In this document: one piece after another, positions 1-64,000 of the stretch
How positions within the stretch are numbered: position 1 is the first letter of the stretch
Layout of the letters: the number at the start of each line of letters is the position of its first letter
Source: Desulfogranum japonicum DSM 18378
GTDB taxonomy: Bacteria > Desulfobacterota > Desulfobulbia > Desulfobulbales > Desulfobulbaceae
Direction of reading: 5' to 3'
NCBI RefSeq assembly: GCF_000429945.1
Contig: NZ_AUCV01000027.1
Location: 24,239-88,238 of the forward strand
DNA: 64,000 nucleotides
Notes under the pieces: generated by a model
Told to the model about the DNA's origin: nothing
What the model saw: only the letters and a program-made list of their open reading frames with translations
The model's database searches: none
Position numbers and translations under genes: made by a program

Positions 1-837
1 GGAAATTATATGATGACAGTCTCCCCACTCGCATCCTACGCTGGGCAATCCGGCGCCTCTCTTCTGCTGGCCAGGGATTTGACCGAAGAACAGCTCATGA
101 AGGCAGAAGCACTTCGCGCCGCGCAACTGGCATCTGTCGGCGAACTTGCAGCTGGTGTGGCTCACGAAATCAATAATCCCATTAACGGGATCATCAATTA
201 TGCCCAGATTCTCATCGATAACCAGCCAGATAAAGGCGACAGGCATTTTCTCAGGTGCATAATCAAGGAAGGAAAACGAATAGCTGGAATCACCCGCAAG
301 CTTCTCGATTTCTCGCGAAAGGTGGAAGACGCACCGGAGCCGATTACCATCCAGCCACTTGTCAGTAATTGCATAGACCTGATACAGCATCAGCTTTCCA
401 TGGATGGTATTGAACTGGCACTGAACTTTGATCCCGACCTGCCGCTTATACACTGTAATCCCCACCAGTTACAGCAGGTACTGCTCAACATATTCAGTAA
501 TGCCAGGCACGCGGTAAATGAAAAGTTTGCAGGCAATATAACAGAAACCAAAAACGTCATACTGGAGGCCAAGCCAAAACAGATAGATAACCGGCAATAC
601 GTTCGCTTGACCATCACCGATAACGGCACAGGAATTAAACATGAGATTATCGACCGGGTAATGGATCCTTTTTTCTCTACCAAACCCCACGGCCAAGGAA
701 CAGGTCTGGGCCTGAGTATCAGTCAGAGTCTTGTTCAAGAAAATGGAGGATTCCTGCGAATACACAGTGAACTGGGTGCATATACCTCGGTACAGATTGA
801 CCTCCCGGTTTCAGGACATGAAGGAGAATTGGCATGA
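1..837 (+). CDS. Sensor histidine kinase, C-terminal part (5' end outside window)
   Basis: The frame is open from base 1, so the gene begins upstream and the ATG at 10 is probably internal. The visible 278 residues start with what looks like the end of a PAS domain (…GASLLLARDLTEEQ), then a HisKA helix with AGVAHEINNP (phospho-accepting His about 52 residues after the ATG at 10) and an HATPase_c domain with an N-box (NIFSNARHAV), G1 (DNGTGI) and GTGLGLS. It is an NtrB-type kinase. Its stop overlaps the next start (ATGA), and an NtrC-type regulator follows two genes on, so it is the likely phosphodonor of that regulator. The kinase call is firm; the stimulus is unknown. Confidence 0.93.
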   Translation, partial: GNYMMTVSPLASYAGQSGASLLLARDLTEEQLMKAEALRAAQLASVGELAAGVAHEINNPINGIINYAQILIDNQPDKGDRHFLRCIIKEGKRIAGITRKLLDFSRKVEDAPEPITIQPLVSNCIDLIQHQLSMDGIELALNFDPDLPLIHCNPHQLQQVLLNIFSNARHAVNEKFAGNITETKNVILEAKPKQIDNRQYVRLTITDNGTGIKHEIIDRVMDPFFSTKPHGQGTGLGLSISQSLVQENGGFLRIHSELGAYTSVQIDLPVSGHEGELA

Positions 838-1619
838 CCCTGCAGTCAAAAATTGTTACCCAAACCGGCCTGGCTTTCGGCCTGACCATTATCATGATTT
901 TTTATCTGATCCACCACCAGGGCAGTCACCATGCAGCAAGTTCTCTCTCCTATCCCCTTCTCGGAATAACCTTGCTGGCAATCCTGTTTGCGGTGGTAGT
1001 AATTCTCATGCAATCTGTTTTCCGCATGGCAGAACAGGAAGCAGCAAGGGCTGAAAAGGATCTTGAGGCGTTAACCAGATCACTTAAAGAAACCACAACT
1101 GACCTGGAAAACCATGTGGAGCGGCGTACGTTTGAAATCTCTGTCGCCAATGCATCACTGAACCGGGAAATTGCAGAACGCATTCAGGCCGAAGCTGAGA
1201 TGAAAAAGGTACAAAGGCAAATGGAGCTCATTCTTGAATCTGCCGGGGACGGAATTTTTGGTCTGGACGCGGACGGAAATGTCACGTTTATGAACAGGGC
1301 TGCCTCCAACATGCTGGGCTGGAGCGCAGAAGAGCTAATAGGAAAATCCCATCATGATCTTGTGCATCACAGTTATACTGATGGTTCCCGCTATCCGGTT
1401 GATTCATGCCCCATAAGTCAGGCCTATCTAGACGGTAAGGTGCATGTCGGTGCAGACGAAATATTCTGGACCAGAGATGGGAAAGGATTTCCCGTTGAAT
1501 ATATCAGCACTCCCATTATAGAACAGAAAAAATTCACAGGCGCTGTTGTTGTTTTTCGGGAAGTACATAATGGACGTGATCACAAAGCAGCAAACAGGAC
1601 AGGAGTAATCCATGAATGA
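834..1619 (+). CDS. Membrane PAS sensor protein without kinase domain
   Basis: A 261-residue protein with two N-terminal membrane helices (about 8-26 and 40-62), a charged helical/coiled-coil linker (about 65-135) and one PAS domain (about 135-245, with ILESAGDGIFGLDADGNVTFMN and a W..DGKGFPVEY segment). It ends after the PAS, so there is no HisKA or ATPase part. It overlaps the upstream kinase by 4 nt and the downstream activator by 8 nt, so the three are translated together. I infer that it is a detached input module feeding the kinase or the activator. The ligand is unknown. Confidence 0.8.
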   Translation: MTLQSKIVTQTGLAFGLTIIMIFYLIHHQGSHHAASSLSYPLLGITLLAILFAVVVILMQSVFRMAEQEAARAEKDLEALTRSLKETTTDLENHVERRTFEISVANASLNREIAERIQAEAEMKKVQRQMELILESAGDGIFGLDADGNVTFMNRAASNMLGWSAEELIGKSHHDLVHHSYTDGSRYPVDSCPISQAYLDGKVHVGADEIFWTRDGKGFPVEYISTPIIEQKKFTGAVVVFREVHNGRDHKAANRTGVIHE

Positions 1620-3432
1620 CGACAGCACCTCCAGCCAACATAGTATTCTAGTAGTAGATGACGAAGAAAGCCTCAGGAATACGTTTCAGTTTTTTCTGAA
1701 AAAACAGGGCTATTCCCCGGTTATCACGGCATCGACCTTTATCGAGGCAATGGAAGCCATCTCTCACCATTGCTTTGATCTCATAATCAGCGATATAGTA
1801 CTTGGCGGACAATCGGGAATTGATTTTCTCCGTTCCATTCGTGACCAGGGGGTCAGCTGCCCGGTTGTCATGATAACCGGGTATCCGAATGTCGATACTG
1901 CATCAGAAGCTGTTCGTCTCGGAGCCTTTGACTATATTCCAAAACCTGTTGAAAAGGAGACGCTGCTCAAAACAGCCAGACTGGCTCTCCAGCAATGGGA
2001 GCTGCAGAACGAGCGGATACGAGTTGAAGAAGAAAAAGAACGTTATCGCGTTTTCCTTGAAACGGTCTTTAAAAGTGTCACTGATGGAATTGTAACCCTT
2101 GACTCCAATCTGCAGGCCATGGACATGAATCCGGCAGCACGCCTGCTTTTCAGCCAACTTTACAAAGATACTGTTGATCATCACATTATACTGCACCTCT
2201 GTGGTCTGGCTGATTTTCAGCCCTTAAAAAACGATCTTCTCAGAGTATTGAAAACCGGTGTGGAAGTGTCGGAACATCGGCTGGAATGTCAGACCATCGG
2301 GCAGCAGAAAAAAATTCTGAGCATCTGCACATCACCATTAAAAGGTGATGCAGCATCCTCCGACGGACTGGTTCTGGTCATTCGAGATATGACCAACCCC
2401 ACAGATACCCCCTCATCTCCTCGCACAAGATTCCATAGCTATATCGGAAAAAGCGATGCAATGCAGGCAGTGTATACCATGATTGAAAATGTCGGCAGGG
2501 TGGATCTGACAGTATTGATTACCGGGGAATCAGGGACCGGCAAGGAACTGGCAGCAGAAGCCCTGCATAACGAAAGCAGACGCAAAAACAAGCAATTGAT
2601 AAAGGTTGACTGTACAGCCATCCCGGAAAACCTCCTGGAAAGCGAACTCTTCGGGCATCGTAAAGGTTCGTTTACCGGGGCTGACAGAGATCGGATGGGA
2701 AGAATTCTCCAGGCCGATGGAGGCACGCTGTTTCTCGATGAAATCGGAGATATCTCTCCTATGATGCAACTCAGACTCCTGCGATTTCTTCAGGAGAGCA
2801 CCTTTTATCCTGTGGGTCAGGACACCCCCATAAAGGTGGATGTACGTGTGATTGGCGCCACCAATGTAGACCTCAAGGAAAAAGTCAGTAAGGGTGAATT
2901 TAGAGAAGACCTGTACTTTCGACTCAGGGTAATAGATGTCATGCTCCCGCCTTTGCGAGAACGTGACGGCGATATCGACCTGCTTGCATCTCATTTCATT
3001 GAACGTACAGCCAACAGTATAGGCAAAAGCATCAATGGCCTTTCAGCACAGGCGCAGAAAACCCTTCGCCAATATCCCTGGCCAGGTAATGTCAGAGAAC
3101 TGCAGCATGCCATGGAGCGAGCCTGCGTTCTTTGCAATGGACCAACTATTTCAACGGATGAACTCCCACCGGAAATTCTCAACTATAATCCTGTCAAAAC
3201 AGAAATTTCCATGCAAAAAGAAGAACAGCCTGTAGCCAGCCCTTCTGTTCCTCTCACAAATACGCAACCTCCCGTGGAACAACATGTTCCCATGGAGGTG
3301 CGTATCATTGAAACCTTGAAAAAAACCGGAGGCAATAAAGCCAAGGCTGCGCGGCTCTTGAACATTGACCGTACGACTTTATATCGGAAAATAAAGGAAT
3401 TTAATCTGGATTTATCTTCCCTCGACCTTTAG
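1612..3432 (+). CDS. NtrC-family sigma-54 response regulator (receiver-PAS-AAA+-Fis HTH)
   Basis: 606 residues: receiver domain 10-125 with phospho-Asp D61 (ISDIVL) and KP at 111-112; PAS-like segment 143-262; sigma-54 interaction AAA+ domain about 275-505 with Walker A GESGTGKE (305-312) and the sigma-54 contact loop GSFTGA (GAFTGA in most homologues); Fis-type helix-turn-helix at the C-terminus (NKAKAARLLNIDRTTLYRKI). It activates sigma-54 promoters when phosphorylated. It is the last gene of the sensor operon and is followed by sigma-54 promoters ahead of ftsH, the small-protein pair and the CPBP pair, which makes these its probable targets (inference). Confidence 0.93.
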   Translation: MNDDSTSSQHSILVVDDEESLRNTFQFFLKKQGYSPVITASTFIEAMEAISHHCFDLIISDIVLGGQSGIDFLRSIRDQGVSCPVVMITGYPNVDTASEAVRLGAFDYIPKPVEKETLLKTARLALQQWELQNERIRVEEEKERYRVFLETVFKSVTDGIVTLDSNLQAMDMNPAARLLFSQLYKDTVDHHIILHLCGLADFQPLKNDLLRVLKTGVEVSEHRLECQTIGQQKKILSICTSPLKGDAASSDGLVLVIRDMTNPTDTPSSPRTRFHSYIGKSDAMQAVYTMIENVGRVDLTVLITGESGTGKELAAEALHNESRRKNKQLIKVDCTAIPENLLESELFGHRKGSFTGADRDRMGRILQADGGTLFLDEIGDISPMMQLRLLRFLQESTFYPVGQDTPIKVDVRVIGATNVDLKEKVSKGEFREDLYFRLRVIDVMLPPLRERDGDIDLLASHFIERTANSIGKSINGLSAQAQKTLRQYPWPGNVRELQHAMERACVLCNGPTISTDELPPEILNYNPVKTEISMQKEEQPVASPSVPLTNTQPPVEQHVPMEVRIIETLKKTGGNKAKAARLLNIDRTTLYRKIKEFNLDLSSLDL

Positions 3433-3461
3433 CCCGAAAGAAGCAATCACGTAAGGTCAGT

Positions 3462-3504
3462 GGGAAAAATACGTTATCCGATCTTGTAGGTATCTCAACA
3501 CCTT
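3462..3504 (+). repeat. Dispersed repeat copy A
   Basis: About 30 of 35 bases match 47112-47146 in the same orientation (shared core TTATCCGATC and TCTCAAC). Confidence 0.55.
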
Positions 3505-3654
3505 CTCCTTGCTGCTTCAATGGTTCCATACCGGTCGTTTGCTCCATTGATACAGCAGGGAGAATCAGCCGATATCCTGTGAATCCTTTGGTGAGGTATT
3601 GCTTTCCGCGCTCCTGGCGGTTTACATCATTCCAACTGAGACGCCACACTATCG

Positions 3655-3693
3655 TTGCAACACACCTGTGGTAAAACCACAGGTGTGTTGCAA
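3655..3693. repeat. Perfect 18-bp inverted repeat, probable activator-binding site
   Basis: The left arm TTGCAACACACCTGTGGT and its exact reverse complement ACCACAGGTGTGTTGCAA flank a 3-nt AAA loop. No T-run follows, so it does not look like an intrinsic terminator. It lies about 200 bp upstream of the -24/-12 promoter, where NtrC-type activators usually bind. The TGCAACA core recurs upstream of the 10.3-kb sigma-54 promoter. Confidence 0.7.
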
Positions 3694-3892
3694 TATTCTG
3701 CAATCCTCCGTCTCTTCTCCTAGATCCCTCCACGAAGAACCAATTGTATATATTTTCCATCTTTTTCAACTGGTTAGCCGATCGCGATGAAACATTCGCT
3801 TATTTCCGGCATACAGACCCGGCAATAACAACACTCTAAAAAACACCTTAATTCAGAAAGATACCCAAACACCCAGTCAATGTTACTGATGT

Positions 3893-3910
3893 GTGGCATT
3901 GCCTGTGCAA
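3893..3910 (+). promoter_or_regulatory. Sigma-54 (-24/-12) promoter for ftsH-redox operon
   Basis: TGGCAT-TGCCTG-TGCA has the invariant GG (3895-3896) and GC (3907-3908) exactly 10 nt apart and fits the TGGCACG-N4-TTGCW consensus well. The predicted start point, near 3920, leaves a leader of about 75 nt before the ftsH-like ATG at 3997. Confidence 0.8.
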
Positions 3911-3996
3911 TTCAAAAGGAAACGAATGAATACGTATTCATTCTTCTCCCTTAGGTTAATACATGGAGCATATGCTGCATCAGCAGCAAGAGCACA

Positions 3997-5805
3997 ATGA
4001 AAAATAGTATTCAATTTGGCCTGTTTATCCTGACATTTTCTGTATTGCTCTTGATTGGTTACAATATCTATCTCCGCGAAATAACGCCTCCAGAACAAAA
4101 GTATACTGATTTATTGCACGAACTGGAAAACAAACGAATTCTCAGTGTTCATTTTAAAGGAGGATGGGCTACCACCAAGGACGAATATGGAAGGACTTAC
4201 CGAACCTATGTTCCTGATCTGCAAACACTCATTCCCCAACTGATAAGCAAAAACATTACACTCTCTGCTGAGCCTGATCAGGAAGCCGGAACAGCGGCAT
4301 TCATGAAATACGTATTGCTGGCCATGCTTGTCTTTGGCGGCTGGCTCCTGTTCAGCAACAGATCTGGAAAAAAATTACCCTTTGCCGAGAACACCAGGAG
4401 CAAACGTTTTTCACCTGTTACCACCGACACAGTGACGTTTGAAGATGTGGAGGGAATTGCAGAGGCAAAGCTTGAATTACAGGAAATCGTCCAGTTTCTG
4501 AAAAATCCTGAAAAATATCGGGAAATAGGCGCCAGAATTCCCAGGGGGGTTCTCCTGCAGGGGTCACCAGGAACAGGAAAAACCCTCCTTGCCAAGGCAA
4601 TTGCCGGTGAAGCTGATGTTGCTTTTTTTTCCCTTGGCGGCTCGGATTTTGTTGAAATGTTTGTCGGTGTGGGGGCTTCAAGGGTGCGAGAGCTTTTCGA
4701 TGAAGCCAAACACAGTGCACCCTGTATCATATTCATCGACGAAATAGATGCTATTGGGGGCAGACGCAGTGGCGGTACCTCCAGTGGAGCCAGCGATGAA
4801 CGGGAACAAACCCTCAATGCCCTGCTTGTTGCAATGGACGGATTCTCATCAGGGGAGACAATCATTGTCGTAGCAGCCACCAACAGACCTGAAATTCTTG
4901 ATCCAGCCCTGCTGAGACCCGGCCGATTTGACAGACAGATAACCATTCCGGTACCGGACGTTAAAGGGCGCATCAAAATTCTTGCAGTACATACGCAAAA
5001 AATTCGCATGGCACCGGATGTAGACTTGCCTTCCCTTGCCCGCTCTATCCCTGGTTTCAGTGGAGCTGAAATCGCAAATCTTGTCAATGAAGCTGCCCTC
5101 ATGGCAGCACGCCATGACAAAAATCTGGTGGAAATGGCTGATTTTGAAGAAGCAAAAGACAAAATCATCATGGGGCTGGAGCGCAAGAGCGTTGTCGTCA
5201 GTGAACAGGACCGGCGGGTCACGGCCTACCATGAGGCTGGCCATGCCATAGTCGGCATGATACTCCCAGACACCGACCCCATTCACAAAATCACGATCAT
5301 TCCCCGGGGAAGGGCCATGGGGATGACCCAGCAACTTCCCCTGGATGATCGCAATACCTATTCCCTGGAATACCTCCTCGCCCGAATCAAAACCCTCATG
5401 GGAGGACGTGTCGCCGAGGCCCTGGTGTTCCATCGTCTGACCACAGGAGCCAGCAACGATATTTTGGTGGCAACACAAATCGCCCAGAAAATAGTCTGCG
5501 AATGGGGCATGAGTGAAACCATGGGTCCCATAGCATACGGTCCCCAGGAAAACAGGCAGGCGCCCCTCTCCGAACTTAGCGAACAGACCAGTCAGGCAAT
5601 TGACCGGGAAATACAGCATATCATCACAGAATGTTACGAAGAAACAACAGCCATACTGACAAAGCACAATAAATTTCTCCATAAATTCGCAGAGGCTCTT
5701 CTTCTCAACGAAACCCTGGACGCGGAAGAGGCCGACATTGTGTACCGACATTATGTTCGAGAGCGCGAGATGGAACGAAAACTCTCTGGTGTAAGGAGTG
5801 AGTAA
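3997..5805 (+). CDS. ftsH: FtsH-family membrane AAA+ zinc metalloprotease
   Basis: 602 residues. Two membrane helices (about 6-25 and 101-119) bracket a short periplasmic loop. The AAA+ domain follows: Walker A GSPGTGKT (189-196), pore loop [10 protein letters not shown], Walker B FIDEIDA, and the second region of homology around [19 protein letters not shown]. The M41 protease has HEAGH (412-416) and the downstream acidic zinc ligand in TTGASND. It degrades membrane and short-lived proteins. It is slightly shorter than typical housekeeping FtsH and sits behind a sigma-54 promoter in an operon with a redox complex, so it is probably an accessory paralogue for assembly or turnover of that complex (inference). 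The Shine-Dalgarno is weak. Confidence 0.94.
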
Positions 5806-5857
5806 CCGTCACGCTCTATTTATATTCTTTTATGGATTTTCAGCAGGAGGATTAACA

Positions 5858-6382
5858 ATGCACCTACTTACCAAAGGAGCATGGGCTGCACTTTTTGTGC
5901 TGTTCATTGCATCCTATGCACCGACTAACAGCTGCGCAATGGAAGCCGGGGATGCCCCGGAAAGCGTGGAAATCGATTCGTTATCAGAACTCTACGAACC
6001 CGTGCAGTTCGATCACGCAATGCACCTGGACATAGCAGAATGCCAGGATTGTCATCATCACACCACCGGCCAGAAACCGAATGATGATAATTGCCTGCGT
6101 TGCCACGAAAACAGCGGAGAAGCCGACTCGATCTCCTGTGCCGATTGTCACGCTGCGGATCGATTTTCTCCCCAGGACCTTGCTGCACGCGAGGGAGGGC
6201 GCATCTATCACATTGATAAACCCGGTCTCAAGGGAGCATATCACCTCAATTGTATCAGCTGCCATGAGGAAAATGGCGCGCCCACCGGTTGCCAGGACTG
6301 TCATGCCATGACCGATAAAGGAAAAGAGGTATTTCAGACCAGCATTGTTCCACCTGCAGACGGGCATCATGAACATGAGTAA
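5858..6382 (+). CDS. Periplasmic pentahaem cytochrome c (class III-like)
   Basis: I choose the ATG at 5858 because AGGAGG precedes it at normal spacing. An earlier in-frame start at 5798 would spoil the signal peptide. The 174-residue product has an N-terminal export signal (about 1-28) and five CxxCH haem motifs (62-66, 79-83, 94-98, 132-136, 145-149), with extra His residues (53, 56, 118, 129) available as distal ligands, as in cytochrome c3 relatives. It should carry electrons in the periplasm. The adjacent Tat-exported ferredoxin and NrfD-like subunit make it the cytochrome subunit of a membrane redox complex of Hmc/Nhc/DsrJOP type. Five haems match none of the well-known complexes I recall. 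Confidence 0.9.
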   Translation: MHLLTKGAWAALFVLFIASYAPTNSCAMEAGDAPESVEIDSLSELYEPVQFDHAMHLDIAECQDCHHHTTGQKPNDDNCLRCHENSGEADSISCADCHAADRFSPQDLAAREGGRIYHIDKPGLKGAYHLNCISCHEENGAPTGCQDCHAMTDKGKEVFQTSIVPPADGHHEHE

Positions 6383-6418
6383 GAACATCAAAAAGACTCT
6401 CTACAGTGGTGATAGATT

Positions 6419-7345
6419 ATGAAAAAAGCAGTAAGCCGTAGAAAATTTCTTAAAGGCGGACTGGCGGGATCAGCCGCACTGTCGCTGACAACAGCGAAAC
6501 GAAGTGAAGCAAAATCTTTTGAAGGATATCCGGATGCCATGGGTGTATTGGTAGACCTGTCTCGCTGTGTTGGCTGCCGAAGCTGTGAAGCAGCCTGTAA
6601 CAAAGAGCAAGGGTTGCCGGCACCGGAAAAGCCATTCAACGACTATTCGGTTTTTGACGAAATACACCATGGCCAGAAACGACGTACCGATGAAACCCGA
6701 TACACAGTGGTTAACAAGTACGAAGTGCCGGGCATGGACCACCCTCTTTTTCGGAAAATTCAATGTAACCATTGCCAGGAACCTGCCTGTCTCACCTCGT
6801 GTTTTGTCAATGCCTACACAAAGACGCCGGAAGGTGCGGTGATTTATAACCCAAAAGTTTGTGTTGGATGCCGGACCTGTATGATAGCCTGCCCCTTTTA
6901 TATACCGACTTTCAGGTATTCCAGCGCCTTCAACCCCCGTATCATGAAATGCATATTCTGTTACGATACCAGACTTCAATACGGTAAACCTCCTGCATGT
7001 GTTGAAGCCTGCCCCCAGGAAGCACTGACGTTTGGAAAGCGCGAAGACCTCATCAATATCGGCAGACAGCGTATACGCGAAAACAAGGGACAGTATGTCA
7101 GCCATATTTACGGCGAACACGAAGCAGGGGGAACATCATGGATGTATCTCTCACCGGTTGACTTTGACGAAGTTGGTTTTGATACCAAAGTGCCTAAGGA
7201 ACCTATCCTGAATTTCGTCAAGGATTTTCTCTCCATCGTGCCCATGGTGCTCACCATCTGGCCTGCCCTTTTTGCAGGAATCCACCTGCTGGCCACACGC
7301 AAAGATGCCATAAAAACAAAGGAAGAAACCAAGGGGGATAAGTAA
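6419..7345 (+). CDS. Tat-exported four-cluster ferredoxin subunit (HybA/HmcB/DsrO-like)
   Basis: 308 residues. The N-terminus has a twin-arginine signal (SRRKFLKGG followed by a hydrophobic stretch). Four cysteine groups for [4Fe-4S] clusters follow (CVGCRSCEAAC, CNHCQEPACLTSC, CVGCRTCMIAC, CIFC…CVEAC). A C-terminal membrane anchor lies at about 268-292 (FLSIVPMVLTIWPALFAGIHLL), as in HybA. It should pass electrons between the pentahaem cytochrome and the NrfD-like subunit on the periplasmic side. The spacing to the next gene is only 2 nt. There is no molybdopterin or hydrogenase catalytic gene nearby. Confidence 0.93.
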   Translation: MKKAVSRRKFLKGGLAGSAALSLTTAKRSEAKSFEGYPDAMGVLVDLSRCVGCRSCEAACNKEQGLPAPEKPFNDYSVFDEIHHGQKRRTDETRYTVVNKYEVPGMDHPLFRKIQCNHCQEPACLTSCFVNAYTKTPEGAVIYNPKVCVGCRTCMIACPFYIPTFRYSSAFNPRIMKCIFCYDTRLQYGKPPACVEACPQEALTFGKREDLINIGRQRIRENKGQYVSHIYGEHEAGGTSWMYLSPVDFDEVGFDTKVPKEPILNFVKDFLSIVPMVLTIWPALFAGIHLLATRKDAIKTKEETKGDK

Positions 7346-7347
7346 CA

Positions 7348-8601
7348 ATGAAAACAATTGCCCAGGAATCCCAGGAGATTCCAATTAATGACCACGTTCA
7401 AACCGACGGTACGCGCTGGAAAATAAAAGAAAAACTTTTCCTCGGCCTCAGCAAGGAGGAATACAAGGCTCAGGCCATGCGTAATCCGGTCAACTGGGTT
7501 CTGTTTATCATCTTTCTCGTAGGCCTGCCTCTACTCGCAACCCGCTATCTCGGCGGTCTGGATACGGTTACCCATTCTTCCAATGATTACCCCTGGGGTC
7601 TGTTTCTTGGTTTCGGACTTTTTGGCATGGTCCCGCTTTCCGCTTCAGGATTCCTGCTTGGTACCACCGTTGAGATCTTTGGACGCAAAGATTTTGTACC
7701 CATTGAACGCCTTGCGCTGCTGAATGGCTTACTTGGCTACTTCTTTGCAGTGATTTATCTGGAAGTTGACCTGGGTATGCCATGGCGTCTCCCCTACCCC
7801 ATGTTTGTGTCCCTTGGACCAGCAGCAGTCCTTTTTCTGGTGGCCTGGCATGTGGCCACGTACCTTTCTGTGCAGATAGCCGAGGTTGCGCCCTCACTGT
7901 TTGAATGGATGGGCTGGTTAAAAGCAAAACGTTTCATCAAGTCAATTACCATCGGCCTGACAATTGCCGGTATTATTCTCTCTACCCTACACCAGGGTGC
8001 GTTGGGAGCCCTGTTTTGCTATGCACCGACCAAAGTGCATCCACTCTGGCTTTCTACCAATTTTATGTGGATTCACTTTTTCTGCTCTGCAATCTTCGCA
8101 GGTCTTTCCATGGTTATCGTGGTTTCCACGCTGTGTAAATATTTCATGCGCTGGCGCTGTGATGAACGGTTTCTCAATGCTGTAGACCCACTGACCGTTG
8201 CCCTGGGCAAAGGATGTGCCTATGCTCTCATCACTTACCTGGTTATCAAGATTGTCGGTATCGCCCATGACAACGAGTGGGAATACCTGCTGACCGACTG
8301 GGGATTTTACTACACACTCGAACTTGGTCTTGGTGCGCTACTGCCACTGATTCTGTTTACAGTTGGCGTGAAGTATGGTTGGCCCAATGTGGTAAGAACT
8401 GCAGCTGTTATCACAGTGATAGGCGTAGTCATGAACAGACTCAATACATCTCTCATCAGCTTTAACTGGAATCTATACCAGGAGATACCGCGCTGGCAGG
8501 AAATATGGATCACTGTTACCATTTTTGCGGTGTACTTTATTACCTACCGCTTCATTCTGTACCGCCTTCCAATTCTCTATGAATGGAAAGGAGAAAAATA
8601 A
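7348..8601 (+). CDS. NrfD/HybB/HmcC-like integral membrane quinone-interacting subunit
   Basis: 417 residues with about ten hydrophobic helices from residue 48 on and a hydrophilic N-terminal segment. Conserved NrfD-superfamily features include the YPWGLFLGFGLFG and YFFAVIYLEVDLG regions. Such proteins bind menaquinol and exchange electrons with the periplasmic FeS partner. It is the last gene of the ftsH-cytochrome-ferredoxin operon and is followed by a strong terminator-like hairpin. The direction of electron flow and the physiological partner cannot be read from the sequence. Confidence 0.92.
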   Translation: MKTIAQESQEIPINDHVQTDGTRWKIKEKLFLGLSKEEYKAQAMRNPVNWVLFIIFLVGLPLLATRYLGGLDTVTHSSNDYPWGLFLGFGLFGMVPLSASGFLLGTTVEIFGRKDFVPIERLALLNGLLGYFFAVIYLEVDLGMPWRLPYPMFVSLGPAAVLFLVAWHVATYLSVQIAEVAPSLFEWMGWLKAKRFIKSITIGLTIAGIILSTLHQGALGALFCYAPTKVHPLWLSTNFMWIHFFCSAIFAGLSMVIVVSTLCKYFMRWRCDERFLNAVDPLTVALGKGCAYALITYLVIKIVGIAHDNEWEYLLTDWGFYYTLELGLGALLPLILFTVGVKYGWPNVVRTAAVITVIGVVMNRLNTSLISFNWNLYQEIPRWQEIWITVTIFAVYFITYRFILYRLPILYEWKGEK

Positions 8602-8615
8602 ACCCTTATCCTCAG

Positions 8616-8655
8616 CCTGGCCGGATATCTACCGGCCGGGCATTTTCTTTTTTTG
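8616..8655 (+). terminator. Intrinsic terminator after NrfD-like gene
   Basis: CCTGGCCGG…CCGGCCGGG forms a GC-rich stem with a 7-nt loop and is followed by a T-rich run (ATTTTCTTTTTTT). It lies between the NrfD-like gene and the pseudokinase, only 13 nt before the latter's GTG, so read-through may be regulated. Confidence 0.75.
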
Positions 8656-8667
8656 CAGGAGTAAATC

Positions 8668-10140
8668 GTGCAGGATCCAATACAACGCTCATGGTTGCAG
8701 AAATGGTTTCTGACCCGCCCCATTCACAGTATTTTTACCTATGCCAACCTGACCATTCTTCTTCTCCTTATCGGAACTTCATTCCTCGGAGTTCGACAGT
8801 ACTTACACTACCAACGCTGTTCTTCCATGGTTTCGGAAAGCGACAGCCTCAACTTTCAATTCAATACACTTCAGCAATACCTCTCAACTGCACTCATAGA
8901 AGGCAAGAAGTTTGACCTGGATAGAATAACCAAAGAATCGCAGCAGCTGACTCGACAAGCCGGCATGTTGCAACAAAACGTTCTGGTTCCTGATTCTTTC
9001 AAGGCGTATCTCATTTCAGAACAAAAAATGACCCAACTTCTTGTGCGGCTTCATGAGATACAGGACAGTAAAAAATGGAGCCCCCAACAGATTGCCGGGG
9101 TCATCAGCCAGTTGAACGGCATGGCAGCGGACTTACAGCAATTCCGCCTGCAACTCAATGAATATACACAAAATATCATATCTGGATTACACAAGGTCAT
9201 AATTGGATTTCTGGGACTATTCGTAGGCCTGAGCTGTATGCTGCTCTTCAGTTTGAATCAAAGCATTGCTCACCCACTCCTGTCCCTGGCATACAGGGTA
9301 CACACTCAAGTTCAGGTCAATCCTCCAGAACAAAAGGAAAAGCCATCACTCACCATGCAGACCCTGTTAGATGAAACAGAACAGCTGCTGGAGCATTCAG
9401 TGCATACAGAAATTGCTTCTTCACGGCTTATTCCCAATCAGAACCAATATCTTGCCATAGCTCGGGGATCAATTTTTCTTCATGCGGAACACGCACTGAC
9501 CAATCTCACCAATGGTATTCTCAACTATACCCAGCAACTGATTGATCTGGAACCAGACATGGACGCAGATATGCAGCATACGATTCTCAAATCCCTTCGC
9601 AAAGAAGAAGAGAGGTTAGCCACATTGGTTCGCTGTCTGAGAAAGTGTACTGGAACCAACAAGGGAAAGCTTCTGCCCGTTGCCTTTACAGACTTCATTG
9701 AAAACCTGAGACTCACTGTAACCAAAACCATGGCCGCTCAGGGCGTTCAACTGTATATTCAAGCAGATCCGTTGCTCATATCCGAGTTTCCCCCCTTAAA
9801 TGGTATCAGCCTGCTCATATGCATGACACTCCTCGAAGGTGGTCGATTATGTGTACAGGATGATGCAGATCCTGAAAACAGATGGATTCGCCTCACTGTG
9901 GAAAGATCTGATCAAGGTGAGGCAATCCTGCGTTTCAGCAATGGTGCTGATGACTGGCATGCCTGCAATAATCTCGATGCAACACTGTGGCCAGACCGCA
10001 CACTCTGTAAAGCATGGATACAGGAGCAGGGGGGAACACTTTCACTGCCCACCCCTTCTGACACCAACGGGAATATAACCTTGCGATTATCCGCACTTTA
10101 TCCCAATAAGCCTACACACCAAGACCTGCGTGCAACATAA
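8668..10140 (+). CDS. Membrane sensor with degenerate histidine kinase (pseudokinase)
   Basis: 490 residues starting at GTG (GCAGGAG lies 8 nt upstream). Two membrane helices (about 22-44 and 173-196) enclose a periplasmic helical sensor region. The C-terminal half aligns with the intact kinase at base 1: …TNGILNYTQQLID matches INGIINYAQILID, and the phospho-acceptor His survives as H275 (EHALTNL). However, the HE/D-x-x-N-P motif is lost, and the N-box and the DNGxG G1 box are not recognisable. It probably cannot bind ATP or autophosphorylate. I infer a regulatory pseudokinase tied to the redox complex or its two-component system. Confidence 0.75.
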   Translation: MQDPIQRSWLQKWFLTRPIHSIFTYANLTILLLLIGTSFLGVRQYLHYQRCSSMVSESDSLNFQFNTLQQYLSTALIEGKKFDLDRITKESQQLTRQAGMLQQNVLVPDSFKAYLISEQKMTQLLVRLHEIQDSKKWSPQQIAGVISQLNGMAADLQQFRLQLNEYTQNIISGLHKVIIGFLGLFVGLSCMLLFSLNQSIAHPLLSLAYRVHTQVQVNPPEQKEKPSLTMQTLLDETEQLLEHSVHTEIASSRLIPNQNQYLAIARGSIFLHAEHALTNLTNGILNYTQQLIDLEPDMDADMQHTILKSLRKEEERLATLVRCLRKCTGTNKGKLLPVAFTDFIENLRLTVTKTMAAQGVQLYIQADPLLISEFPPLNGISLLICMTLLEGGRLCVQDDADPENRWIRLTVERSDQGEAILRFSNGADDWHACNNLDATLWPDRTLCKAWIQEQGGTLSLPTPSDTNGNITLRLSALYPNKPTHQDLRAT

Positions 10141-10239
10141 CCGCAGCATCGTGCAACACCTCTTTGCAATAATCCCACACAACTGCAGATCAACCTGTTG
10201 CACACATCACTTCTGTAGCGCAATCATTTGTCCGCAACA
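10131..10239. promoter_or_regulatory. Cluster of TGCAACA/TGTTGCA activator-like sites
   Basis: TGCAACA at 10131-10137 and 10152-10158, TGTTGCA at 10196-10202 and GCAACA at 10234-10239. These lie 80-190 bp upstream of the sigma-54 promoter at 10319 and match the core of the perfect inverted repeat at 3655-3693. Confidence 0.5.
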
Positions 10240-10318
10240 TTTGGAGTTTCACCATATTTACCTTGAAAAAACAACACATTACAGACAAAGCAGCAGCTAT
10301 CCTTTTTTGACAACAAGC

Positions 10319-10334
10319 TGGCACCATTGATGCA
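10319..10334 (+). promoter_or_regulatory. Sigma-54 promoter for the small membrane protein pair
   Basis: TGGCAC-CATTGA-TGCA, with GG (10320-10321) and GC (10332-10333) separated by 10 nt. It lies 46 nt before the ATG at 10381, which has a strong AAGGAGG ribosome binding site. Confidence 0.82.
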
Positions 10335-10380
10335 ATTATTACTGCAAAGATAATAAATGCATCAATTCAAGGAGGACACC

Positions 10381-10575
10381 ATGACTATTCAAGTTCTGAA
10401 AAAACAAGATGCAAAGGTAGATATTGGACATGAGACTTCAAAATTTTCCCTGACAATTGTCATGGCAATGGCTGCTTTAGTCAGCATATGGGCAGTTGCC
10501 TGTCTATTTGGAGGTCTTATGAGCGGAGGTGTTGGTACAATAATAAAAGGATATATCACTGCAGTTTTCGGATAA
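10381..10575 (+). CDS. Small single-span membrane protein, unrecognised
   Basis: 64 residues. The ATG at 10381 is preceded by CAAGGAGGACACC and is preferred over the upstream ATG at 10357. A charged N-terminus (to about residue 20) is followed by one membrane helix (about 22-46) and a short GGVGTIIKGY tail. I do not recognise a family. The strong ribosome binding site and sigma-54 promoter suggest high conditional expression. It is paired with the next small membrane protein and may be an accessory subunit or regulator of the nearby redox complex (inference). Confidence 0.7.
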   Translation: MTIQVLKKQDAKVDIGHETSKFSLTIVMAMAALVSIWAVACLFGGLMSGGVGTIIKGYITAVFG

Positions 10576-10630
10576 ACATCAACCCATTCATGGGACAATT
10601 ATACACTATTGTAGCAAGGAGGAATACACC

Positions 10631-10933
10631 ATGGCTAAAGTAACATCGGGAAAAACATCCAGTGGCATCATACTTGTTATCGCATCACTGGTTCTCTTTT
10701 GGGTATCTGCGGCATTCTTTGGTGCACTGCATCATTTGGATTGGCAGGTCGGAGAACTGCTGCGACAGTATATGGTTGCTACAGGTATGATCAAACCGAT
10801 GCACACCCTTGTTGACTTTTATACCCATATTAAAGGCATAGAATACCTCATCTGTGTAGCATTTTTTGTAGCCTTCCCAGTATTCGTGAAATATATCAAC
10901 CACGAAAAGAGACCAGCAAAAGTAACTGCCTAA
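10631..10933 (+). CDS. Small two-span membrane protein, unrecognised
   Basis: 100 residues starting at ATG with GCAAGGAGG upstream. Helices are predicted at about 11-33 and 68-90, with His-containing inter-helix sequence (ALHHLDW, PMHTLVDFYTHIKG) that could bind haem or metal; this is only a suggestion. It sits 55 nt behind the 64-residue protein under the same sigma-54 promoter and is followed by an excellent terminator, so the two form a bicistron. No family is recognised. Confidence 0.72.
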   Translation: MAKVTSGKTSSGIILVIASLVLFWVSAAFFGALHHLDWQVGELLRQYMVATGMIKPMHTLVDFYTHIKGIEYLICVAFFVAFPVFVKYINHEKRPAKVTA

Positions 10934-10946
10934 TCTCTCTCCCCAA

Positions 10947-10985
10947 CCCCGTTAACGAGCATGTGAGTTAACGGGGTATTTTTTC
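10947..10985 (+). terminator. Intrinsic terminator after small-protein bicistron
   Basis: A perfect 10-bp stem CCCCGTTAAC/GTTAACGGGG with a 10-nt loop, followed by TATTTTTTC. Confidence 0.9.
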
Positions 10986-11143
10986 ATCACACCAAAAACA
11001 CCGGCACAACCCGATACCTGCAATCATTTCCCCGTGTCCGCTCAAGCAAAGCCCTTTGCTGTATAGTTGCTGCCTGTCGACAAATGTACTTTTGGAGTCT
11101 CGCTCCGCCCTTACCTCACCACTTTTTGCGTCATACTCAAATT

Positions 11144-11188
11144 TTTGTAACTGATACCAGTATTGTTACCCCTGTGATCAGTTACAAA
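11144..11188. repeat. Perfect 12-bp spaced inverted repeat
   Basis: TTTGTAACTGAT (11144-11155) and ATCAGTTACAAA (11177-11188) with 21 nt between them. It could be an operator or an RNA stem. The TAACTGATCA core also occurs at 44457-44466. Confidence 0.6.
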
Positions 11189-11665
11189 TCTTTTTCTTGA
11201 AAGTAAAGGTGAGCAAAAATCCACATTTACGGCCAGACACTCGTTGACGATTTGATAAGACAACCAGACAGGACACTGGCGAACAGTATCTTGTATATCT
11301 ACTCAGCAGCCACCTTCAGGTTGCTCATATCATTCTACATGTTCCGCACAACGGATTACCAAAATAGTGTTGCGCTTGCGCCTGAAGACTTGTCACTGTG
11401 AAAAGGATACGATACCATAGCAACATGATTTCGTAGTTTGAACCCTTGAATCCGTGGCAGCTCATCCTTGCTCCCAAGGCGTTACATCCTATGATCAGAT
11501 ACAGAGCACTGTCGGTAATAAACAAAACAAACAGCCATATTTCCGCAATCAAGAATATATTTATTCAGTTTTCTGAAATATTCTTTGCAGAGCATTAGTG
11601 CCCCATGCACCATAAACAGATGGCAACCCACTGATGACACAACACTTTAACAACAACACCCCTAA

Positions 11666-11681
11666 AGGAACGTTTCTTGCA
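11666..11681 (+). promoter_or_regulatory. Sigma-54 promoter for the CPBP pair
   Basis: AGGAACG-TTTC-TTGCA: GG (11667-11668) and GC (11679-11680) are 10 nt apart, and the ACG-N4-TTGCA half is an exact consensus match. The ATG at 11727 lies 46 nt downstream. Confidence 0.82.
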
Positions 11682-11726
11682 AAGCAATAGTTTCAGAAAT
11701 ATTTCTTAACAACAATAAGGATTAGC

Positions 11727-12005
11727 ATGTCATCTCCAAAAGATAATAAACCACCTGAAATAGGGCCCTATGTATTCCCTGTAATACTTGCCACATTTGG
11801 ACTCTGGTGCATGTATGACGGCTGGTTTACCGCAGCCCCAGAAATGCAGGAGCATATCCTGTTCAACCGCATTGCTGCCGGCTGCCTCATCCCCTGGGCA
11901 ATAATTGATTTTTATCGTACCAGAAAACGCCTTGCAAAAGAGAAGGCAATCAACACCTCGGAAAGCACATCTAACCCAACAGCAGGGGATCAAACCCAAC
12001 AATGA
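11727..12005 (+). CDS. Small two-span membrane protein, unrecognised
   Basis: 92 residues with two probable membrane helices (about 13-30 and 45-62) and a polar Ser/Thr/Gln-rich tail. AATAAGGATTAGC precedes the ATG. Its stop overlaps the start of the CPBP protease gene (ATGA), so translation is coupled and the two products probably act together in the membrane. Function unknown. Confidence 0.72.
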   Translation: MSSPKDNKPPEIGPYVFPVILATFGLWCMYDGWFTAAPEMQEHILFNRIAAGCLIPWAIIDFYRTRKRLAKEKAINTSESTSNPTAGDQTQQ

Positions 12006-12688
12006 TAGAAAATTGCAGGCTCCTGCTACCCTACGTTGCCCCGTATTTTTCATATGTTTGCGTAGCTTCTCTCCTGCATGACGCACTCCCCGTTGAGCTG
12101 AATTATGTCTTGCGGATAATTCTGGCCTCAGGATTCTTATACTGGGCCTGGGATTGGTATATCCCCCTCCACGAAACAGGAAAGAAAACCACATCAGTAC
12201 TGTTTGGCCTGGCATATGGCACAGTAGGCTGTGCATTGTGGATTCTGCTACTTTCACCTTTTGTAAGCCCTGAAAATACCCCCCCCTGGAGCAACATCAG
12301 CATCATCATACGAATAGCAGCAGCAGGATTTTTGGTACCGGTGTTCGAAGAACTCATGGTACGGGGTTATGCCTTCCGCCTTGCGCTGCAGTGGGATACA
12401 TGCAGAAAAGAAAAAGTTACAGATCCACTGTACACGACTCTCCACGAACGAAGCATTAACGATGTCGCGCCTGAAGCATGGTCCTGGCCAGCAGTATGCA
12501 TTTCAACCGCTGTTTTTACGATCGGCCACGCTATTCCCGAATGGCCGGCAGCCGTTGCTTATGGGTTACTCATGTGCCACCTGATGATACAACGCAAAAA
12601 CCTGCTTTCCTGCATTATTGCTCACGCCACCACCAATATTCTTCTGGCAGGATACGTATATCTGACCGGTTCATACCACCTCTGGTGA
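12002..12688 (+). CDS. CPBP (CAAX/ABI) family intramembrane metalloprotease
   Basis: 228 residues, mostly hydrophobic. The family's three catalytic motifs are complete: EExxxR (E116, E117, R121), FxxxH (H176 in FTIGH) and HxxxN (H208, N212 in IAHATTN). These form the glutamate/metal site of CPBP proteases in the membrane. The length and the LLPYVAPY start resemble the CAAX-protease-related group often found near exosortase/EPS loci, but no exosortase is seen here. It is co-expressed from a sigma-54 promoter with a small membrane protein, which could be its partner or substrate (inference). Confidence 0.88.
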   Translation: MIENCRLLLPYVAPYFSYVCVASLLHDALPVELNYVLRIILASGFLYWAWDWYIPLHETGKKTTSVLFGLAYGTVGCALWILLLSPFVSPENTPPWSNISIIIRIAAAGFLVPVFEELMVRGYAFRLALQWDTCRKEKVTDPLYTTLHERSINDVAPEAWSWPAVCISTAVFTIGHAIPEWPAAVAYGLLMCHLMIQRKNLLSCIIAHATTNILLAGYVYLTGSYHLW

Positions 12689-12843
12689 GATACAGACACC
12701 ATCTGCATTATAACACACAGAGCTCCCGTCAATACCGCTATGCCTGACATTACGCCTGTTTTTTAGCAATTGCATGGCGCGAACACTCCCTGCAAACAGC
12801 AGGCTTTAACCTATACAAAAGCCACTAATCATCAAACATTTCT

Positions 12844-12871
12844 ATTGGACTTATAGTGTGCCTATATAGTA
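12844..12871 (+). promoter_or_regulatory. Possible sigma-70 promoter upstream of double-cubane protein gene
   Basis: TTGGAC followed after about 15-16 nt by TATAGT/TAGTAT, roughly 105 nt before the ATG at 12977. No GG-N10-GC element is found, so this gene appears to lie outside the sigma-54 group. Confidence 0.35.
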
Positions 12872-12976
12872 TATGCACCATCAATGTGAGGTTTTTACCG
12901 TCAGGAACCCACTCATTTTATCAAATCATGAGAAGGGCAGGCTGAGATCGGCTATCTTTACAAAAGGAATATACAA

Positions 12977-14254
12977 ATGGCAGAAGACTACAGAGACATG
13001 TGGACAAAACTAGGCCTTAACCTTGAAGCGCACGATGCCCTTCTCCAGATTCTGGGCCAAGCATATGCTGATATCTATGTTTCTCAAAAAGAGAGACCCG
13101 AAGGCATGGCCTACTTCGATTTTGTTATGAGCGAGGTCCACGGACTACGCATCAAGGAGCTACTTGAAGAAAAGGCCTCGGGAAGAAAAATCATAGGGTC
13201 CTACTGTGTTTTTGTCCCCGAAGAAATTGCACTTGCCGCCAATGCCACACTTGTAGGTTTATGCTCCGGGGCTGACTTTGCCCTGGAAGAAGTTGAAAGA
13301 CTCCTGCCAAGGAATACCTGCGCACTCATCAAATCATCTTTTGGTTTTAAACTCGGCAAAGTTTGCCCCTTTTTAGAAGCGGCTGACATGATTGTCGGCG
13401 AAAACACCTGTGACGGCAAAAAGAAAGCCTACGAGACCCTTGGACATCTGGTTAACAACCTGTATGTCATGGATCTACCTCAAATGAAAAGCCAGCTGGG
13501 CCGCAATTTGCTCAAGGCCGAATTCATCCGTTTCAAAGAGGCTGCGGAACAGCTTACAGGCACACCAGTGACAGCCGAATCCCTACGACAGGCCATTGAT
13601 ACTGTTAATGCCAAACGGGCTGCCCTTCATCGGTTATCTTCACTTCGCCATGCAGATCCTTCTCCGATCTCAGGCCTGGACGCCCTGCTCATCAATCAGG
13701 TCTCTTTTTACGACAATCCGGCTCGCTTTACAGAATCTGTCAATACAATGTGTGATGAACTCCAGCAACGAATTTCCGATCAGCATGGAGCGTTCCCCGC
13801 ACAGGCGCCTCGAATTTTAATTTCCGGCTGCCCCCAGGCTGTCCCCAATTGGAAACTTCCTGCACTAGTAGAAAAATCCGGAGCAGTGATAGTGGGAGAA
13901 GAATCCTGTGTAGGCGAAAGAGGGACGAGAAACCTGGTAGACAACAGCAACACAACTGTTGACGAAATGATCGAGGCCCTTGTTGACCGCTACTTCCAGG
14001 TGGATTGCGCCATATTCACCCCAAACAGGGAACGCATTGACCATATCCTGGAAATGCAGAAAGCATACAAAGCTGACGGGGTCATTCATTACGGCCTGCA
14101 ATTCTGCCAACCCTATCTCATGGAGTCCATTCCTGTAGAAAAGGCCCTGGAAGAACAAGGCATCCCATGCCTCCGCCTGGAAACCGACTATTCCATGGAA
14201 GATGCCGGGCAGCTTGAGACCAGAATCCAGGCATTTATTGAACAATTACAATAA
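12977..14254 (+). CDS. Double-cubane/2-hydroxyacyl-CoA dehydratase-type FeS protein (HgdB/BcrC/YjiM-like)
   Basis: 425 residues resembling the 2-hydroxyacyl-CoA dehydratase/benzoyl-CoA reductase D-type subunits and the free-standing double-cubane-cluster proteins. Conserved cysteines lie in GSYCVFVPEE, KVCPFLEAAD, GENTCDGKKK, SGCPQAVPNWK, GEESCVGERG and YGLQFCQPY. Family members receive very low-potential electrons from an ATP-hydrolysing activator to reduce difficult substrates. Only one such subunit is encoded, as in double-cubane proteins rather than heterodimeric dehydratases. An activator gene should follow, but only its first codons remain. Substrate unknown. Confidence 0.85.
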   Translation: MAEDYRDMWTKLGLNLEAHDALLQILGQAYADIYVSQKERPEGMAYFDFVMSEVHGLRIKELLEEKASGRKIIGSYCVFVPEEIALAANATLVGLCSGADFALEEVERLLPRNTCALIKSSFGFKLGKVCPFLEAADMIVGENTCDGKKKAYETLGHLVNNLYVMDLPQMKSQLGRNLLKAEFIRFKEAAEQLTGTPVTAESLRQAIDTVNAKRAALHRLSSLRHADPSPISGLDALLINQVSFYDNPARFTESVNTMCDELQQRISDQHGAFPAQAPRILISGCPQAVPNWKLPALVEKSGAVIVGEESCVGERGTRNLVDNSNTTVDEMIEALVDRYFQVDCAIFTPNRERIDHILEMQKAYKADGVIHYGLQFCQPYLMESIPVEKALEEQGIPCLRLETDYSMEDAGQLETRIQAFIEQLQ

Positions 14255-14270
14255 AATAAAACAGAAAAAT

Positions 14271-14339
14271 ATACGACATGCAGGTATAGACCTGGGATCA
14301 CGAAGCATTAAACTGGTTATAATCGATTCCAGGGAATAA
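14271..14339 (+). pseudogene. Remnant of HgdC/YjiL-type ATPase activator, N-terminal fragment
   Basis: Seventeen nt after the double-cubane gene, one frame reads …AGIDLGSRSIKLVIIDSRE and then stops (TAA 14337-14339). This is the N-terminal phosphate-1 motif (GIDxGSxxxK) of the BadF/BadG/BcrA/HgdC ATPase family. No ATG lies in frame, and a terminator-like hairpin follows at once. I find no further activator sequence in the following 200 bp. It looks like a deletion scar. Confidence 0.7.
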
Positions 14340-14342
14340 AGG

Positions 14343-14371
14343 CCCATGCACATGTTGCATGGGTCTTATTC
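14343..14371 (+). terminator. Terminator-like hairpin after activator remnant
   Basis: CCCATGCA-CATGT-TGCATGGG, an 8-bp perfect stem, followed by TCTTATT. Confidence 0.6.
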
Positions 14372-14554
14372 CTCCATGCACAGTCAATTCCTGATATTTT
14401 CAGCCTTGAGCTTTGCCGAAGAAAGCGAACAGGCAAGCAACTCTTACGGCCCGCACAGGGCGCGTATTTTGCATAAGCCCATACAGATAACCGATACCCT
14501 GACGTCCCTGATAGACAGTCAGCGTTTCTCTTAAAATGATCTGTTCAGGCCATC

Positions 14555-15190
14555 ATGCAAAAAAATTTACTCACCAAAATATATCGCAAGGCTGTATATA
14601 AAAAAATACAACTTCCAGTCCTCATCTACGACCAGACCAGTAAACAAAGAAAATACAGACCTTCTCAAAAATATATTATCAAACAGCTTGATAAAAAAGA
14701 CCTGGAACGGCTGGATCCCCATCTCGAAAAATACAAGAAGCCATATCAGGATTTTATAGATAGAGGTTGCGTATCTTTTGGCGCCATAAACCCGAAGGAC
14801 AACCAGGTGATAGCCCTCATGTGCTCGGCTGGTGAGGATTTTTATGACAACTATTACCTGCAATATACATTCAGGCTCCAACCCCATCAAATATATATAT
14901 TTGCAGGTGAAATCGCCCCTGCTTTTCGCCACACTGCTATTGCTATACTGACACTGAAAGCAACCTGGAATTACTGGCTTGAACAGGGAAAAACAGAAAT
15001 GCTGGTCTCCATTGAAATCAACAACGCAGCTTCACTGCGTTTCCATTTTCACGTGGGATTCAGGGAAGTTGGAAAAATAATCAAACGACACAGGTTATTT
15101 GGCATTTCATGGAATAGCGTGAGTCACTATTCAGGAGAGTTACTCTCAAAATATCATAGACCTGCAACGCAGATGCAGTCTGTATCCTGA
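14555..15190 (+). CDS. GNAT-like acetyltransferase of the exopolysaccharide locus
   Basis: 211 residues with a GNAT-like core: a central β/α region (YIFAGEIAPAFRHTAIAILTLKATWNYW) and a C-terminal VSIEINNAASLRFHFHVGFREVG, typical of the N-acetyltransferase 'N..S...y.k.GF' end. The basic, Tyr/Lys-rich N-terminus is not recognised. It lies convergent to the large minus-strand polysaccharide operon. A role in acylating a sugar precursor or protein of that pathway is plausible but unproven. Confidence 0.65.
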   Translation: MQKNLLTKIYRKAVYKKIQLPVLIYDQTSKQRKYRPSQKYIIKQLDKKDLERLDPHLEKYKKPYQDFIDRGCVSFGAINPKDNQVIALMCSAGEDFYDNYYLQYTFRLQPHQIYIFAGEIAPAFRHTAIAILTLKATWNYWLEQGKTEMLVSIEINNAASLRFHFHVGFREVGKIIKRHRLFGISWNSVSHYSGELLSKYHRPATQMQSVS

Positions 15191-15315
15191 TCTGCATTGC
15201 TCATGACCTTGTTTGAACAAGTGTATAACGACATGAAAGGATGGCGTTTACCAGCCCCGGGAAAAAATCACCACGTGGCCAGTACCCCTCATAATAGTCA
15301 AGGCTATCGCCTCAG

Positions 15316-17247
15316 CTACATTGGGGCTCGGCTCACACTCAATGCAAAGATTGTTTTTGCTTCCAGTGGCAGAGTATACAATGATCCATCTGGAACCACG
15401 GCCCGGGTATGCGTACCGTTTTCATTGACCATGAACAACGTTGCATCCTTATACAGAGAAGGCAAGTCAATGACCAGTGTATGCCCTCTGTCCGCCTTGT
15501 TTACGCCAAGAACCTGCAACCTGTCTTTTTGTGGCGACAAGGTGGCGAGCAAGTCGAGATCAGGGTGATTATGTTGAAGTTCCAATACCCACCTTCCCAG
15601 ATGCTCATTCACAAAGGCCATGGCACGGGCCACTGGCTTCTCAATACATTGGTTTCCATCCAGAACGGCCAGCCCCTTGGGGTAGCCGGCATCATCGACC
15701 ACCTTGAACCATATAAGCTGATCCAACTCTCCCGGCAGGCTGCTTTCAATTACAACACTTGTCCACCATAGTGCAGCAAAAAACGTATCATTTTCATAGC
15801 TGCTCAAGGAGCTGCCACTGGAAATATTTGTTTGCCCGATGATCAAAGCCGGCTCATCACGAAAATGCTCCCTGTTTCGACGAACCAACTCGCTGGCTTG
15901 CCTCACAGCTGCGGCATAGCGGGGAGTATCGATAAGGTCTCTAACCATCCATTCATGCCAGGATATAGCATCAACATATTCCCCATATTGCTGAACCAAC
16001 CTTTCTGCCCAGTCAATGCCTTTCCTGTATACAGAACCTTCACGCATTGGCCCGTTAAGAAAACGAGAACTTTGCGGAACAGCCAGGCGGGTGTTGCGAA
16101 TTTTTACACTGGAGTGAGACTTTATCCTGGAAGCTATATATTCAAAATCTTCAACATAGGCATCATAGCCAGGATAATTCAGATTCGGCTCATCTCCAAT
16201 TGCGTAAAACGTCTGCTCCCTATTGGGATCTTCATTACGTGAAAGATATGTAATTGCTCCTTCCAGAGCCTTTTCCACAGAAGGAAAAACAGTTTCCCTG
16301 CCTGTTATCCCAAAAATTGCGTTATTGGCGGAGAGAGCAAATGTCTGCTGATACAAGCCCTGGTAATCCACAAAAGGTTTTGTTGAATCAGTGTAGTAAT
16401 CAGTAAAAATATAGTGGTTGCCGGCCTGCATGTTCCACGAACTGACGACATCCACCACATACCTGGGGGGCGCAACAAACGGAAAAGCTGCACCAACAGC
16501 AGGTGTTGTACCGATAACATTTGCAAAAATCCGAGCACTGGATTCTGATGCCTGCAATCGCAAAGGAAAAAAATCTGCAACCCGTTGTGCAAAGAGGTTA
16601 GGTATGTCATCCAGCCAGAAAGATGCTTTCCCCTGCCCCAGCCAACCAAGTCGCCAAGTTTCGTCAACAGGCGATGCTGCTATCTTTTGCTTGTCGAATT
16701 GGCTGTAATGCACGTGTTCAGAGCAGTGAAGCATATGCTCATCACCTGCCGGAAGCGATGAAAAAGTAAAGTCACTGACAGCACCGTAAGATTTCGCAGC
16801 AAAAGAAAAAGATTTCCCCTGGGGTACTTGAAAAAACAACTCCCCCTGTGCTTGCAGCTGAGTGCTCTTGTGCACTTTTACTGGTTCATACATGCTCTGT
16901 ACACCATCAGGAAGAGAGACGGTGATATTTCTAAAGTTGGCTCCGGTTACTTCTAATCTATAAATACCGGGAGCAGGGAGATCTATTGTCGTCTGCCCAG
17001 GGGTATTGCCGGCATTAAGCACTAATCGTTTGTTAAGGGTACCGTCAGGGTTCTGGAGATACACATGATCAACCTGAGCTTCTGAAATCCACACATCTTG
17101 CCAGCTCACAACAATTGATTCGTCTTCATCCAGGACGTTGAGATATATCACTCCATCACGAATGTCTTTCCAGACAACAGCGTATGCGGCTGTCAGGGGA
17201 ATAAAAATTCCACAAAGAACAATTCCTGCATATCGAAACACCTTCAT
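15316..17247 (-). CDS. Secreted glycoside-hydrolase-like protein (GH39/clan A-like), nucleophile replaced
   Basis: The ATG at 17247 (AAAGGAAAAACT upstream) gives a clear signal peptide ending TAAYA; an upstream in-frame start at 17307 would not. 643 residues: N-terminal β-sandwich region, then a TIM-barrel-like region and a C-terminal β region. The barrel has an acid/base-like Glu in GDEPNL (E353). About 119 residues later, at the expected nucleophile strand, IIGQTN has Gln (Q472) where relatives have Glu. It is the last gene of the polysaccharide operon. It could trim, or only bind, the exported polymer. Family assignment moderate. Confidence 0.65.
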   Translation of the reverse strand: MKVFRYAGIVLCGIFIPLTAAYAVVWKDIRDGVIYLNVLDEDESIVVSWQDVWISEAQVDHVYLQNPDGTLNKRLVLNAGNTPGQTTIDLPAPGIYRLEVTGANFRNITVSLPDGVQSMYEPVKVHKSTQLQAQGELFFQVPQGKSFSFAAKSYGAVSDFTFSSLPAGDEHMLHCSEHVHYSQFDKQKIAASPVDETWRLGWLGQGKASFWLDDIPNLFAQRVADFFPLRLQASESSARIFANVIGTTPAVGAAFPFVAPPRYVVDVVSSWNMQAGNHYIFTDYYTDSTKPFVDYQGLYQQTFALSANNAIFGITGRETVFPSVEKALEGAITYLSRNEDPNREQTFYAIGDEPNLNYPGYDAYVEDFEYIASRIKSHSSVKIRNTRLAVPQSSRFLNGPMREGSVYRKGIDWAERLVQQYGEYVDAISWHEWMVRDLIDTPRYAAAVRQASELVRRNREHFRDEPALIIGQTNISSGSSLSSYENDTFFAALWWTSVVIESSLPGELDQLIWFKVVDDAGYPKGLAVLDGNQCIEKPVARAMAFVNEHLGRWVLELQHNHPDLDLLATLSPQKDRLQVLGVNKADRGHTLVIDLPSLYKDATLFMVNENGTHTRAVVPDGSLYTLPLEAKTIFALSVSRAPM

Positions 17248-17293
17248 AGTTTTTCCTTTATAGGACTGATACCGCGTATCAGACGAAATGCAA

Positions 17294-18616
17294 CTACATT
17301 TTTTCATTTTTATTTAAAATAACCGCTACAATCAACTGCAGGTCTTCTTTTCTCAGAAAAAATAAATCATAATAATGCAATTCTGTTGAACGCAAATACA
17401 GTACAGCCAAAACAACTGTACCAATGATGTAGGAAAGTGAAGACGCCATTGCAACCCCTACTATTCCCCAATAGGGAATAAGGACAACATTACAAAATAT
17501 ATTCAGGAGAACACACCCGCCGGAAACAAGAGAAACCGTACCAGGCCGATTATTTCCCAGCAGGGTAAAGCGAATCGGATTAACAAAGCTAAAAAACACC
17601 ATCCCAGGCAACAGCCAGATAAAAGGATGGTAGGCTGGAGCAAATTCTTTACCAAATACAAACAGGATAAAATACTTGCCGCAAAACCCATATAGTATTG
17701 CCAACAGCATCATACCCGCAAACAGTATGCGTAACACTGTGGCAACAGAAGCGTCCTTGCTTTTTCCTCCACTTTTCCAAAGAAAAGAGAACAAAGGAAC
17801 AGATAACGAGTTAGGCACAATCATCAGCAACTCGGCTGCAGCGGTTGCCATGGCATAATAGCCCAGCGCTTCAGAACTAATAAGGGCACTGACAAAGATA
17901 TAATCAATTCTCAGCAACAACTTCATGAACAGGGTATCGAAGTAGCCTCTGCCTCCGTAGCCAAGCAGCTGCTTCTGTAAATCAAGCTGGAACGAAACCC
18001 TGAACCCATGACCGATTCGGACGGTGGTCAGCACTGTTATCAACACAACTGTAACCAGCCATGAGTACACAGCAGCAAGAAGAGCATCGAGGCGAAAGCC
18101 CCACCACAACATCACAAAAAGCACCAGAGGCACGGAAGATTCAAGCAAGGCAAACACATTGACGCTTCGAACCCGATTGAGTGCACTGAGTATTGACAGG
18201 TTGACATTTTTTGCAAGAAAAAGCGTGGTCGCAAAGGCGATATGCCACTTATACGCCAGAATCCTGTCAACATTATCTTTGACCAGCCAGTCCTGATGAA
18301 CCCAGGCCAGACTGATGAAAAACAGAATTCCGCCAAGAAGCAGGAGTGCGAAATTAATATTGGCAAAAAGCTTGGGATTTTCCTGTTCCTGATTGGCAAC
18401 TTTATAGGCAGACGCATTGGCCAGGCCACAGTTGCCGGCGGTCATGATGATCTCGGGCAAACTGCAGATCAATGAGAAAAAACCTCTGTCGGCAGGCCCG
18501 AGAATCCTTGCCAGCAACGCGTTACGCGCAACACGGACAAGTGTCATCAGAATTCGTATAAGCAAAGTCTGACCAAACTGCCTGGTAATTACACGGACAG
18601 GTGCATTGAATTTCAT
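17294..18616 (-). CDS. Wzx-type polysaccharide flippase (MVF/oligosaccharidyl-lipid flippase superfamily)
   Basis: 440 residues with 12 or so hydrophobic segments. The N-terminal ARNALLARILGPADRGFFSL is the classic start of polysaccharide-biosynthesis flippases. It should move undecaprenyl-linked repeat units across the inner membrane. It overlaps the upstream deacetylase gene by 4 nt (translational coupling). Confidence 0.88.
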   Translation of the reverse strand: MKFNAPVRVITRQFGQTLLIRILMTLVRVARNALLARILGPADRGFFSLICSLPEIIMTAGNCGLANASAYKVANQEQENPKLFANINFALLLLGGILFFISLAWVHQDWLVKDNVDRILAYKWHIAFATTLFLAKNVNLSILSALNRVRSVNVFALLESSVPLVLFVMLWWGFRLDALLAAVYSWLVTVVLITVLTTVRIGHGFRVSFQLDLQKQLLGYGGRGYFDTLFMKLLLRIDYIFVSALISSEALGYYAMATAAAELLMIVPNSLSVPLFSFLWKSGGKSKDASVATVLRILFAGMMLLAILYGFCGKYFILFVFGKEFAPAYHPFIWLLPGMVFFSFVNPIRFTLLGNNRPGTVSLVSGGCVLLNIFCNVVLIPYWGIVGVAMASSLSYIIGTVVLAVLYLRSTELHYYDLFFLRKEDLQLIVAVILNKNEKM

Positions 18617-19629
18617 AATGGAATATAACGCTTAAAAGTTGCCTTCAACAACCTGTAACGAAGCAACGACTGATTTTCTGCCACATCCTCTGAAATATTA
18701 ATACGCGGCAATGCCATCGCCTCCCACCTACCGCACTCTACAGCTCCTGACAACGTCGTTAGACCAAGTTGATAATACCTTGCTGCTCTGTTCATTACCC
18801 GACGGTTGAAGTCGCCGAAAGGATAACAGACGGCATTGACGTACGGCACACGGTTTTCCAGCAATATGTTTCTTGATTGAGTGAGCTCCTTTTCCAATGT
18901 GTGATCATCAAGACAGGTTAATCTTGGATGAGAAAGGGTATGGGAACCAAAAGTAACACCTCTGCTGCCCATTGCCCTGCACTGTTCCCAGGTCAGCGCC
19001 TGTGACCTGACAGTATCCCCCTGGGCCAATTCAAGTATCTTTTCAGTGATAGCCAAGGCTTTATACGAATACATGGTTTTGAGAAGCTCTATGGATGCAT
19101 CGACATTTGCAAAAACATCCATGTCGTTCCCCCCGTTTGCAAGAATCTTGCTCATATACTCGGAAATTTTCCTACGACAGACAGAAGAAAGCGTCTTGTC
19201 GGAGAGCACTTCACCCAAACTTTGCCACCAGAACCCAAAATCGTTGTCAATGTAGTCCGTAGTAAGAAAAATAGTTGCCGGAACCTGCTCCTGGCCGATA
19301 ATTGGAAATCCAAGCTCATAATTATCCCGCCAGCCATCATCAAAGGTGATGACGGCGAGGGGCATATCATCTGGGTCTTCTTTTTTCTTTGTATGAAGCA
19401 GAGAGGAAAGCGGAACAACGTTGAAATCTTTCTTGAGATTTTTCAGAAAAAGACGAAATCCTCCACTTGTTACCTGGATAGATTTCTGAAAAGAACATTG
19501 ATCATAGGAACGCTGATCAACAACCCGGTGAGCAGCAAAAATAATGCATCTGTTGCGCAGGCGCCTCCTAAGAACTCCACGTCCGGCCCATAAACCGAGC
19601 AATATTTTCAGCGATCTAGGGCAACTCAT
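18613..19629 (-). CDS. Polysaccharide deacetylase (carbohydrate esterase 4)
   Basis: 338 residues of the NodB/CE4 fold: TFDDGW (95-100) supplies the catalytic and metal Asp, and SHTLSHPRL supplies the metal His pair; the HRV start motif is also present. It removes N-acetyl groups from a polysaccharide or precursor. No signal peptide is seen, so it may act on the cytoplasmic side or be loosely membrane-associated. It overlaps neighbours on both sides by 4 nt. Confidence 0.87.
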   Translation of the reverse strand: MSCPRSLKILLGLWAGRGVLRRRLRNRCIIFAAHRVVDQRSYDQCSFQKSIQVTSGGFRLFLKNLKKDFNVVPLSSLLHTKKKEDPDDMPLAVITFDDGWRDNYELGFPIIGQEQVPATIFLTTDYIDNDFGFWWQSLGEVLSDKTLSSVCRRKISEYMSKILANGGNDMDVFANVDASIELLKTMYSYKALAITEKILELAQGDTVRSQALTWEQCRAMGSRGVTFGSHTLSHPRLTCLDDHTLEKELTQSRNILLENRVPYVNAVCYPFGDFNRRVMNRAARYYQLGLTTLSGAVECGRWEAMALPRINISEDVAENQSLLRYRLLKATFKRYIPL

Positions 19630-20771
19630 CTATTTTGCTCTGGCGACCAGTACGTGTATCGTTTTCCGAGCAGAAATTGAAGAATGCCTATTAGCACCCC
19701 ATAGCTGCTGAGCAACACATAGCCAATAACTTTAATGGGTTTAGGCATACTCTTCAGAGGCAGCGCCAGGCCTGTACATGCCAGAGCATAAAACAGACAT
19801 TGCGCCACAAGAAAAAAGCGATACATTATGCCGGCATCATACAGAGCCACACTTACAGGCAACAGCAGCAGGGCAAAACAGGGCACACATCGACGTATCA
19901 GTTTATGACTGATAAGAAACAGCGCGTACAGTCCATATTCAACAGGGTTAAACAGCTCTCTCCTCTTCCAGAGGCTCGTCATGCCACGTACTGTAATGCG
20001 CACCCGTTTCTTCAACTGACTTGTCGCCTTTTCGACACCACAGTCAAAAGCAACAGCATCTTCCTCAAATACTATGTCTTTTGAATGACACACTGCACTG
20101 GTACTGATATAAAAGTCATCGGTTACATCCTGTGGAAGTTCCTGCCAAAGTTCACGACGCAGGGCCACAAGCCCACCATCAGCAGACACAGCGCTGTACA
20201 AGGTTGTCTCCCACCGCCTGATTGCAGATTCATAGTGTCTGTATATTTTATCGCCAAAACCAAGATATTCTGTATGCTTCCAGGGAACGAGATTACCGGC
20301 AACGGCACCGGTCTCAGCCGAGGAAAAGGGTCGCACAATAGACTGTAACGTGGAGGACTGCCAGATGGTATCAGCATCACTGAAAATGAGTATATCTCCC
20401 CTGGAAAAAGAGACCCCTGTATTAAGAGCTGTCGCTTTTCCCCCACGGACCAACGATACAACATGCAACCGTGCATCCTTGAAACTTTCTGCAATCTCAA
20501 AGGTACGGTCGGTCGAGCCATCATCCAGCAGCCATATATCATACAAACCAAGAGGATAATTCTGACAGAGGAGTGACTCAATTTTCTGGCGAATGCGATC
20601 TTCTTCGTTATGCGCCGCTACAAGAATACTTACCAGCGGCCATGTGTTATCCTCATATCCACAGGAATGCCTCGAATGCCCCCAGAACCTGGAGAGCAGA
20701 AACAACAGGCAGGGATACCCCACATATCCATACACACACCCCCCTATGAGTAGCCAGAATGCGATCACCAT
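19626..20771 (-). CDS. Membrane glycosyltransferase family 2 (processive-type)
   Basis: 381 residues: N-terminal membrane helix, GT-A domain with VSILVAAHNEE, DDGSTD and SDADT motifs, then EEDAVAFDC and a QLKKRVRITVRGMTSLW segment (the position of the QxxRW region of processive synthases), and three to four C-terminal membrane helices. It adds sugars to the lipid-linked repeat unit. Its stop overlaps the deacetylase start, and it begins 2 nt after its upstream neighbour. Confidence 0.88.
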   Translation of the reverse strand: MVIAFWLLIGGCVYGYVGYPCLLFLLSRFWGHSRHSCGYEDNTWPLVSILVAAHNEEDRIRQKIESLLCQNYPLGLYDIWLLDDGSTDRTFEIAESFKDARLHVVSLVRGGKATALNTGVSFSRGDILIFSDADTIWQSSTLQSIVRPFSSAETGAVAGNLVPWKHTEYLGFGDKIYRHYESAIRRWETTLYSAVSADGGLVALRRELWQELPQDVTDDFYISTSAVCHSKDIVFEEDAVAFDCGVEKATSQLKKRVRITVRGMTSLWKRRELFNPVEYGLYALFLISHKLIRRCVPCFALLLLPVSVALYDAGIMYRFFLVAQCLFYALACTGLALPLKSMPKPIKVIGYVLLSSYGVLIGILQFLLGKRYTYWSPEQNR

Positions 20772-20773
20772 AT

Positions 20774-21730
20774 TTATCTCAACCGCTCCCTGCAGATAGT
20801 AAAAAATTCATACATCAAAGCCATAGCCGCAATATGATACCGCAAGAAATACAACAGCCAGAACTGTCCAAAACTGCGAACAGATCTCCTGGTAGCAGGG
20901 AAGAAAAGCGTCTGCAACACACTGGGAGTTATCCAAAAAATCATGCAGAGCAGCCCCAAAGCGGGATAGCTCAACAGCAATGCCACAGAGGCGCACATCA
21001 ACACCACGTGGTACATTGCCAGCGCAGGGAATCGCAATAAACGACAAGACAGGCCCTGGCTTTGCAAAAGCGTCAAGTGCGACCGTTGACGCCAGAATTC
21101 TTTCTGGCACCACTGCTTCCAGGTACGTTCAAACCCCAGGTGGGTTAAAACAAGCTGGGGGTCTGATACCACTTTGGCCCCCGCCTTTCTCAGTCTCACG
21201 ACAAAGTCCTTGTCTTCAGACGTGAGAAGAGAAGCATCAAAGCCATTGACACGGTCAAAATACGCCCTTGAAACAAAAATGTTCCGCCCCGGAAGCCAAT
21301 CCACTTCTGTATATTCTCCTCTGCGAGTAAGAATTCGACGGCTCCAGGTGTAAGCGAACCACGGCGCATTCTCCGGCGCCAGATCCAAAAAACCAAGTAC
21401 ATCCGACCGGGCCTCGGCTACAAAACGGTCAAGGACAGTAAATATCTGTGGAGGTACAGTTATATCAGCATCAAGAAAATAGATATATTTCCCGACAGTT
21501 GCCCTGGCCCCCAAGTTTCTCGACGCAGATATGTTGGAGTGTGACTGAAGTATCCGGGCTCCGAATTGTTGGGCAAGCCTTACACTATTATCAGTTGAGT
21601 AATTATCGACAAGAATGACTTCTATATCATCTCGGAGACCAATAGCTATTTTCAGCGCCTCGAGAGTAACAGACAGGCATGCTTCTTCGTTAAACGTTGG
21701 TATAACGACACTATACTTTATAAAGCTCAT
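20774..21730 (-). CDS. Glycosyltransferase family 2
   Basis: 318 residues: GT-A fold start YSVVIPTFNEEACL, DNYSTDNS, LDADITVP (DxD-type) and a TSEDKDFVVRLRKAGAK acceptor region, with two hydrophobic segments near 240-285. It is the first gene of the minus-strand group 21730-15316. Confidence 0.88.
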   Translation of the reverse strand: MSFIKYSVVIPTFNEEACLSVTLEALKIAIGLRDDIEVILVDNYSTDNSVRLAQQFGARILQSHSNISASRNLGARATVGKYIYFLDADITVPPQIFTVLDRFVAEARSDVLGFLDLAPENAPWFAYTWSRRILTRRGEYTEVDWLPGRNIFVSRAYFDRVNGFDASLLTSEDKDFVVRLRKAGAKVVSDPQLVLTHLGFERTWKQWCQKEFWRQRSHLTLLQSQGLSCRLLRFPALAMYHVVLMCASVALLLSYPALGLLCMIFWITPSVLQTLFFPATRRSVRSFGQFWLLYFLRYHIAAMALMYEFFTICRERLR

Positions 21731-21863
21731 AGCCCCCTAAAAAACAAAGCATAAGAAAAGAAAAAAACACGAAAAAGCTTATATAAAAAATTTGACAACA
21801 TATATTTACATAAACTAATCTTCTATTTCTATCCAATCATAAACATATAGTATAAAACTATCA

Positions 21864-22997
21864 ATGTACATAAAGAAGACAGGAAACGATATCAACAACA
21901 TGGCCACAGAAAAAGAGTATTTCACTCTTTTACATGCCTCTACAGATGCCACCATCTTTAACGAATGGTCATGGGTAGCAACACAACAACAACACAACAA
22001 AGAAGATTCACATCTGTTTATAACCTATCGAAGAAAAAATTCCGGAGAACTTATAGCATTTTTTGCATTCAGTTTATGCAAAGAAATACTATATACAATT
22101 CCGGTTACTGTTTGCCGCTTTTTGCAATATCCATACGGAGATCGCATTGGCATGCTTATCCACCCTGACCATCTTCATATAATGGAAACATGTCTGGCAG
22201 ACATTACCACAGAGCTTTCATCCCATTTTGATATCATCATGTGGGATCAATGGACAGATACGATAGGCCTTCTGTCAAGGGCACGCCAGTGGGCCTTACG
22301 GAACAATCAAAAAATTCACATAAAAAATACATGCAACTGCCCGGTTGTCCGGACAAAAGACATCACCAAAAAAGAACTCGACAAAGTTATCAGCAGTAAA
22401 AGCGCTTCCAGAATTCGTCGTCTTCGAAAAAAATTGAACAATCTTTCTCACAGGGTTGTGCTTGGTTCACCAGATCCCGATAAGCTCGACGGGATACTGC
22501 ACCAAATCATGACAACAGAATCAGCAAGCTGGAAAGGAGAGCAAGGTGTTGGTTTGTTCAGTTCTTCAACTGGCGCAGAGTTTTTCCGGGAAATATCCCA
22601 CAACCTGATGCGCAATAACCAATTGTTTATCTGCCTGCTCTATATGGACAAAACGCTCGTAGCCTATCGTTACGGATTTCTTTTTCGCAACACCTTTTTC
22701 GATTATAGCCTTGCCTATCTCCCACAATACGGACATCTGAGCCCAGGCATTATTCTGCTGGATGCACTCTTTGATGAGGCAATACAGCAACGCTTTGAAG
22801 CAGTAGATGCGTCTCGCGTGGGAAAAGTCTCACAAAACCCTATCAAAAAATGGGCCACATTTTACATAGACCATTACAGATTTTATTGGTTTGGTCATGG
22901 TCTTCGCGCAACTCTCCTCTTTTATGTTATTTCAAACCTGAAACCCTGGATTAAAAATCTTCAGAGATTCACTAATGATCTATGCGGTAAATCTTAG
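21864..22997 (+). CDS. GNAT acyltransferase of CelD/BcsL/FemAB type
   Basis: 377 residues with the two-lobed GNAT arrangement of the CelD/BcsL (GNAT_6) family. The C-terminal core has TESASWKGEQGVGLFSS and a VAYRYGFLFRNTFFDYSLAYLPQYGHLSPGII region typical of these proteins; SASRIRRLRKKL is a basic linker. It is the only plus-strand gene inside the polysaccharide locus. The start is uncertain: ATG 21864 or ATG 21900, neither with a strong ribosome binding site. It probably acylates a sugar or attaches an amino acid to the polymer. Confidence 0.75.
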   Translation: MYIKKTGNDINNMATEKEYFTLLHASTDATIFNEWSWVATQQQHNKEDSHLFITYRRKNSGELIAFFAFSLCKEILYTIPVTVCRFLQYPYGDRIGMLIHPDHLHIMETCLADITTELSSHFDIIMWDQWTDTIGLLSRARQWALRNNQKIHIKNTCNCPVVRTKDITKKELDKVISSKSASRIRRLRKKLNNLSHRVVLGSPDPDKLDGILHQIMTTESASWKGEQGVGLFSSSTGAEFFREISHNLMRNNQLFICLLYMDKTLVAYRYGFLFRNTFFDYSLAYLPQYGHLSPGIILLDALFDEAIQQRFEAVDASRVGKVSQNPIKKWATFYIDHYRFYWFGHGLRATLLFYVISNLKPWIKNLQRFTNDLCGKS

Positions 22998-23023
22998 GGA
23001 CGGAATGGAAGGCCAGACACTGG

Positions 23024-24400
23024 TTATCTCAGTCCCTTTCTGCTCTCAGTTGTCACCCAAGGGAGACTGCCACCAATTGCCAGATAAATCCAAAAATATT
23101 TATTGGTTAACACACTGAGAAATAGGAAGAACAAAACTACACTCGCAAAAGCGAGACCATAGTGGGTGATAAGATCTGCCTGCTGGCGATTTCCTCTTTC
23201 AAGTGCATAACGCCTGGCTTTTCGGTACTGATTAAGGCCTACTAAAATAACGATTAGCAGGGATAATAACCCGGTGAGCCCGTTTTCTGTCAGGAGTTCC
23301 AGATAGGTATTATGGGCACGCCTGAAAATATCCGGGTGACTTTCAGAAAGGACATATGATGTGGAATAACCTGATTCTGCGTATTTCAGGGTAAACGTTC
23401 CTGGTCCGGTTCCAAAAACAGGGTTCTTCTTGAAATTCTCAAGACCAACAATAATATACGAAGAACGGCGGCTGAGCGACCGGTCCTCAACGCTGTGCAC
23501 CCCCTCAGTAATTGAAGAGAGAGAAAGTATACGTTCTCGATATTCATCCGGCAGCAACACCACTGTAATAACTGTCGTAAGCAGAATACCCATCACCCCC
23601 AAACAAAGTTGAGACAGGCTGAGTCGCTTTAAAAGATACGCATAGTTGCAGGCCAGGAAAAACAGTATGGCCATAAGTACAAGCGAGCCTGATCGCGACA
23701 TGGTTTTCTGAAATGCTGACAGTAAAACAATCAACAACAAAATCCAGCCAATTCGGTACCATCGTGGCCTGTCATGAATAATCAGGTATATTGCAAGGGG
23801 AATTGCACAGAGCAAAAGCAAGGCAAAATAATTTGGATCCGTAAGAAATCCCACTGCACGGCCATCTGCAATGGTCGTAGTCATGGAAAGGGCAATGGCA
23901 GCAGTTATGGAAATACTGACGACAATGGATCGAGAAAGATGGAGGAGATTAATTCTATTACCAATACCCAGGGTGATAAAGCAGACAGCCAGAGCAGTCA
24001 ACAATTGGCGGATATATGCAGGTATCTGACCGGGATAGTCGGAAAATATGCAGCTGAGCACACTAAAAAAAACAAAAACAAACAACGGATAAACAAGTGG
24101 GCTTCTCAACTGTTGCAGTGAAATTTGCCGGGTAAACACCCTGAGAAGAACAATGCACAGCAGCAGCCCTCCTAGAATTTTAGCACCGGTGAAAATGCTG
24201 TGCCCGGCGAACAACCCTTCAAAGGGTATGACAAACACAAAAAGCAGAAAGGAGATCTCTGGCCATTTCCAAAAGACAAGAAGTGCTCCCAGAGCCAGCG
24301 GGAAAAACGGCGCAGCATAATAAAATTTGCTCATCAGCAACAATGACTGAATAGCCAGGCAGGTGATAACAAAAATGTAGCTAAACAGATTACTCACCAT
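23024..24400 (-). CDS. O-antigen ligase/Wzy-type polymerase (Wzy_C family)
   Basis: 458 residues with about 11 membrane helices and a large periplasmic loop. NPVFGTGPGTFTLKYAESG followed by RRAHNTYLELLTENGLTGLL is the conserved Wzy_C segment. It joins or polymerises lipid-linked oligosaccharides on the periplasmic face. Whether it acts as ligase or polymerase cannot be decided here, but it is the only candidate polymerase in the locus. Confidence 0.87.
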   Translation of the reverse strand: MVSNLFSYIFVITCLAIQSLLLMSKFYYAAPFFPLALGALLVFWKWPEISFLLFVFVIPFEGLFAGHSIFTGAKILGGLLLCIVLLRVFTRQISLQQLRSPLVYPLFVFVFFSVLSCIFSDYPGQIPAYIRQLLTALAVCFITLGIGNRINLLHLSRSIVVSISITAAIALSMTTTIADGRAVGFLTDPNYFALLLLCAIPLAIYLIIHDRPRWYRIGWILLLIVLLSAFQKTMSRSGSLVLMAILFFLACNYAYLLKRLSLSQLCLGVMGILLTTVITVVLLPDEYRERILSLSSITEGVHSVEDRSLSRRSSYIIVGLENFKKNPVFGTGPGTFTLKYAESGYSTSYVLSESHPDIFRRAHNTYLELLTENGLTGLLSLLIVILVGLNQYRKARRYALERGNRQQADLITHYGLAFASVVLFFLFLSVLTNKYFWIYLAIGGSLPWVTTESRKGLR

Positions 24401-24403
24401 GGA

Positions 24404-25540
24404 TCACTGTACTCCATAGAGCTGCCTGTAAAAATCATACTGCCTCAAAAGATTATACTTCCGGTCGATCGTTATTCGAGCAGCCTGTCGAATAGCGTGT
24501 TGCCGAGCGGTGTTTTCAAGCGCCTCCAGGCAACATCCGGCATAATCCTCCGGACGCCGCGAATAGACGAGATAACCATTTTCCCGATGTTCCACGATGG
24601 TTGGTATTTCTCCCACTGCAGCCGCGACTACAACAGTACCAAGTGCCATGGCTTCAAGAAGCACCATGGGCGTCCCTTCAGTTTGGGAAGGCAGGACAAG
24701 CAGGTCTGCTGCTAGAAGCAAAGACTCCATCTCCTCAACAAAGCCAAGGAAATGCACAGCATGTTCCATCTGTAATTCCCTGACTTCTGCTTGCAGTTCG
24801 CCACGCATCTCACCATTTCCGGCAATAAGCCCCAAAGCCCCGGGCTTTTTTTGTAGCAAGAAGGCAAACGCCTGTAAAAATAATGAAGGATCTTTTTCTG
24901 CACTGAGCCTGCCCGCATAGAGTACAACCGGCGATTCGCGGTCAGCCTCTCCCCCGACTCTCCGGGTCAGGGATGCCCTGGCCGCTTTTCTTGCTGCCGG
25001 AGCAGGTTCACGTTGAAGCAAAATTCCATTGGGAAGATAGCAGAGACGTTTTTCTGCCACACCAAATCGTTTATAGATGGAGCAGATATCTTTGGAAACA
25101 GAAATAACGGTATCAACCGGCATGAAACGACAGCAAAATTTGCTGATGAAATTATACAACCTGAATTTTATTTTTCTTTGCGTAAATCCATGCTGGGTAA
25201 CAACGACCCGACACGAATGCAACAGTTGGAAAAGACAGGCAACATACGTCTCCTTATATCCGTGAGCATGGATAATCAGGGTACCTTTTGCTTGATGCAA
25301 ATTTTTCAAAGTCCTGTAGATGGCTGCAATGGATTTTTCAGTACAGATAAAATCAACATTACTGTTGCCATCCACGGCCTGCTGAAAAGGAATAACTGCA
25401 TCGATCCGAGACGTTGCGCAAAGAATCGACAGAGGCATATCAGTCAACAGGCCACACACATTGGCCACAACCCTTTCCCCACCATAAAATCCTGAAGATA
25501 CAATAAGGTGAACAACCGAAGGCTTTACTGTAACAGCCAT
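24404..25540 (-). CDS. Glycosyltransferase family 4 (GT-B)
   Basis: 378 residues with GT-B architecture. The nucleotide-sugar domain shows VVLYAGRLSAEKDPSLFLQAF and the EX7E-type SQTEGTPMVLLEAMALGTVVVAA. The N-terminal domain has ISVSKDICSIYKRFGV. Its start overlaps the end of the chain-length gene by 16 nt. Confidence 0.9.
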   Translation of the reverse strand: MAVTVKPSVVHLIVSSGFYGGERVVANVCGLLTDMPLSILCATSRIDAVIPFQQAVDGNSNVDFICTEKSIAAIYRTLKNLHQAKGTLIIHAHGYKETYVACLFQLLHSCRVVVTQHGFTQRKIKFRLYNFISKFCCRFMPVDTVISVSKDICSIYKRFGVAEKRLCYLPNGILLQREPAPAARKAARASLTRRVGGEADRESPVVLYAGRLSAEKDPSLFLQAFAFLLQKKPGALGLIAGNGEMRGELQAEVRELQMEHAVHFLGFVEEMESLLLAADLLVLPSQTEGTPMVLLEAMALGTVVVAAAVGEIPTIVEHRENGYLVYSRRPEDYAGCCLEALENTARQHAIRQAARITIDRKYNLLRQYDFYRQLYGVQ

Positions 25541-27099
25541 TTAAAAAACCTGGCAGGATGCGCACTGAAAGGAATTTTCTCCTTATCAGGCGATCTGTCA
25601 TCAATGATGGCAATGACAGGTAATCCAAAAGTGCTGTTGACTCTGACAGGATCATACATCCGCTTATCAAATATATCGCAGATAAAACCAATGGAAATCG
25701 CAAAAAGGGCACTGGAGATCATGCCAACCAACAGGACGATTTTTTTCTTGGGAGAACTGGGCTCAAGCGGCACAGGTGCATAGCTTAACACTTTAACGTT
25801 TTTTAAGGTATCGCGATGAAGCAGTTCATCCAGGTGTTTTTCTTCATACTGTTGGCTATACTTGTAATAGGCTTCGTTTACGACGGCTAACTCCGTATCG
25901 ATGCCGGTCTCCTGTACAGCTACTTCCGTTAACAGCGATGCCCGTTGGCGCAAATCCGCAAGCCGTTTCTCTTTTTGGTCTGAAACAGACTGCAACACCT
26001 GCATTTTCTGTAATTGATCCCTGTTACTTCCTTCCAGCAAGCCAACGAGACGCTTCTTAGACAAGGCAATTTTTTCCTTGGCCTGCACCACAGGTAAACT
26101 GTCTTGATTAAAAGATAGCACAGCTTCATCATACTCTGCCTGTAGTGTTCTTATGCGCTCAAGCTGTAACTGAATCTCTTTATAACCAGGTATCTGATCT
26201 TCATAATTACCGACACCGACTTCCAAACCACTGAGAATAGTAAAATCAGAAGAGTTGGCACTATTCATTTCAGCAATATTCTGCTCCAGATACTGCTGCC
26301 ATTTTTTAAGTTCCAACAACCTGTCAGCAAGCTGGTTATACTCATTGGTTTCTTTATTAATAGTCTGCAGAACAAGACTCAGCTCTTCTTTGGGTGTATG
26401 GATTTCATGCTGATCGAACAATTCTATTTTCTCATTGGAAAGTTGTTCGAACCGTTCTTTATAGAGATCTTTTTTTTGTGAAAACAGCCTTTGCGTGGGC
26501 CCGGTTATCAACCTGTCACGCATAGCAAGGTATTCGTCCATTAAACGGTTAACGATGAGTTGTCCTTGGTTAATATCATCTGTTTCATAATGTATGCCGA
26601 TGACATTGGATCCTGGAACAGGTACGATCTCCAGACTATCGAGGACCACCTTGGTCAATGCGGCTGTTTCATCTTCATTGCTCGCAGCCTGGCCGAACAG
26701 CGAACGTACGGGCCCTACGACATAATTTTTAAAGGGCTGTTTCACCCATTTATCCATCCACGAATATTCAATATTCAGGGAACCTTCGGAATGAAGCGCG
26801 CCCAGGGCTTTCTGGATAAGCGGCACAGAGCGAAGAATGGTAGCTTCAGTTTCTATATCCTTCAAGGTTACAGGAAGGTATTGCGTTATAGAACCTTTTG
26901 CCAGCGAAGGGCCTTCACCCTGATGAATCTCTGTTGCAAGGATAATCACATTGCCGGTCACGGTGTATACCTTTGGTAGAAACAACGCAATTCCAGTGGT
27001 CAACACCACCATGACAATAAAGACTCTCCTGATCAGGGAGATCCTTGCAAACATGCTGATCAAAAGATCCCGAACACTGTAAACTCGTGATTCATTCAT
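25525..27099 (-). CDS. Wzz/GumC-type polysaccharide chain-length/co-polymerase protein
   Basis: I start at the ATG at 27099 (MNESRVYSV…); a longer GTG frame to 27153 is less likely. 524 residues: Wzz domain with first membrane helix (about 24-44), a long periplasmic coiled-coil (about 190-440), and a second helix after the Pro-rich LEPSSPKKK motif (about 455-480). There is no kinase domain; the P-loop protein at 28444-29070 is encoded separately. It controls polymer length and links synthesis with the outer-membrane exporter. Confidence 0.9.
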   Translation of the reverse strand: MNESRVYSVRDLLISMFARISLIRRVFIVMVVLTTGIALFLPKVYTVTGNVIILATEIHQGEGPSLAKGSITQYLPVTLKDIETEATILRSVPLIQKALGALHSEGSLNIEYSWMDKWVKQPFKNYVVGPVRSLFGQAASNEDETAALTKVVLDSLEIVPVPGSNVIGIHYETDDINQGQLIVNRLMDEYLAMRDRLITGPTQRLFSQKKDLYKERFEQLSNEKIELFDQHEIHTPKEELSLVLQTINKETNEYNQLADRLLELKKWQQYLEQNIAEMNSANSSDFTILSGLEVGVGNYEDQIPGYKEIQLQLERIRTLQAEYDEAVLSFNQDSLPVVQAKEKIALSKKRLVGLLEGSNRDQLQKMQVLQSVSDQKEKRLADLRQRASLLTEVAVQETGIDTELAVVNEAYYKYSQQYEEKHLDELLHRDTLKNVKVLSYAPVPLEPSSPKKKIVLLVGMISSALFAISIGFICDIFDKRMYDPVRVNSTFGLPVIAIIDDRSPDKEKIPFSAHPARFFKWLLQ

Positions 27100-27283
27100 A
27101 AAACAATCTAAACCTATATTTGTACACTTTACCGGGCGCTCTGCACGAAGCACTCGCTCAACAATGTATCAGTCTCCAGGCACACGAAAAATGGTAATCT
27201 GACATATCATTGTCGTGTAAGCTTTTATAAGCTGCAAGGAGGGATGTTCAATGCATAAGTTGAGCCATATCCAAAAGGATACA

Positions 27284-28324
27284 CTATTCGTCCATCCTGT
27301 ATGTGTAGCTTATATCCACACCACGGAAGAGCAGAATGTCTGAAACATATTTCATCGTTTGCGCTGCTGAACTCAAACGAGTTCTCGGCACGTATACGAT
27401 GTCATCAGGTTGCAGTAAAGACGCCTGTCCCTGTCCCTGCAGCAACTCATTAAAATTGCAAATTCTGGCCACCATTTCGTCACCCTCCTTATTAAGCGTG
27501 AGGACAGTGTCCAGGTTACCGTCAACATTTGCCCCGCCGGCCAATGCGATGGCAGTAAATAAAGAGACAGGTTTGGAGATCTGATGCCTGCCAGGTTTTT
27601 TCACTTCTCCAAAAACATAGATTTCCCGCGGCGCAGTCTCCTGCAGGAGTATATCAACCTGCATGCCAGGAACGACATCACCATATTTCTGATTTGCCTC
27701 AACGGTCAGTTGTTCAAGGCTTTTACCAGCCACACTGATTTCTCCTATCATGGGCATGGTGACAAAATAGTCATCACGAACTACCACTTGGCGTGCAAGT
27801 CCCAGGTTAGGGTGATCCAGGGATTGCCGCACCTCTTTCAAATATACCTGGTATTCCGCAAGGGCAACGAAAAACTCAGGTTTATTAAGTATATTCGTAT
27901 ATGACCGTATCAACTTCCGCTTGAGTTGCTCAACCGTCATTCCCTTCACTTTCAGATCGCCTATCAGGGGTAAGGAAGTATATCCGTCTGGCCGTACGAG
28001 ATAAATATCGTCGTACACAGGTGCTGACAGAAACTTTATGGTGAGTTTGTCATGGGGAAAAATACGATACGTTTCGTCCTGTATCGTGTTGAAGTTGAAG
28101 ACTATATTTAGCGTATCCCGTGGGATAAAAGTATACTGGGGACCTACCGGCTTTTCTGGCTCATCACCTGTTCCAAAATGGTCCAGGGGAACACTGTAGG
28201 TATCCTGAGAAGGAAGCGTGCTGCAGCCATTGATTGAGAGAACGACTAACAACAGAAAAATAATGGAAACCATAGAGGTTCCGGTTAGTTTCATACAGAT
28301 GAATTTTGGCTGTTTGTGCGACAT
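27284..28324 (-). CDS. Wza-like outer-membrane polysaccharide export lipoprotein
   Basis: 346 residues. The N-terminal signal ends in a lipobox (LSINGC). The polysaccharide export domain follows (FPHDKLTIKFLSAPVYDD…DGYTSLPLIGDLKVKGMTVEQL), then SLBB-type repeats (IYVFGEVKKPGRHQI). The start at 28324 has TTGAGGAAGT directly upstream. It forms the outer-membrane pore for the polymer with the GumC-like protein. Confidence 0.9.
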   Translation of the reverse strand: MSHKQPKFICMKLTGTSMVSIIFLLLVVLSINGCSTLPSQDTYSVPLDHFGTGDEPEKPVGPQYTFIPRDTLNIVFNFNTIQDETYRIFPHDKLTIKFLSAPVYDDIYLVRPDGYTSLPLIGDLKVKGMTVEQLKRKLIRSYTNILNKPEFFVALAEYQVYLKEVRQSLDHPNLGLARQVVVRDDYFVTMPMIGEISVAGKSLEQLTVEANQKYGDVVPGMQVDILLQETAPREIYVFGEVKKPGRHQISKPVSLFTAIALAGGANVDGNLDTVLTLNKEGDEMVARICNFNELLQGQGQASLLQPDDIVYVPRTRLSSAAQTMKYVSDILLFRGVDISYTYRMDE

Positions 28325-28357
28325 ACTTCCTCAATACTTTAAATTGTCCTATACCGT

Positions 28358-28381
28358 ATAGATGAAATCACTTACAGTTAT
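28358..28381 (-). promoter_or_regulatory. Palindromic operator-like site upstream of exporter gene
   Basis: TACAGT-TAT-ACTGTA, preceded on the plus strand by ATCACT. TGTAAGTGAT on the minus strand matches sites in the rfbA/manB intergenic region at 44.4-44.6 kb. Confidence 0.4.
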
Positions 28382-28443
28382 ACTGTAGAAAGCAAGGAGT
28401 TACATACCCTTTGACCGGTTGCATATACACTTTACGCAAGGGA

Positions 28444-29070
28444 TTAGATGAGGCGATAAAGCCAGGAAGGTACATAATATCGCCTTCTGTTGAACATGGT
28501 ACCTACCACATTGACGTTGATCTGGTGAAACAAATCCTGCACGCTGAACACAACATCTTTTCTGGTATCGTTATTGTTTATGACCAGAATTGCCCCTCCA
28601 AAACCAGCGGCAAGGGTGGGATGGCTGCACTCTGCATACACCGAAGGTGCATCATACAAGATAAAGTCATACTCTTGCACCAGTTGCCCGAGACATTCCG
28701 TTGTGGTGCCTGGTAATACTCCGCTGCAAAATTTAGGTTTATCAAGTATTCCTGCCGGCACAAAGTGAAAAGTTTCTCCGTCCAGATAAGGAAAAGCCAA
28801 TGTTTTAATATCAAGCCTGTTGGAGGTCAGGCAATCAAAAAAACCCGGCTGATCCTGTAACCCTAGCTTATGCGTTAGAGATGTTGGTTCTGTACTGCCG
28901 TCGATAAGTACCACTTTTTGAGAATATGTCTCGCTCAGAGTCTTGGCCAGAGCCAGGGAACAGGTTGTTGTTCCGGCTCCGCTATTGGCAGCGGTTAAAT
29001 ACAGGGATTTGACTTCCAAATCCAGCAGATTTGCTGACAGATTGGTACGGCTTGGTTTCAGTACATCCAT
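28444..29070 (-). CDS. CpsD/BY-kinase-like P-loop protein with altered Walker A
   Basis: 208 residues with the MinD/CpsD fold: VKSLYLTAANSGAGTTTCSLALA, VVLIDGS (Walker A', D57), DFILYDAPS (Walker B) and a basic Tyr-containing C-terminus (RRRYYVPSWLYRLI). The Walker A at 30-36 reads SGAGTTT where active bacterial tyrosine kinases have GEGKT/S: the catalytic Lys is Thr. It lies between the priming transferase and the Wza/GumC pair, the usual place of the tyrosine autokinase. It may be a regulatory pseudo-kinase (inference). Confidence 0.78.
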   Translation of the reverse strand: MDVLKPSRTNLSANLLDLEVKSLYLTAANSGAGTTTCSLALAKTLSETYSQKVVLIDGSTEPTSLTHKLGLQDQPGFFDCLTSNRLDIKTLAFPYLDGETFHFVPAGILDKPKFCSGVLPGTTTECLGQLVQEYDFILYDAPSVYAECSHPTLAAGFGGAILVINNNDTRKDVVFSVQDLFHQINVNVVGTMFNRRRYYVPSWLYRLI

Positions 29071-29173
29071 ATGTCTTCATGTTTTCCGACCGACCTAGAC
29101 ACCGACCGGCAAAAAATAATCTTTTCTGGGGAAGATCCCCCTGTTTTTCTTTACCATTTTGCAATGGTCCGTG

Positions 29174-29932
29174 CTAATAGGCACCATCACCCTTTATAAC
29201 AGCGAGAGGGGTATGCAGCAATATTTTCATGTCGAGCAGGAACCGGTATTCTGATATATATGCACGATCAATCTCCACTCGTTCGTCAAACGAAGTGTTG
29301 CTTCGCCCCGAAATTTGCCACATTCCGGTTAAACCGGGAAAAACAAGGAGCCTTGCCAATTGTTCGGTCTTATATTCGTCGGCAGAAAAAGACGTCGGAC
29401 GAGGTCCCACAAGCCTCATATTACCCAAAATAACATTGAACAGTTGCGGAATTTCATCCAGACTGAATTTACGGAGAAAGAGTCCTAAGGTTGTGACTCG
29501 TGGGTCATTTTTGATTTTGAAATCAGGAGAATGCTCTGCATGGACATTGAGATGCACCAAATGTTCCTTCAGGGATTCAGCATCCTGAACCATTGTCCTA
29601 AACTTGTACATCTTAAAACGACGTCCCATGAACCCGGTACGGGACTGAACAAAAAATACAGGTCCCCTGCTCTCAAGTTTGATAAGCAAAGCAATCAGCA
29701 AAATCAGCGGAGATAAAACCACAAGCAACAACATCGCAACACAAGCATCAACCATCCGTTTTCTGTGCCTGTTTAATTTCCTGAGTTCTTGAAAGGCAAG
29801 TTCTTCATCCATGGAATCGCCGCCCAAAAATCTGCCTATCTCAACGTGAATCTTTTCACGAAGGAGCAAATTTTTCCTCATTTCAACCGCTATTTCTTCG
29901 CTTTTAGTACATGTACAAAAGTCAATACTCAT
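29174..29932 (-). CDS. Priming sugar-phosphate transferase (WcaJ/WbaP-type)
   Basis: 252 residues: cytoplasmic N-terminus, one hydrophobic hairpin (about 64-84, following RKRMVDACVA), then the bacterial sugar transferase domain with VFFVQSRTGFMGRRFKMYKFRTM, KFSLDEIPQLFNVILGNMRLVGPRP and PGLTGMWQISGRS. It moves a sugar-1-phosphate onto undecaprenyl phosphate to begin repeat-unit synthesis. It is short (no N-terminal membrane bundle), like the monotopic PglC-type group. It is the first gene of this minus-strand block. Confidence 0.92.
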   Translation of the reverse strand: MSIDFCTCTKSEEIAVEMRKNLLLREKIHVEIGRFLGGDSMDEELAFQELRKLNRHRKRMVDACVAMLLLVVLSPLILLIALLIKLESRGPVFFVQSRTGFMGRRFKMYKFRTMVQDAESLKEHLVHLNVHAEHSPDFKIKNDPRVTTLGLFLRKFSLDEIPQLFNVILGNMRLVGPRPTSFSADEYKTEQLARLLVFPGLTGMWQISGRSNTSFDERVEIDRAYISEYRFLLDMKILLHTPLAVIKGDGAY

Positions 29933-31121
29933 TGAAGAACAGTCTTATGTAGTGTTAGCCATTAAGTGTGTGGAACGCACACACCACCAATGAAGCTGGC
30001 AACTCTGAGACAGAAGAAAAACAAGAAAAAGGGAAGTATTCAAACTGCAGCCCCCTCAATTTTGCTTCCAATCAATTACATCTCGACAATCACCAGTCTT
30101 GAAACAGATCAAGATAGATATCTATACTGAAACTTTTTTCAGTACTCAGATGCGGATAAATGGATCTCATTAAAAACGATATCCATTCATTCCACCCCGA
30201 GAACGCTATTGCAAACTGCAGGCCACAAATCAGTGACAAGCAGAATCTGTATATCTTTTTCTGTAAATGTTCACCAGCTGATGTCTTAATACGGGTGTGA
30301 GTCCCGGAGTGCAGACCAACACTCCTCGGAGTTTCCGACCAGTCGCTCAGCTCTGTGGAAAAACTCAATTGTCCGCCACAATTTATCCATGTGCGGAACC
30401 AAGATGGCCCTGAAAAGAGAAGCCTGTGCCCGTACAGTCATGTTGCGTAAACGTATCTCAGCTACAAATAACGGACAGGAGAGACGCATAAGCTTAAAAG
30501 TCTCCCTTAGATGTAACAGGTTACAGAGTGCCTTATGTTTTCGCATACAGACTGGTGCATCATATTGAGTTATACATTAACCAGTCTGATCATGGAAAGA
30601 TCAGGTACACTGTGAGCAGTTACTAAAAAACATTGATTACTACAGCGTATGTAGTCTACAGAAGATCAACTGCCATTACAAATTCAATCTGTGAAAAATT
30701 TGTTTTTTCAGCCAAAACCACTGTTATCTCCCATGCACTATATACCACGCAGTCTTTTTAGGGTCGCGGAAAATAATAAATATCCAAAAATTGCGCAGGA
30801 TATCGGTAACTGGTCACGGGAGGGGGGGGGGGGGGGGGGGGTAACAACACTGATATTTCAATTAGTTCTGAGAGCCAAGCAAGATTGGATAATGTATTTT
30901 TCCATGATCCTTAGGCCACTGGGATTTATCATGATTTTTTTAATGAAAATTGCGACCACCTGAGGAGGCTCAGGAAAAACATATGCCGGTGAGCAATCCG
31001 GAGACACTTCTTTTATTGAGGGGTGGAACAGGTCTGTTTATATCTGGATATTCCAGTTACTGGAATAGAAAAGAGAGCATTGCAGGCATGGTACCGTAAA
31101 ATCGAGAGCGCGTACCCCTCC
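29933..31121. other. 1.2-kb gene-poor region upstream of polysaccharide locus
   Basis: Two overlapping minus-strand frames (30090-30368 and 30286-30546) could be a frameshifted relic, but I recognise no family. A 90-codon plus-strand frame (30691-30963) runs through the poly-G tract and is not convincing. The promoter of the priming-transferase operon should lie near 29950-30100. Confidence 0.4.
30822..30841. repeat. Homopolymer of 20 G
   Basis: An uninterrupted run of 20 G (preceded by GGGA). It is very unusual in a mid-GC chromosome. It is either a slippage-prone phase-variation tract or a sequencing/assembly artefact. Confidence 0.85.
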
Positions 31122-31160
31122 AAAAAAAAAAGCACTTATCCTTAAACAGGCTAAGTGCTT
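31122..31160 (-). terminator. Intrinsic terminator of tRNA-Arg
   Basis: On the minus strand AGCACTTA…TAAGTGCT forms an 8-bp stem with a 13-nt loop and is followed by ten T. Confidence 0.9.
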
Positions 31161-31168
31161 AGTATTTC

Positions 31169-31245
31169 TGGCGCGCCAGGGAGGATTCGAACCCCCGGCC
31201 CACGGCTTAGAAGGCCGTTGCTCTATCCGACTGAGCTACTGGCGC
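31169..31245 (-). tRNA. tRNA-Arg (anticodon TCT)
   Basis: A 77-nt cloverleaf on the minus strand: acceptor GCGCCAG/CTGGCGC, D-stem GCTC/GAGC, anticodon stem ACGGC/GCCGT with loop CTTCTAA (anticodon TCT, reads AGA), T-arm with TTCGAAT, discriminator G and an encoded CCA end. Confidence 0.96.
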
Positions 31246-31341
31246 AGTATTTGGTCGACCAATTTTAACTTAGTATCCTATGAAAAGCAAGAATTTCCAT
31301 ACGACAAATGATAATTTCAGCACAACACGCTACAAGCAGCT

Positions 31342-33657
31342 TTATTCCACTGTTTTTTCCCAGATCGTTCCATTGACAGTGTCAGAGACAGTTACCCCTT
31401 GCCGCAACAACTCCTCACGCACAGAATCAGCAGCAGTCCAGTCTTTCAGTTGCCTGGCTCGCTCACGCTGCCGTATTAACTTATCAATTTCAGGAGTTAA
31501 CGGACATTCCTGCAATTGAAGGATCCCCAGAGTCTGGTTGATGGTTCGCAAAATTTCCAGGGTGTCATTCTTCTGCTCACAGTCCAGTTGTTTACTCTGT
31601 AGAACTGGATTCATTTTCTTAATAAAATAAAAAAGCGCCCCCAATGCTCCGGAAATATTCAAATCATCGTCCATGGCCTTCTCGAATTGCTGCTCTAGCT
31701 GCTCAAGATATATCGTCACCTCCGGATGAGGCATACCAACCTGTAAACAAAGCAGTTTTCTGGTAAAAGCGTCGAGTCTCTTAAGGGCAGTAGCGGCACT
31801 TTCCAGTCGCCTAAAAGAAAAATGGAAAGGTTTACGATAGTGAACGGTGAAAAACATAAACCGTAACACCCTTGCGGTGAACCCTTGTGCGAGAATTTCT
31901 TTAAGCGTAACAATGTTGTCAGCCTCCTGCGACATCTTTTTGCCGTCGCGCAGAACCAGCCCTGAATGAACCCAGTAGTTTGCCAGACTTTTACCGGTCA
32001 ACGATTCTGCAATGGCTATCTCATTTTCATGATGGGGAAATATTAAATCCTGACTCGCCGTGTGCAAATCTATTGTTTCACCAAGATACCTGGTAGACAT
32101 GGCTGAACACTCAATATGCCAGCCGGGTCGAACATTGCCCCAGTCTGTCTCAAAAAAGATACCCTTTTTCAACTCCGCCAGGGTAGAACGCTTAAGTAGG
32201 GTAAAGTCTCTGGGATTGTCCTTTTCGTAATTATCCAGATCAACGGTCCGCCCTACCCTGATTTTACTCAAATCTACTCGGCTGAGCCTGCCGTACTGTT
32301 TAAACTTGGAAATATCAAAATAAATGGAGCCGTGTTTCTCATAGGCATATCCGCGATGAATAAGATCATGGGCTATCTCAATCATATCACCGACATGCTC
32401 AGACGCCAAAGGATACCCCGAAGCCGGTAACACCGCCAACATTTCAGCAGCCTGATGAAATTCCTGAATGAATCGACCGGTGAAGTCTTTAAGGTCAAGA
32501 CCAGCCTGCTCAGCTCCGGCAATGGTGTTATCATCCAGATCAGTAAAGTTCATAAAAGACTCTACGGTATACCCTCTGAAACGGAGGTAACGCACAATTA
32601 AATCAGAGACGACAAGTCGTCGCAAATGCGCAACGTTAGGTGATTCGTAAGCTGTTGGACCACAGGAATAAAGGGTTACCCGCTTTTTGTTGACAGGCTC
32701 AAAAACTTCTTTTTTCCGACTCATGGTGTTGTAGAAACGAAGTTTGGAAGCCTCCTTGGCTGTTTTTTGCTCCTTAACAAAAAGTGGTGTACTCAAATAG
32801 CGCTCACCGCCATCAGGAAGAATCACCACCACAACACCTTGTTTAATCTGTTTCGCTCTTTCAATGGCTGCAAAGGCAGCCGCTCCGCCACTCATTCCTG
32901 CAAAAACCGCTTCCTCAGCAGCCAGTCTGCGAACGGTTTCAAAGGCATCGTCGTCTGCCACATTGACTATTTCGTAAGGTAAGGTCTTATCAAAAATACC
33001 GGGACGATAAGACTCCTTCATATTCTTCAAACCCTGAATTTTATGACCCAGATATGGCTCAATGGCTATAACCCTGACTTCTGGATGATGATCTCGATAC
33101 CATTTTGACAACCCCATAGCAGTACCGGAAGTCCCCAGGGTAGCAATAATATCCGTCACCTTCCCATTGGTTTGCTCCCAAATCTCCGGAGCAGTTCCGT
33201 TGTAGTGGGCCATCCAGTTAGCCGGATTATTATATTGATCTGCAAGAAAGTAGAGATCTGGAAATTCCCGAGCCAGAGAATAAGCCTTTTCTATAGCTCC
33301 ATCAGTTGCCCGACTGGCTGGCGTAAGGATAATCTCCGCACCATAGGCCTGCATGATAAGGCGGCGTTCAATAGAGGCGGATTCAGGCATTATCATTTGG
33401 CATCTGAACTGTTTCGCAGCACAAACCATGGCCATACCTATACCGGTGTTCCCGCTGGTCGCTTCCAGAAGGATCTTCTCCCTGGTCATTTCTCCGCTTC
33501 TTTCGGCAGCTTCCACCAACGACAGGGCAACCCGATCTTTAATCGATCCCCCTGGATTCTTTGACTCAAGCTTACCAAGAAGCGTAACACCGGGCTCAGG
33601 GTTTATGCGGTGCAACTCAACCAGAGGGGTATTGCCAATAAGTTCAGTAATCTTCAT
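31342..33657 (-). CDS. Fusion: cysteine synthase (CysM/CysK type) + cysteinyl-tRNA synthetase-like domain
   Basis: 771 residues in one frame. Residues 1-295 form a PLP cysteine synthase: catalytic Lys K40 in NPGGSIKDR, ATSGNTG at 66-72, GTSGTAMG phosphate loop and PDGGERYLST; details such as IQGLKN…PGIF resemble CysM. Residues about 325-771 form a cysteinyl-tRNA synthetase fold with the zinc ligands kept (C332 in CGPT, C517 in GWHIECSAM, HHENE 542-546). The adenylation motifs are altered: HIGH reads NVAH (341-344), KMSKS reads KMSQE (574-578) and HGGGxDL reads HTASQDL. The synthase half looks active; aminoacylation by the second half is doubtful. A separate normal cysS would be expected elsewhere. 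Confidence 0.88.
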   Translation of the reverse strand: MKITELIGNTPLVELHRINPEPGVTLLGKLESKNPGGSIKDRVALSLVEAAERSGEMTREKILLEATSGNTGIGMAMVCAAKQFRCQMIMPESASIERRLIMQAYGAEIILTPASRATDGAIEKAYSLAREFPDLYFLADQYNNPANWMAHYNGTAPEIWEQTNGKVTDIIATLGTSGTAMGLSKWYRDHHPEVRVIAIEPYLGHKIQGLKNMKESYRPGIFDKTLPYEIVNVADDDAFETVRRLAAEEAVFAGMSGGAAAFAAIERAKQIKQGVVVVILPDGGERYLSTPLFVKEQKTAKEASKLRFYNTMSRKKEVFEPVNKKRVTLYSCGPTAYESPNVAHLRRLVVSDLIVRYLRFRGYTVESFMNFTDLDDNTIAGAEQAGLDLKDFTGRFIQEFHQAAEMLAVLPASGYPLASEHVGDMIEIAHDLIHRGYAYEKHGSIYFDISKFKQYGRLSRVDLSKIRVGRTVDLDNYEKDNPRDFTLLKRSTLAELKKGIFFETDWGNVRPGWHIECSAMSTRYLGETIDLHTASQDLIFPHHENEIAIAESLTGKSLANYWVHSGLVLRDGKKMSQEADNIVTLKEILAQGFTARVLRFMFFTVHYRKPFHFSFRRLESAATALKRLDAFTRKLLCLQVGMPHPEVTIYLEQLEQQFEKAMDDDLNISGALGALFYFIKKMNPVLQSKQLDCEQKNDTLEILRTINQTLGILQLQECPLTPEIDKLIRQRERARQLKDWTAADSVREELLRQGVTVSDTVNGTIWEKTVE

Positions 33658-33848
33658 CTATACTACCTTCTCAACCCGCCGACAGCGGGGCGAAAAAACT
33701 CGTTTGTTATTGCCCTTACAAGGGGGGAGGCATGCCGTATTACACTGTATTATTGTCTTTTGATACAGCGCAGGCATGTTCTTTACCGATACATCTGTGG
33801 TATTTTCTCGTTGTCGTGACACCGGCAAGTATCTCCCGGAGACGCTCT

Positions 33849-34298
33849 TCATTTGCTGCTATTCTGCCCGAGTTGCTCATGGGCTCTCCAGAGGTTATAC
33901 AGAGCCTCCTGGCAATCTCCATCGCTTATACCCTGGATAAGTCCTTTTATCTCCACTTCAGCTTCCGCATCCACAGAACGTGGCAGCGGAGTTTTTTTCA
34001 CCTTTTTTTCAGGTAAATCTGAAGGGTACAAAGCAAAATGGATATCTTCCACATTAGCATCAGGTAGCGTGCGATGAATACCCTGCAAAAGATCAGGTTT
34101 GATATACTGCAGATGCTGCATCCAAGAGGAATTTTCAACATATATCCAGAGTACCTGCTGACGAAAAAACGCAGGCATGGTAACCTGAGAAAAATTCTTT
34201 CCTACAATGGCATCCCACTTCCGAAAAAGATGAAACAGAGTCCATTGACGCTGCCACTCATTTTTGCTGTAAACTTTTTCTAGGTCTTTATCAAACAT
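33849..34298 (-). CDS. DciA-like (DUF721) protein
   Basis: 149 residues with the DUF721 core: LFRKWDAIVGKNFSQVTMPAFFRQQVLWIYVENSSWMQHLQYIKPDLL. In many bacteria DciA proteins load or recruit the replicative helicase. The C-terminal third (acidic/Glu-rich) is not conserved. It lies 191 bp upstream of the cysteine synthase fusion on the same strand. Confidence 0.8.
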   Translation of the reverse strand: MFDKDLEKVYSKNEWQRQWTLFHLFRKWDAIVGKNFSQVTMPAFFRQQVLWIYVENSSWMQHLQYIKPDLLQGIHRTLPDANVEDIHFALYPSDLPEKKVKKTPLPRSVDAEAEVEIKGLIQGISDGDCQEALYNLWRAHEQLGQNSSK

Positions 34299-34630
34299 AT
34301 TTCCAATCCTCCTGACCTACTCCCTTTAGCATTATAACCGTTCATCAGGGGTGCGCCCCATAACTGTGAATAATTACCAGTTCTGCATATGTGCACACTG
34401 GCCTTGAGCTAAAGCCCGTCTCTGCACGGCAGCCATATCATGTGTAAAGACAGACAACCACGGTAACCTCCGTGGAGTGCTGGTGAACGATTACTTTGCT
34501 CTCTGTTAAGCATTAAATTGGAGACCAGGATCACAATGAGTGAGAAAAACGCATTGTAGCACTCTTATCCTGAGTCAGAAAGGGTTTTCCACTTTAATCT
34601 CTTATCAAGTGGCAAAACCCTGGTAAAGGA
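34299..34630. other. Gap between dciA-like gene and glnA terminator
   Basis: No gene is seen. A long imperfect stem (AGGGTTTTCCACTT, 34581-34594, against AAGTGGCAAAACCCT, 34607-34621) lies just beyond the glnA terminator and may form a second 3' structure. Confidence 0.5.
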
Positions 34631-34663
34631 AATAAAAAAGGCCGCCCCAGACAGGGCGGCCTT
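34631..34663 (-). terminator. Intrinsic terminator of glnA
   Basis: A perfect 10-bp stem AAGGCCGCCC/GGGCGGCCTT on the minus strand, followed by TTTTTTATT. Confidence 0.92.
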
Positions 34664-34690
34664 GAAGGTACTCAATATGCTGGGCAGGAA

Positions 34691-36019
34691 TTAGTAATTA
34701 TCAAGATAATTCTGGAGTTCCCAGTCAGTTACAGCAATGCGATACGCATCCCATTCTTTTTCCTTACCCTCTACATATTTCTCAAAAATATGCTCCCCAA
34801 GGGCGGCTTTTGCAATTGGGCTAGCTTTGAACTCTTCGATAGCCTCGCACAGGTTTGCAGGCAAGCTGTCGATACCAACCGCCTCTTTCTCTGCTGGAGT
34901 CATTTCAAAAATGTCCTGATCCACAGATTTTGGAGCCTCGAGGTTATTCACAACACCGTCCAGACCCGAAGAGAGCATCATGGCAAAAGCAAGGTATGGG
35001 TTACATGATGGATCCGGGCAACGAACCTCGGTCCGTGTTCCCAAACCGCGGGACGCAGGAATACGTACCAGCGCAGAACGGTTGGAAGCAGACCATGCAA
35101 CATATACTGGAGCCTCGTAACCGGCAACCAGACGCTTGTAGGAGTTAACCAGAGGATTGGTTACAGCAACAAAGCCTTTTGCATTTTTGGTGATACCGGC
35201 AATATATTTATATGCTATTTCACTCAGCTGCAGAGGCCCTTTCTCGTCATAGAAGGCATTGGTGCCATCCAGATTGAACAGAGACTGGTTGGTGTGCATA
35301 CCGGAACCGTTAATACCAAAAATAGGTTTTGGCATAAAGGTGGCATGGAGTCCAAATTCGGCAGCGATGGAGCGTACAACCCACTTGTAGGTAATGGTGT
35401 TGTCTGCAGCGGTCAAGGCATCAGCATATTTAAAGTTGATTTCATGCTGTCCTTCGGCCACTTCGTGATGGGAGGCTTCAATTTCAAAACCCATTTCTTC
35501 AAGGGTCAGAATGATTTTACGACGGCAGTTGATGCCGGCATCATCAGGGTCTGTATCAAAATAGCCAGCTACATCGTGTGTATCGGTTGTGGAGAAACCT
35601 GCTTCGTCACGATCAAAGAGGAAAAACTCACACTCAGTACCAACGTTCATGGTATACCCCAGGTCCTTGGCTTCTGCCAGCACACGCTTCAGGTTGTTAC
35701 GCGGGCAACCTGCAAAAGGAGTTCCATCAGATTTGTACACATCGCAGATGATACGCGCAGCGTTGCTGCCATCCTGCTCCCTCCAAGGAAGAACGGTGAA
35801 GGTGTCATAATCTGGCTTCAGGTACATATCAGACTCATTGATACGAACAAAACCGTCGATTGATGAACCGTCAAACATCATTTGTCCATCAAGGGCTTTT
35901 TCAAGCTGGCTTTTAGGAATCGCAACATTTTTCATAAAACCAAAAATGTCTACGAACTGCAGCCTGAAAAAATGCACGTTCTTTTCTTCAACAATTTTGA
36001 GTATCTCATCCCTTGTCAT
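34691..36019 (-). CDS. glnA: Glutamine synthetase type I
   Basis: 442 residues, full length for the GSI-alpha size class. [20 protein letters not shown], the [15 protein letters not shown]/ammonia region and [25 protein letters not shown] are all present. The short length and the absence of an obvious adenylylation-loop Tyr suggest control by feedback and transcription rather than adenylylation (inference). TTGAGGAGATGAGCT precedes the ATG. A terminator at the end of glnD separates it from that gene, so it has its own promoter or depends on read-through. Confidence 0.96.
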
Positions 36020-36082
36020 AGCTCATCTCCTCAAGTTTAGATGAATTAGTTTTCTATCCGGCATCAGCCGAATTTTTTGCTC

Positions 36083-36100
36083 AAATAAAAGCTGCCTGCC

Positions 36101-36109
<9 letters not shown>
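36083..36109 (-). terminator. Intrinsic terminator overlapping end of glnD
   Basis: On the minus strand GCTGCCTG-AGG-CAGGCAGC is followed by TTTTATTT. The glnD TGA stop lies at the stem-loop junction, so translation of the last codons would compete with hairpin formation. Confidence 0.85.
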
Positions 36110-39048
<2,939 letters not shown>

Positions 39049-39216
39049 TCATTGACATGATCGCAGAACTGCCGCGCTTCTGTGGTCCTCTCGCTGCCTT
39101 GCAGAAATCCTGGCAATAACATATGTGACACCATCATCACCAACACTCCCTGTTATCAGGATATTCCAATCTGCTCAGCCACTCTTAACAAACTATGAAG
39201 AGAGTCCTGAGAGCTG

Positions 39217-40434
39217 TTAGTTATAGGCTGTTTCAGAATGCTCAGTAAAATCCAATCCCTGATCTTCCGCCTCAGGAGAAACCCTTAAGCCCATAAAATG
39301 GTCTATCCCTTTAAGAATAATCAAACTTACCACAAAAGTATAACCACAGACTACAAGTATGCCAATCAACTGACTGCCGAGTTGAGATATATTTCCGGCA
39401 AGCAAACCATCCACCCCTCCGGGGTTCACTGCTTTGCTCGCAAAAACACCCAGTAACAGGGTACCAGTGATTCCCCCCACACCATGAATACCGACAACAT
39501 CGAGGGAGTCATCAAATTGCATTTTAGCTTTAAAGTTTACAGCCAGATAGCAGACCAGACCTGCTATCAAACCAATAATCACAGCGGAATTGGGGCCGAC
39601 GAATCCAGCTGCCGGCGTTATTGTTGCCAACCCGGAAATAGCACCGGATGCAGCACCTAGAGTTGTCGGCTTACCTAGCTTAATCCACTCCAGGGCCGTC
39701 CACATTGCCATGCCTGCCATACCTGCCAGGTGTGTGGCGACAAAAGCAGTTGCAGCTATCCCGTCAGCTGCCAGGGCACTTCCGCCGTTAAATCCGAACC
39801 AACCAAACCAGAGCAACCCTGTTCCAAGCATGGTCATGGGCAGATTATGCGGCAGAAAATTTGTATGCCCGTGCCCTTTTCTTGGCCCTATAACCATTAC
39901 GGCAACCAGTGCGGCGACACCACAGGTAGCATGCACAACAAGACCACCTGCAAAATCCATAACATTCAGGCCTGCAAGCCAACCACCGCCCCAGATCCAA
40001 TGACACACCGGATTATACACCAGCACAGCCCAAAGCAAGCTGAAGATTGCAAAGGGAGCAAAACGGACCCGCTCGGCAAAAGCTCCTGTTATCAAAGCCG
40101 GTGTAATTACGGCAAACATACACTGGTAAATCATAAACACTGTCTGCGGTATGGTTGTCGCATAGGTTTCGCTTGGAGCATTTGTTACTCCGTGCAGGGC
40201 AAACATCGACAAATCACCCACCACCCCTGCAACATCCGGACCAAAAGACATTGTATAGCCAATGTAAATCCATTCCAGAGAGATTATGGAGATCATAATC
40301 AAGCTCTGCATGATTGTACCAAGGACATTTTCTGACCTAACCATGCCGGCATAGAACAATGCAAGCCCAGGAGTCATCAACAACACAAGCCCTGCTGCCG
40401 CCAGAATAAAAGCGGTATCAGCTCCATTAACCAT
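39217..40434 (-). CDS. amtB: Ammonium transporter
   Basis: I choose the ATG at 40434 because GGAGGAGGA stands directly before it; the frame continues 9 codons further to 40461. 405 residues with 11 expected helices: the N-terminal ADTAFILAAAGLVLLMTPGLALFYAGMVR, the pore His pair (VVHATCGVAALV and VVGIHGVGG), and a short C-terminal tail for PII docking. It imports ammonium and is blocked by unmodified PII from the next gene. Confidence 0.95.
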   Translation of the reverse strand: MVNGADTAFILAAAGLVLLMTPGLALFYAGMVRSENVLGTIMQSLIMISIISLEWIYIGYTMSFGPDVAGVVGDLSMFALHGVTNAPSETYATTIPQTVFMIYQCMFAVITPALITGAFAERVRFAPFAIFSLLWAVLVYNPVCHWIWGGGWLAGLNVMDFAGGLVVHATCGVAALVAVMVIGPRKGHGHTNFLPHNLPMTMLGTGLLWFGWFGFNGGSALAADGIAATAFVATHLAGMAGMAMWTALEWIKLGKPTTLGAASGAISGLATITPAAGFVGPNSAVIIGLIAGLVCYLAVNFKAKMQFDDSLDVVGIHGVGGITGTLLLGVFASKAVNPGGVDGLLAGNISQLGSQLIGILVVCGYTFVVSLIILKGIDHFMGLRVSPEAEDQGLDFTEHSETAYN

Positions 40435-40461
40435 TCCTCCTCCTTTACCAAATAAGAACAT

Positions 40462-41016
40462 TTTTGTAATTTAATTTTTGCATTTTTTACAATGCAAGCC
40501 TAGCCACCGCGTTGTAACCCCGAAAGGACTGAGCTCTATCAAACTGATTATTCGGCAAAAAAAACACCACCCCTTTTCAAACAGTCTCGATGATTTTTCA
40601 ACACAGTGGGGCTGTACAGCGTCGCAACGGCTACTCCATAGAAGTGCATGCCAATCCTGTATATTCCTCCAACACACAGGGACAACACACCCAAAAACGT
40701 AGGCATATTGACAAAAAAATAACACAAAAGCAATAAAAACAAGATCGCAGAACAAGAGACGCCTACTTACACACAAAATTGTAAGCACAAAACAAAAAAT
40801 CTACAATTTTGTAGAAAAAAGAAACAGCATCAGGATAATTGACAAAAGATCAGCTGACCTGTACAATTTTTCTAAGGTAAGAAAAGCACCGGAATGGTAG
40901 CGTTGAACAGTGCCAAATAATTAAGGAATTCAGCGCAAGCAGTATAGTGATACCATCGTAAGGTATTGTCGAATTCTTAGCAGACAACCTGGTAAGAATA
41001 CATACAGCCAGAAAAC
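40462..41016. other. 555-bp AT-rich gap between amtB and PilZ gene
   Basis: No gene is seen. Three ACAATTTT/AAAATTGT elements recur: CTTACA…TTGTAAG near 40766-40785, CTACAATTTTGTAG at 40801-40814 and TACAATTTTTCTA near 40862. They may be operators or UP-like elements for the divergent promoters. I found no GG-N10-GC element before amtB. Confidence 0.4.
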
Positions 41017-41385
41017 TTGTCTTCAACAGGCAGCCGCGTGGAAAACGAAAGAAGAACTTTTATCAGGCCGGAATCACTCAATTTACTTGATTACCTCGTG
41101 ATCGATTCCCAGGGCAGACAGGGGTCATACTCCATGGCCAGAACCTTGAACGTCAGTGAGGGGGGTATCCTCATGGAAACCCATCAACACTTACCACAGG
41201 GACAGCAGGTTATGATTACCCTGGGCCTTGAGGATGATCTCATCAACGTAATGGGGAAGATTGTCTATTCCAAGCAATCTGCAGGACGCACGAAAAGTGG
41301 AGTCGAATTTTTTCAGATTGCAGAAAAAGATAAAGAGGTTCTCGAAAAATACATCAAAGCTTTCAACAATTACTTCCAGAAATAA
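41017..41385 (+). CDS. PilZ-domain protein (c-di-GMP receptor)
   Basis: 122 residues, essentially one PilZ domain. It has the arginine motif ERRTFIR near the N-terminus and LNVSEGGI (D/N-x-S-x-x-G), the two c-di-GMP-binding elements. No ATG fits; I use the TTG at 41017, and a GTG at 41038 is an alternative that also keeps ERRTFIR. It stands next to mannose-nucleotide genes and may tie polysaccharide or motility output to c-di-GMP (inference). Confidence 0.85.
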   Translation: MSSTGSRVENERRTFIRPESLNLLDYLVIDSQGRQGSYSMARTLNVSEGGILMETHQHLPQGQQVMITLGLEDDLINVMGKIVYSKQSAGRTKSGVEFFQIAEKDKEVLEKYIKAFNNYFQK

Positions 41386-41418
41386 TCCGTTACCCGCCAA
41401 ACAGGCAACGGATTATTC
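41384..41418. terminator. Bidirectional terminator between PilZ gene and manC
   Basis: AATCCGTT…AACGGATT stem with a 15-nt loop. T-rich sequence lies on the plus-strand 3' side (ATTATTCT), and a similar A/T-rich run serves the minus strand. Confidence 0.65.
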
Positions 41419-41457
41419 TACAACAGCCCTATCAAAACTGTTCATTTGGTGGTGCGC

Positions 41458-42858
41458 TCATCGACCATACTCATCATCAAAACGTACAATATCGTCTTCT
41501 CCCAAATAACTGCCAATCTGTATTTCAATCAATTCCAATGGGATGACGCCTGGATTCTCGAGCCGGTGCATTGTTCCCCCTGGAATGTAGGTTGACTGGT
41601 TCTCATGGAGTAAAAACGATTTTTCTCCGTTAACTATTCTGGCAGTTCCTGTTACAACCACCCAATGCTCATGGCGATGATGGTGCATCTGCAGCGATAA
41701 TTTCGCCCCCGGCTTTACAGTAATTCTTTTAATCTGAAACCGACTATGCATCTCCAGGGTCGTATACGATCCCCATGGCCTGTACACAGTTTTATGGATC
41801 TGAAACTCCCCTCGTTTTTCCTTTTTCAGCCGGGCAACTATTTTCTTCACATCCTGGGAGCGGTCCATGGGGGCAACCAGCACGGCGTCGGCAGTTTCAA
41901 CAATCATCGTATCCTGCAACCCCACCGCTGCAACAAGAGTATGCTCAGCTTTTATCAGAGAGTTGCTAACATCTTCCAGCAGGACATCTCCACTGGTTAC
42001 ATTTCCCTGCTCATCTTTTTCAGCAACCTGCCACAACGCACGCCATGAGCCGATATCGCTCCAACCGATATCAGCTTCGACCACTGCCGCATTTTTTGTT
42101 TTTTCCATAACAGCATAGTCAATGGATTGCGATTCGCAGTTGGCCATGATTTCACCGTTAAATCGATAAAATATCCCATCCTGCTTCCCTCCGGCCACTG
42201 CCTGCTCCATAACAGTATAAATATCAGAGGAGTAAAGCTTGATCTCTTCCAGTAACGCACTTGCCGTAAAGGCAAACATACCGCTGTTCCAGAGATACTC
42301 GCCGCTTTGCAGGTATCTTCTGGCAGTCTCATAATCAGGCTTCTCAACAAATCTTTCCACCCGACTTCCTTCACCCTTGAGAATGTACCCATACCCGGTT
42401 TCCGGGTGATCCGGGGTAATACCAAATGTTACCAGCATTCCCTGCAGGGCGAGCTTTTCCGCGGCAAGAACTGCATCTGCGAACGCCAGGTCATCACGGA
42501 TTAAATGGTCGGCTGGCAAAACCAGAAGCACCTTTTCATCATTGCTGTTTCTGACACTGTATTGAGCTGCCCCGCAAATGGCTGGTGCAGTGTTTTTACC
42601 CACAGGTTCCAGTAATAAGCTAAACGTTGGGAATATCCCAAGTTCTTCTACCTGTGTCTGAATCATGAACCGGTGTTCTTCCCCTACCACGATGATAGGC
42701 GGAAGCACATCGGGAAGAGCTGAAACCCGAAGCAGTGTATTTTGTAACAATGAATGTCCTCCAATGAGGCTCAACACTTGCTTTGGGTAAAGTTCCCGGG
42801 ATAAAGGCCATAACCTGGATCCTGTTCCACCTGCTAATATAACGGGTTGTATAGACAC
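41458..42858 (-). CDS. manC: Mannose-1-phosphate guanylyltransferase/mannose-6-phosphate isomerase (type II)
   Basis: 466 residues. GDP-mannose pyrophosphorylase domain with AGGTGSRLWPLSRELYPKQ and FVEKPDYETA; C-terminal cupin isomerase domain with RPWGSYTTLEMHSRFQIKRI and LQMHHHRHEHW. It makes GDP-mannose for the polysaccharide. It starts at GTG with GAAGGAGTAATT upstream. Confidence 0.95.
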   Translation of the reverse strand: MSIQPVILAGGTGSRLWPLSRELYPKQVLSLIGGHSLLQNTLLRVSALPDVLPPIIVVGEEHRFMIQTQVEELGIFPTFSLLLEPVGKNTAPAICGAAQYSVRNSNDEKVLLVLPADHLIRDDLAFADAVLAAEKLALQGMLVTFGITPDHPETGYGYILKGEGSRVERFVEKPDYETARRYLQSGEYLWNSGMFAFTASALLEEIKLYSSDIYTVMEQAVAGGKQDGIFYRFNGEIMANCESQSIDYAVMEKTKNAAVVEADIGWSDIGSWRALWQVAEKDEQGNVTSGDVLLEDVSNSLIKAEHTLVAAVGLQDTMIVETADAVLVAPMDRSQDVKKIVARLKKEKRGEFQIHKTVYRPWGSYTTLEMHSRFQIKRITVKPGAKLSLQMHHHRHEHWVVVTGTARIVNGEKSFLLHENQSTYIPGGTMHRLENPGVIPLELIEIQIGSYLGEDDIVRFDDEYGR

Positions 42859-42956
42859 AATTACTCCTTCTTGGTTGGTTACGTTTCAAGTTCTACTCAC
42901 CAGTATTTTTAATACCCCCACACTATGACCGGTTACTCACGCTTACAGTTTGCAAC

Positions 42957-44330
42957 CTACTCCTGCCGGATCAGAGCGAGTAACTCTTCAGTTTTGGCAT
43001 CAAGCAACTGTTTATCGCCACGACTCTCAACATTCAAACGAAGAAGCGGCTCGGTGTTTGATTTGCGGATATTAAAACGATATCGATCATAGGTGACGGA
43101 TACACCGTCAATATATTCCAGATATCCATCGCCATACTGCTGTTCAATTTTCTTCAATACACTGTCAGGGTCAGCGACTTTGGAATTTATCTCTCCACTC
43201 ACAGGGAAATCTTTCATCATATCATCAACCATGGCCGAGAGCGTCTTGCCGCGAGAACTTATCAGCTGCGTGACCAGAAGCCAGGGAATCATCCCTGAAT
43301 CACAGTAGCCAAAATCACGGAAATAATGGTGCGCAGACATTTCTCCACCATAAATGGCACGGGTAGAGCGCATCTTTTCCTTGATAAAAGCATGCCCTGT
43401 CCTGGTCATGACCGGTTTACCTCCGAGCCGTTTGACCGTCTCAATGGTATTCCAGGTCAGACGCGGATCATAGAGTATGGTTTCCCCAGGATGCTCTTCC
43501 AAAAGAGCAGCGCCTAAGAAAGCAACTATGTAATAGCCTTCAATAAATCTTCCATTTTCATCAAAAAAGAAGCAACGGTCAAAATCCCCATCCCAGGCTA
43601 TGCCCAGATCGGCATTATGCTTTTTGACAGCCAGAGCTGTCTCCTCCCTATTTTGGGGCAGCAGCGGATTTGGCACACCATTTGGAAATGTACCATCCGG
43701 ATGATCATGCATACGAATAAACGAAAACGGCAGATGTTGTTCCAACAGATCTATCACGGGACCTGCACAACCATTGCCAGGATTCACAACAAGTTTCAGT
43801 GGCCGCAAAATCTCTGGATTGACATAGGACAGAAGATGGCGAATGTAGGCATCTTTGCCGTATCGCTGCTCGCAAACTCCATGGGATGACTGGTTTTCCA
43901 CCACAAACGGAGTCTCTGCTGTTTTTGTGAGTTTTTCAGCAATGGCCTGCAATCCACTGTTTGCGGAAACCGGCCTGGCTCCTTTCTGTACAATTTTCAT
44001 GCCATTATACTCTGCAGGATTGTGACTTGCGGTCACCATTATACCCCCATCAATACCTTCATACTCCTGACTGAATGCAGCGAAATACACCTCTTCTGTT
44101 CCGCACAATCCGAGATCAACAACATCCACACCGCAGCCGAGAATGCCTGTAATCGACGCGTCTGACAACGCTGGGCTGGACAGACGCATGTCTCTGCCAA
44201 CAGCAACCTTGGTTGGCGAAAATGTTTCACAATATGCCTCTCCTATTCTGGCGGCAATTTTTTCGTTCAATTCATCGGGGACTCTGCCGCGAATATCATA
44301 GGCAGTGAAATAGCTGGGCATATCCTTCAT
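42957..44330 (-). CDS. manB: Phosphomannomutase/phosphoglucomutase
   Basis: 457 residues of the ManB/AlgC family: VTASHNPAEYNGMK with the phospho-Ser, IAWDGDFDRCFFFDE metal loop, GGEMSAHHYFRDFGYCDSG sugar loop and RKSNTEPLLRLNVE phosphate-binding end. It supplies mannose-1-phosphate (or glucose-1-phosphate) to ManC downstream. It is divergent from rfbA. Confidence 0.94.
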   Translation of the reverse strand: MKDMPSYFTAYDIRGRVPDELNEKIAARIGEAYCETFSPTKVAVGRDMRLSSPALSDASITGILGCGVDVVDLGLCGTEEVYFAAFSQEYEGIDGGIMVTASHNPAEYNGMKIVQKGARPVSANSGLQAIAEKLTKTAETPFVVENQSSHGVCEQRYGKDAYIRHLLSYVNPEILRPLKLVVNPGNGCAGPVIDLLEQHLPFSFIRMHDHPDGTFPNGVPNPLLPQNREETALAVKKHNADLGIAWDGDFDRCFFFDENGRFIEGYYIVAFLGAALLEEHPGETILYDPRLTWNTIETVKRLGGKPVMTRTGHAFIKEKMRSTRAIYGGEMSAHHYFRDFGYCDSGMIPWLLVTQLISSRGKTLSAMVDDMMKDFPVSGEINSKVADPDSVLKKIEQQYGDGYLEYIDGVSVTYDRYRFNIRKSNTEPLLRLNVESRGDKQLLDAKTEELLALIRQE

Positions 44331-44648
44331 GGAATCTTTTTCTCCTCATATTTGAAAGATTCTGAAATATACAGTAAGAGATAAGAGCAACTTTACTGTA
44401 CTTCCCCAGAAAAGGAAACAGGTGAACAATCCTCTAACATATCAATATGTTTTCTGATAACTGATCACGGGGGTTGCCCCACCGGCTTTCATTTACACCT
44501 TTACTGTAAGTGAATCCAGGTGCCCCAGATTTGGGTAAGGGTGACTACTTACAGGAAAGCGCAGACTCGGGTAGCCTGCCATGCGGGCAATCACGATCGT
44601 GCAACCTGTAATCACTTACATTTTCTGGATTATTAACGGAGACCAACA
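44331..44648. promoter_or_regulatory. 318-bp divergent manB/rfbA regulatory region
   Basis: Contains a 7-bp-arm palindrome AACATATCAATATGTT (44436-44451) followed by CTGATAACTG (44454-44463); TACAGTAA (44370-44377) facing TTACTGTA (44393-44400); TTACTGTAAGTGA (44501-44513); and TGTAATCACTTACA just before rfbA. These repeated TGTAA/TTACA elements look like operators for a shared regulator. Confidence 0.5.
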
Positions 44649-45512
44649 TTGAAAGGTATTATACTCGCAGGCGGCTCTGGAACACGCCTTTATCCATTAA
44701 CACGTGTCATCAGCAAACAGCTTATTCCTGTTTACGACAAGCCGATGATTTATTATCCTCTTTCGGTTCTCATGCTTGCCGGTATTCAGGATATTCTTAT
44801 TATCTCAACACCACACGATCTCCCCCGCTTTCAGGAGCTCTTTGGCGACGGCCGTCATATCGGTTTGCATTTACAGTATGCAGAGCAGCCAAAACCGGAA
44901 GGGCTTGCCCAGGCATTTATCATTGGCAAGGAATTCATAGGAAATGACTCGGTCTGCCTTGTTCTTGGCGACAACATCTTTTTCGGTCACGGATTTGCAG
45001 AGATCGTCACCAGATGCAGCAGGCTGACCAGCGGAGGGACTATTTTCGGATACCTGGTCAAAGATCCTCAACGCTATGGTGTAGTGGAATTTGACGATGA
45101 AAACAGGGTAATAGGCATTGAAGAAAAGCCTGTACAACCAAAATCCCGATATGCCGTACCTGGCCTGTATTTCTACGATAACCAGGTAGTGGATGTGGCA
45201 ATGTCCATCAAACCATCTGCCAGGGGTGAACTGGAAATCACGGATGTAAACAATTATTATCTGCAGCAGAAAAAACTCACAGTAGAGCTTCTTGGCCGCG
45301 GTTTCTGCTGGCTTGATACAGGCACCCACGAATCCCTCCAACAAGCCTCCAGTTATGTACAGGCTGTGCAGGAGCGACAGGGGCTCAAAATAGCCTGTCT
45401 TGAAGAAATTGCATACCGGCTGGGATACATAGACAAAGCTCAGGTGGAAAAACTCGCCTCATCCATGATCAAAAACCAGTACGGTCAATATCTCCTGGAC
45501 CTTATCCAGTAA
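44649..45512 (+). CDS. rfbA: Glucose-1-phosphate thymidylyltransferase
   Basis: 287 residues, normal length: [54 protein letters not shown] and [15 protein letters not shown]. It makes dTDP-glucose, the first step to dTDP-rhamnose. It begins at TTG with ACGGAGACC upstream. rfbD follows 21 nt later; rfbB and rfbC are not in this window. Confidence 0.95.
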
Positions 45513-45533
45513 CTCCCACAGGATACATCTACC

Positions 45534-46409
45534 ATGAATATTCTTATCACCGGAGCAAACGGTCAATTGGGCAGTGATTGCAAAACACTTCTTGCAAAGG
45601 ATCATTCCATCTGCTGCTGCGATGTTGGTCAGGTGGACATCACCAACGCAAAACAGGTAGCTGATCTTTTCAGCAAGCATCGCCCGGACATCGTCATCAA
45701 CTGCGCTGCCTACACCGCTGTTGATGCCTGCGAAGATCATGAGGAAATCTGCAGAGCTGTCAATACCCTGGGCCCCACCTACATCGCAGAACAGTGCAGC
45801 CTGCACCAGACGCGTTTTATTCAGGTTTCCACAGATTATGTCTACGACGGCAAAAAGCAAGCTCCCGACGCCTATCTAGAAGATGACGCAACCAACCCTC
45901 TTTCCGTCTACGGAAAAACAAAATTGGAGGGCGACCTGGCTGTGGCCAGGCTCTCTGATCACGTTATTCTGCGCACTGCCTGGCTTTATGGCATTAACGG
46001 CAAAAATTTCCTGAAAACCATGCTCAGACTGGCAACCATTGATCCCAAACGAACTATTCGGGTAGTGCACGACCAGTACGGTTCATTGACCTGGTCCTGG
46101 CGACTGGCAGAGCAGATCGGAAGATTGGTTGAGTCAGATATCAGAGGCGTTGTGCATGCAAGCTCTGAAGGCTACTCCACATGGTATGAAGCCGCACGCT
46201 ATTTCCTTGATGCCATGGACGTACCATATAGCCTTGAACCCTGCACAACGGAAGAATACCCCACCCCTGCCAAGCGACCAGGCAATTCGATTCTGGAAAA
46301 CAGCTGCCTCAAAAAGCACAACCTCAACGTCATGAATGATTGGCGTGAAGATGTTGATGAATTTGTCAATCGCTACCGAGCCAGACTTTTGGAAGAAGCG
46401 AGCCAGTAA
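45534..46409 (+). CDS. rfbD: dTDP-4-dehydrorhamnose reductase
   Basis: 291 residues of the extended SDR fold: MNILITGANGQLGSD, STDYVYDGKK, catalytic YGKTKLEGD and RTAWLYGINGKNFLKTML. It catalyses the last step of dTDP-L-rhamnose synthesis. The two middle enzymes must be encoded elsewhere. Confidence 0.94.
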   Translation: MNILITGANGQLGSDCKTLLAKDHSICCCDVGQVDITNAKQVADLFSKHRPDIVINCAAYTAVDACEDHEEICRAVNTLGPTYIAEQCSLHQTRFIQVSTDYVYDGKKQAPDAYLEDDATNPLSVYGKTKLEGDLAVARLSDHVILRTAWLYGINGKNFLKTMLRLATIDPKRTIRVVHDQYGSLTWSWRLAEQIGRLVESDIRGVVHASSEGYSTWYEAARYFLDAMDVPYSLEPCTTEEYPTPAKRPGNSILENSCLKKHNLNVMNDWREDVDEFVNRYRARLLEEASQ

Positions 46410-46477
46410 CTACCAAAGCCAAGTAAACCTCATCTGGAGACTGCCAGAGAAAAAAAGCAATTTCCCGACAGTCTCCG

Positions 46478-46538
46478 GTGCCTGTCCATACCTGCTCAGG
46501 AGTAGTGAAACTCTGGGGATTCATGTATGGGCAGGCAC
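46478..46538 (-). terminator. Large stem-loop at 3' end of cvpA-like gene
   Basis: GTGCCTGTCCATAC (46478-46491) and GTATGGGCAGGCAC (46525-46538) pair with one mismatch across 33 nt. No strong T-run follows, so the role is uncertain. A second stem (GGAGACTG…CAGTCTCC, about 46436-46475) lies beside it and may end the rfbAD transcript. Confidence 0.45.
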
Positions 46539-47074
46539 TATTTAGTGTCTTGTATGGCAGGCTCTTTTATACGCAGATACTCTTTCAGCCTGGGATCATT
46601 AATTAGAATCTGCAATTGCTCTGCACCAAGCTGGAGATATGGAGCACTCAAAGACTTGCGCAACATACCGTTGGTTGCAGACAGGCTGGATGCGACAAAC
46701 ATATATACTAAGGAGGCAACAATAAATCCTTTCACGACTCCAAGCGCCCCGCCAAGTGCCCGGTCAAACCATCCCAGCAGGGAAATCTCCATGACTTTTC
46801 TTAAAAGCTTGCCAAGCAACCCGAATGCTATGGCCGCAAGCAAAAACACGCAGCAAAAACATACCAGGAAGATCACTTTCGGGTTTTCTATATAACGCTC
46901 TGCAAATGGTGCAACAAAACCATGATATCTGGCTGCCAGTAAATACCCTCCGATCAGTCCGAAAAATGCTGCAAGTTGACGCATAAAACCAACCCACAGC
47001 CCTCTGACCAGAAAAAAAAGCATCAGCAGAACAACAATTATATCAAAATAGCTAAAATGGGGAAGACTGTTCAT
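46538..47074 (-). CDS. CvpA-family membrane protein
   Basis: 178 residues with four or so membrane helices: FDIIVVLLMLFFLVRGLWVGFMRQLAAFFGLIGGYLLA and GWFDRALGGALGVVKGFIVASLVYMF are characteristic of the CvpA (colicin V production accessory) family. Its biochemical role is not established. Confidence 0.88.
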   Translation of the reverse strand: MNSLPHFSYFDIIVVLLMLFFLVRGLWVGFMRQLAAFFGLIGGYLLAARYHGFVAPFAERYIENPKVIFLVCFCCVFLLAAIAFGLLGKLLRKVMEISLLGWFDRALGGALGVVKGFIVASLVYMFVASSLSATNGMLRKSLSAPYLQLGAEQLQILINDPRLKEYLRIKEPAIQDTK

Positions 47075-47108
47075 TTTTCCTGTTTATTGTTAAAGGGAAG
47101 ATAAAAAT

Positions 47109-47151
47109 CGCGTAAAAATACATTATCCGATCGTGTTGGCCTCTCAACTCA
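47109..47151 (+). repeat. Dispersed repeat copy B
   Basis: Second copy of the element at 3462-3504, placed between the divergent cvpA-like and phosphopantetheinyl transferase genes. Confidence 0.55.
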
Positions 47152-47183
47152 CTCATATCTAACTGACATTTATACACCTTTTC

Positions 47184-47984
47184 ATGAATTTAACAAGCAC
47201 CCTTCCCTCTTCCTTTCAGCTATCTCACATTACCGACCAAATGCTAAGCAGTGCCCTGGAGTCCGTGGGCCATCACTGGTGCAGCGATCGACAAACCACC
47301 GCCGCAATGATTGATCTTTCCGCCCTGAAAGGGTTTCTGCAGAATTTTGACAGAAAAGCCTGGCAACATATTCTTCTCTCTACAGGTGAACAGGAAATAT
47401 TCAAATCGTTTTCCCTGGAGAAACGCTATACAGAATGGCTCGGCGGCAGAATCGCAGCTAAATACGCCCTGGACATGTTGTGCAACAACACACACCTGCA
47501 ACAGCCAAAGTGGTCATCATATTCCATCCTGCCGGATCAGATCGGCCGTCCGGTTCTTACTCCTCAGGCAGAGTTGCCCTTTTCCGTTTCAATAAGTCAC
47601 AGCCACAGGTACGGAGCGGCAATGGTCTCAACCCATTGCAGTTGTGGGGTGGATATTCAATATCTGGATGAAAAGCTTCACCGCCTGCAGGACAAGTTCA
47701 GCACCCCGGAGGAACGATATGTAACAGCAGCAGTAACAGACACATTGATAAGTCTGGCTCTTATCTGGACAGCAAAAGAAGCAATCAAAAAATGTATTCT
47801 CTCGGATCAGCCGGCTCTGTTTACATGCACACAGGTACTTTCAATACAAGCGGGATGCACAGACAAGGACTGGACAATGACATGCACAGTTCAGACTGAA
47901 AGCAACTGCCAGGAAATCACAGTAGACCTTCTGCAATGGGAAAAATATATCATCGCCCGCTGCACCGGAGGAAACCATGCCTGA
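47184..47984 (+). CDS. 4'-phosphopantetheinyl transferase (Sfp type)
   Basis: 266 residues. The Sfp-type motifs are present: FSVSISHSHRYGAAMVS, CGVDIQYLDE (GVD) and the catalytic WTAKEAIKKC (WxxKEAxxK). It transfers phosphopantetheine from CoA to carrier proteins. Its end overlaps mutM by 8 nt. Confidence 0.88.
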   Translation: MNLTSTLPSSFQLSHITDQMLSSALESVGHHWCSDRQTTAAMIDLSALKGFLQNFDRKAWQHILLSTGEQEIFKSFSLEKRYTEWLGGRIAAKYALDMLCNNTHLQQPKWSSYSILPDQIGRPVLTPQAELPFSVSISHSHRYGAAMVSTHCSCGVDIQYLDEKLHRLQDKFSTPEERYVTAAVTDTLISLALIWTAKEAIKKCILSDQPALFTCTQVLSIQAGCTDKDWTMTCTVQTESNCQEITVDLLQWEKYIIARCTGGNHA

Positions 47985-48861
47985 ACTTCCCGAAGTTGAA
48001 GTCACACGACGGGGACTTGTTCCCCTGTTACGAAAACGCACAATCACCGCCATCTGGTGGAGCGGTAATTCTCTCCGCATCCCGGTCAATCTTTCATTAC
48101 TTAACAATGAATGTCTCAAGCAGTCAGTTGAGGCCATACATCGAAGGGCTAAAAATATCCTTATCCGACTGAGTAATGGTGCGGTTCTACGCATCCACCT
48201 CGGTATGACAGGTAAACTCGCAGTACTTGACAGTCAAATCCCCAGGGCCAAGCACGATCATCTGATATTCTCCCTGGATAACAACCAGGAGTTTCGCTTC
48301 AACGATGTACGCCGCTTCGGTCTTGTAGAGGTCTGGGCCAGTCAGTCCGCCCGGCAGAAAGAACGGTCTTTTTCACAGTCAGAAGGGTTGGAACCTCTCA
48401 GCAATGACTTTCAGCCACTTCGATTGATGGAGCTGGCTGCCAGAAGAACTGTACCGGTCAAAGCTTTTTTGATGAATAGCAAGCTGGTCGCCGGGATCGG
48501 TAACATATACGCCAATGAAGCCTTGTTCCTGGCAAAGCTCAGCCCTTTTACCCCTGCAAAAGAAGTAACAGTGGAACAGTGGAAAACACTGTGCACCGCC
48601 TGCGTCACAGTCCTGAAAAAAGCCATCAAGGCTGGGGGATCTTCAATATCTGATTTTCTGGCAACCAATGGCCAGCCTGGCTATTTTCAGCTGCAGCTCA
48701 AGGTGTACGGTCAAAAAGGCCTTCCCTGCCCAGTCTGCCGTACACCCATTGAAAAAAGTACTCTGGCAGGACGGGCAACCTTCTGCTGTCCATCCTGCCA
48801 ACCATCACCACTTCTCAGTGTCGCCCAAAAGAAACACACAAAAAAACGCAACAACAGCTAG
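47977..48861 (+). CDS. mutM: Formamidopyrimidine-DNA glycosylase
   Basis: 294 residues: the N-terminal MPELPEVEVTRRGL supplies the catalytic Pro and Glu; IHLGMTGKL, NDVRRFG and AGIGNIYANEALF are conserved; the C-terminal zinc finger is CPVCRTPIEKSTLAGRATFCCPSC. It excises oxidised purines. Normal length, all motifs intact. Confidence 0.95.
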   Translation: MPELPEVEVTRRGLVPLLRKRTITAIWWSGNSLRIPVNLSLLNNECLKQSVEAIHRRAKNILIRLSNGAVLRIHLGMTGKLAVLDSQIPRAKHDHLIFSLDNNQEFRFNDVRRFGLVEVWASQSARQKERSFSQSEGLEPLSNDFQPLRLMELAARRTVPVKAFLMNSKLVAGIGNIYANEALFLAKLSPFTPAKEVTVEQWKTLCTACVTVLKKAIKAGGSSISDFLATNGQPGYFQLQLKVYGQKGLPCPVCRTPIEKSTLAGRATFCCPSCQPSPLLSVAQKKHTKKRNNS

Positions 48862-48901
48862 CTGCAAACTTACAAGACCTAAATGTCGCGCAAAACAGAC
48901 A

Positions 48902-50254
<1,353 letters not shown>

Positions 50255-50284
50255 AACACCCTGTTTCCGTAACAGTGACACCTG

Positions 50285-50881
50285 TCACAATTCCCTGTTT
50301 TTAATAATATTTTCTATGTTTTTCAGCTGTTCTATCTGCTTTTCCAGTTCCTGGACACGTTTCTTGTCCACTTCATTGCTCTGTTCAAGTTCGGCAATAC
50401 GTTCAAGCAGAATACGATTGGAATCCTCAAGGGCGGATTTCTCATCACTCAACTGGTTGCCTCGGGACCAGAGCCGTAACTGCTCTTTATGGATACGCTC
50501 CACAAGCATATGCAGTCCCTGAAGACTTCGTTGTTCGTCTGTGTGTCGCTCTCCATACTCCTCAAGCAACTTGCTCGATTTCCTGAATTCTTTGTAACTG
50601 GCATATTTATGCAGGCCGAGGCAAATCAGTAATAGCTGATCGGAATCATTTGGGCTTTCTTCCTGCTGCTGGGTCACTTTTTTATAGTAGTCGTTAAACT
50701 CTTTTCGGGATAAATCCTGGGAGTCTGTCATACACGATAAAAGGTTGGCGCTGGAAGTGGGATAAAAAATCACTGTCGGAGCCTGCTGGTTCGGATAAAC
50801 CGGACGTTGTGGTGCCATTGAGGCACAACCGCTCAACACACAGCCCAATATAACTACTCCTCTGGTCAAGATTCGTTTCAT
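50285..50881 (-). CDS. QseG/YfhG-like outer-membrane lipoprotein
   Basis: 198 residues: lipoprotein signal (VILGCVLSGCAS), a middle region with YASYKEFRKSSKLLEEYGERH, and a C-terminal coiled coil (about 130-195). Size, domain order and position between kinase and regulator match QseG (YfhG), which modulates the GlrK sensor. Sequence similarity was not testable here. Confidence 0.75.
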   Translation of the reverse strand: MKRILTRGVVILGCVLSGCASMAPQRPVYPNQQAPTVIFYPTSSANLLSCMTDSQDLSRKEFNDYYKKVTQQQEESPNDSDQLLLICLGLHKYASYKEFRKSSKLLEEYGERHTDEQRSLQGLHMLVERIHKEQLRLWSRGNQLSDEKSALEDSNRILLERIAELEQSNEVDKKRVQELEKQIEQLKNIENIIKNREL

Positions 50882-50885
50882 GTTG

Positions 50886-52328
50886 CTAATTCCTTACCCT
50901 TGGTAATGTTACAGAAAAACGGGCACCACGCTCACTTGGCAGCAGGCGAATTGAACCTCCGCAATTCTGTACATACTCTTTTGTTATTGCAAGTCCCAGG
51001 CCAGAACCTTTGATACCTGACTGACTGGACTTCTTTCCTTTAAAAAACGGGAGAAAAATCTGTGGACGATCCTCTTCGCTGATACCTTCTCCCTGGTCTT
51101 CCACTATAACAGAAACCGTATCCACCTTATTTCTCATATAAATATCAATGGTGCTGCTATCCGGCGAAAACTTCACCGCATTGGATAACAGGTTGTCGAA
51201 GATGGTCTTTATCTGTTTTCTATTTCCTGATACCAGCGCTGCATCAAGGGCCATCTGCAAAGTGATATTTCGCGCCAGCATAAGATTATGATGATCAGCT
51301 GCGACTTCGCGCAGCAATTCTCCCAGATTGATCTCAGTAAGATCAATGGGAGATTCTTTGGCTTCCGCCATATTGAAATCCAGAATATTCTCGATCAACC
51401 GCTGTAACTTCACGCAATTGGTATCCAGAATATTCACAACCTCTTCCTGACTCGCACTCAATGCCCCGACCAGGCCATCTTTCAACAGACCGGCACCCTC
51501 TTTGATTGAAGCCAGCGGAGTCTTGAGTTCATGGGAAATGTGGGCAATCATTTTCACCTTTTCCCTATCCAGTTTAGCCAGCCTTTTCCGCAACCAGTTC
51601 AGCTTTTCCCCAAGGGATTCAAGGTCAATTGGTCCGGAAACAGCGACAGGTGTCGCAAAATCACCTTCACCGAGACGTTCTATGGCTTTATCAATCTGAC
51701 TGACAGGCTTCACGATAATTGAAATAAATAGAATCACCAATAATACACTGAAACCGATAAGACCTGTTACCTGCCAGACCAACGTGGTTTTATTTTTCTG
51801 GACACTCTCCTTGAGCGCATCAACTTCAGCAATCATTAATGAGTTACTCAACCTTTCAAGCTGAACAGCAATGGTACCCACATCCGTGTACAGACTCAAG
51901 GCAGCAAGCTGACTTTTTCTGAGCAATTCAGGTCCACCTGAAGTTTTCGTCAAGACCGCTACAATATGCTGCACCTGCGCATCCAGACGATGGATAAGGT
52001 ATAGAAGATCAGCATCGTCGTTGTTAGCTGCAAATTGCTGCAAAATAGCATCAATTTCTGTAGTCGTTCCATATAGTTCATCAAGATGAGCAGGATCTCC
52101 CAGCACATTGTACAATCGTGCGGAACGCTCCTGATCGTGCAGCAGATCAGCAAGTTTCCGACTGTTATCAACTCTGCTCACTGAACGAAAAACTGCCACT
52201 GCGCTCTGCTGAACAACACCGTCGAGTATCTGCACCGAACTGAACAACGCAATCACCATGGGCAGAGAAACGAAAATAAAACCGGTAAGTAAAAGAGATA
52301 GAAAGGTCCTGGGACGATAAAAACGCAA
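50886..52328 (-). CDS. glrK: Membrane sensor histidine kinase of GlrK/QseE type
   Basis: I start at the TTG at 52328, since GGAGAGGTGATACA stands before it; the frame itself runs to 52394 into the upstream gene. 480 residues: helix 1 (about 8-30), periplasmic helical domain, helix 2 (about 172-195), HAMP, HisKA with HISHELKTPLASIKEG, and HATPase_c with NLLSNAVKFS, DQGEGI and GSGLGLAI. All catalytic motifs are intact. Operon order kinase-lipoprotein-regulator supports the name. Confidence 0.88.
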   Translation of the reverse strand: MRFYRPRTFLSLLLTGFIFVSLPMVIALFSSVQILDGVVQQSAVAVFRSVSRVDNSRKLADLLHDQERSARLYNVLGDPAHLDELYGTTTEIDAILQQFAANNDDADLLYLIHRLDAQVQHIVAVLTKTSGGPELLRKSQLAALSLYTDVGTIAVQLERLSNSLMIAEVDALKESVQKNKTTLVWQVTGLIGFSVLLVILFISIIVKPVSQIDKAIERLGEGDFATPVAVSGPIDLESLGEKLNWLRKRLAKLDREKVKMIAHISHELKTPLASIKEGAGLLKDGLVGALSASQEEVVNILDTNCVKLQRLIENILDFNMAEAKESPIDLTEINLGELLREVAADHHNLMLARNITLQMALDAALVSGNRKQIKTIFDNLLSNAVKFSPDSSTIDIYMRNKVDTVSVIVEDQGEGISEEDRPQIFLPFFKGKKSSQSGIKGSGLGLAITKEYVQNCGGSIRLLPSERGARFSVTLPRVRN

Positions 52329-52332
52329 TGTA

Positions 52333-53271
52333 TCACCTCTCCAAATAGATATGATCCAGATATATACTCCTGGCCCGGGGTTGCTTAACCACAAACAAAC
52401 TCAATCCGCGTATATGCCCCATCTCCATGGTTCTGTTCTCAGGGGCCGCGGCAACTTGCTGCAGATCTATGGCAAGATCGTTCCATCCAAAGGGTACAGT
52501 AAATACGGTATTATACCTGTCTTTATAGACTGCCCCATTTTTTCTGTGCAAAGCATCATGAATTCTGCAATGCAGTTTCAACGGTTCATGCTCCGGGTTA
52601 TACACACTGAAATGCAGGGTAGAAAACGATTGCCAGTTTTCGTAAAAATACACCAGAGATACCCCGGAATACTTTCTGGTGGACAACTGTACCCTGGCAG
52701 CATATTGCCCATGACGGACGACATTGCTCTGAAGCTTAATCTGGCTTGGAGAGCGCCATCGAGTTATCTCGCTGGTAGATTCGAAATCAGCCAGAACAGG
52801 GAATTGCGTCTCTATTGCATGCTCGTCATATAGGCTTACAACCAAAGGTTTGACAGCCAGAAACAACCCGGCCGCAACCAGCAAGCACAACATCACCCCT
52901 TTTCTGCCAAACGGCTTCCGCTTCACCAGATACAGCCAGATAATTGTGGCAACACCCCAACCCAGGAGATCTCGTAAAATATCCTCAATACTGGGTGAAC
53001 GGCCATGCACACCAAACTGAAGAAACTCTATGCCCGTCCCAACAAAGAGGATATACAAAAAAGAAAGGGTACTGACAGAACCCCTGCTTTCTACACGCTT
53101 TCTTTTATGCAGAAAATTGTACAGCAACAAACCGGCAATGCAAAAGTAGCCAACGTGTCCGAGGTTCCAGAGATCCTTGAAAGAACGTATGGAATCTCCC
53201 GTTGGGCCTGCTATAAAAAAAAAGGGGGTAATGAGGCCCAACACAAAAGCCCCGCAAACAGTTAACCGCAT
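52333..53271 (-). CDS. VanZ-like membrane protein with C-terminal β-sandwich domain
   Basis: 312 residues. The N-terminal 130 residues have four helices of VanZ type (FKDLWNLGHVGYFCIAGLLLY, GTGIEFLQFGVHGRSPSIEDILRDLLGWG). After one more helix (about 124-145), residues 160-312 form a predicted periplasmic β-sandwich (ADFESTSEITRWRSPSQIKL…), similar in pattern to carbohydrate-binding modules. It lies 4 nt upstream of the kinase TTG, so probably in the same operon. Confidence 0.75.
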   Translation of the reverse strand: MRLTVCGAFVLGLITPFFFIAGPTGDSIRSFKDLWNLGHVGYFCIAGLLLYNFLHKRKRVESRGSVSTLSFLYILFVGTGIEFLQFGVHGRSPSIEDILRDLLGWGVATIIWLYLVKRKPFGRKGVMLCLLVAAGLFLAVKPLVVSLYDEHAIETQFPVLADFESTSEITRWRSPSQIKLQSNVVRHGQYAARVQLSTRKYSGVSLVYFYENWQSFSTLHFSVYNPEHEPLKLHCRIHDALHRKNGAVYKDRYNTVFTVPFGWNDLAIDLQQVAAAPENRTMEMGHIRGLSLFVVKQPRARSIYLDHIYLER

Positions 53272-53289
53272 AACTCTGTATAAACTCGT

Positions 53290-54993
53290 CTATTGAATGT
53301 ATCCCTGCTCTTCAAGATACAAGAAAATTTCCTGGACAGCCTCAGCAGGCGTCATGCGACTGGTATCGATGGTCAGTTCAGGGTTTTCCGGTGCAATATA
53401 CGGATCAGATATCCCGGTAACCCCCTTTACCAAGCCTTTCCTGGCTTTTGCATACAGGCCTTTTCGATCTCTTTGCTCACATACTTCCAGAGGGGTAGCC
53501 ACATGAATTTCTATGTACCCCCCATACCTGCTAATAAGTTCACGATTTGCTGCCCGAGGTTCCTCATAGGGAGCAATGGGCGCACAGAGGGCAATACCGC
53601 CGTTTTTGGTGATCTCACTGGCTACGAACCCTATCCTGGTTACGTTCAAATCACGGTGTTCTTTGCTGAAATTCAGCTCCGATGAAAGATTTTTACGCAC
53701 AATATCGCCGTCCAGCAAGGTAACCGGCCGGTCGCACATTTCCATAAACCGAACCATGAGCACCTTGGCAATGGTTGATTTGCCCGACCCTGAAAGGCCG
53801 GTTAGAAATATAGTGAACCCCTGCTTGGAACGTGGAGGAAACGCTCGCTGCAATTCGGCAACTACGTTGGGATAGGAGTACCATTCCGGTATATCGAGTC
53901 CCCATTCCAGACGCCTTTTCAATTCATGGGAGGTGATATTTTTGACTTTGATATTATCCGGAACCTCATCTAAAAAAATATACTGTCCTTTATCTTCAAC
54001 ATAGCCCATGGACTTTTCAGCCACCATCTGGATTCCTGTATTACCCTGCACCTCTGCAACGAGTTGCTGTGCTGCGTATCGTGGATAAAACAAGGAATTG
54101 CCTGTTCCAGCAAAAGGATCTCCATGATCTTCGGCCACCATGAAATGGCTGCATCCAAAATTCTTACGAATAATGGCATGCCATACCGCTTCCCGTGGCC
54201 CTGCGTGACGCTCTGCCAAGGGGGTAATACCCAGGAGAATCATATTGGCTGGGAAATGTTTCACGAATTCCTGATAACAATGCACCTGGGTATAATGTTC
54301 CCGGCTTCCCGGATGCTCCAAGCCAACCACAGGATGCAGGAATATGCTGGCTCCAACCTCTCTGGCTGCGGCAAGTACCATCTCCCGATGGGCGCAATGC
54401 AAATATTCCCTGGTGTGAAAGCCCAATATTTTTCGCCATCCATACTGGGTGAAGCGACGATGCGTCTCAGAAGGGGTGTGCCTGAGATCTCTGAAATCAT
54501 AATGCAATGGAAGCGAAATGCCTTCAACAGGCCCAGAGACATACCAGGCATTCGATTGATTCAGTAACGCCTTAACACCTGGATGAGCCTGGGAATCACG
54601 GGTTCCGTAAACTTTTTCAGCTTCATACAGTTTATCCGGTTGCCAGACTTCCTCCACAGTGAGAATAGCCAGCAAGAAGCCTTCCTGGTCGTTGAGGGCG
54701 ATTCGTTGCCCTACCTCAACCTTCTCAGCCAGTTTTTCAGGGATATCGAGACAGATGGGAATGGTCCAGACAGTTCCATCCAGCAGACGCATCTTTTCCA
54801 GCACGGACAGATAATCATCTTTCCCCAGGTATCCATTTAAAGGATAAAACCCTCTGTTAAGTAGTAGTTCAAGGTCACAAAGCTGCCTGATATTCAAATC
54901 ATAGGAAGTAAGGTGTACAGCTTCTTCCCGCAAATTTTCAGCACGTCGAAAGTGCACAATCAGACTCTCTGAAAACTCTGATAAATTAAGCAC
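53290..54993 (-). CDS. Sulfate adenylyltransferase-APS kinase fusion with altered Sat active site
   Basis: 567 residues from a GTG with AAGGAGATACC upstream. Residues 1-385 form ATP sulfurylase: PUA-like domain (RQLCDLELLLNRGFYPLNGYL), then GFHTREYLHCAH (192-202), HPVVGLEHPG, ERHAGPREAVWHAIIRKNFG and AEDHGDPF. Residues 392-567 form APS kinase with P-loop GLSGSGKST (399-407) and LLDGDIVRKNL. Active Sat enzymes have QTRNPxHxxH and GRDHAG; here H193/E196 replace Gln/Asn and AEDHG replaces GRDHA, while HxxH stays. The kinase half looks intact and would make PAPS, perhaps for polysaccharide sulfation (inference). Confidence 0.85.
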   Translation of the reverse strand: MLNLSEFSESLIVHFRRAENLREEAVHLTSYDLNIRQLCDLELLLNRGFYPLNGYLGKDDYLSVLEKMRLLDGTVWTIPICLDIPEKLAEKVEVGQRIALNDQEGFLLAILTVEEVWQPDKLYEAEKVYGTRDSQAHPGVKALLNQSNAWYVSGPVEGISLPLHYDFRDLRHTPSETHRRFTQYGWRKILGFHTREYLHCAHREMVLAAAREVGASIFLHPVVGLEHPGSREHYTQVHCYQEFVKHFPANMILLGITPLAERHAGPREAVWHAIIRKNFGCSHFMVAEDHGDPFAGTGNSLFYPRYAAQQLVAEVQGNTGIQMVAEKSMGYVEDKGQYIFLDEVPDNIKVKNITSHELKRRLEWGLDIPEWYSYPNVVAELQRAFPPRSKQGFTIFLTGLSGSGKSTIAKVLMVRFMEMCDRPVTLLDGDIVRKNLSSELNFSKEHRDLNVTRIGFVASEITKNGGIALCAPIAPYEEPRAANRELISRYGGYIEIHVATPLEVCEQRDRKGLYAKARKGLVKGVTGISDPYIAPENPELTIDTSRMTPAEAVQEIFLYLEEQGYIQ

Positions 54994-55628
54994 GGTATCT
55001 CCTTATATATAAAACCTTTGCTATCATTTTATAATTGAAACCTGTTACTTGAAGCCAACGACAACAAAGCTACTTACACGCAACGACGCCATCTTTGCCT
55101 TGAAAGTATCTCTATGTTTTGAGAAATATGGGGAGGGAAATTTTGATCCCTGAAACAAGCGTTTCCGGACAACATGTTACTTACTGGGCACACCTTACCC
55201 GCATCCCATGAAAAATGCCTCAAGATATTTTTTTCTTCTCCCGCACAAAAAACAGTTGACACAATAAATTTCCTCGTCTCAAAATTTCTTCCATCATTTC
55301 AACTAAAAGTAGATACTGTGTGCAATAGTGGGTCTTTTTTCCTGTCAGAAGAATGGTTACTTACCAATAAAAAAAGGACGTCACCCCTTGTAATATTCCC
55401 GTTAAGAGACTTATAATTACAGAAAGGAAGAACAATTTTGTAATTGCTCAAAATAAAAGCAACAGATTGTTTTCATTTAATAAATACTGCGAAACCCAGT
55501 AAATGACAAGTGTATCAACATATTGATATGATTTGCAGTTATCAGTAGAGAGAATCAGTATTATTAACACAATGTCAATAAACACAAACTAACGCCTTAC
55601 CCGAACAACACACCTCCGGAGAAAATTC
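54994..55628. promoter_or_regulatory. 635-bp AT-rich upstream region of MshEN gene
   Basis: No gene is credible. CATATTGATATG (55519-55530) followed by CAGTTATCAG (55536-55545) repeats, with one element inverted, the palindrome-plus-CTGATAACTG pair found in the manB/rfbA region. Confidence 0.45.
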
Positions 55629-56450
55629 ATGGCAGGGAAAGCGCGCCTCGGCGAAATATTGGTTGAAAAAGGTCTTGTCACCCAAGAGATAATTAATGAA
55701 GCCCTGCGCATCAAAGCCGGTGGTGACAGGAGACTCGGTCACATCCTCATAGGCATGAAGGCCATTACAGACGATCAGCTCAAAGATATTTTATCCGATC
55801 AATCCGGTGAATCTGTATGCGAAATTGAGGCCAATTTTTCACCGGAAGTCCGAAAAACACTTCCCAGGTACTTGTGTAGAAAGCTCTGCGTTCTCCCATT
55901 ATCCTTCCAGGATAACAATGTCCTGGAAGTTGCCATGGCAGATCCAACTGATTACGGCGCCATTCTCGACGTAGAGCACTTCACTGGAAAAGTCGTCAAA
56001 ACACGCCTGGCCCGTTATTCAGATATAGAACAGGAAATCCCAAAACGAATCCCACTTACCCTCCAGGAGATGTTTTCTCCCAGGGCCAACACCATGCTCA
56101 CTAAAGGTATTGCTGCCGTAGCCTTGGTCCTTGCCGTCGGCCTCGGTATGTATACTTTTGATTATATTCAAAAAGCGCGATACGGAACAGTCTCAACCTC
56201 TGCGAATTTCGTTCTTTATCAGCACCATGACCTGACCGTTGCACTGGAAAAGGGAGGAAAGATCACCCTGCAGGGGCATGGAGCATATGCAGACGGTTTG
56301 TACAAAATATCTTTTCCAAATACTGAAGCATTACTCAAATTTATACAGGGCCATGAAAAAGACCTCTCCATTCAACAAAAGGAATGGTTACAATGGGCAG
56401 TTGCTGAAATTAAAGACAATGCGGGGAAGCAGCTCATAGCTCAAAACTGA
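55629..56450 (+). CDS. Free-standing MshEN (GspE N-terminal) domain membrane protein, putative c-di-GMP receptor
   Basis: 273 residues. Residues 1-145 are a complete MshEN/GspEII-N domain with two RLGxxL-type 24-residue motifs (starting R6 and R35: RLGEILVEKGLVTQEIINEAL and RLGHILIGMKAITDDQLKDIL), which in MshE bind c-di-GMP. The second subdomain includes CVLPLSFQDNNVLEVAMADPTD. One membrane helix (about 159-175) follows, then a 95-residue tail. No ATPase domain is attached. The C-terminal tail is unrecognised. It is 4 nt upstream of the large PKD protein gene, so it may control surface display. Confidence 0.82.
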   Translation: MAGKARLGEILVEKGLVTQEIINEALRIKAGGDRRLGHILIGMKAITDDQLKDILSDQSGESVCEIEANFSPEVRKTLPRYLCRKLCVLPLSFQDNNVLEVAMADPTDYGAILDVEHFTGKVVKTRLARYSDIEQEIPKRIPLTLQEMFSPRANTMLTKGIAAVALVLAVGLGMYTFDYIQKARYGTVSTSANFVLYQHHDLTVALEKGGKITLQGHGAYADGLYKISFPNTEALLKFIQGHEKDLSIQQKEWLQWAVAEIKDNAGKQLIAQN

Positions 56451-56454
56451 GAAG

Positions 56455-59232
56455 ATGACCGCTGGCGTCAAACACTGGATTTTTATTATGGGCATTATGA
56501 GATATATTATCCTGCTGTTAATCTGCATTGCACCATTACATGTTTTTGCAGCAACGGAGAGAACAGTAAAAATTGATGTTTCCTACACTCACCCTGAAAA
56601 CTTTTCTCTCACGCACACGGGATATAAGCTTTATAAAAACGGACAAGAAGTATGCACCACAAATATTACCACCTCGCCCATGACATGCAGTTTTTCGACT
56701 GAAAACGGCACATTTGAATTTTCCATTGCAGCAACATACTCTGACGGAAGTGAAAGTCCCCAATCGCCATATCTTTCCTTTACTATCAGCGATACCTCAT
56801 CTACAGAAGCACCAGCTGACGCCACGGCAACAGGTGGTTCTCACAAAATATGCTACACCATTGACGATCAAAGCATCTCACAGGATATCGTTGGATATCG
56901 CATGTATCTCAACGATTATCAGCTCTGCGATATCGCGTCTCCATCCAGTTCAACCCTGTGCTGTTACGCTGACCCTCTGCCAACAACCATGACGTTTGCT
57001 GTCAGCCACTATGACTCGGCGGGAATAGAAAGCGATAAATCAAATTTTCTCACCCTTAATCCTGCAGAGTTTACCAACTTGTTCCAGACTACTGCGCTTA
57101 CCTTCACCTGGGAGTATATTGACGGAGAGACAAACGCAGGAGGTTTTCAGGTATATTACAACAATTCAGTACTGTGTGAAACCACCGTCTCCACGGCCAG
57201 AACAATTACCTGCGAAGTTTCCAGTCTGGCAACAGAAAATGAATTCAAAATTGCAGCCATAGACAGTGCCGGTACAGCCACCCTGTTTTCCAATCTCATC
57301 GTCTACTCAGATGGGACATCCTCGACTACTGAAACCACACCCCCAGATACCACAACAGCAACCCTTCAGGCATTAATTTCGGCAACCCCGAACAGTGGCA
57401 CGGCTCCATTAACAGTTAGTTTTGATGCCACAAACTCAACCGGTAACATAAGTTCATACAGCTGGAATTTTGGTGACGGCTCAAGCGGTAGCGGATCAAC
57501 GGTAAGCCACGCTTACAGTTCTGTTGGTATATACACGGCATCCCTCACGGTTACAGATACAAGCTCATCTTCACAAACCGCAGACGTGGAAATAACTGTT
57601 TCGGAAAGCACTGCGTCTTCCACTGAACAGCCCGTTGCTGTTATCTCATCATCAACAGCCCTGGGTGAGGCACCACTTTCCGTCAATTTTGATGGAACCA
57701 GCTCTACGGGAGGATCACCCCTCATCTTTGCGTGGGAATTTGGAGACGGTAGTATAGGCAACGGTAGCCTTACATCCCATACATTTTCCACAGCCGGGTC
57801 GTACACAACAGTTTTACAAGTTACAGACAGTGAGGGCCTGTCAAACTCTGCCTCAACGCCTGTGCTGGTTACAGAACCGGAAACTATAAATGCGACTCCA
57901 ACGGCAGTTATCTCGGCCACACCGGCAAGTGGTGAGACCCCATTGGCTGTAACTTTTAACGGATCCGGTTCCACAGATACAGATGGCAGCATCACGTCGT
58001 ATACCTGGAACTTTGGTGATGGCTCTACAGGTTCAGGAGCCACAGTTTCACACATATATACAGCAGAAGGATTATATACAGCCACACTCCAGGTTCGTGA
58101 TAATAATGGAGCTCTGAGCAATACATCGTCCAAAACGATAACAGCTATAAAACCGGTGTCCAACACATCTCTCATTTATGAAGTAGGCGAAGTAGAAGTT
58201 GCTACAGACTGGATCAAGGTACAACTTGAATCGTCTTTCGAAGCTCCGATAATTATCGCCAGCCCGCCAACTCGCAACAACGACGATCCAGTATTTGTGA
58301 GAATTCAAAATCTTTCAGCAGATAGTTTTGAAATTAAACTGCAGGAATGGGATTATTTGGATGGAACACACCCCAATGAATTTGTCAGTTACATTGTTGC
58401 AGAGCAAGGGGTTATAACATTAAGCAATGGTTCAAATCTGGAAATAGGTCAATTTATCGGCAGTACCACGGCTAAAGCTGTGAGCTTTGAACAGGCATTT
58501 ACCGACACCCCAATCGTCTTGACCTCAATACTTTCTTCAAATGATCAGACTCCGGTCATTGATCGCCTGGAAAACATAAGTAATAAGGGATTTACCTATA
58601 CTCTCGACCCAGGTTCAATGGATACAGATGGCCATAAAGAGGAAACAGTAGGTTATATTGCCTGGACGCAGGGTTCGGGGAGTGAATCCGGCATGAATTA
58701 TGAATCTGTTTTAGTGCCCAGAGTAACACAGAAAGACAAAACCATTAATTTTAATACACAATTCGTTGATCTTCCATTTATCTTTGCTGCTATTCAAAAC
58801 AAAAACTCTGAAAACAGTTCCGTAGTACGGATGTATGATCTTACGGCTACCGGTGCTAAATTGTCACTGAGTGAGGAAAACCCGACTGCTACGAAAATAA
58901 CTCTTATAAAAGAAGATGTCGGGTATATAGCAATTGGTGCAACTAACATTCAAGGACCTAGTGCCACCGAAGCAATTGCTGACAGTTCAACTAATCTATT
59001 CACGTTTTCTTGGGACTATTCTGGAAACGAGACGGAAATCGCCGGCTTCCGTATTTATATGAATAACGTACTATTATGCGAGACAAATATCTCCAGTGAG
59101 AGAACGTTAGAATGCCCAGCAGAGATCATCCAAGATACAATGATCTTCAGTGTAACAGGCATATTGACAGATGGGACCGAGACAGCACCCAGTACGATTT
59201 TAGCCATTGATGGTGCTTCATTACCATTTTAA
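56455..59232 (+). CDS. Large exported protein: FN3-like modules, three PKD domains, H-type-lectin-like region
   Basis: 925 residues. Signal peptide about 15-32 (YIILLLICIAPLHVFA). Three FN3-like modules follow (about 36-115, 125-200, 210-285), each with a GYxxYxN…C…C pattern. Three PKD domains lie at about 303-385, 392-476 and 480-565 (WNFGDGS type). A region at about 572-828 has two or three repeats of the H-type-lectin pattern (APIIIASPPTRNNDDPVFVRIQNLS…), and a final FN3-like module sits at 843-925. It is probably a cell-surface or secreted carbohydrate-binding protein. Ser/Thr-rich linkers are evident. Confidence 0.82.
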   Translation: MTAGVKHWIFIMGIMRYIILLLICIAPLHVFAATERTVKIDVSYTHPENFSLTHTGYKLYKNGQEVCTTNITTSPMTCSFSTENGTFEFSIAATYSDGSESPQSPYLSFTISDTSSTEAPADATATGGSHKICYTIDDQSISQDIVGYRMYLNDYQLCDIASPSSSTLCCYADPLPTTMTFAVSHYDSAGIESDKSNFLTLNPAEFTNLFQTTALTFTWEYIDGETNAGGFQVYYNNSVLCETTVSTARTITCEVSSLATENEFKIAAIDSAGTATLFSNLIVYSDGTSSTTETTPPDTTTATLQALISATPNSGTAPLTVSFDATNSTGNISSYSWNFGDGSSGSGSTVSHAYSSVGIYTASLTVTDTSSSSQTADVEITVSESTASSTEQPVAVISSSTALGEAPLSVNFDGTSSTGGSPLIFAWEFGDGSIGNGSLTSHTFSTAGSYTTVLQVTDSEGLSNSASTPVLVTEPETINATPTAVISATPASGETPLAVTFNGSGSTDTDGSITSYTWNFGDGSTGSGATVSHIYTAEGLYTATLQVRDNNGALSNTSSKTITAIKPVSNTSLIYEVGEVEVATDWIKVQLESSFEAPIIIASPPTRNNDDPVFVRIQNLSADSFEIKLQEWDYLDGTHPNEFVSYIVAEQGVITLSNGSNLEIGQFIGSTTAKAVSFEQAFTDTPIVLTSILSSNDQTPVIDRLENISNKGFTYTLDPGSMDTDGHKEETVGYIAWTQGSGSESGMNYESVLVPRVTQKDKTINFNTQFVDLPFIFAAIQNKNSENSSVVRMYDLTATGAKLSLSEENPTATKITLIKEDVGYIAIGATNIQGPSATEAIADSSTNLFTFSWDYSGNETEIAGFRIYMNNVLLCETNISSERTLECPAEIIQDTMIFSVTGILTDGTETAPSTILAIDGASLPF

Positions 59233-59345
59233 ATTGTGTGCAGCATTGTTACTCATTAATCAATATTTCCTATACAACGTATCAATAATTGAAATTAATT
59301 GACGATAAAATAGCGAAATTGACACTTCGCTCACCGGAGGACCAT

Positions 59346-60287
59346 ATGACACAAAAAAATAATCCTTTACCAAAGGCCCTTCATCGCAATATAAATCCCT
59401 GCATAACCGCTGTATTTCTCGGATTTTTCCTCATATCAATTGGTGCGTTTCTGAGCATATGTCATAATGTATATGCCCAAACGACTTTCCAGGGATCCCT
59501 ACAAAGCGTCTCAATTACCGACAATTCCGGTACAAACACCCCTCCGATAGCAACAGTTACTTATAGCCTAACCAATAGCACTTATACTTTTGATGCTAGT
59601 ATGTCAAAAGACTCTGATGGCACTATCAATAAATATACATGGAATTTTAATGATGGTGAGACAGCGACAGGCAGTATCGTTTCACATATATTCCCTGAAA
59701 ATACTACACCAACAGCGACATTGACTCTAATTGACAATGATAATGGTGTCACCATTAAACAAATTGTCATCACCTCTGCAACTTGTTCTGAAACACCTAT
59801 CCTTAGCGTTAATGAGCAGAATGGGAGTGTACAACTATTATCCCATGAGTATTATATTTATGCAGGTGGAATATATACAGGTGAAGAAATTAACCTGTGT
59901 AAAGTTTCAGTAATGCTTTCAGCATGGATTGGCGATATATCAAACAAGATATTCGAAGTTAGAATTTACAAAACTCTAAATAATGCATTATCCCAAATAA
60001 AAGTAAACGGTATTTCTTCCCAACTTAAAGGCACCGATATAACTAAAGAGTTAAATATTTACTACGATTTCACTTTTAATATTCCAGTAACACTCTCCCC
60101 AACTGATGCAGTGGTCATAACCGAAGTCAGTGGAAACCAACTGGTTGATTCAGAAAATTTCATAAGAGTTTATAGAAATTCTGCAATGGATTCAGCTTTA
60201 GACTTTGGAACATGGAATAGTGAAGGAGCTAAGACATCACTGCTCACTTCAGTTTCTCCAACATTTAAACTTTTCAGTACTGAATAA
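59346..60287 (+). CDS. Exported protein with one PKD domain, otherwise unrecognised
   Basis: The ATG at 59346 follows CGGAGGACCAT and is preferred over 59289. 313 residues: a membrane/signal segment (about 21-44, ending VYAQ), one PKD domain (about 57-143, WNFNDGE), and a C-terminal β-rich region of unknown family (about 150-313). Its DNA is clearly more AT-rich than upstream genes. Its stop is 1 nt before the next start. Confidence 0.75.
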   Translation: MTQKNNPLPKALHRNINPCITAVFLGFFLISIGAFLSICHNVYAQTTFQGSLQSVSITDNSGTNTPPIATVTYSLTNSTYTFDASMSKDSDGTINKYTWNFNDGETATGSIVSHIFPENTTPTATLTLIDNDNGVTIKQIVITSATCSETPILSVNEQNGSVQLLSHEYYIYAGGIYTGEEINLCKVSVMLSAWIGDISNKIFEVRIYKTLNNALSQIKVNGISSQLKGTDITKELNIYYDFTFNIPVTLSPTDAVVITEVSGNQLVDSENFIRVYRNSAMDSALDFGTWNSEGAKTSLLTSVSPTFKLFSTE

Positions 60288-60288
60288 T

Positions 60289-63096
60289 ATGAAAAAGATA
60301 TTATTTTTCCTCCTTATATTTATTTATCCGTCCACTAGTTATTCTTTTAACGTAAATTTCACAGTATCTGAACGTAAAGGTATAGAAAGATCTACAACAC
60401 ATATTGATTATTCAATCCCTATACCCAAAGAAGAAAATATACTAACCGTCGATAACCTACAGATTGAAAACCAACTAGCTGAGTTCACTGTATTATCGAG
60501 ATACGGTGGCACCCCAGAAGATGCGACTAAGCCCATACGAGTTGTTCTAATTGACTTCTTAGACAATTTTGCCCCTAACGAAACCAAAACCTACACACTA
60601 AGCACAAGAGCTACTGCAGCACAAGAAAAAAATCCAATCGCGACAGAACAAACCAATTACATAGAAGTTAATACGGGAAATGCAATCTTTAGAATTTCTA
60701 AATCAACAGGAAATTTATTTGATTATGTTACAGTAAACGGCTCAACGCTAATAGACAGCCCAAAAGATACAGGAATGATCGTTAACGTTGATGGAGTTGA
60801 CTATACATCTTATCACGACACCCCACAAGTTTCCATATTTAGAAATAATTCTCAAGGATGCGTTATTACGGTCAAAGGCTCCTTAAAGGATAAAGATGGA
60901 AATTTATTAAAGCCACCAACTCCAAGCCTTGACAAAATCACACCAGATTCTCATGTTGATTATGGATTTTACTATACTTTCCACAAAAATTCATCATTTG
61001 TTTATATAGATCAAACTCTTAAAAACAATGGAAGAGGATGGAGCAGATTTGCATACAGATCAGTAGAACATCTATACGTCAACAACTGGAGAACAGAATT
61101 AAAACTAACAAATCCAACTGGCAATTTAAACGTACACTTTGAAAATTTCAGTGAAGTTTACTCGACAGAAGAATATTCATTAAAGCAAGATGAACTAAAC
61201 ACCAGCGGATTTAACAACAAAACATATGATTTTTCTGCAACTCTTCTTAAAAATGATAACTTAAAGCTTAAAACTTGGGATAAATACAATTCCTATGCAG
61301 GCATATCTGATAGCATTGGAGGAATAGCAATTGCTGATAAGTGGTTTTGGCAAAACTATCCGAGTGAATACCATATACTAGGTAACAAAATTACTTATAA
61401 CTTCTTACCTACCAGAGATTCGAATTACTCGGGCTACACACCGCCACAAGGTTATGTTGCTGAAGATTTACCAGAGAGATATCTAGATACAGGGGCTAAA
61501 TACAGAATATTGGGCGGGATGTGGAAAACACACAGAACTGTATATTATTTTCATACAAATAGCCCAACTTACCAAGAAGTCGTTGCATCTTTACAGGCGC
61601 CTCTTATTATTACCCTTGATCCAAAATATGTCGGCAATACTCAATTTTTCAATTTCATGTTTGATCCCAACTTTATCAGCACTTACAATTTTCCTGCAAA
61701 TGAAAAGTTACAGGATTCAATTGATCGTTGGAGAAATTATGCGAAGAGTATATGGGATCCTAGCTACGACCATATTTACGGAAAATCATTTCAAACATTA
61801 CGTGAAGAAAGAGGCGTTCCTTTATGGCAGTGGATTAATAGCGATGGAACTAAGGCCTACACTTATCCGTCATGGTATGGCTGGTTAAGATTTGGTAACA
61901 GTCCTCGTTCTCTTAATTTTGGATTTAATAGTCAGCACTACGATTTTACCTATCAGGCATATTTAGTTTGGCAAAGAGAAATAGACTACAACGTATATGA
62001 TATTTTCGAAGAAATGGTGGATCATCTTGCAGATGTAATAACTTTACATGATCCTTTCGTATTAACTACCAATAGCCTTGATGACGACATATTACTCAAT
62101 GGGGCACAGAGATATGAATTAGATTCTTTAGGTGATAACTTTACCAGTAGAACCTACAATATAAATGACCCACACGTAGGCAATGCTCATGCATGGACTA
62201 GAGGGGTTTTTATATATTATCTCCTTACTGGAAATCCGAGATATTACGAAATAATGGGACAATATTTCTTTCACGTTCAAGCGGCAAAAGATGTTGGCTC
62301 TGCAAGTATCGAAACTAGAGACTTAACAAGACTCATAGGTTCAGCTATTAACTATTGGCAAGTTACTGGCGATAAACAAGCAATTACTGAAGCCCTGTAT
62401 ATTTGGAATAGATTAAAAAACGAAGGGACACAAATTGGCATAGACAAATTTGCACTGGATTGTCGCATTTCATCTGATAAGCTCTGGATCGGATACGATG
62501 CAATGGGAATACAATATATTTTACGCCTATACTACGCCTTGCTTGAGGCAGGAATGCAAAAAGAAGCTTCAGATTTGAGAAGTATTATAAACAAAATAGC
62601 TATTTGGAACAAAGATATGGTCATGGCGGCTTGGCCTAAAAAACCTGGGACTTATAACAGTGATCAAACTGAATACTATAAATTTACAACAACTAATGCG
62701 CTATTTCTTAACTCCAGCGCAGCTGGTGATTTAAGTTTAGACCTGCCTTATCACTGGGATACTGAATTCTATAATGCTAACTACAGCCTTTCTTGGTGCG
62801 ATCTATATGCCTTTATGTATCGAGAAACTGGCGAACAAGTATGGCTTAACATGGCACGCACGGCTTTTAAAGATAGATTTATGTATAATGTTGCTAGTTT
62901 GACAGGCCAAATTGAATCACCACAAAATCCTTCATGGCAATCATATGGCATTTCCCCGAACATCGGGTCAGGCACATGGAAATTTGGAATGGCAATAACA
63001 AAACCCTTACTCTATTTACAAACAGAGCAGTGGATCACAGCAGGATGGTCACCTAAACCGATTGCATTGATGGAAGGAATGAGTCAAGAGAAATGA
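60289..63096 (+). CDS. Secreted RIFT-barrel/(α/α)-toroid carbohydrate-active-like protein (YetA/exo-lyase-like)
   Basis: I start at the ATG at 60289 (MKKILFFLLIFIYPSTSYS, a standard signal peptide); the frame is open to 60205. 935 residues. The N-terminal β region (about 20-330, NVNFTVSERKGIERSTTHIDYSIPIP) resembles the RIFT barrel of YetA-like/rhamnogalacturonan exo-lyase proteins. Residues about 480-900 are helix-rich, with NAHAWTRGVFIYYLLTGNPRYYEIMGQYF, like α/α-toroid polysaccharide lyases. AT-rich DNA and codons suggest acquisition. The substrate is unknown; family assignment is tentative. Confidence 0.6.
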   Translation: MKKILFFLLIFIYPSTSYSFNVNFTVSERKGIERSTTHIDYSIPIPKEENILTVDNLQIENQLAEFTVLSRYGGTPEDATKPIRVVLIDFLDNFAPNETKTYTLSTRATAAQEKNPIATEQTNYIEVNTGNAIFRISKSTGNLFDYVTVNGSTLIDSPKDTGMIVNVDGVDYTSYHDTPQVSIFRNNSQGCVITVKGSLKDKDGNLLKPPTPSLDKITPDSHVDYGFYYTFHKNSSFVYIDQTLKNNGRGWSRFAYRSVEHLYVNNWRTELKLTNPTGNLNVHFENFSEVYSTEEYSLKQDELNTSGFNNKTYDFSATLLKNDNLKLKTWDKYNSYAGISDSIGGIAIADKWFWQNYPSEYHILGNKITYNFLPTRDSNYSGYTPPQGYVAEDLPERYLDTGAKYRILGGMWKTHRTVYYFHTNSPTYQEVVASLQAPLIITLDPKYVGNTQFFNFMFDPNFISTYNFPANEKLQDSIDRWRNYAKSIWDPSYDHIYGKSFQTLREERGVPLWQWINSDGTKAYTYPSWYGWLRFGNSPRSLNFGFNSQHYDFTYQAYLVWQREIDYNVYDIFEEMVDHLADVITLHDPFVLTTNSLDDDILLNGAQRYELDSLGDNFTSRTYNINDPHVGNAHAWTRGVFIYYLLTGNPRYYEIMGQYFFHVQAAKDVGSASIETRDLTRLIGSAINYWQVTGDKQAITEALYIWNRLKNEGTQIGIDKFALDCRISSDKLWIGYDAMGIQYILRLYYALLEAGMQKEASDLRSIINKIAIWNKDMVMAAWPKKPGTYNSDQTEYYKFTTTNALFLNSSAAGDLSLDLPYHWDTEFYNANYSLSWCDLYAFMYRETGEQVWLNMARTAFKDRFMYNVASLTGQIESPQNPSWQSYGISPNIGSGTWKFGMAITKPLLYLQTEQWITAGWSPKPIALMEGMSQEK

Positions 63097-63169
63097 AATA
63101 ACATTTTGCTATTAGTAAAGTTGTTTCTCAATACTTTTTTCACAAGGGCAGAAGATCAGCAGTTCCCAC

Positions 63170-63745
63170 TATGCTTCTAATTGATTGTTTTTTTCCTGAT
63201 AGTGATTTTTAGCTTTCGTAAACATTCCGCTGCATATGCGGCATATCATGCAGGCGCTCTGCAATAACTGAGATATAAGGCTTCCACATATCTGAACAGA
63301 CAAACTTGATTTCTTTGCAGCGAGCTTCTTCCAAGAAATCGCAAAAACGGTGAAGTGTCGCTTTTTTATGCTCTTTGCCTGTCCAAAGTAGTCTTCTATT
63401 CTGTTTGTCGATTTGATAGACAAGAGTCAGGTATTTATACCCCTTTGCTGTATTGAATCTCATCAACGCCAATGGCTGTTATATCCTCCAGAGTCCGGTG
63501 CTCAAGCCCCCATTTAACAACCCAGCTTACCGCATCGGCAACAATATCCCAGGAAACACGAAACGTCTGCCCCGTTTCTTTCCAGGAAAACTTACGAGCC
63601 CAGAATGGCAGAAATGTCGCGAAATGTTTTGTTATTGGTGAGTTACCTATAGCCCATGGAACCGGGTGCATCCGATATTTATGGCACAACCTTCTGGGCC
63701 CATCTTTTCTTGAATTGCATAATAATTTCAACCGACTAGGTAATA
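63170..63745 (-). pseudogene. ISL3-family transposase remnant, frameshifted and truncated
   Basis: On the minus strand, 63731-63435 reads a transposase N-terminal part (VPWAIGNSPITKHF…FSWKETGQTFRVSWDIVADAVSWVVKWGLEHR…IGVDEIQYSKGV). The frame then shifts and continues at 63472-63209 (KGYKYLTLVYQIDKQNRRLLWTGKEHKKATL…FVCSDMWKPYISVIAERLHDM), which are the DDE signatures of ISL3. The end is truncated near 63170 and the zinc-finger start is missing. No clear terminal repeats were found. It is a dead element. Confidence 0.85.
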
Positions 63746-63806
63746 TTATCGCTTGATAAATGACAAAACTATAGTATAATATTCTGCAAAATCAGGAGGT
63801 TATACT

Positions 63807-64000
63807 ATGACAATGGCGCTGGGAACACAAACTAGGACTGAGTATTATAAAAACATGTACGACGATAGTCTCGACCAACAAATATCCTATATTATCCAGT
63901 GCATTGATGCTCCCAATAACTCCCTTTTTCATATAATTGAGCAAATCAGGGAGAAGTACCCAACAATCGACCCTGAATTGCTCCAAATTATTCTTCAAGG
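63807..64000 (+). CDS. Unrecognised protein, 3' end outside window
   Basis: An ATG with TCAGGAGGTTATACT upstream opens a frame of 64 codons that runs off the window (MTMALGTQTRTEYYKNMYDD…). It has no signal or membrane segment and is mostly helical and charged. A possible -10 (TATAAT) lies near 63774. I do not recognise it. It could be a new gene or the start of another mobile element. Confidence 0.55.
   Translation, partial: MTMALGTQTRTEYYKNMYDDSLDQQISYIIQCIDAPNNSLFHIIEQIREKYPTIDPELLQIILQ

Follow-up and report, generated by a model that had tools for sequence, protein, structure and literature searches.

Gene content and limits of the module

The left end of a 64,000-nucleotide stretch of the Desulfogranum japonicum DSM 18378 genome (the window) encodes a cytochrome-FeS-NrfD set beside a two-component switch, an FtsH protease and small membrane proteins, which raises the question of whether these genes form one unit and where it ends. 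In an earlier note, three gene groups, each behind a GG-N10-GC promoter, had been read as one module. Its gene order and coordinates were borne out for the window, and its domain calls (kinase, PAS sensor, NtrC-type activator, FtsH, cytochrome, FeS, NrfD and CPBP) were upheld by profile matches. The module comprises positions 1-10933; positions 10934-12688, with a CPBP protease and a 92-aa protein, lie outside it, such that the three-group reading stands for the former part and falls for the latter. The following features were delineated, with membrane helices assigned by eye:

1..837, + strand: sensor histidine kinase, 3' part (GAF-PAS-PAS-HisKA-HATPase; full gene L001:8741-10837)
834..1619, +: PAS protein between kinase and regulator (PF00989, 5.7e-19; N-terminal membrane helices)
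1612..3432, +: NtrC-type response regulator, receiver-PAS-AAA-Fis HTH (PF00158, 2.2e-68; PF00072; PF02954; GSFTGA loop)
3639..3695, +: three overlapping candidate regulator sites (hold-out matrix, 19.9/19.7/15.8 bits)
3894..3909, +: sigma-54 promoter-like site before ftsH (12.3 bits)
3997..5805, +: module FtsH, AAA and M41 domains, HEAGH (TIGR01241, 716 bits, cut-off 600; tree)
5858..6382, +: pentahaem cytochrome c, single-domain, HmcA-like (five CxxCH; profile match to HmcA)
6419..7345, +: HmcB-like FeS protein (NF045715, 403 bits, cut-off 420; 16 Cys)
7348..8601, +: HmcC-like NrfD-family quinone protein (NF045714, 349 bits, cut-off 550)
8615..8654, +: terminator-like hairpin and T-run in the gap between hmcC-like gene and pseudokinase (fold z -3.7)
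8668..10140, +: pseudokinase, degenerate DHp-CA (periplasmic helical bundle flanked by two membrane helices)
10128-10151, 10170-10193 and 10200-10223, +: candidate regulator sites before the small genes (hold-out matrix, 12.5, 11.2 and 14.2 bits)
10319..10334, +: sigma-54 promoter-like site before the small genes (15.4 bits)
10381..10575, +: s72, small protein with one predicted membrane helix (64-aa relatives; GGAGG)
10631..10933, +: s100, s72-like N half and HmcD-like C half (NF045712 match; alignment)
10946..10984, +: terminator-like hairpin ending the s72-s100 unit (fold z -4.4)

The kinase is truncated by the left edge of the window and has 698 aa at full length. The cytochrome, listed as an ORF from GTG 5798, probably starts at ATG 5858, its M21 being nearly invariant; likewise, s72 was listed from 10357 (72 aa) and probably starts at ATG 10381 (64 aa) behind GGAGG. 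Under a strict test, a hairpin between the hmcC-like gene and the pseudokinase was found in just 2/39 relatives.

The redox complex

The cytochrome is a class III multihaem protein with five CxxCH motifs. Its profile aligns to HmcA residues 378-511 (PDB 1h29, 5.4e-23), which is the last domain of the 16-haem HmcA, and it also matches NhcA residues 170-289. It reached 37.5 bits for NF045713 (HmcA, cut-off 400) and 31 bits for NF045784 (nine-haem NhcA, cut-off 640). The FeS protein scored 403 bits for HmcB versus 94 for DsrO and has a Tat-like signal (TAT_signal, 20.3 bits, cut-off 22.7) and a C-terminal membrane helix. The NrfD-like protein is of the HmcC/HybB type by family matches and 57-79% identical to 11 relatives; the module HmcC proteins form one family (91 rows, support 81/97), separate from a 16-haem Hmc operon and from three paralogues in the same genome. 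Finally, s100 (100 aa) matches NF045712 (HmcD) at 4e-4 and 20.3 bits (cut-off 34), and its C half aligns with HmcD from a 16-haem operon (L054), while s72 and s100 are paralogous over the s72-like half. Three small membrane proteins had been left unrecognised before; one has this HmcD-like half, one is its paralogue and the 92-aa protein is outside the module.

None of the NCBIfam cut-offs for HmcA, HmcB, HmcC and HmcD was reached, and no HmcE or HmcF match was seen in 1-14254, where Pfam was run on 13 predicted genes and NCBIfam on 9. A canonical Hmc or Nhc complex was rejected on the missed cut-offs and the haem number (5, not 16 as in HmcA). No catalytic subunit is encoded, as had been stated earlier. 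Periplasmic cytochrome and FeS subunits with an NrfD-like membrane protein are the make-up of an NrfD-family quinone complex, and the complex, formerly described as not matching any that could be named, is Hmc/Nhc-like. By sequence, it appears to be a minimal Hmc-type complex of pentahaem cytochrome, HmcB-like protein, HmcC-like protein and HmcD-containing small protein.

Among known systems, Hmc of Desulfovibrio (HmcABCDEF; subunit list in an excerpt of PMC10924467) shares the HmcB-like FeS protein with C-tail, the HmcC-like NrfD protein, the HmcD-like small protein and the last HmcA domain, but the module has its own sigma-54 switch instead of rrf1/rrf2, and FtsH and the pseudokinase in the operon. 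Nhc (NhcABCD) has the same cytochrome-FeS-NrfD-small protein plan (Table 1 of PMC8076601), with 9 haems versus 5; the module adds regulatory and protease genes. The excerpt of PMC10924467 also describes triads of a Tat tail-anchored FeS protein, a HybB-like quinol oxidase and a c-type cytochrome, often with an octahaem cytochrome of the tetrathionate reductase family, and within that excerpt no pattern of conserved flanking genes is reported for them. The three-protein plan is common to the module and these triads, and an octahaem partner may be present in L095/L194 and L098; in the module, however, the switch, FtsH, small proteins and decayed kinase keep recurring alongside. The dsrOhPh-tetrahaem locus, reported in part of PMC13047784 from cable bacteria and some other Desulfobulbales, is likewise an FeS-NrfD-multihaem set from the same bacterial order, but consists of DsrO/DsrP relatives and a tetrahaem protein.

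Conservation among relatives

The 80 closest named loci, picked by HmcC similarity, were used for comparison; related species among them are not independent, and some loci represent one genome twice (L083/L037, L116/L041 and L095/L194). The gene set is conserved in sulfur-cycling bacteria related to Desulfobulbus. HmcB adjoins HmcC in all 77 readable loci, and HmcB-HmcC occur with a pentahaem gene (61/61 and 54/58). The loci fall into two lineages. In type I, FtsH (38/47), the NtrC regulator (30/36), the pseudokinase beside HmcC (39/56) and s72/s100 (33/37) recur, shares that describe rather than test the type, which was defined by FtsH, pseudokinase or small genes; many of these loci also have the PAS protein in the same position. 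Type II (17 loci) has an sCache-like protein (16/16) and a short HmcD-like gene (13/15). The small genes are amplified threefold in L056 and twofold in L077 and L088. In some relatives, the gene after HmcC encodes an octahaem Cytochrome_cB protein.

Sigma-54 sites and a shared palindrome

With its receiver, AAA domain with GAFTGA-type loop and Fis HTH, the regulator is a sigma-54 enhancer-binding protein of the two-component type; the loop reads GSFTGA in 18 and GAFTGA in 7 of 25 regulators. Sigma-54 sites were scored with a hand-made matrix based on the consensus; the thresholds of 12 and 9 bits were chosen by us. Since 14 sites of at least 12 bits occur on both strands of the window, GG-N10-GC sites alone are weak evidence. 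All three sites noted earlier are present (3894, 10319 and 11666), and conservation and a palindrome support the first two, not the third. The 16-mer at 3894 is identical in L056 and one base off in L036. Among relatives, sites of at least 12 bits precede s72 in 23/38 cases (usually about 65-90 nt upstream), the first operon gene X in 20/27, and FtsH in 4/4 where it directly follows the regulator, compared with 3% of 432 other upstream regions and 1/77 for hmcB. No such site was found before FtsH following X or another unlabelled gene (0/31) or before the HmcD gene of type II loci (0/14).

The palindrome TGCAACA-N4-TGTTGCA is the candidate regulator site common to the module upstream regions. 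It was found in 62/70 target regions versus 14/297 others, using a matrix fitted to these same targets. With a hold-out matrix learned without the window, the four best matches in the 64 kb precede FtsH and the small genes, three of them within 3639-3695, where two 18-nt arms (3655-3672 and 3676-3693) form a perfect inverted repeat. A further palindrome of 20.2 bits lies at the kinase start (L001:8739-8762), and none was found in type II loci. The kinase, FtsH and small-protein units are therefore likely to form one self-regulated regulon, judged by their sites. The inducible-looking redox module with its own NtrC-type switch and dedicated membrane protease proposed earlier is thus supported by a conserved gene set and by two promoters sharing a candidate site.

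Pseudokinase, FtsH and gene X

The pseudokinase, already named as such in the earlier note, matches a profile of 31 kinases from these operons (E=1.3e-8), and its N, G1 and G2 boxes were not found; by fold and alignment, it is a DHp-CA relative without catalytic boxes. At the acceptor column His is kept, followed by Ala instead of Glu; by alignment, 25/46 pseudokinases, that of the window included, keep the His. Its fold resembles RetS-type kinase-like regulators but does not single out RetS, because active kinases match equally well.

The module FtsH has AAA and M41 domains with HExxH and passes the TIGR01241 cut-off. No FtsH lies upstream in 9 of 47 type I loci or in any of 14 type II loci, and hence it is not essential to the complex.

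In relatives, a catalytically dead IS1595 transposase (X) is the first operon gene, with a fixed position in 29 loci; the genome of the window has no X. Five X proteins were scanned and have the Zn-ribbon and DDE_Tnp_IS1595 domains, not all above the Pfam cut-off. X thus shares its domains with IS1595 transposases but differs in its fixed operon place and the lost second Asp (29/29); the first Asp is kept in 5/29. Six IS proteins, two of them identical and some of them fragments, served for comparison: all six have the first Asp and four the second, the other two showing a gap and a Met. The idea that X is a transient hot-spot insertion was rejected, since X distances track those of FtsH, HmcC and the regulator (Spearman 0.89-0.90; 0/500 permutations as high) and the Asp is lost.

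Alternative explanations

We consider it probable that the locus is a conserved module built on a minimal Hmc-type complex, a predicted periplasmic cytochrome/menaquinone electron link, and likely forming one sigma-54 two-component regulon. Most of its parts are known; their arrangement is new. A reading as an ordinary, locally regulated Hmc or Nhc complex, next to which FtsH and the others merely happen to lie, is improbable: every redox subunit has Hmc/Nhc relatives, but the one-domain cytochrome (versus 9 or 16 haems), the unmatched HmcE/HmcF, the missed cut-offs and the separate HmcC family argue against it, as do the operon place, regulatory sites and divergence shared by FtsH, the regulator and X. 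A module of all three groups, with two membrane proteases, is very improbable. The CPBP/Rce1 protease (70.3 bits for TIGR03008, PEP-CTERM-linked CAAX proteases, cut-off 81) and the 92-aa protein do lie close to it in the window as well as in L036 and L056, and the site at 11666 has 12.8 bits; against this, no site of at least 12 bits precedes the 92-aa gene in five relatives, the best regulator palindrome there has only 9.0 bits, a terminator-like hairpin separates the pair from the s72-s100 unit, and of 31 type I loci with sufficient flanking sequence, one has CPBP. The pair is also present in G052 and G281, genomes without any s100 match, behind a gene that we take to be rsmA-like. It was accordingly rejected as a module member, and the lack of joint conservation that the earlier note had named as refuting its module applies to this third group only.

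It is also conceivable, though unlikely, that switch, FtsH, s72/s100 and pseudokinase form a membrane-protein stress system, with the Hmc-like complex as an exchangeable, co-induced client. In L196, the genes kinase-regulator-s72-s72-FtsH-pseudokinase accompany another kind of 5-haem/FeS/NrfD-like set; in L195, s72-s72-FtsH-pseudokinase is followed by 5 kb devoid of redox genes; and the L197 sequence is cut at the pseudokinase. Given these arrangements, FtsH may be there for the small proteins rather than for the complex. The small gene amplification points the same way, as do G145 and G301, whose small genes are located apart from the complex, although the genome has both (L043-L045 versus L192, L193). 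On the other hand, HmcB-HmcC with the pentahaem gene is more constant, although the loci were chosen by HmcC, type II has complex and switch without FtsH, and the fusion in s100 to an HmcD-like half links the small proteins with the complex.

Proposed function and significance

For the favoured module with its Hmc-type complex, the phosphorylated regulator would bind the palindrome and switch on the two target operons as well as its own. The complex would sit in the membrane, facing the periplasm; in the relatives with the octahaem Cytochrome_cB protein after HmcC, electrons more likely flow from quinol to a periplasmic acceptor. FtsH may remove misassembled or damaged complex subunits, or surplus s72/s100. 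The pseudokinase may listen in the periplasm and tune the active kinase or the regulator, by analogy either through pairing, as RetS pairs with GacS, or via its remaining His. More tentatively, the complex might monitor itself, with the pseudokinase reading the complex or the quinone pool and the domesticated, dead transposase X, which comes first in the operon of most relatives seen, binding DNA at the same palindromes as a co-regulator. The idea is doubtful; if true, sensor, switch, protease and a recruited transposase would be inherited as a single unit with the redox machine.

Little is understood of Hmc-like complexes as links from periplasmic cytochromes to menaquinone, and the module is a one-domain form of them. 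Its relatives keep an IS1595 transposase as a dead operon gene and show kinases at various stages of decay, nearly always beside the same quinone-protein gene. With candidate sites and promoters placed at base level, a reporter assay in a cultured Desulfogranum or Desulfobulbus should make the inducing signal findable.

Gene organisation and conservation

The gene map and domain searches gave the order kinase, PAS protein, NtrC-type regulator, 564-bp gap, FtsH, pentahaem cytochrome, HmcB-like protein, HmcC-like protein and pseudokinase, followed by a gap, the small-protein genes s72 and s100 (72 and 100 AA), a 793-bp gap, and s92 (92 AA) with a CPBP protease gene. The full-length kinase gene is readable in the locus extended past the left edge. 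A terminator-like hairpin (8615-8654) lies between the HmcC-like and pseudokinase genes, and a hairpin with U-run closes the s72-s100 unit.

C22:24239-88238 (own-genome contig), the window within the 5.8-Mb genome
11727-12688, s92-CPBP, small conserved pair (relatives L201-L204)

Across the phylum, 34 of the 395 genomes searched had an s100 match, the own genome counted; in 20 (L013-L032) of 30 s100-matched loci examined, a cytochrome-query match lay within 1.5 kb. Among the best 80 of 560 relatives in a scan of named genomes, hence nearest relatives only, gene maps gave 62 type I loci, 17 type II loci and one unclassed.

Gene content of the two lineages (best 80 of 560 relatives; denominators, loci with enough flank; type I is defined by the presence of at least one among FtsH, pseudokinase and small genes)
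Feature; type I; type II
HmcB adjacent to HmcC; 61/61; 16/16
Cytochrome gene; 54/58; 15/15
Five haem motifs in cytochrome; 52/54; 15/15
FtsH; 38/47; 0/14
Same-strand regulator within 9.5 kb (some others on opposite strand); 30/36; 8/11
Pseudokinase adjoining HmcC; 39/56; 0/16
Small proteins; 33/37; 0/11
CPBP; 1/31; 0/11

The fullest type I loci read kinase-PAS-regulator-[X]-FtsH-cytochrome-HmcB-HmcC-pseudokinase-(s72-s100)n. Within this sample, many type I titles were Desulfobulbus, Desulfobulbaceae or Desulfocapsa, and 12/17 type II titles Desulfuromonadales, Desulfuromonadaceae or Geobacteraceae. Type II loci carry kinase, regulator, CheY-like protein, short HmcD, cytochrome, HmcB, HmcC, an sCache-like protein adjoining HmcC at the place of the type I pseudokinase, and a protein of about 174 AA (no Pfam match in the one scanned).

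Type II loci: L096, L100, L101, L103, L105, L107, L109, L112, L114, L121, L123, L124, L128, L130, L132, L134, L135

The HmcC-like protein shares 81% identity with its Desulfogranum marinum counterpart (L056), which makes a host within the Desulfobulbales probable. In an HmcC tree of 96 rows, 91 module rows grouped (support 81/97) apart from own-genome paralogues and a 16-haem operon, these outside rows being on very long branches. Judged from sequence, the module is real and conserved, a form of the Hmc/Nhc type whose accompanying genes are unusual. Three loci (L195, L196, L197) hold s72-FtsH-pseudokinase sets where pentahaem and HmcC genes were not seen; that of L196 carries a different 5-haem/FeS/NrfD-like set.

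Redox complex and small proteins

The predicted complex, left without a name in the earlier note, is Hmc-like by cytochrome profile and family scores, its proteins being relatives rather than members: the FeS protein scored 403 bits for HmcB (cut-off 420), the NrfD-type protein 349 for HmcC (550) and s100 20 for HmcD (34). A profile of 12 pentahaem cytochromes aligned with residues 378-511 of HmcA (1h29; 5.4e-23) and 170-289 of NhcA (1duw; 1.6e-15), so the cytochrome corresponds to the last domain of both, with five haems versus 16 and nine.

In an 18-row alignment (row L036:9925-10119 in the wrong frame and poorly aligned), the C half of s100 aligned with HmcD-like proteins of 53-62 AA that other families encode ahead of the cytochrome, as well as with the HmcD from a 16-haem operon (L054); the N half of s100 aligned with s72. 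Two of the three small proteins called unrecognised, s72 and s100, would therefore have one helix unit in common, once fused to HmcD. Tandem s72-s100 units occur three times in L056 (L056:13707-16934), each copy behind its own sigma-54 site, and twice in L077 and L088.

Regulatory sites

With a hand-made sigma-54 matrix, sites of at least 12 bits were found upstream of s72 (23/38), X (20/27) and FtsH directly after the regulator (4/4), versus 3% of 432 other genes and 1/77 hmcB; none was found upstream of FtsH behind X or another unlabelled gene (0/31). Where X is present, the promoter is placed before it.

The palindrome TGCAACA-N4-TGTTGCA was derived from words enriched in the same upstream regions; at 9 bits or more it occurred in 62/70 target regions, on which the matrix was fitted, versus 14/297 others. 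A hold-out matrix (61 training regions; window, L056 and L057 left out) placed its four best matches in the 64-kb window at 3639, 3653, 3672 and 10200; the next two, of 12.6 and 12.5 bits, lay elsewhere, and the seventh was at 10128. The kinase gene start has a site of 20.2 bits; type I kinase upstreams, none used in training, reached at least 13 bits in 12/21 and stayed below 3 bits in 8/21. A perfect 18-nt inverted repeat at 3655-3693 comprises two facing candidate regulator sites. Candidate sites at FtsH, small-gene and kinase upstreams, with the promoter pattern, fit a single self-regulating regulon, and self-regulation of the module is likely.

The s92-CPBP pair, counted as a third group of the module in the earlier note, was rejected as a part of it. 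It occurs in 5/58 genomes of the order, own counted (paired in 5/5), of which G052 and G281 have no s100 match; no palindrome was found upstream of it in the window, its sigma-54-like site is conserved in none of 5 relatives, and the hairpin after s100 intervenes. In G052 and G281 it follows a gene that we take to be rsmA-like.

X and FtsH

In 29/40 readable loci the gene before FtsH, X, usually 3' of the sigma-54 site, encodes an IS1595-transposase relative of 234-385 AA (Pfam assignment from the 5 proteins scanned).

X loci: L058, L059, L064-L067, L070, L072, L073, L076, L077, L080-L084, L086-L089, L091, L093, L094, L102, L111, L113, L117, L120, L131

The first catalytic Asp is retained in 5/29 and the second in 0/29, divergence follows that of FtsH, HmcC and regulator, and in G357, the single carrier genome checked, other X-type matches have at most 38% identity; the window's own genome has no X match. 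X is best read as a domesticated, catalytically dead protein, which by its Zn-ribbon likely binds DNA.

A 67-protein FtsH tree placed 12 sequences without module neighbours, taken as housekeeping, in one group (100/100) on a long branch; the FtsHs of the module, and those with an s72 or pseudokinase gene next to them, fell outside it. L159, L160 and L165, without module neighbours within 1.5 kb, lie among these outside sequences too. The "module" and "other" labels do not correspond to one clade apiece, because many "other" rows come from s72/pseudokinase loci. The own genome has additional FtsH genes; one of them, in L188:5519-8760 (C3), immediately precedes an octahaem cytochrome gene and has regulators nearby, a further pairing of FtsH with a multihaem protein.

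Electron route

The window encodes no electron acceptor gene, and its complex could pass electrons in either direction. The Desulfocapsa sulfexigens genome paper describes annotated polysulfide reductase-FeS-cytochrome operons, which may reduce sulfur (PMC3739170). An octahaem protein gene follows HmcC in L095/L194 and L098, and 19-haem proteins are encoded in L108 and L129. The L095 protein is Cytochrome_cB (PF11783), presumably the octahaem tetrathionate reductase family. These variant loci suggest that the complexes they encode may oxidize quinol towards periplasmic acceptors.
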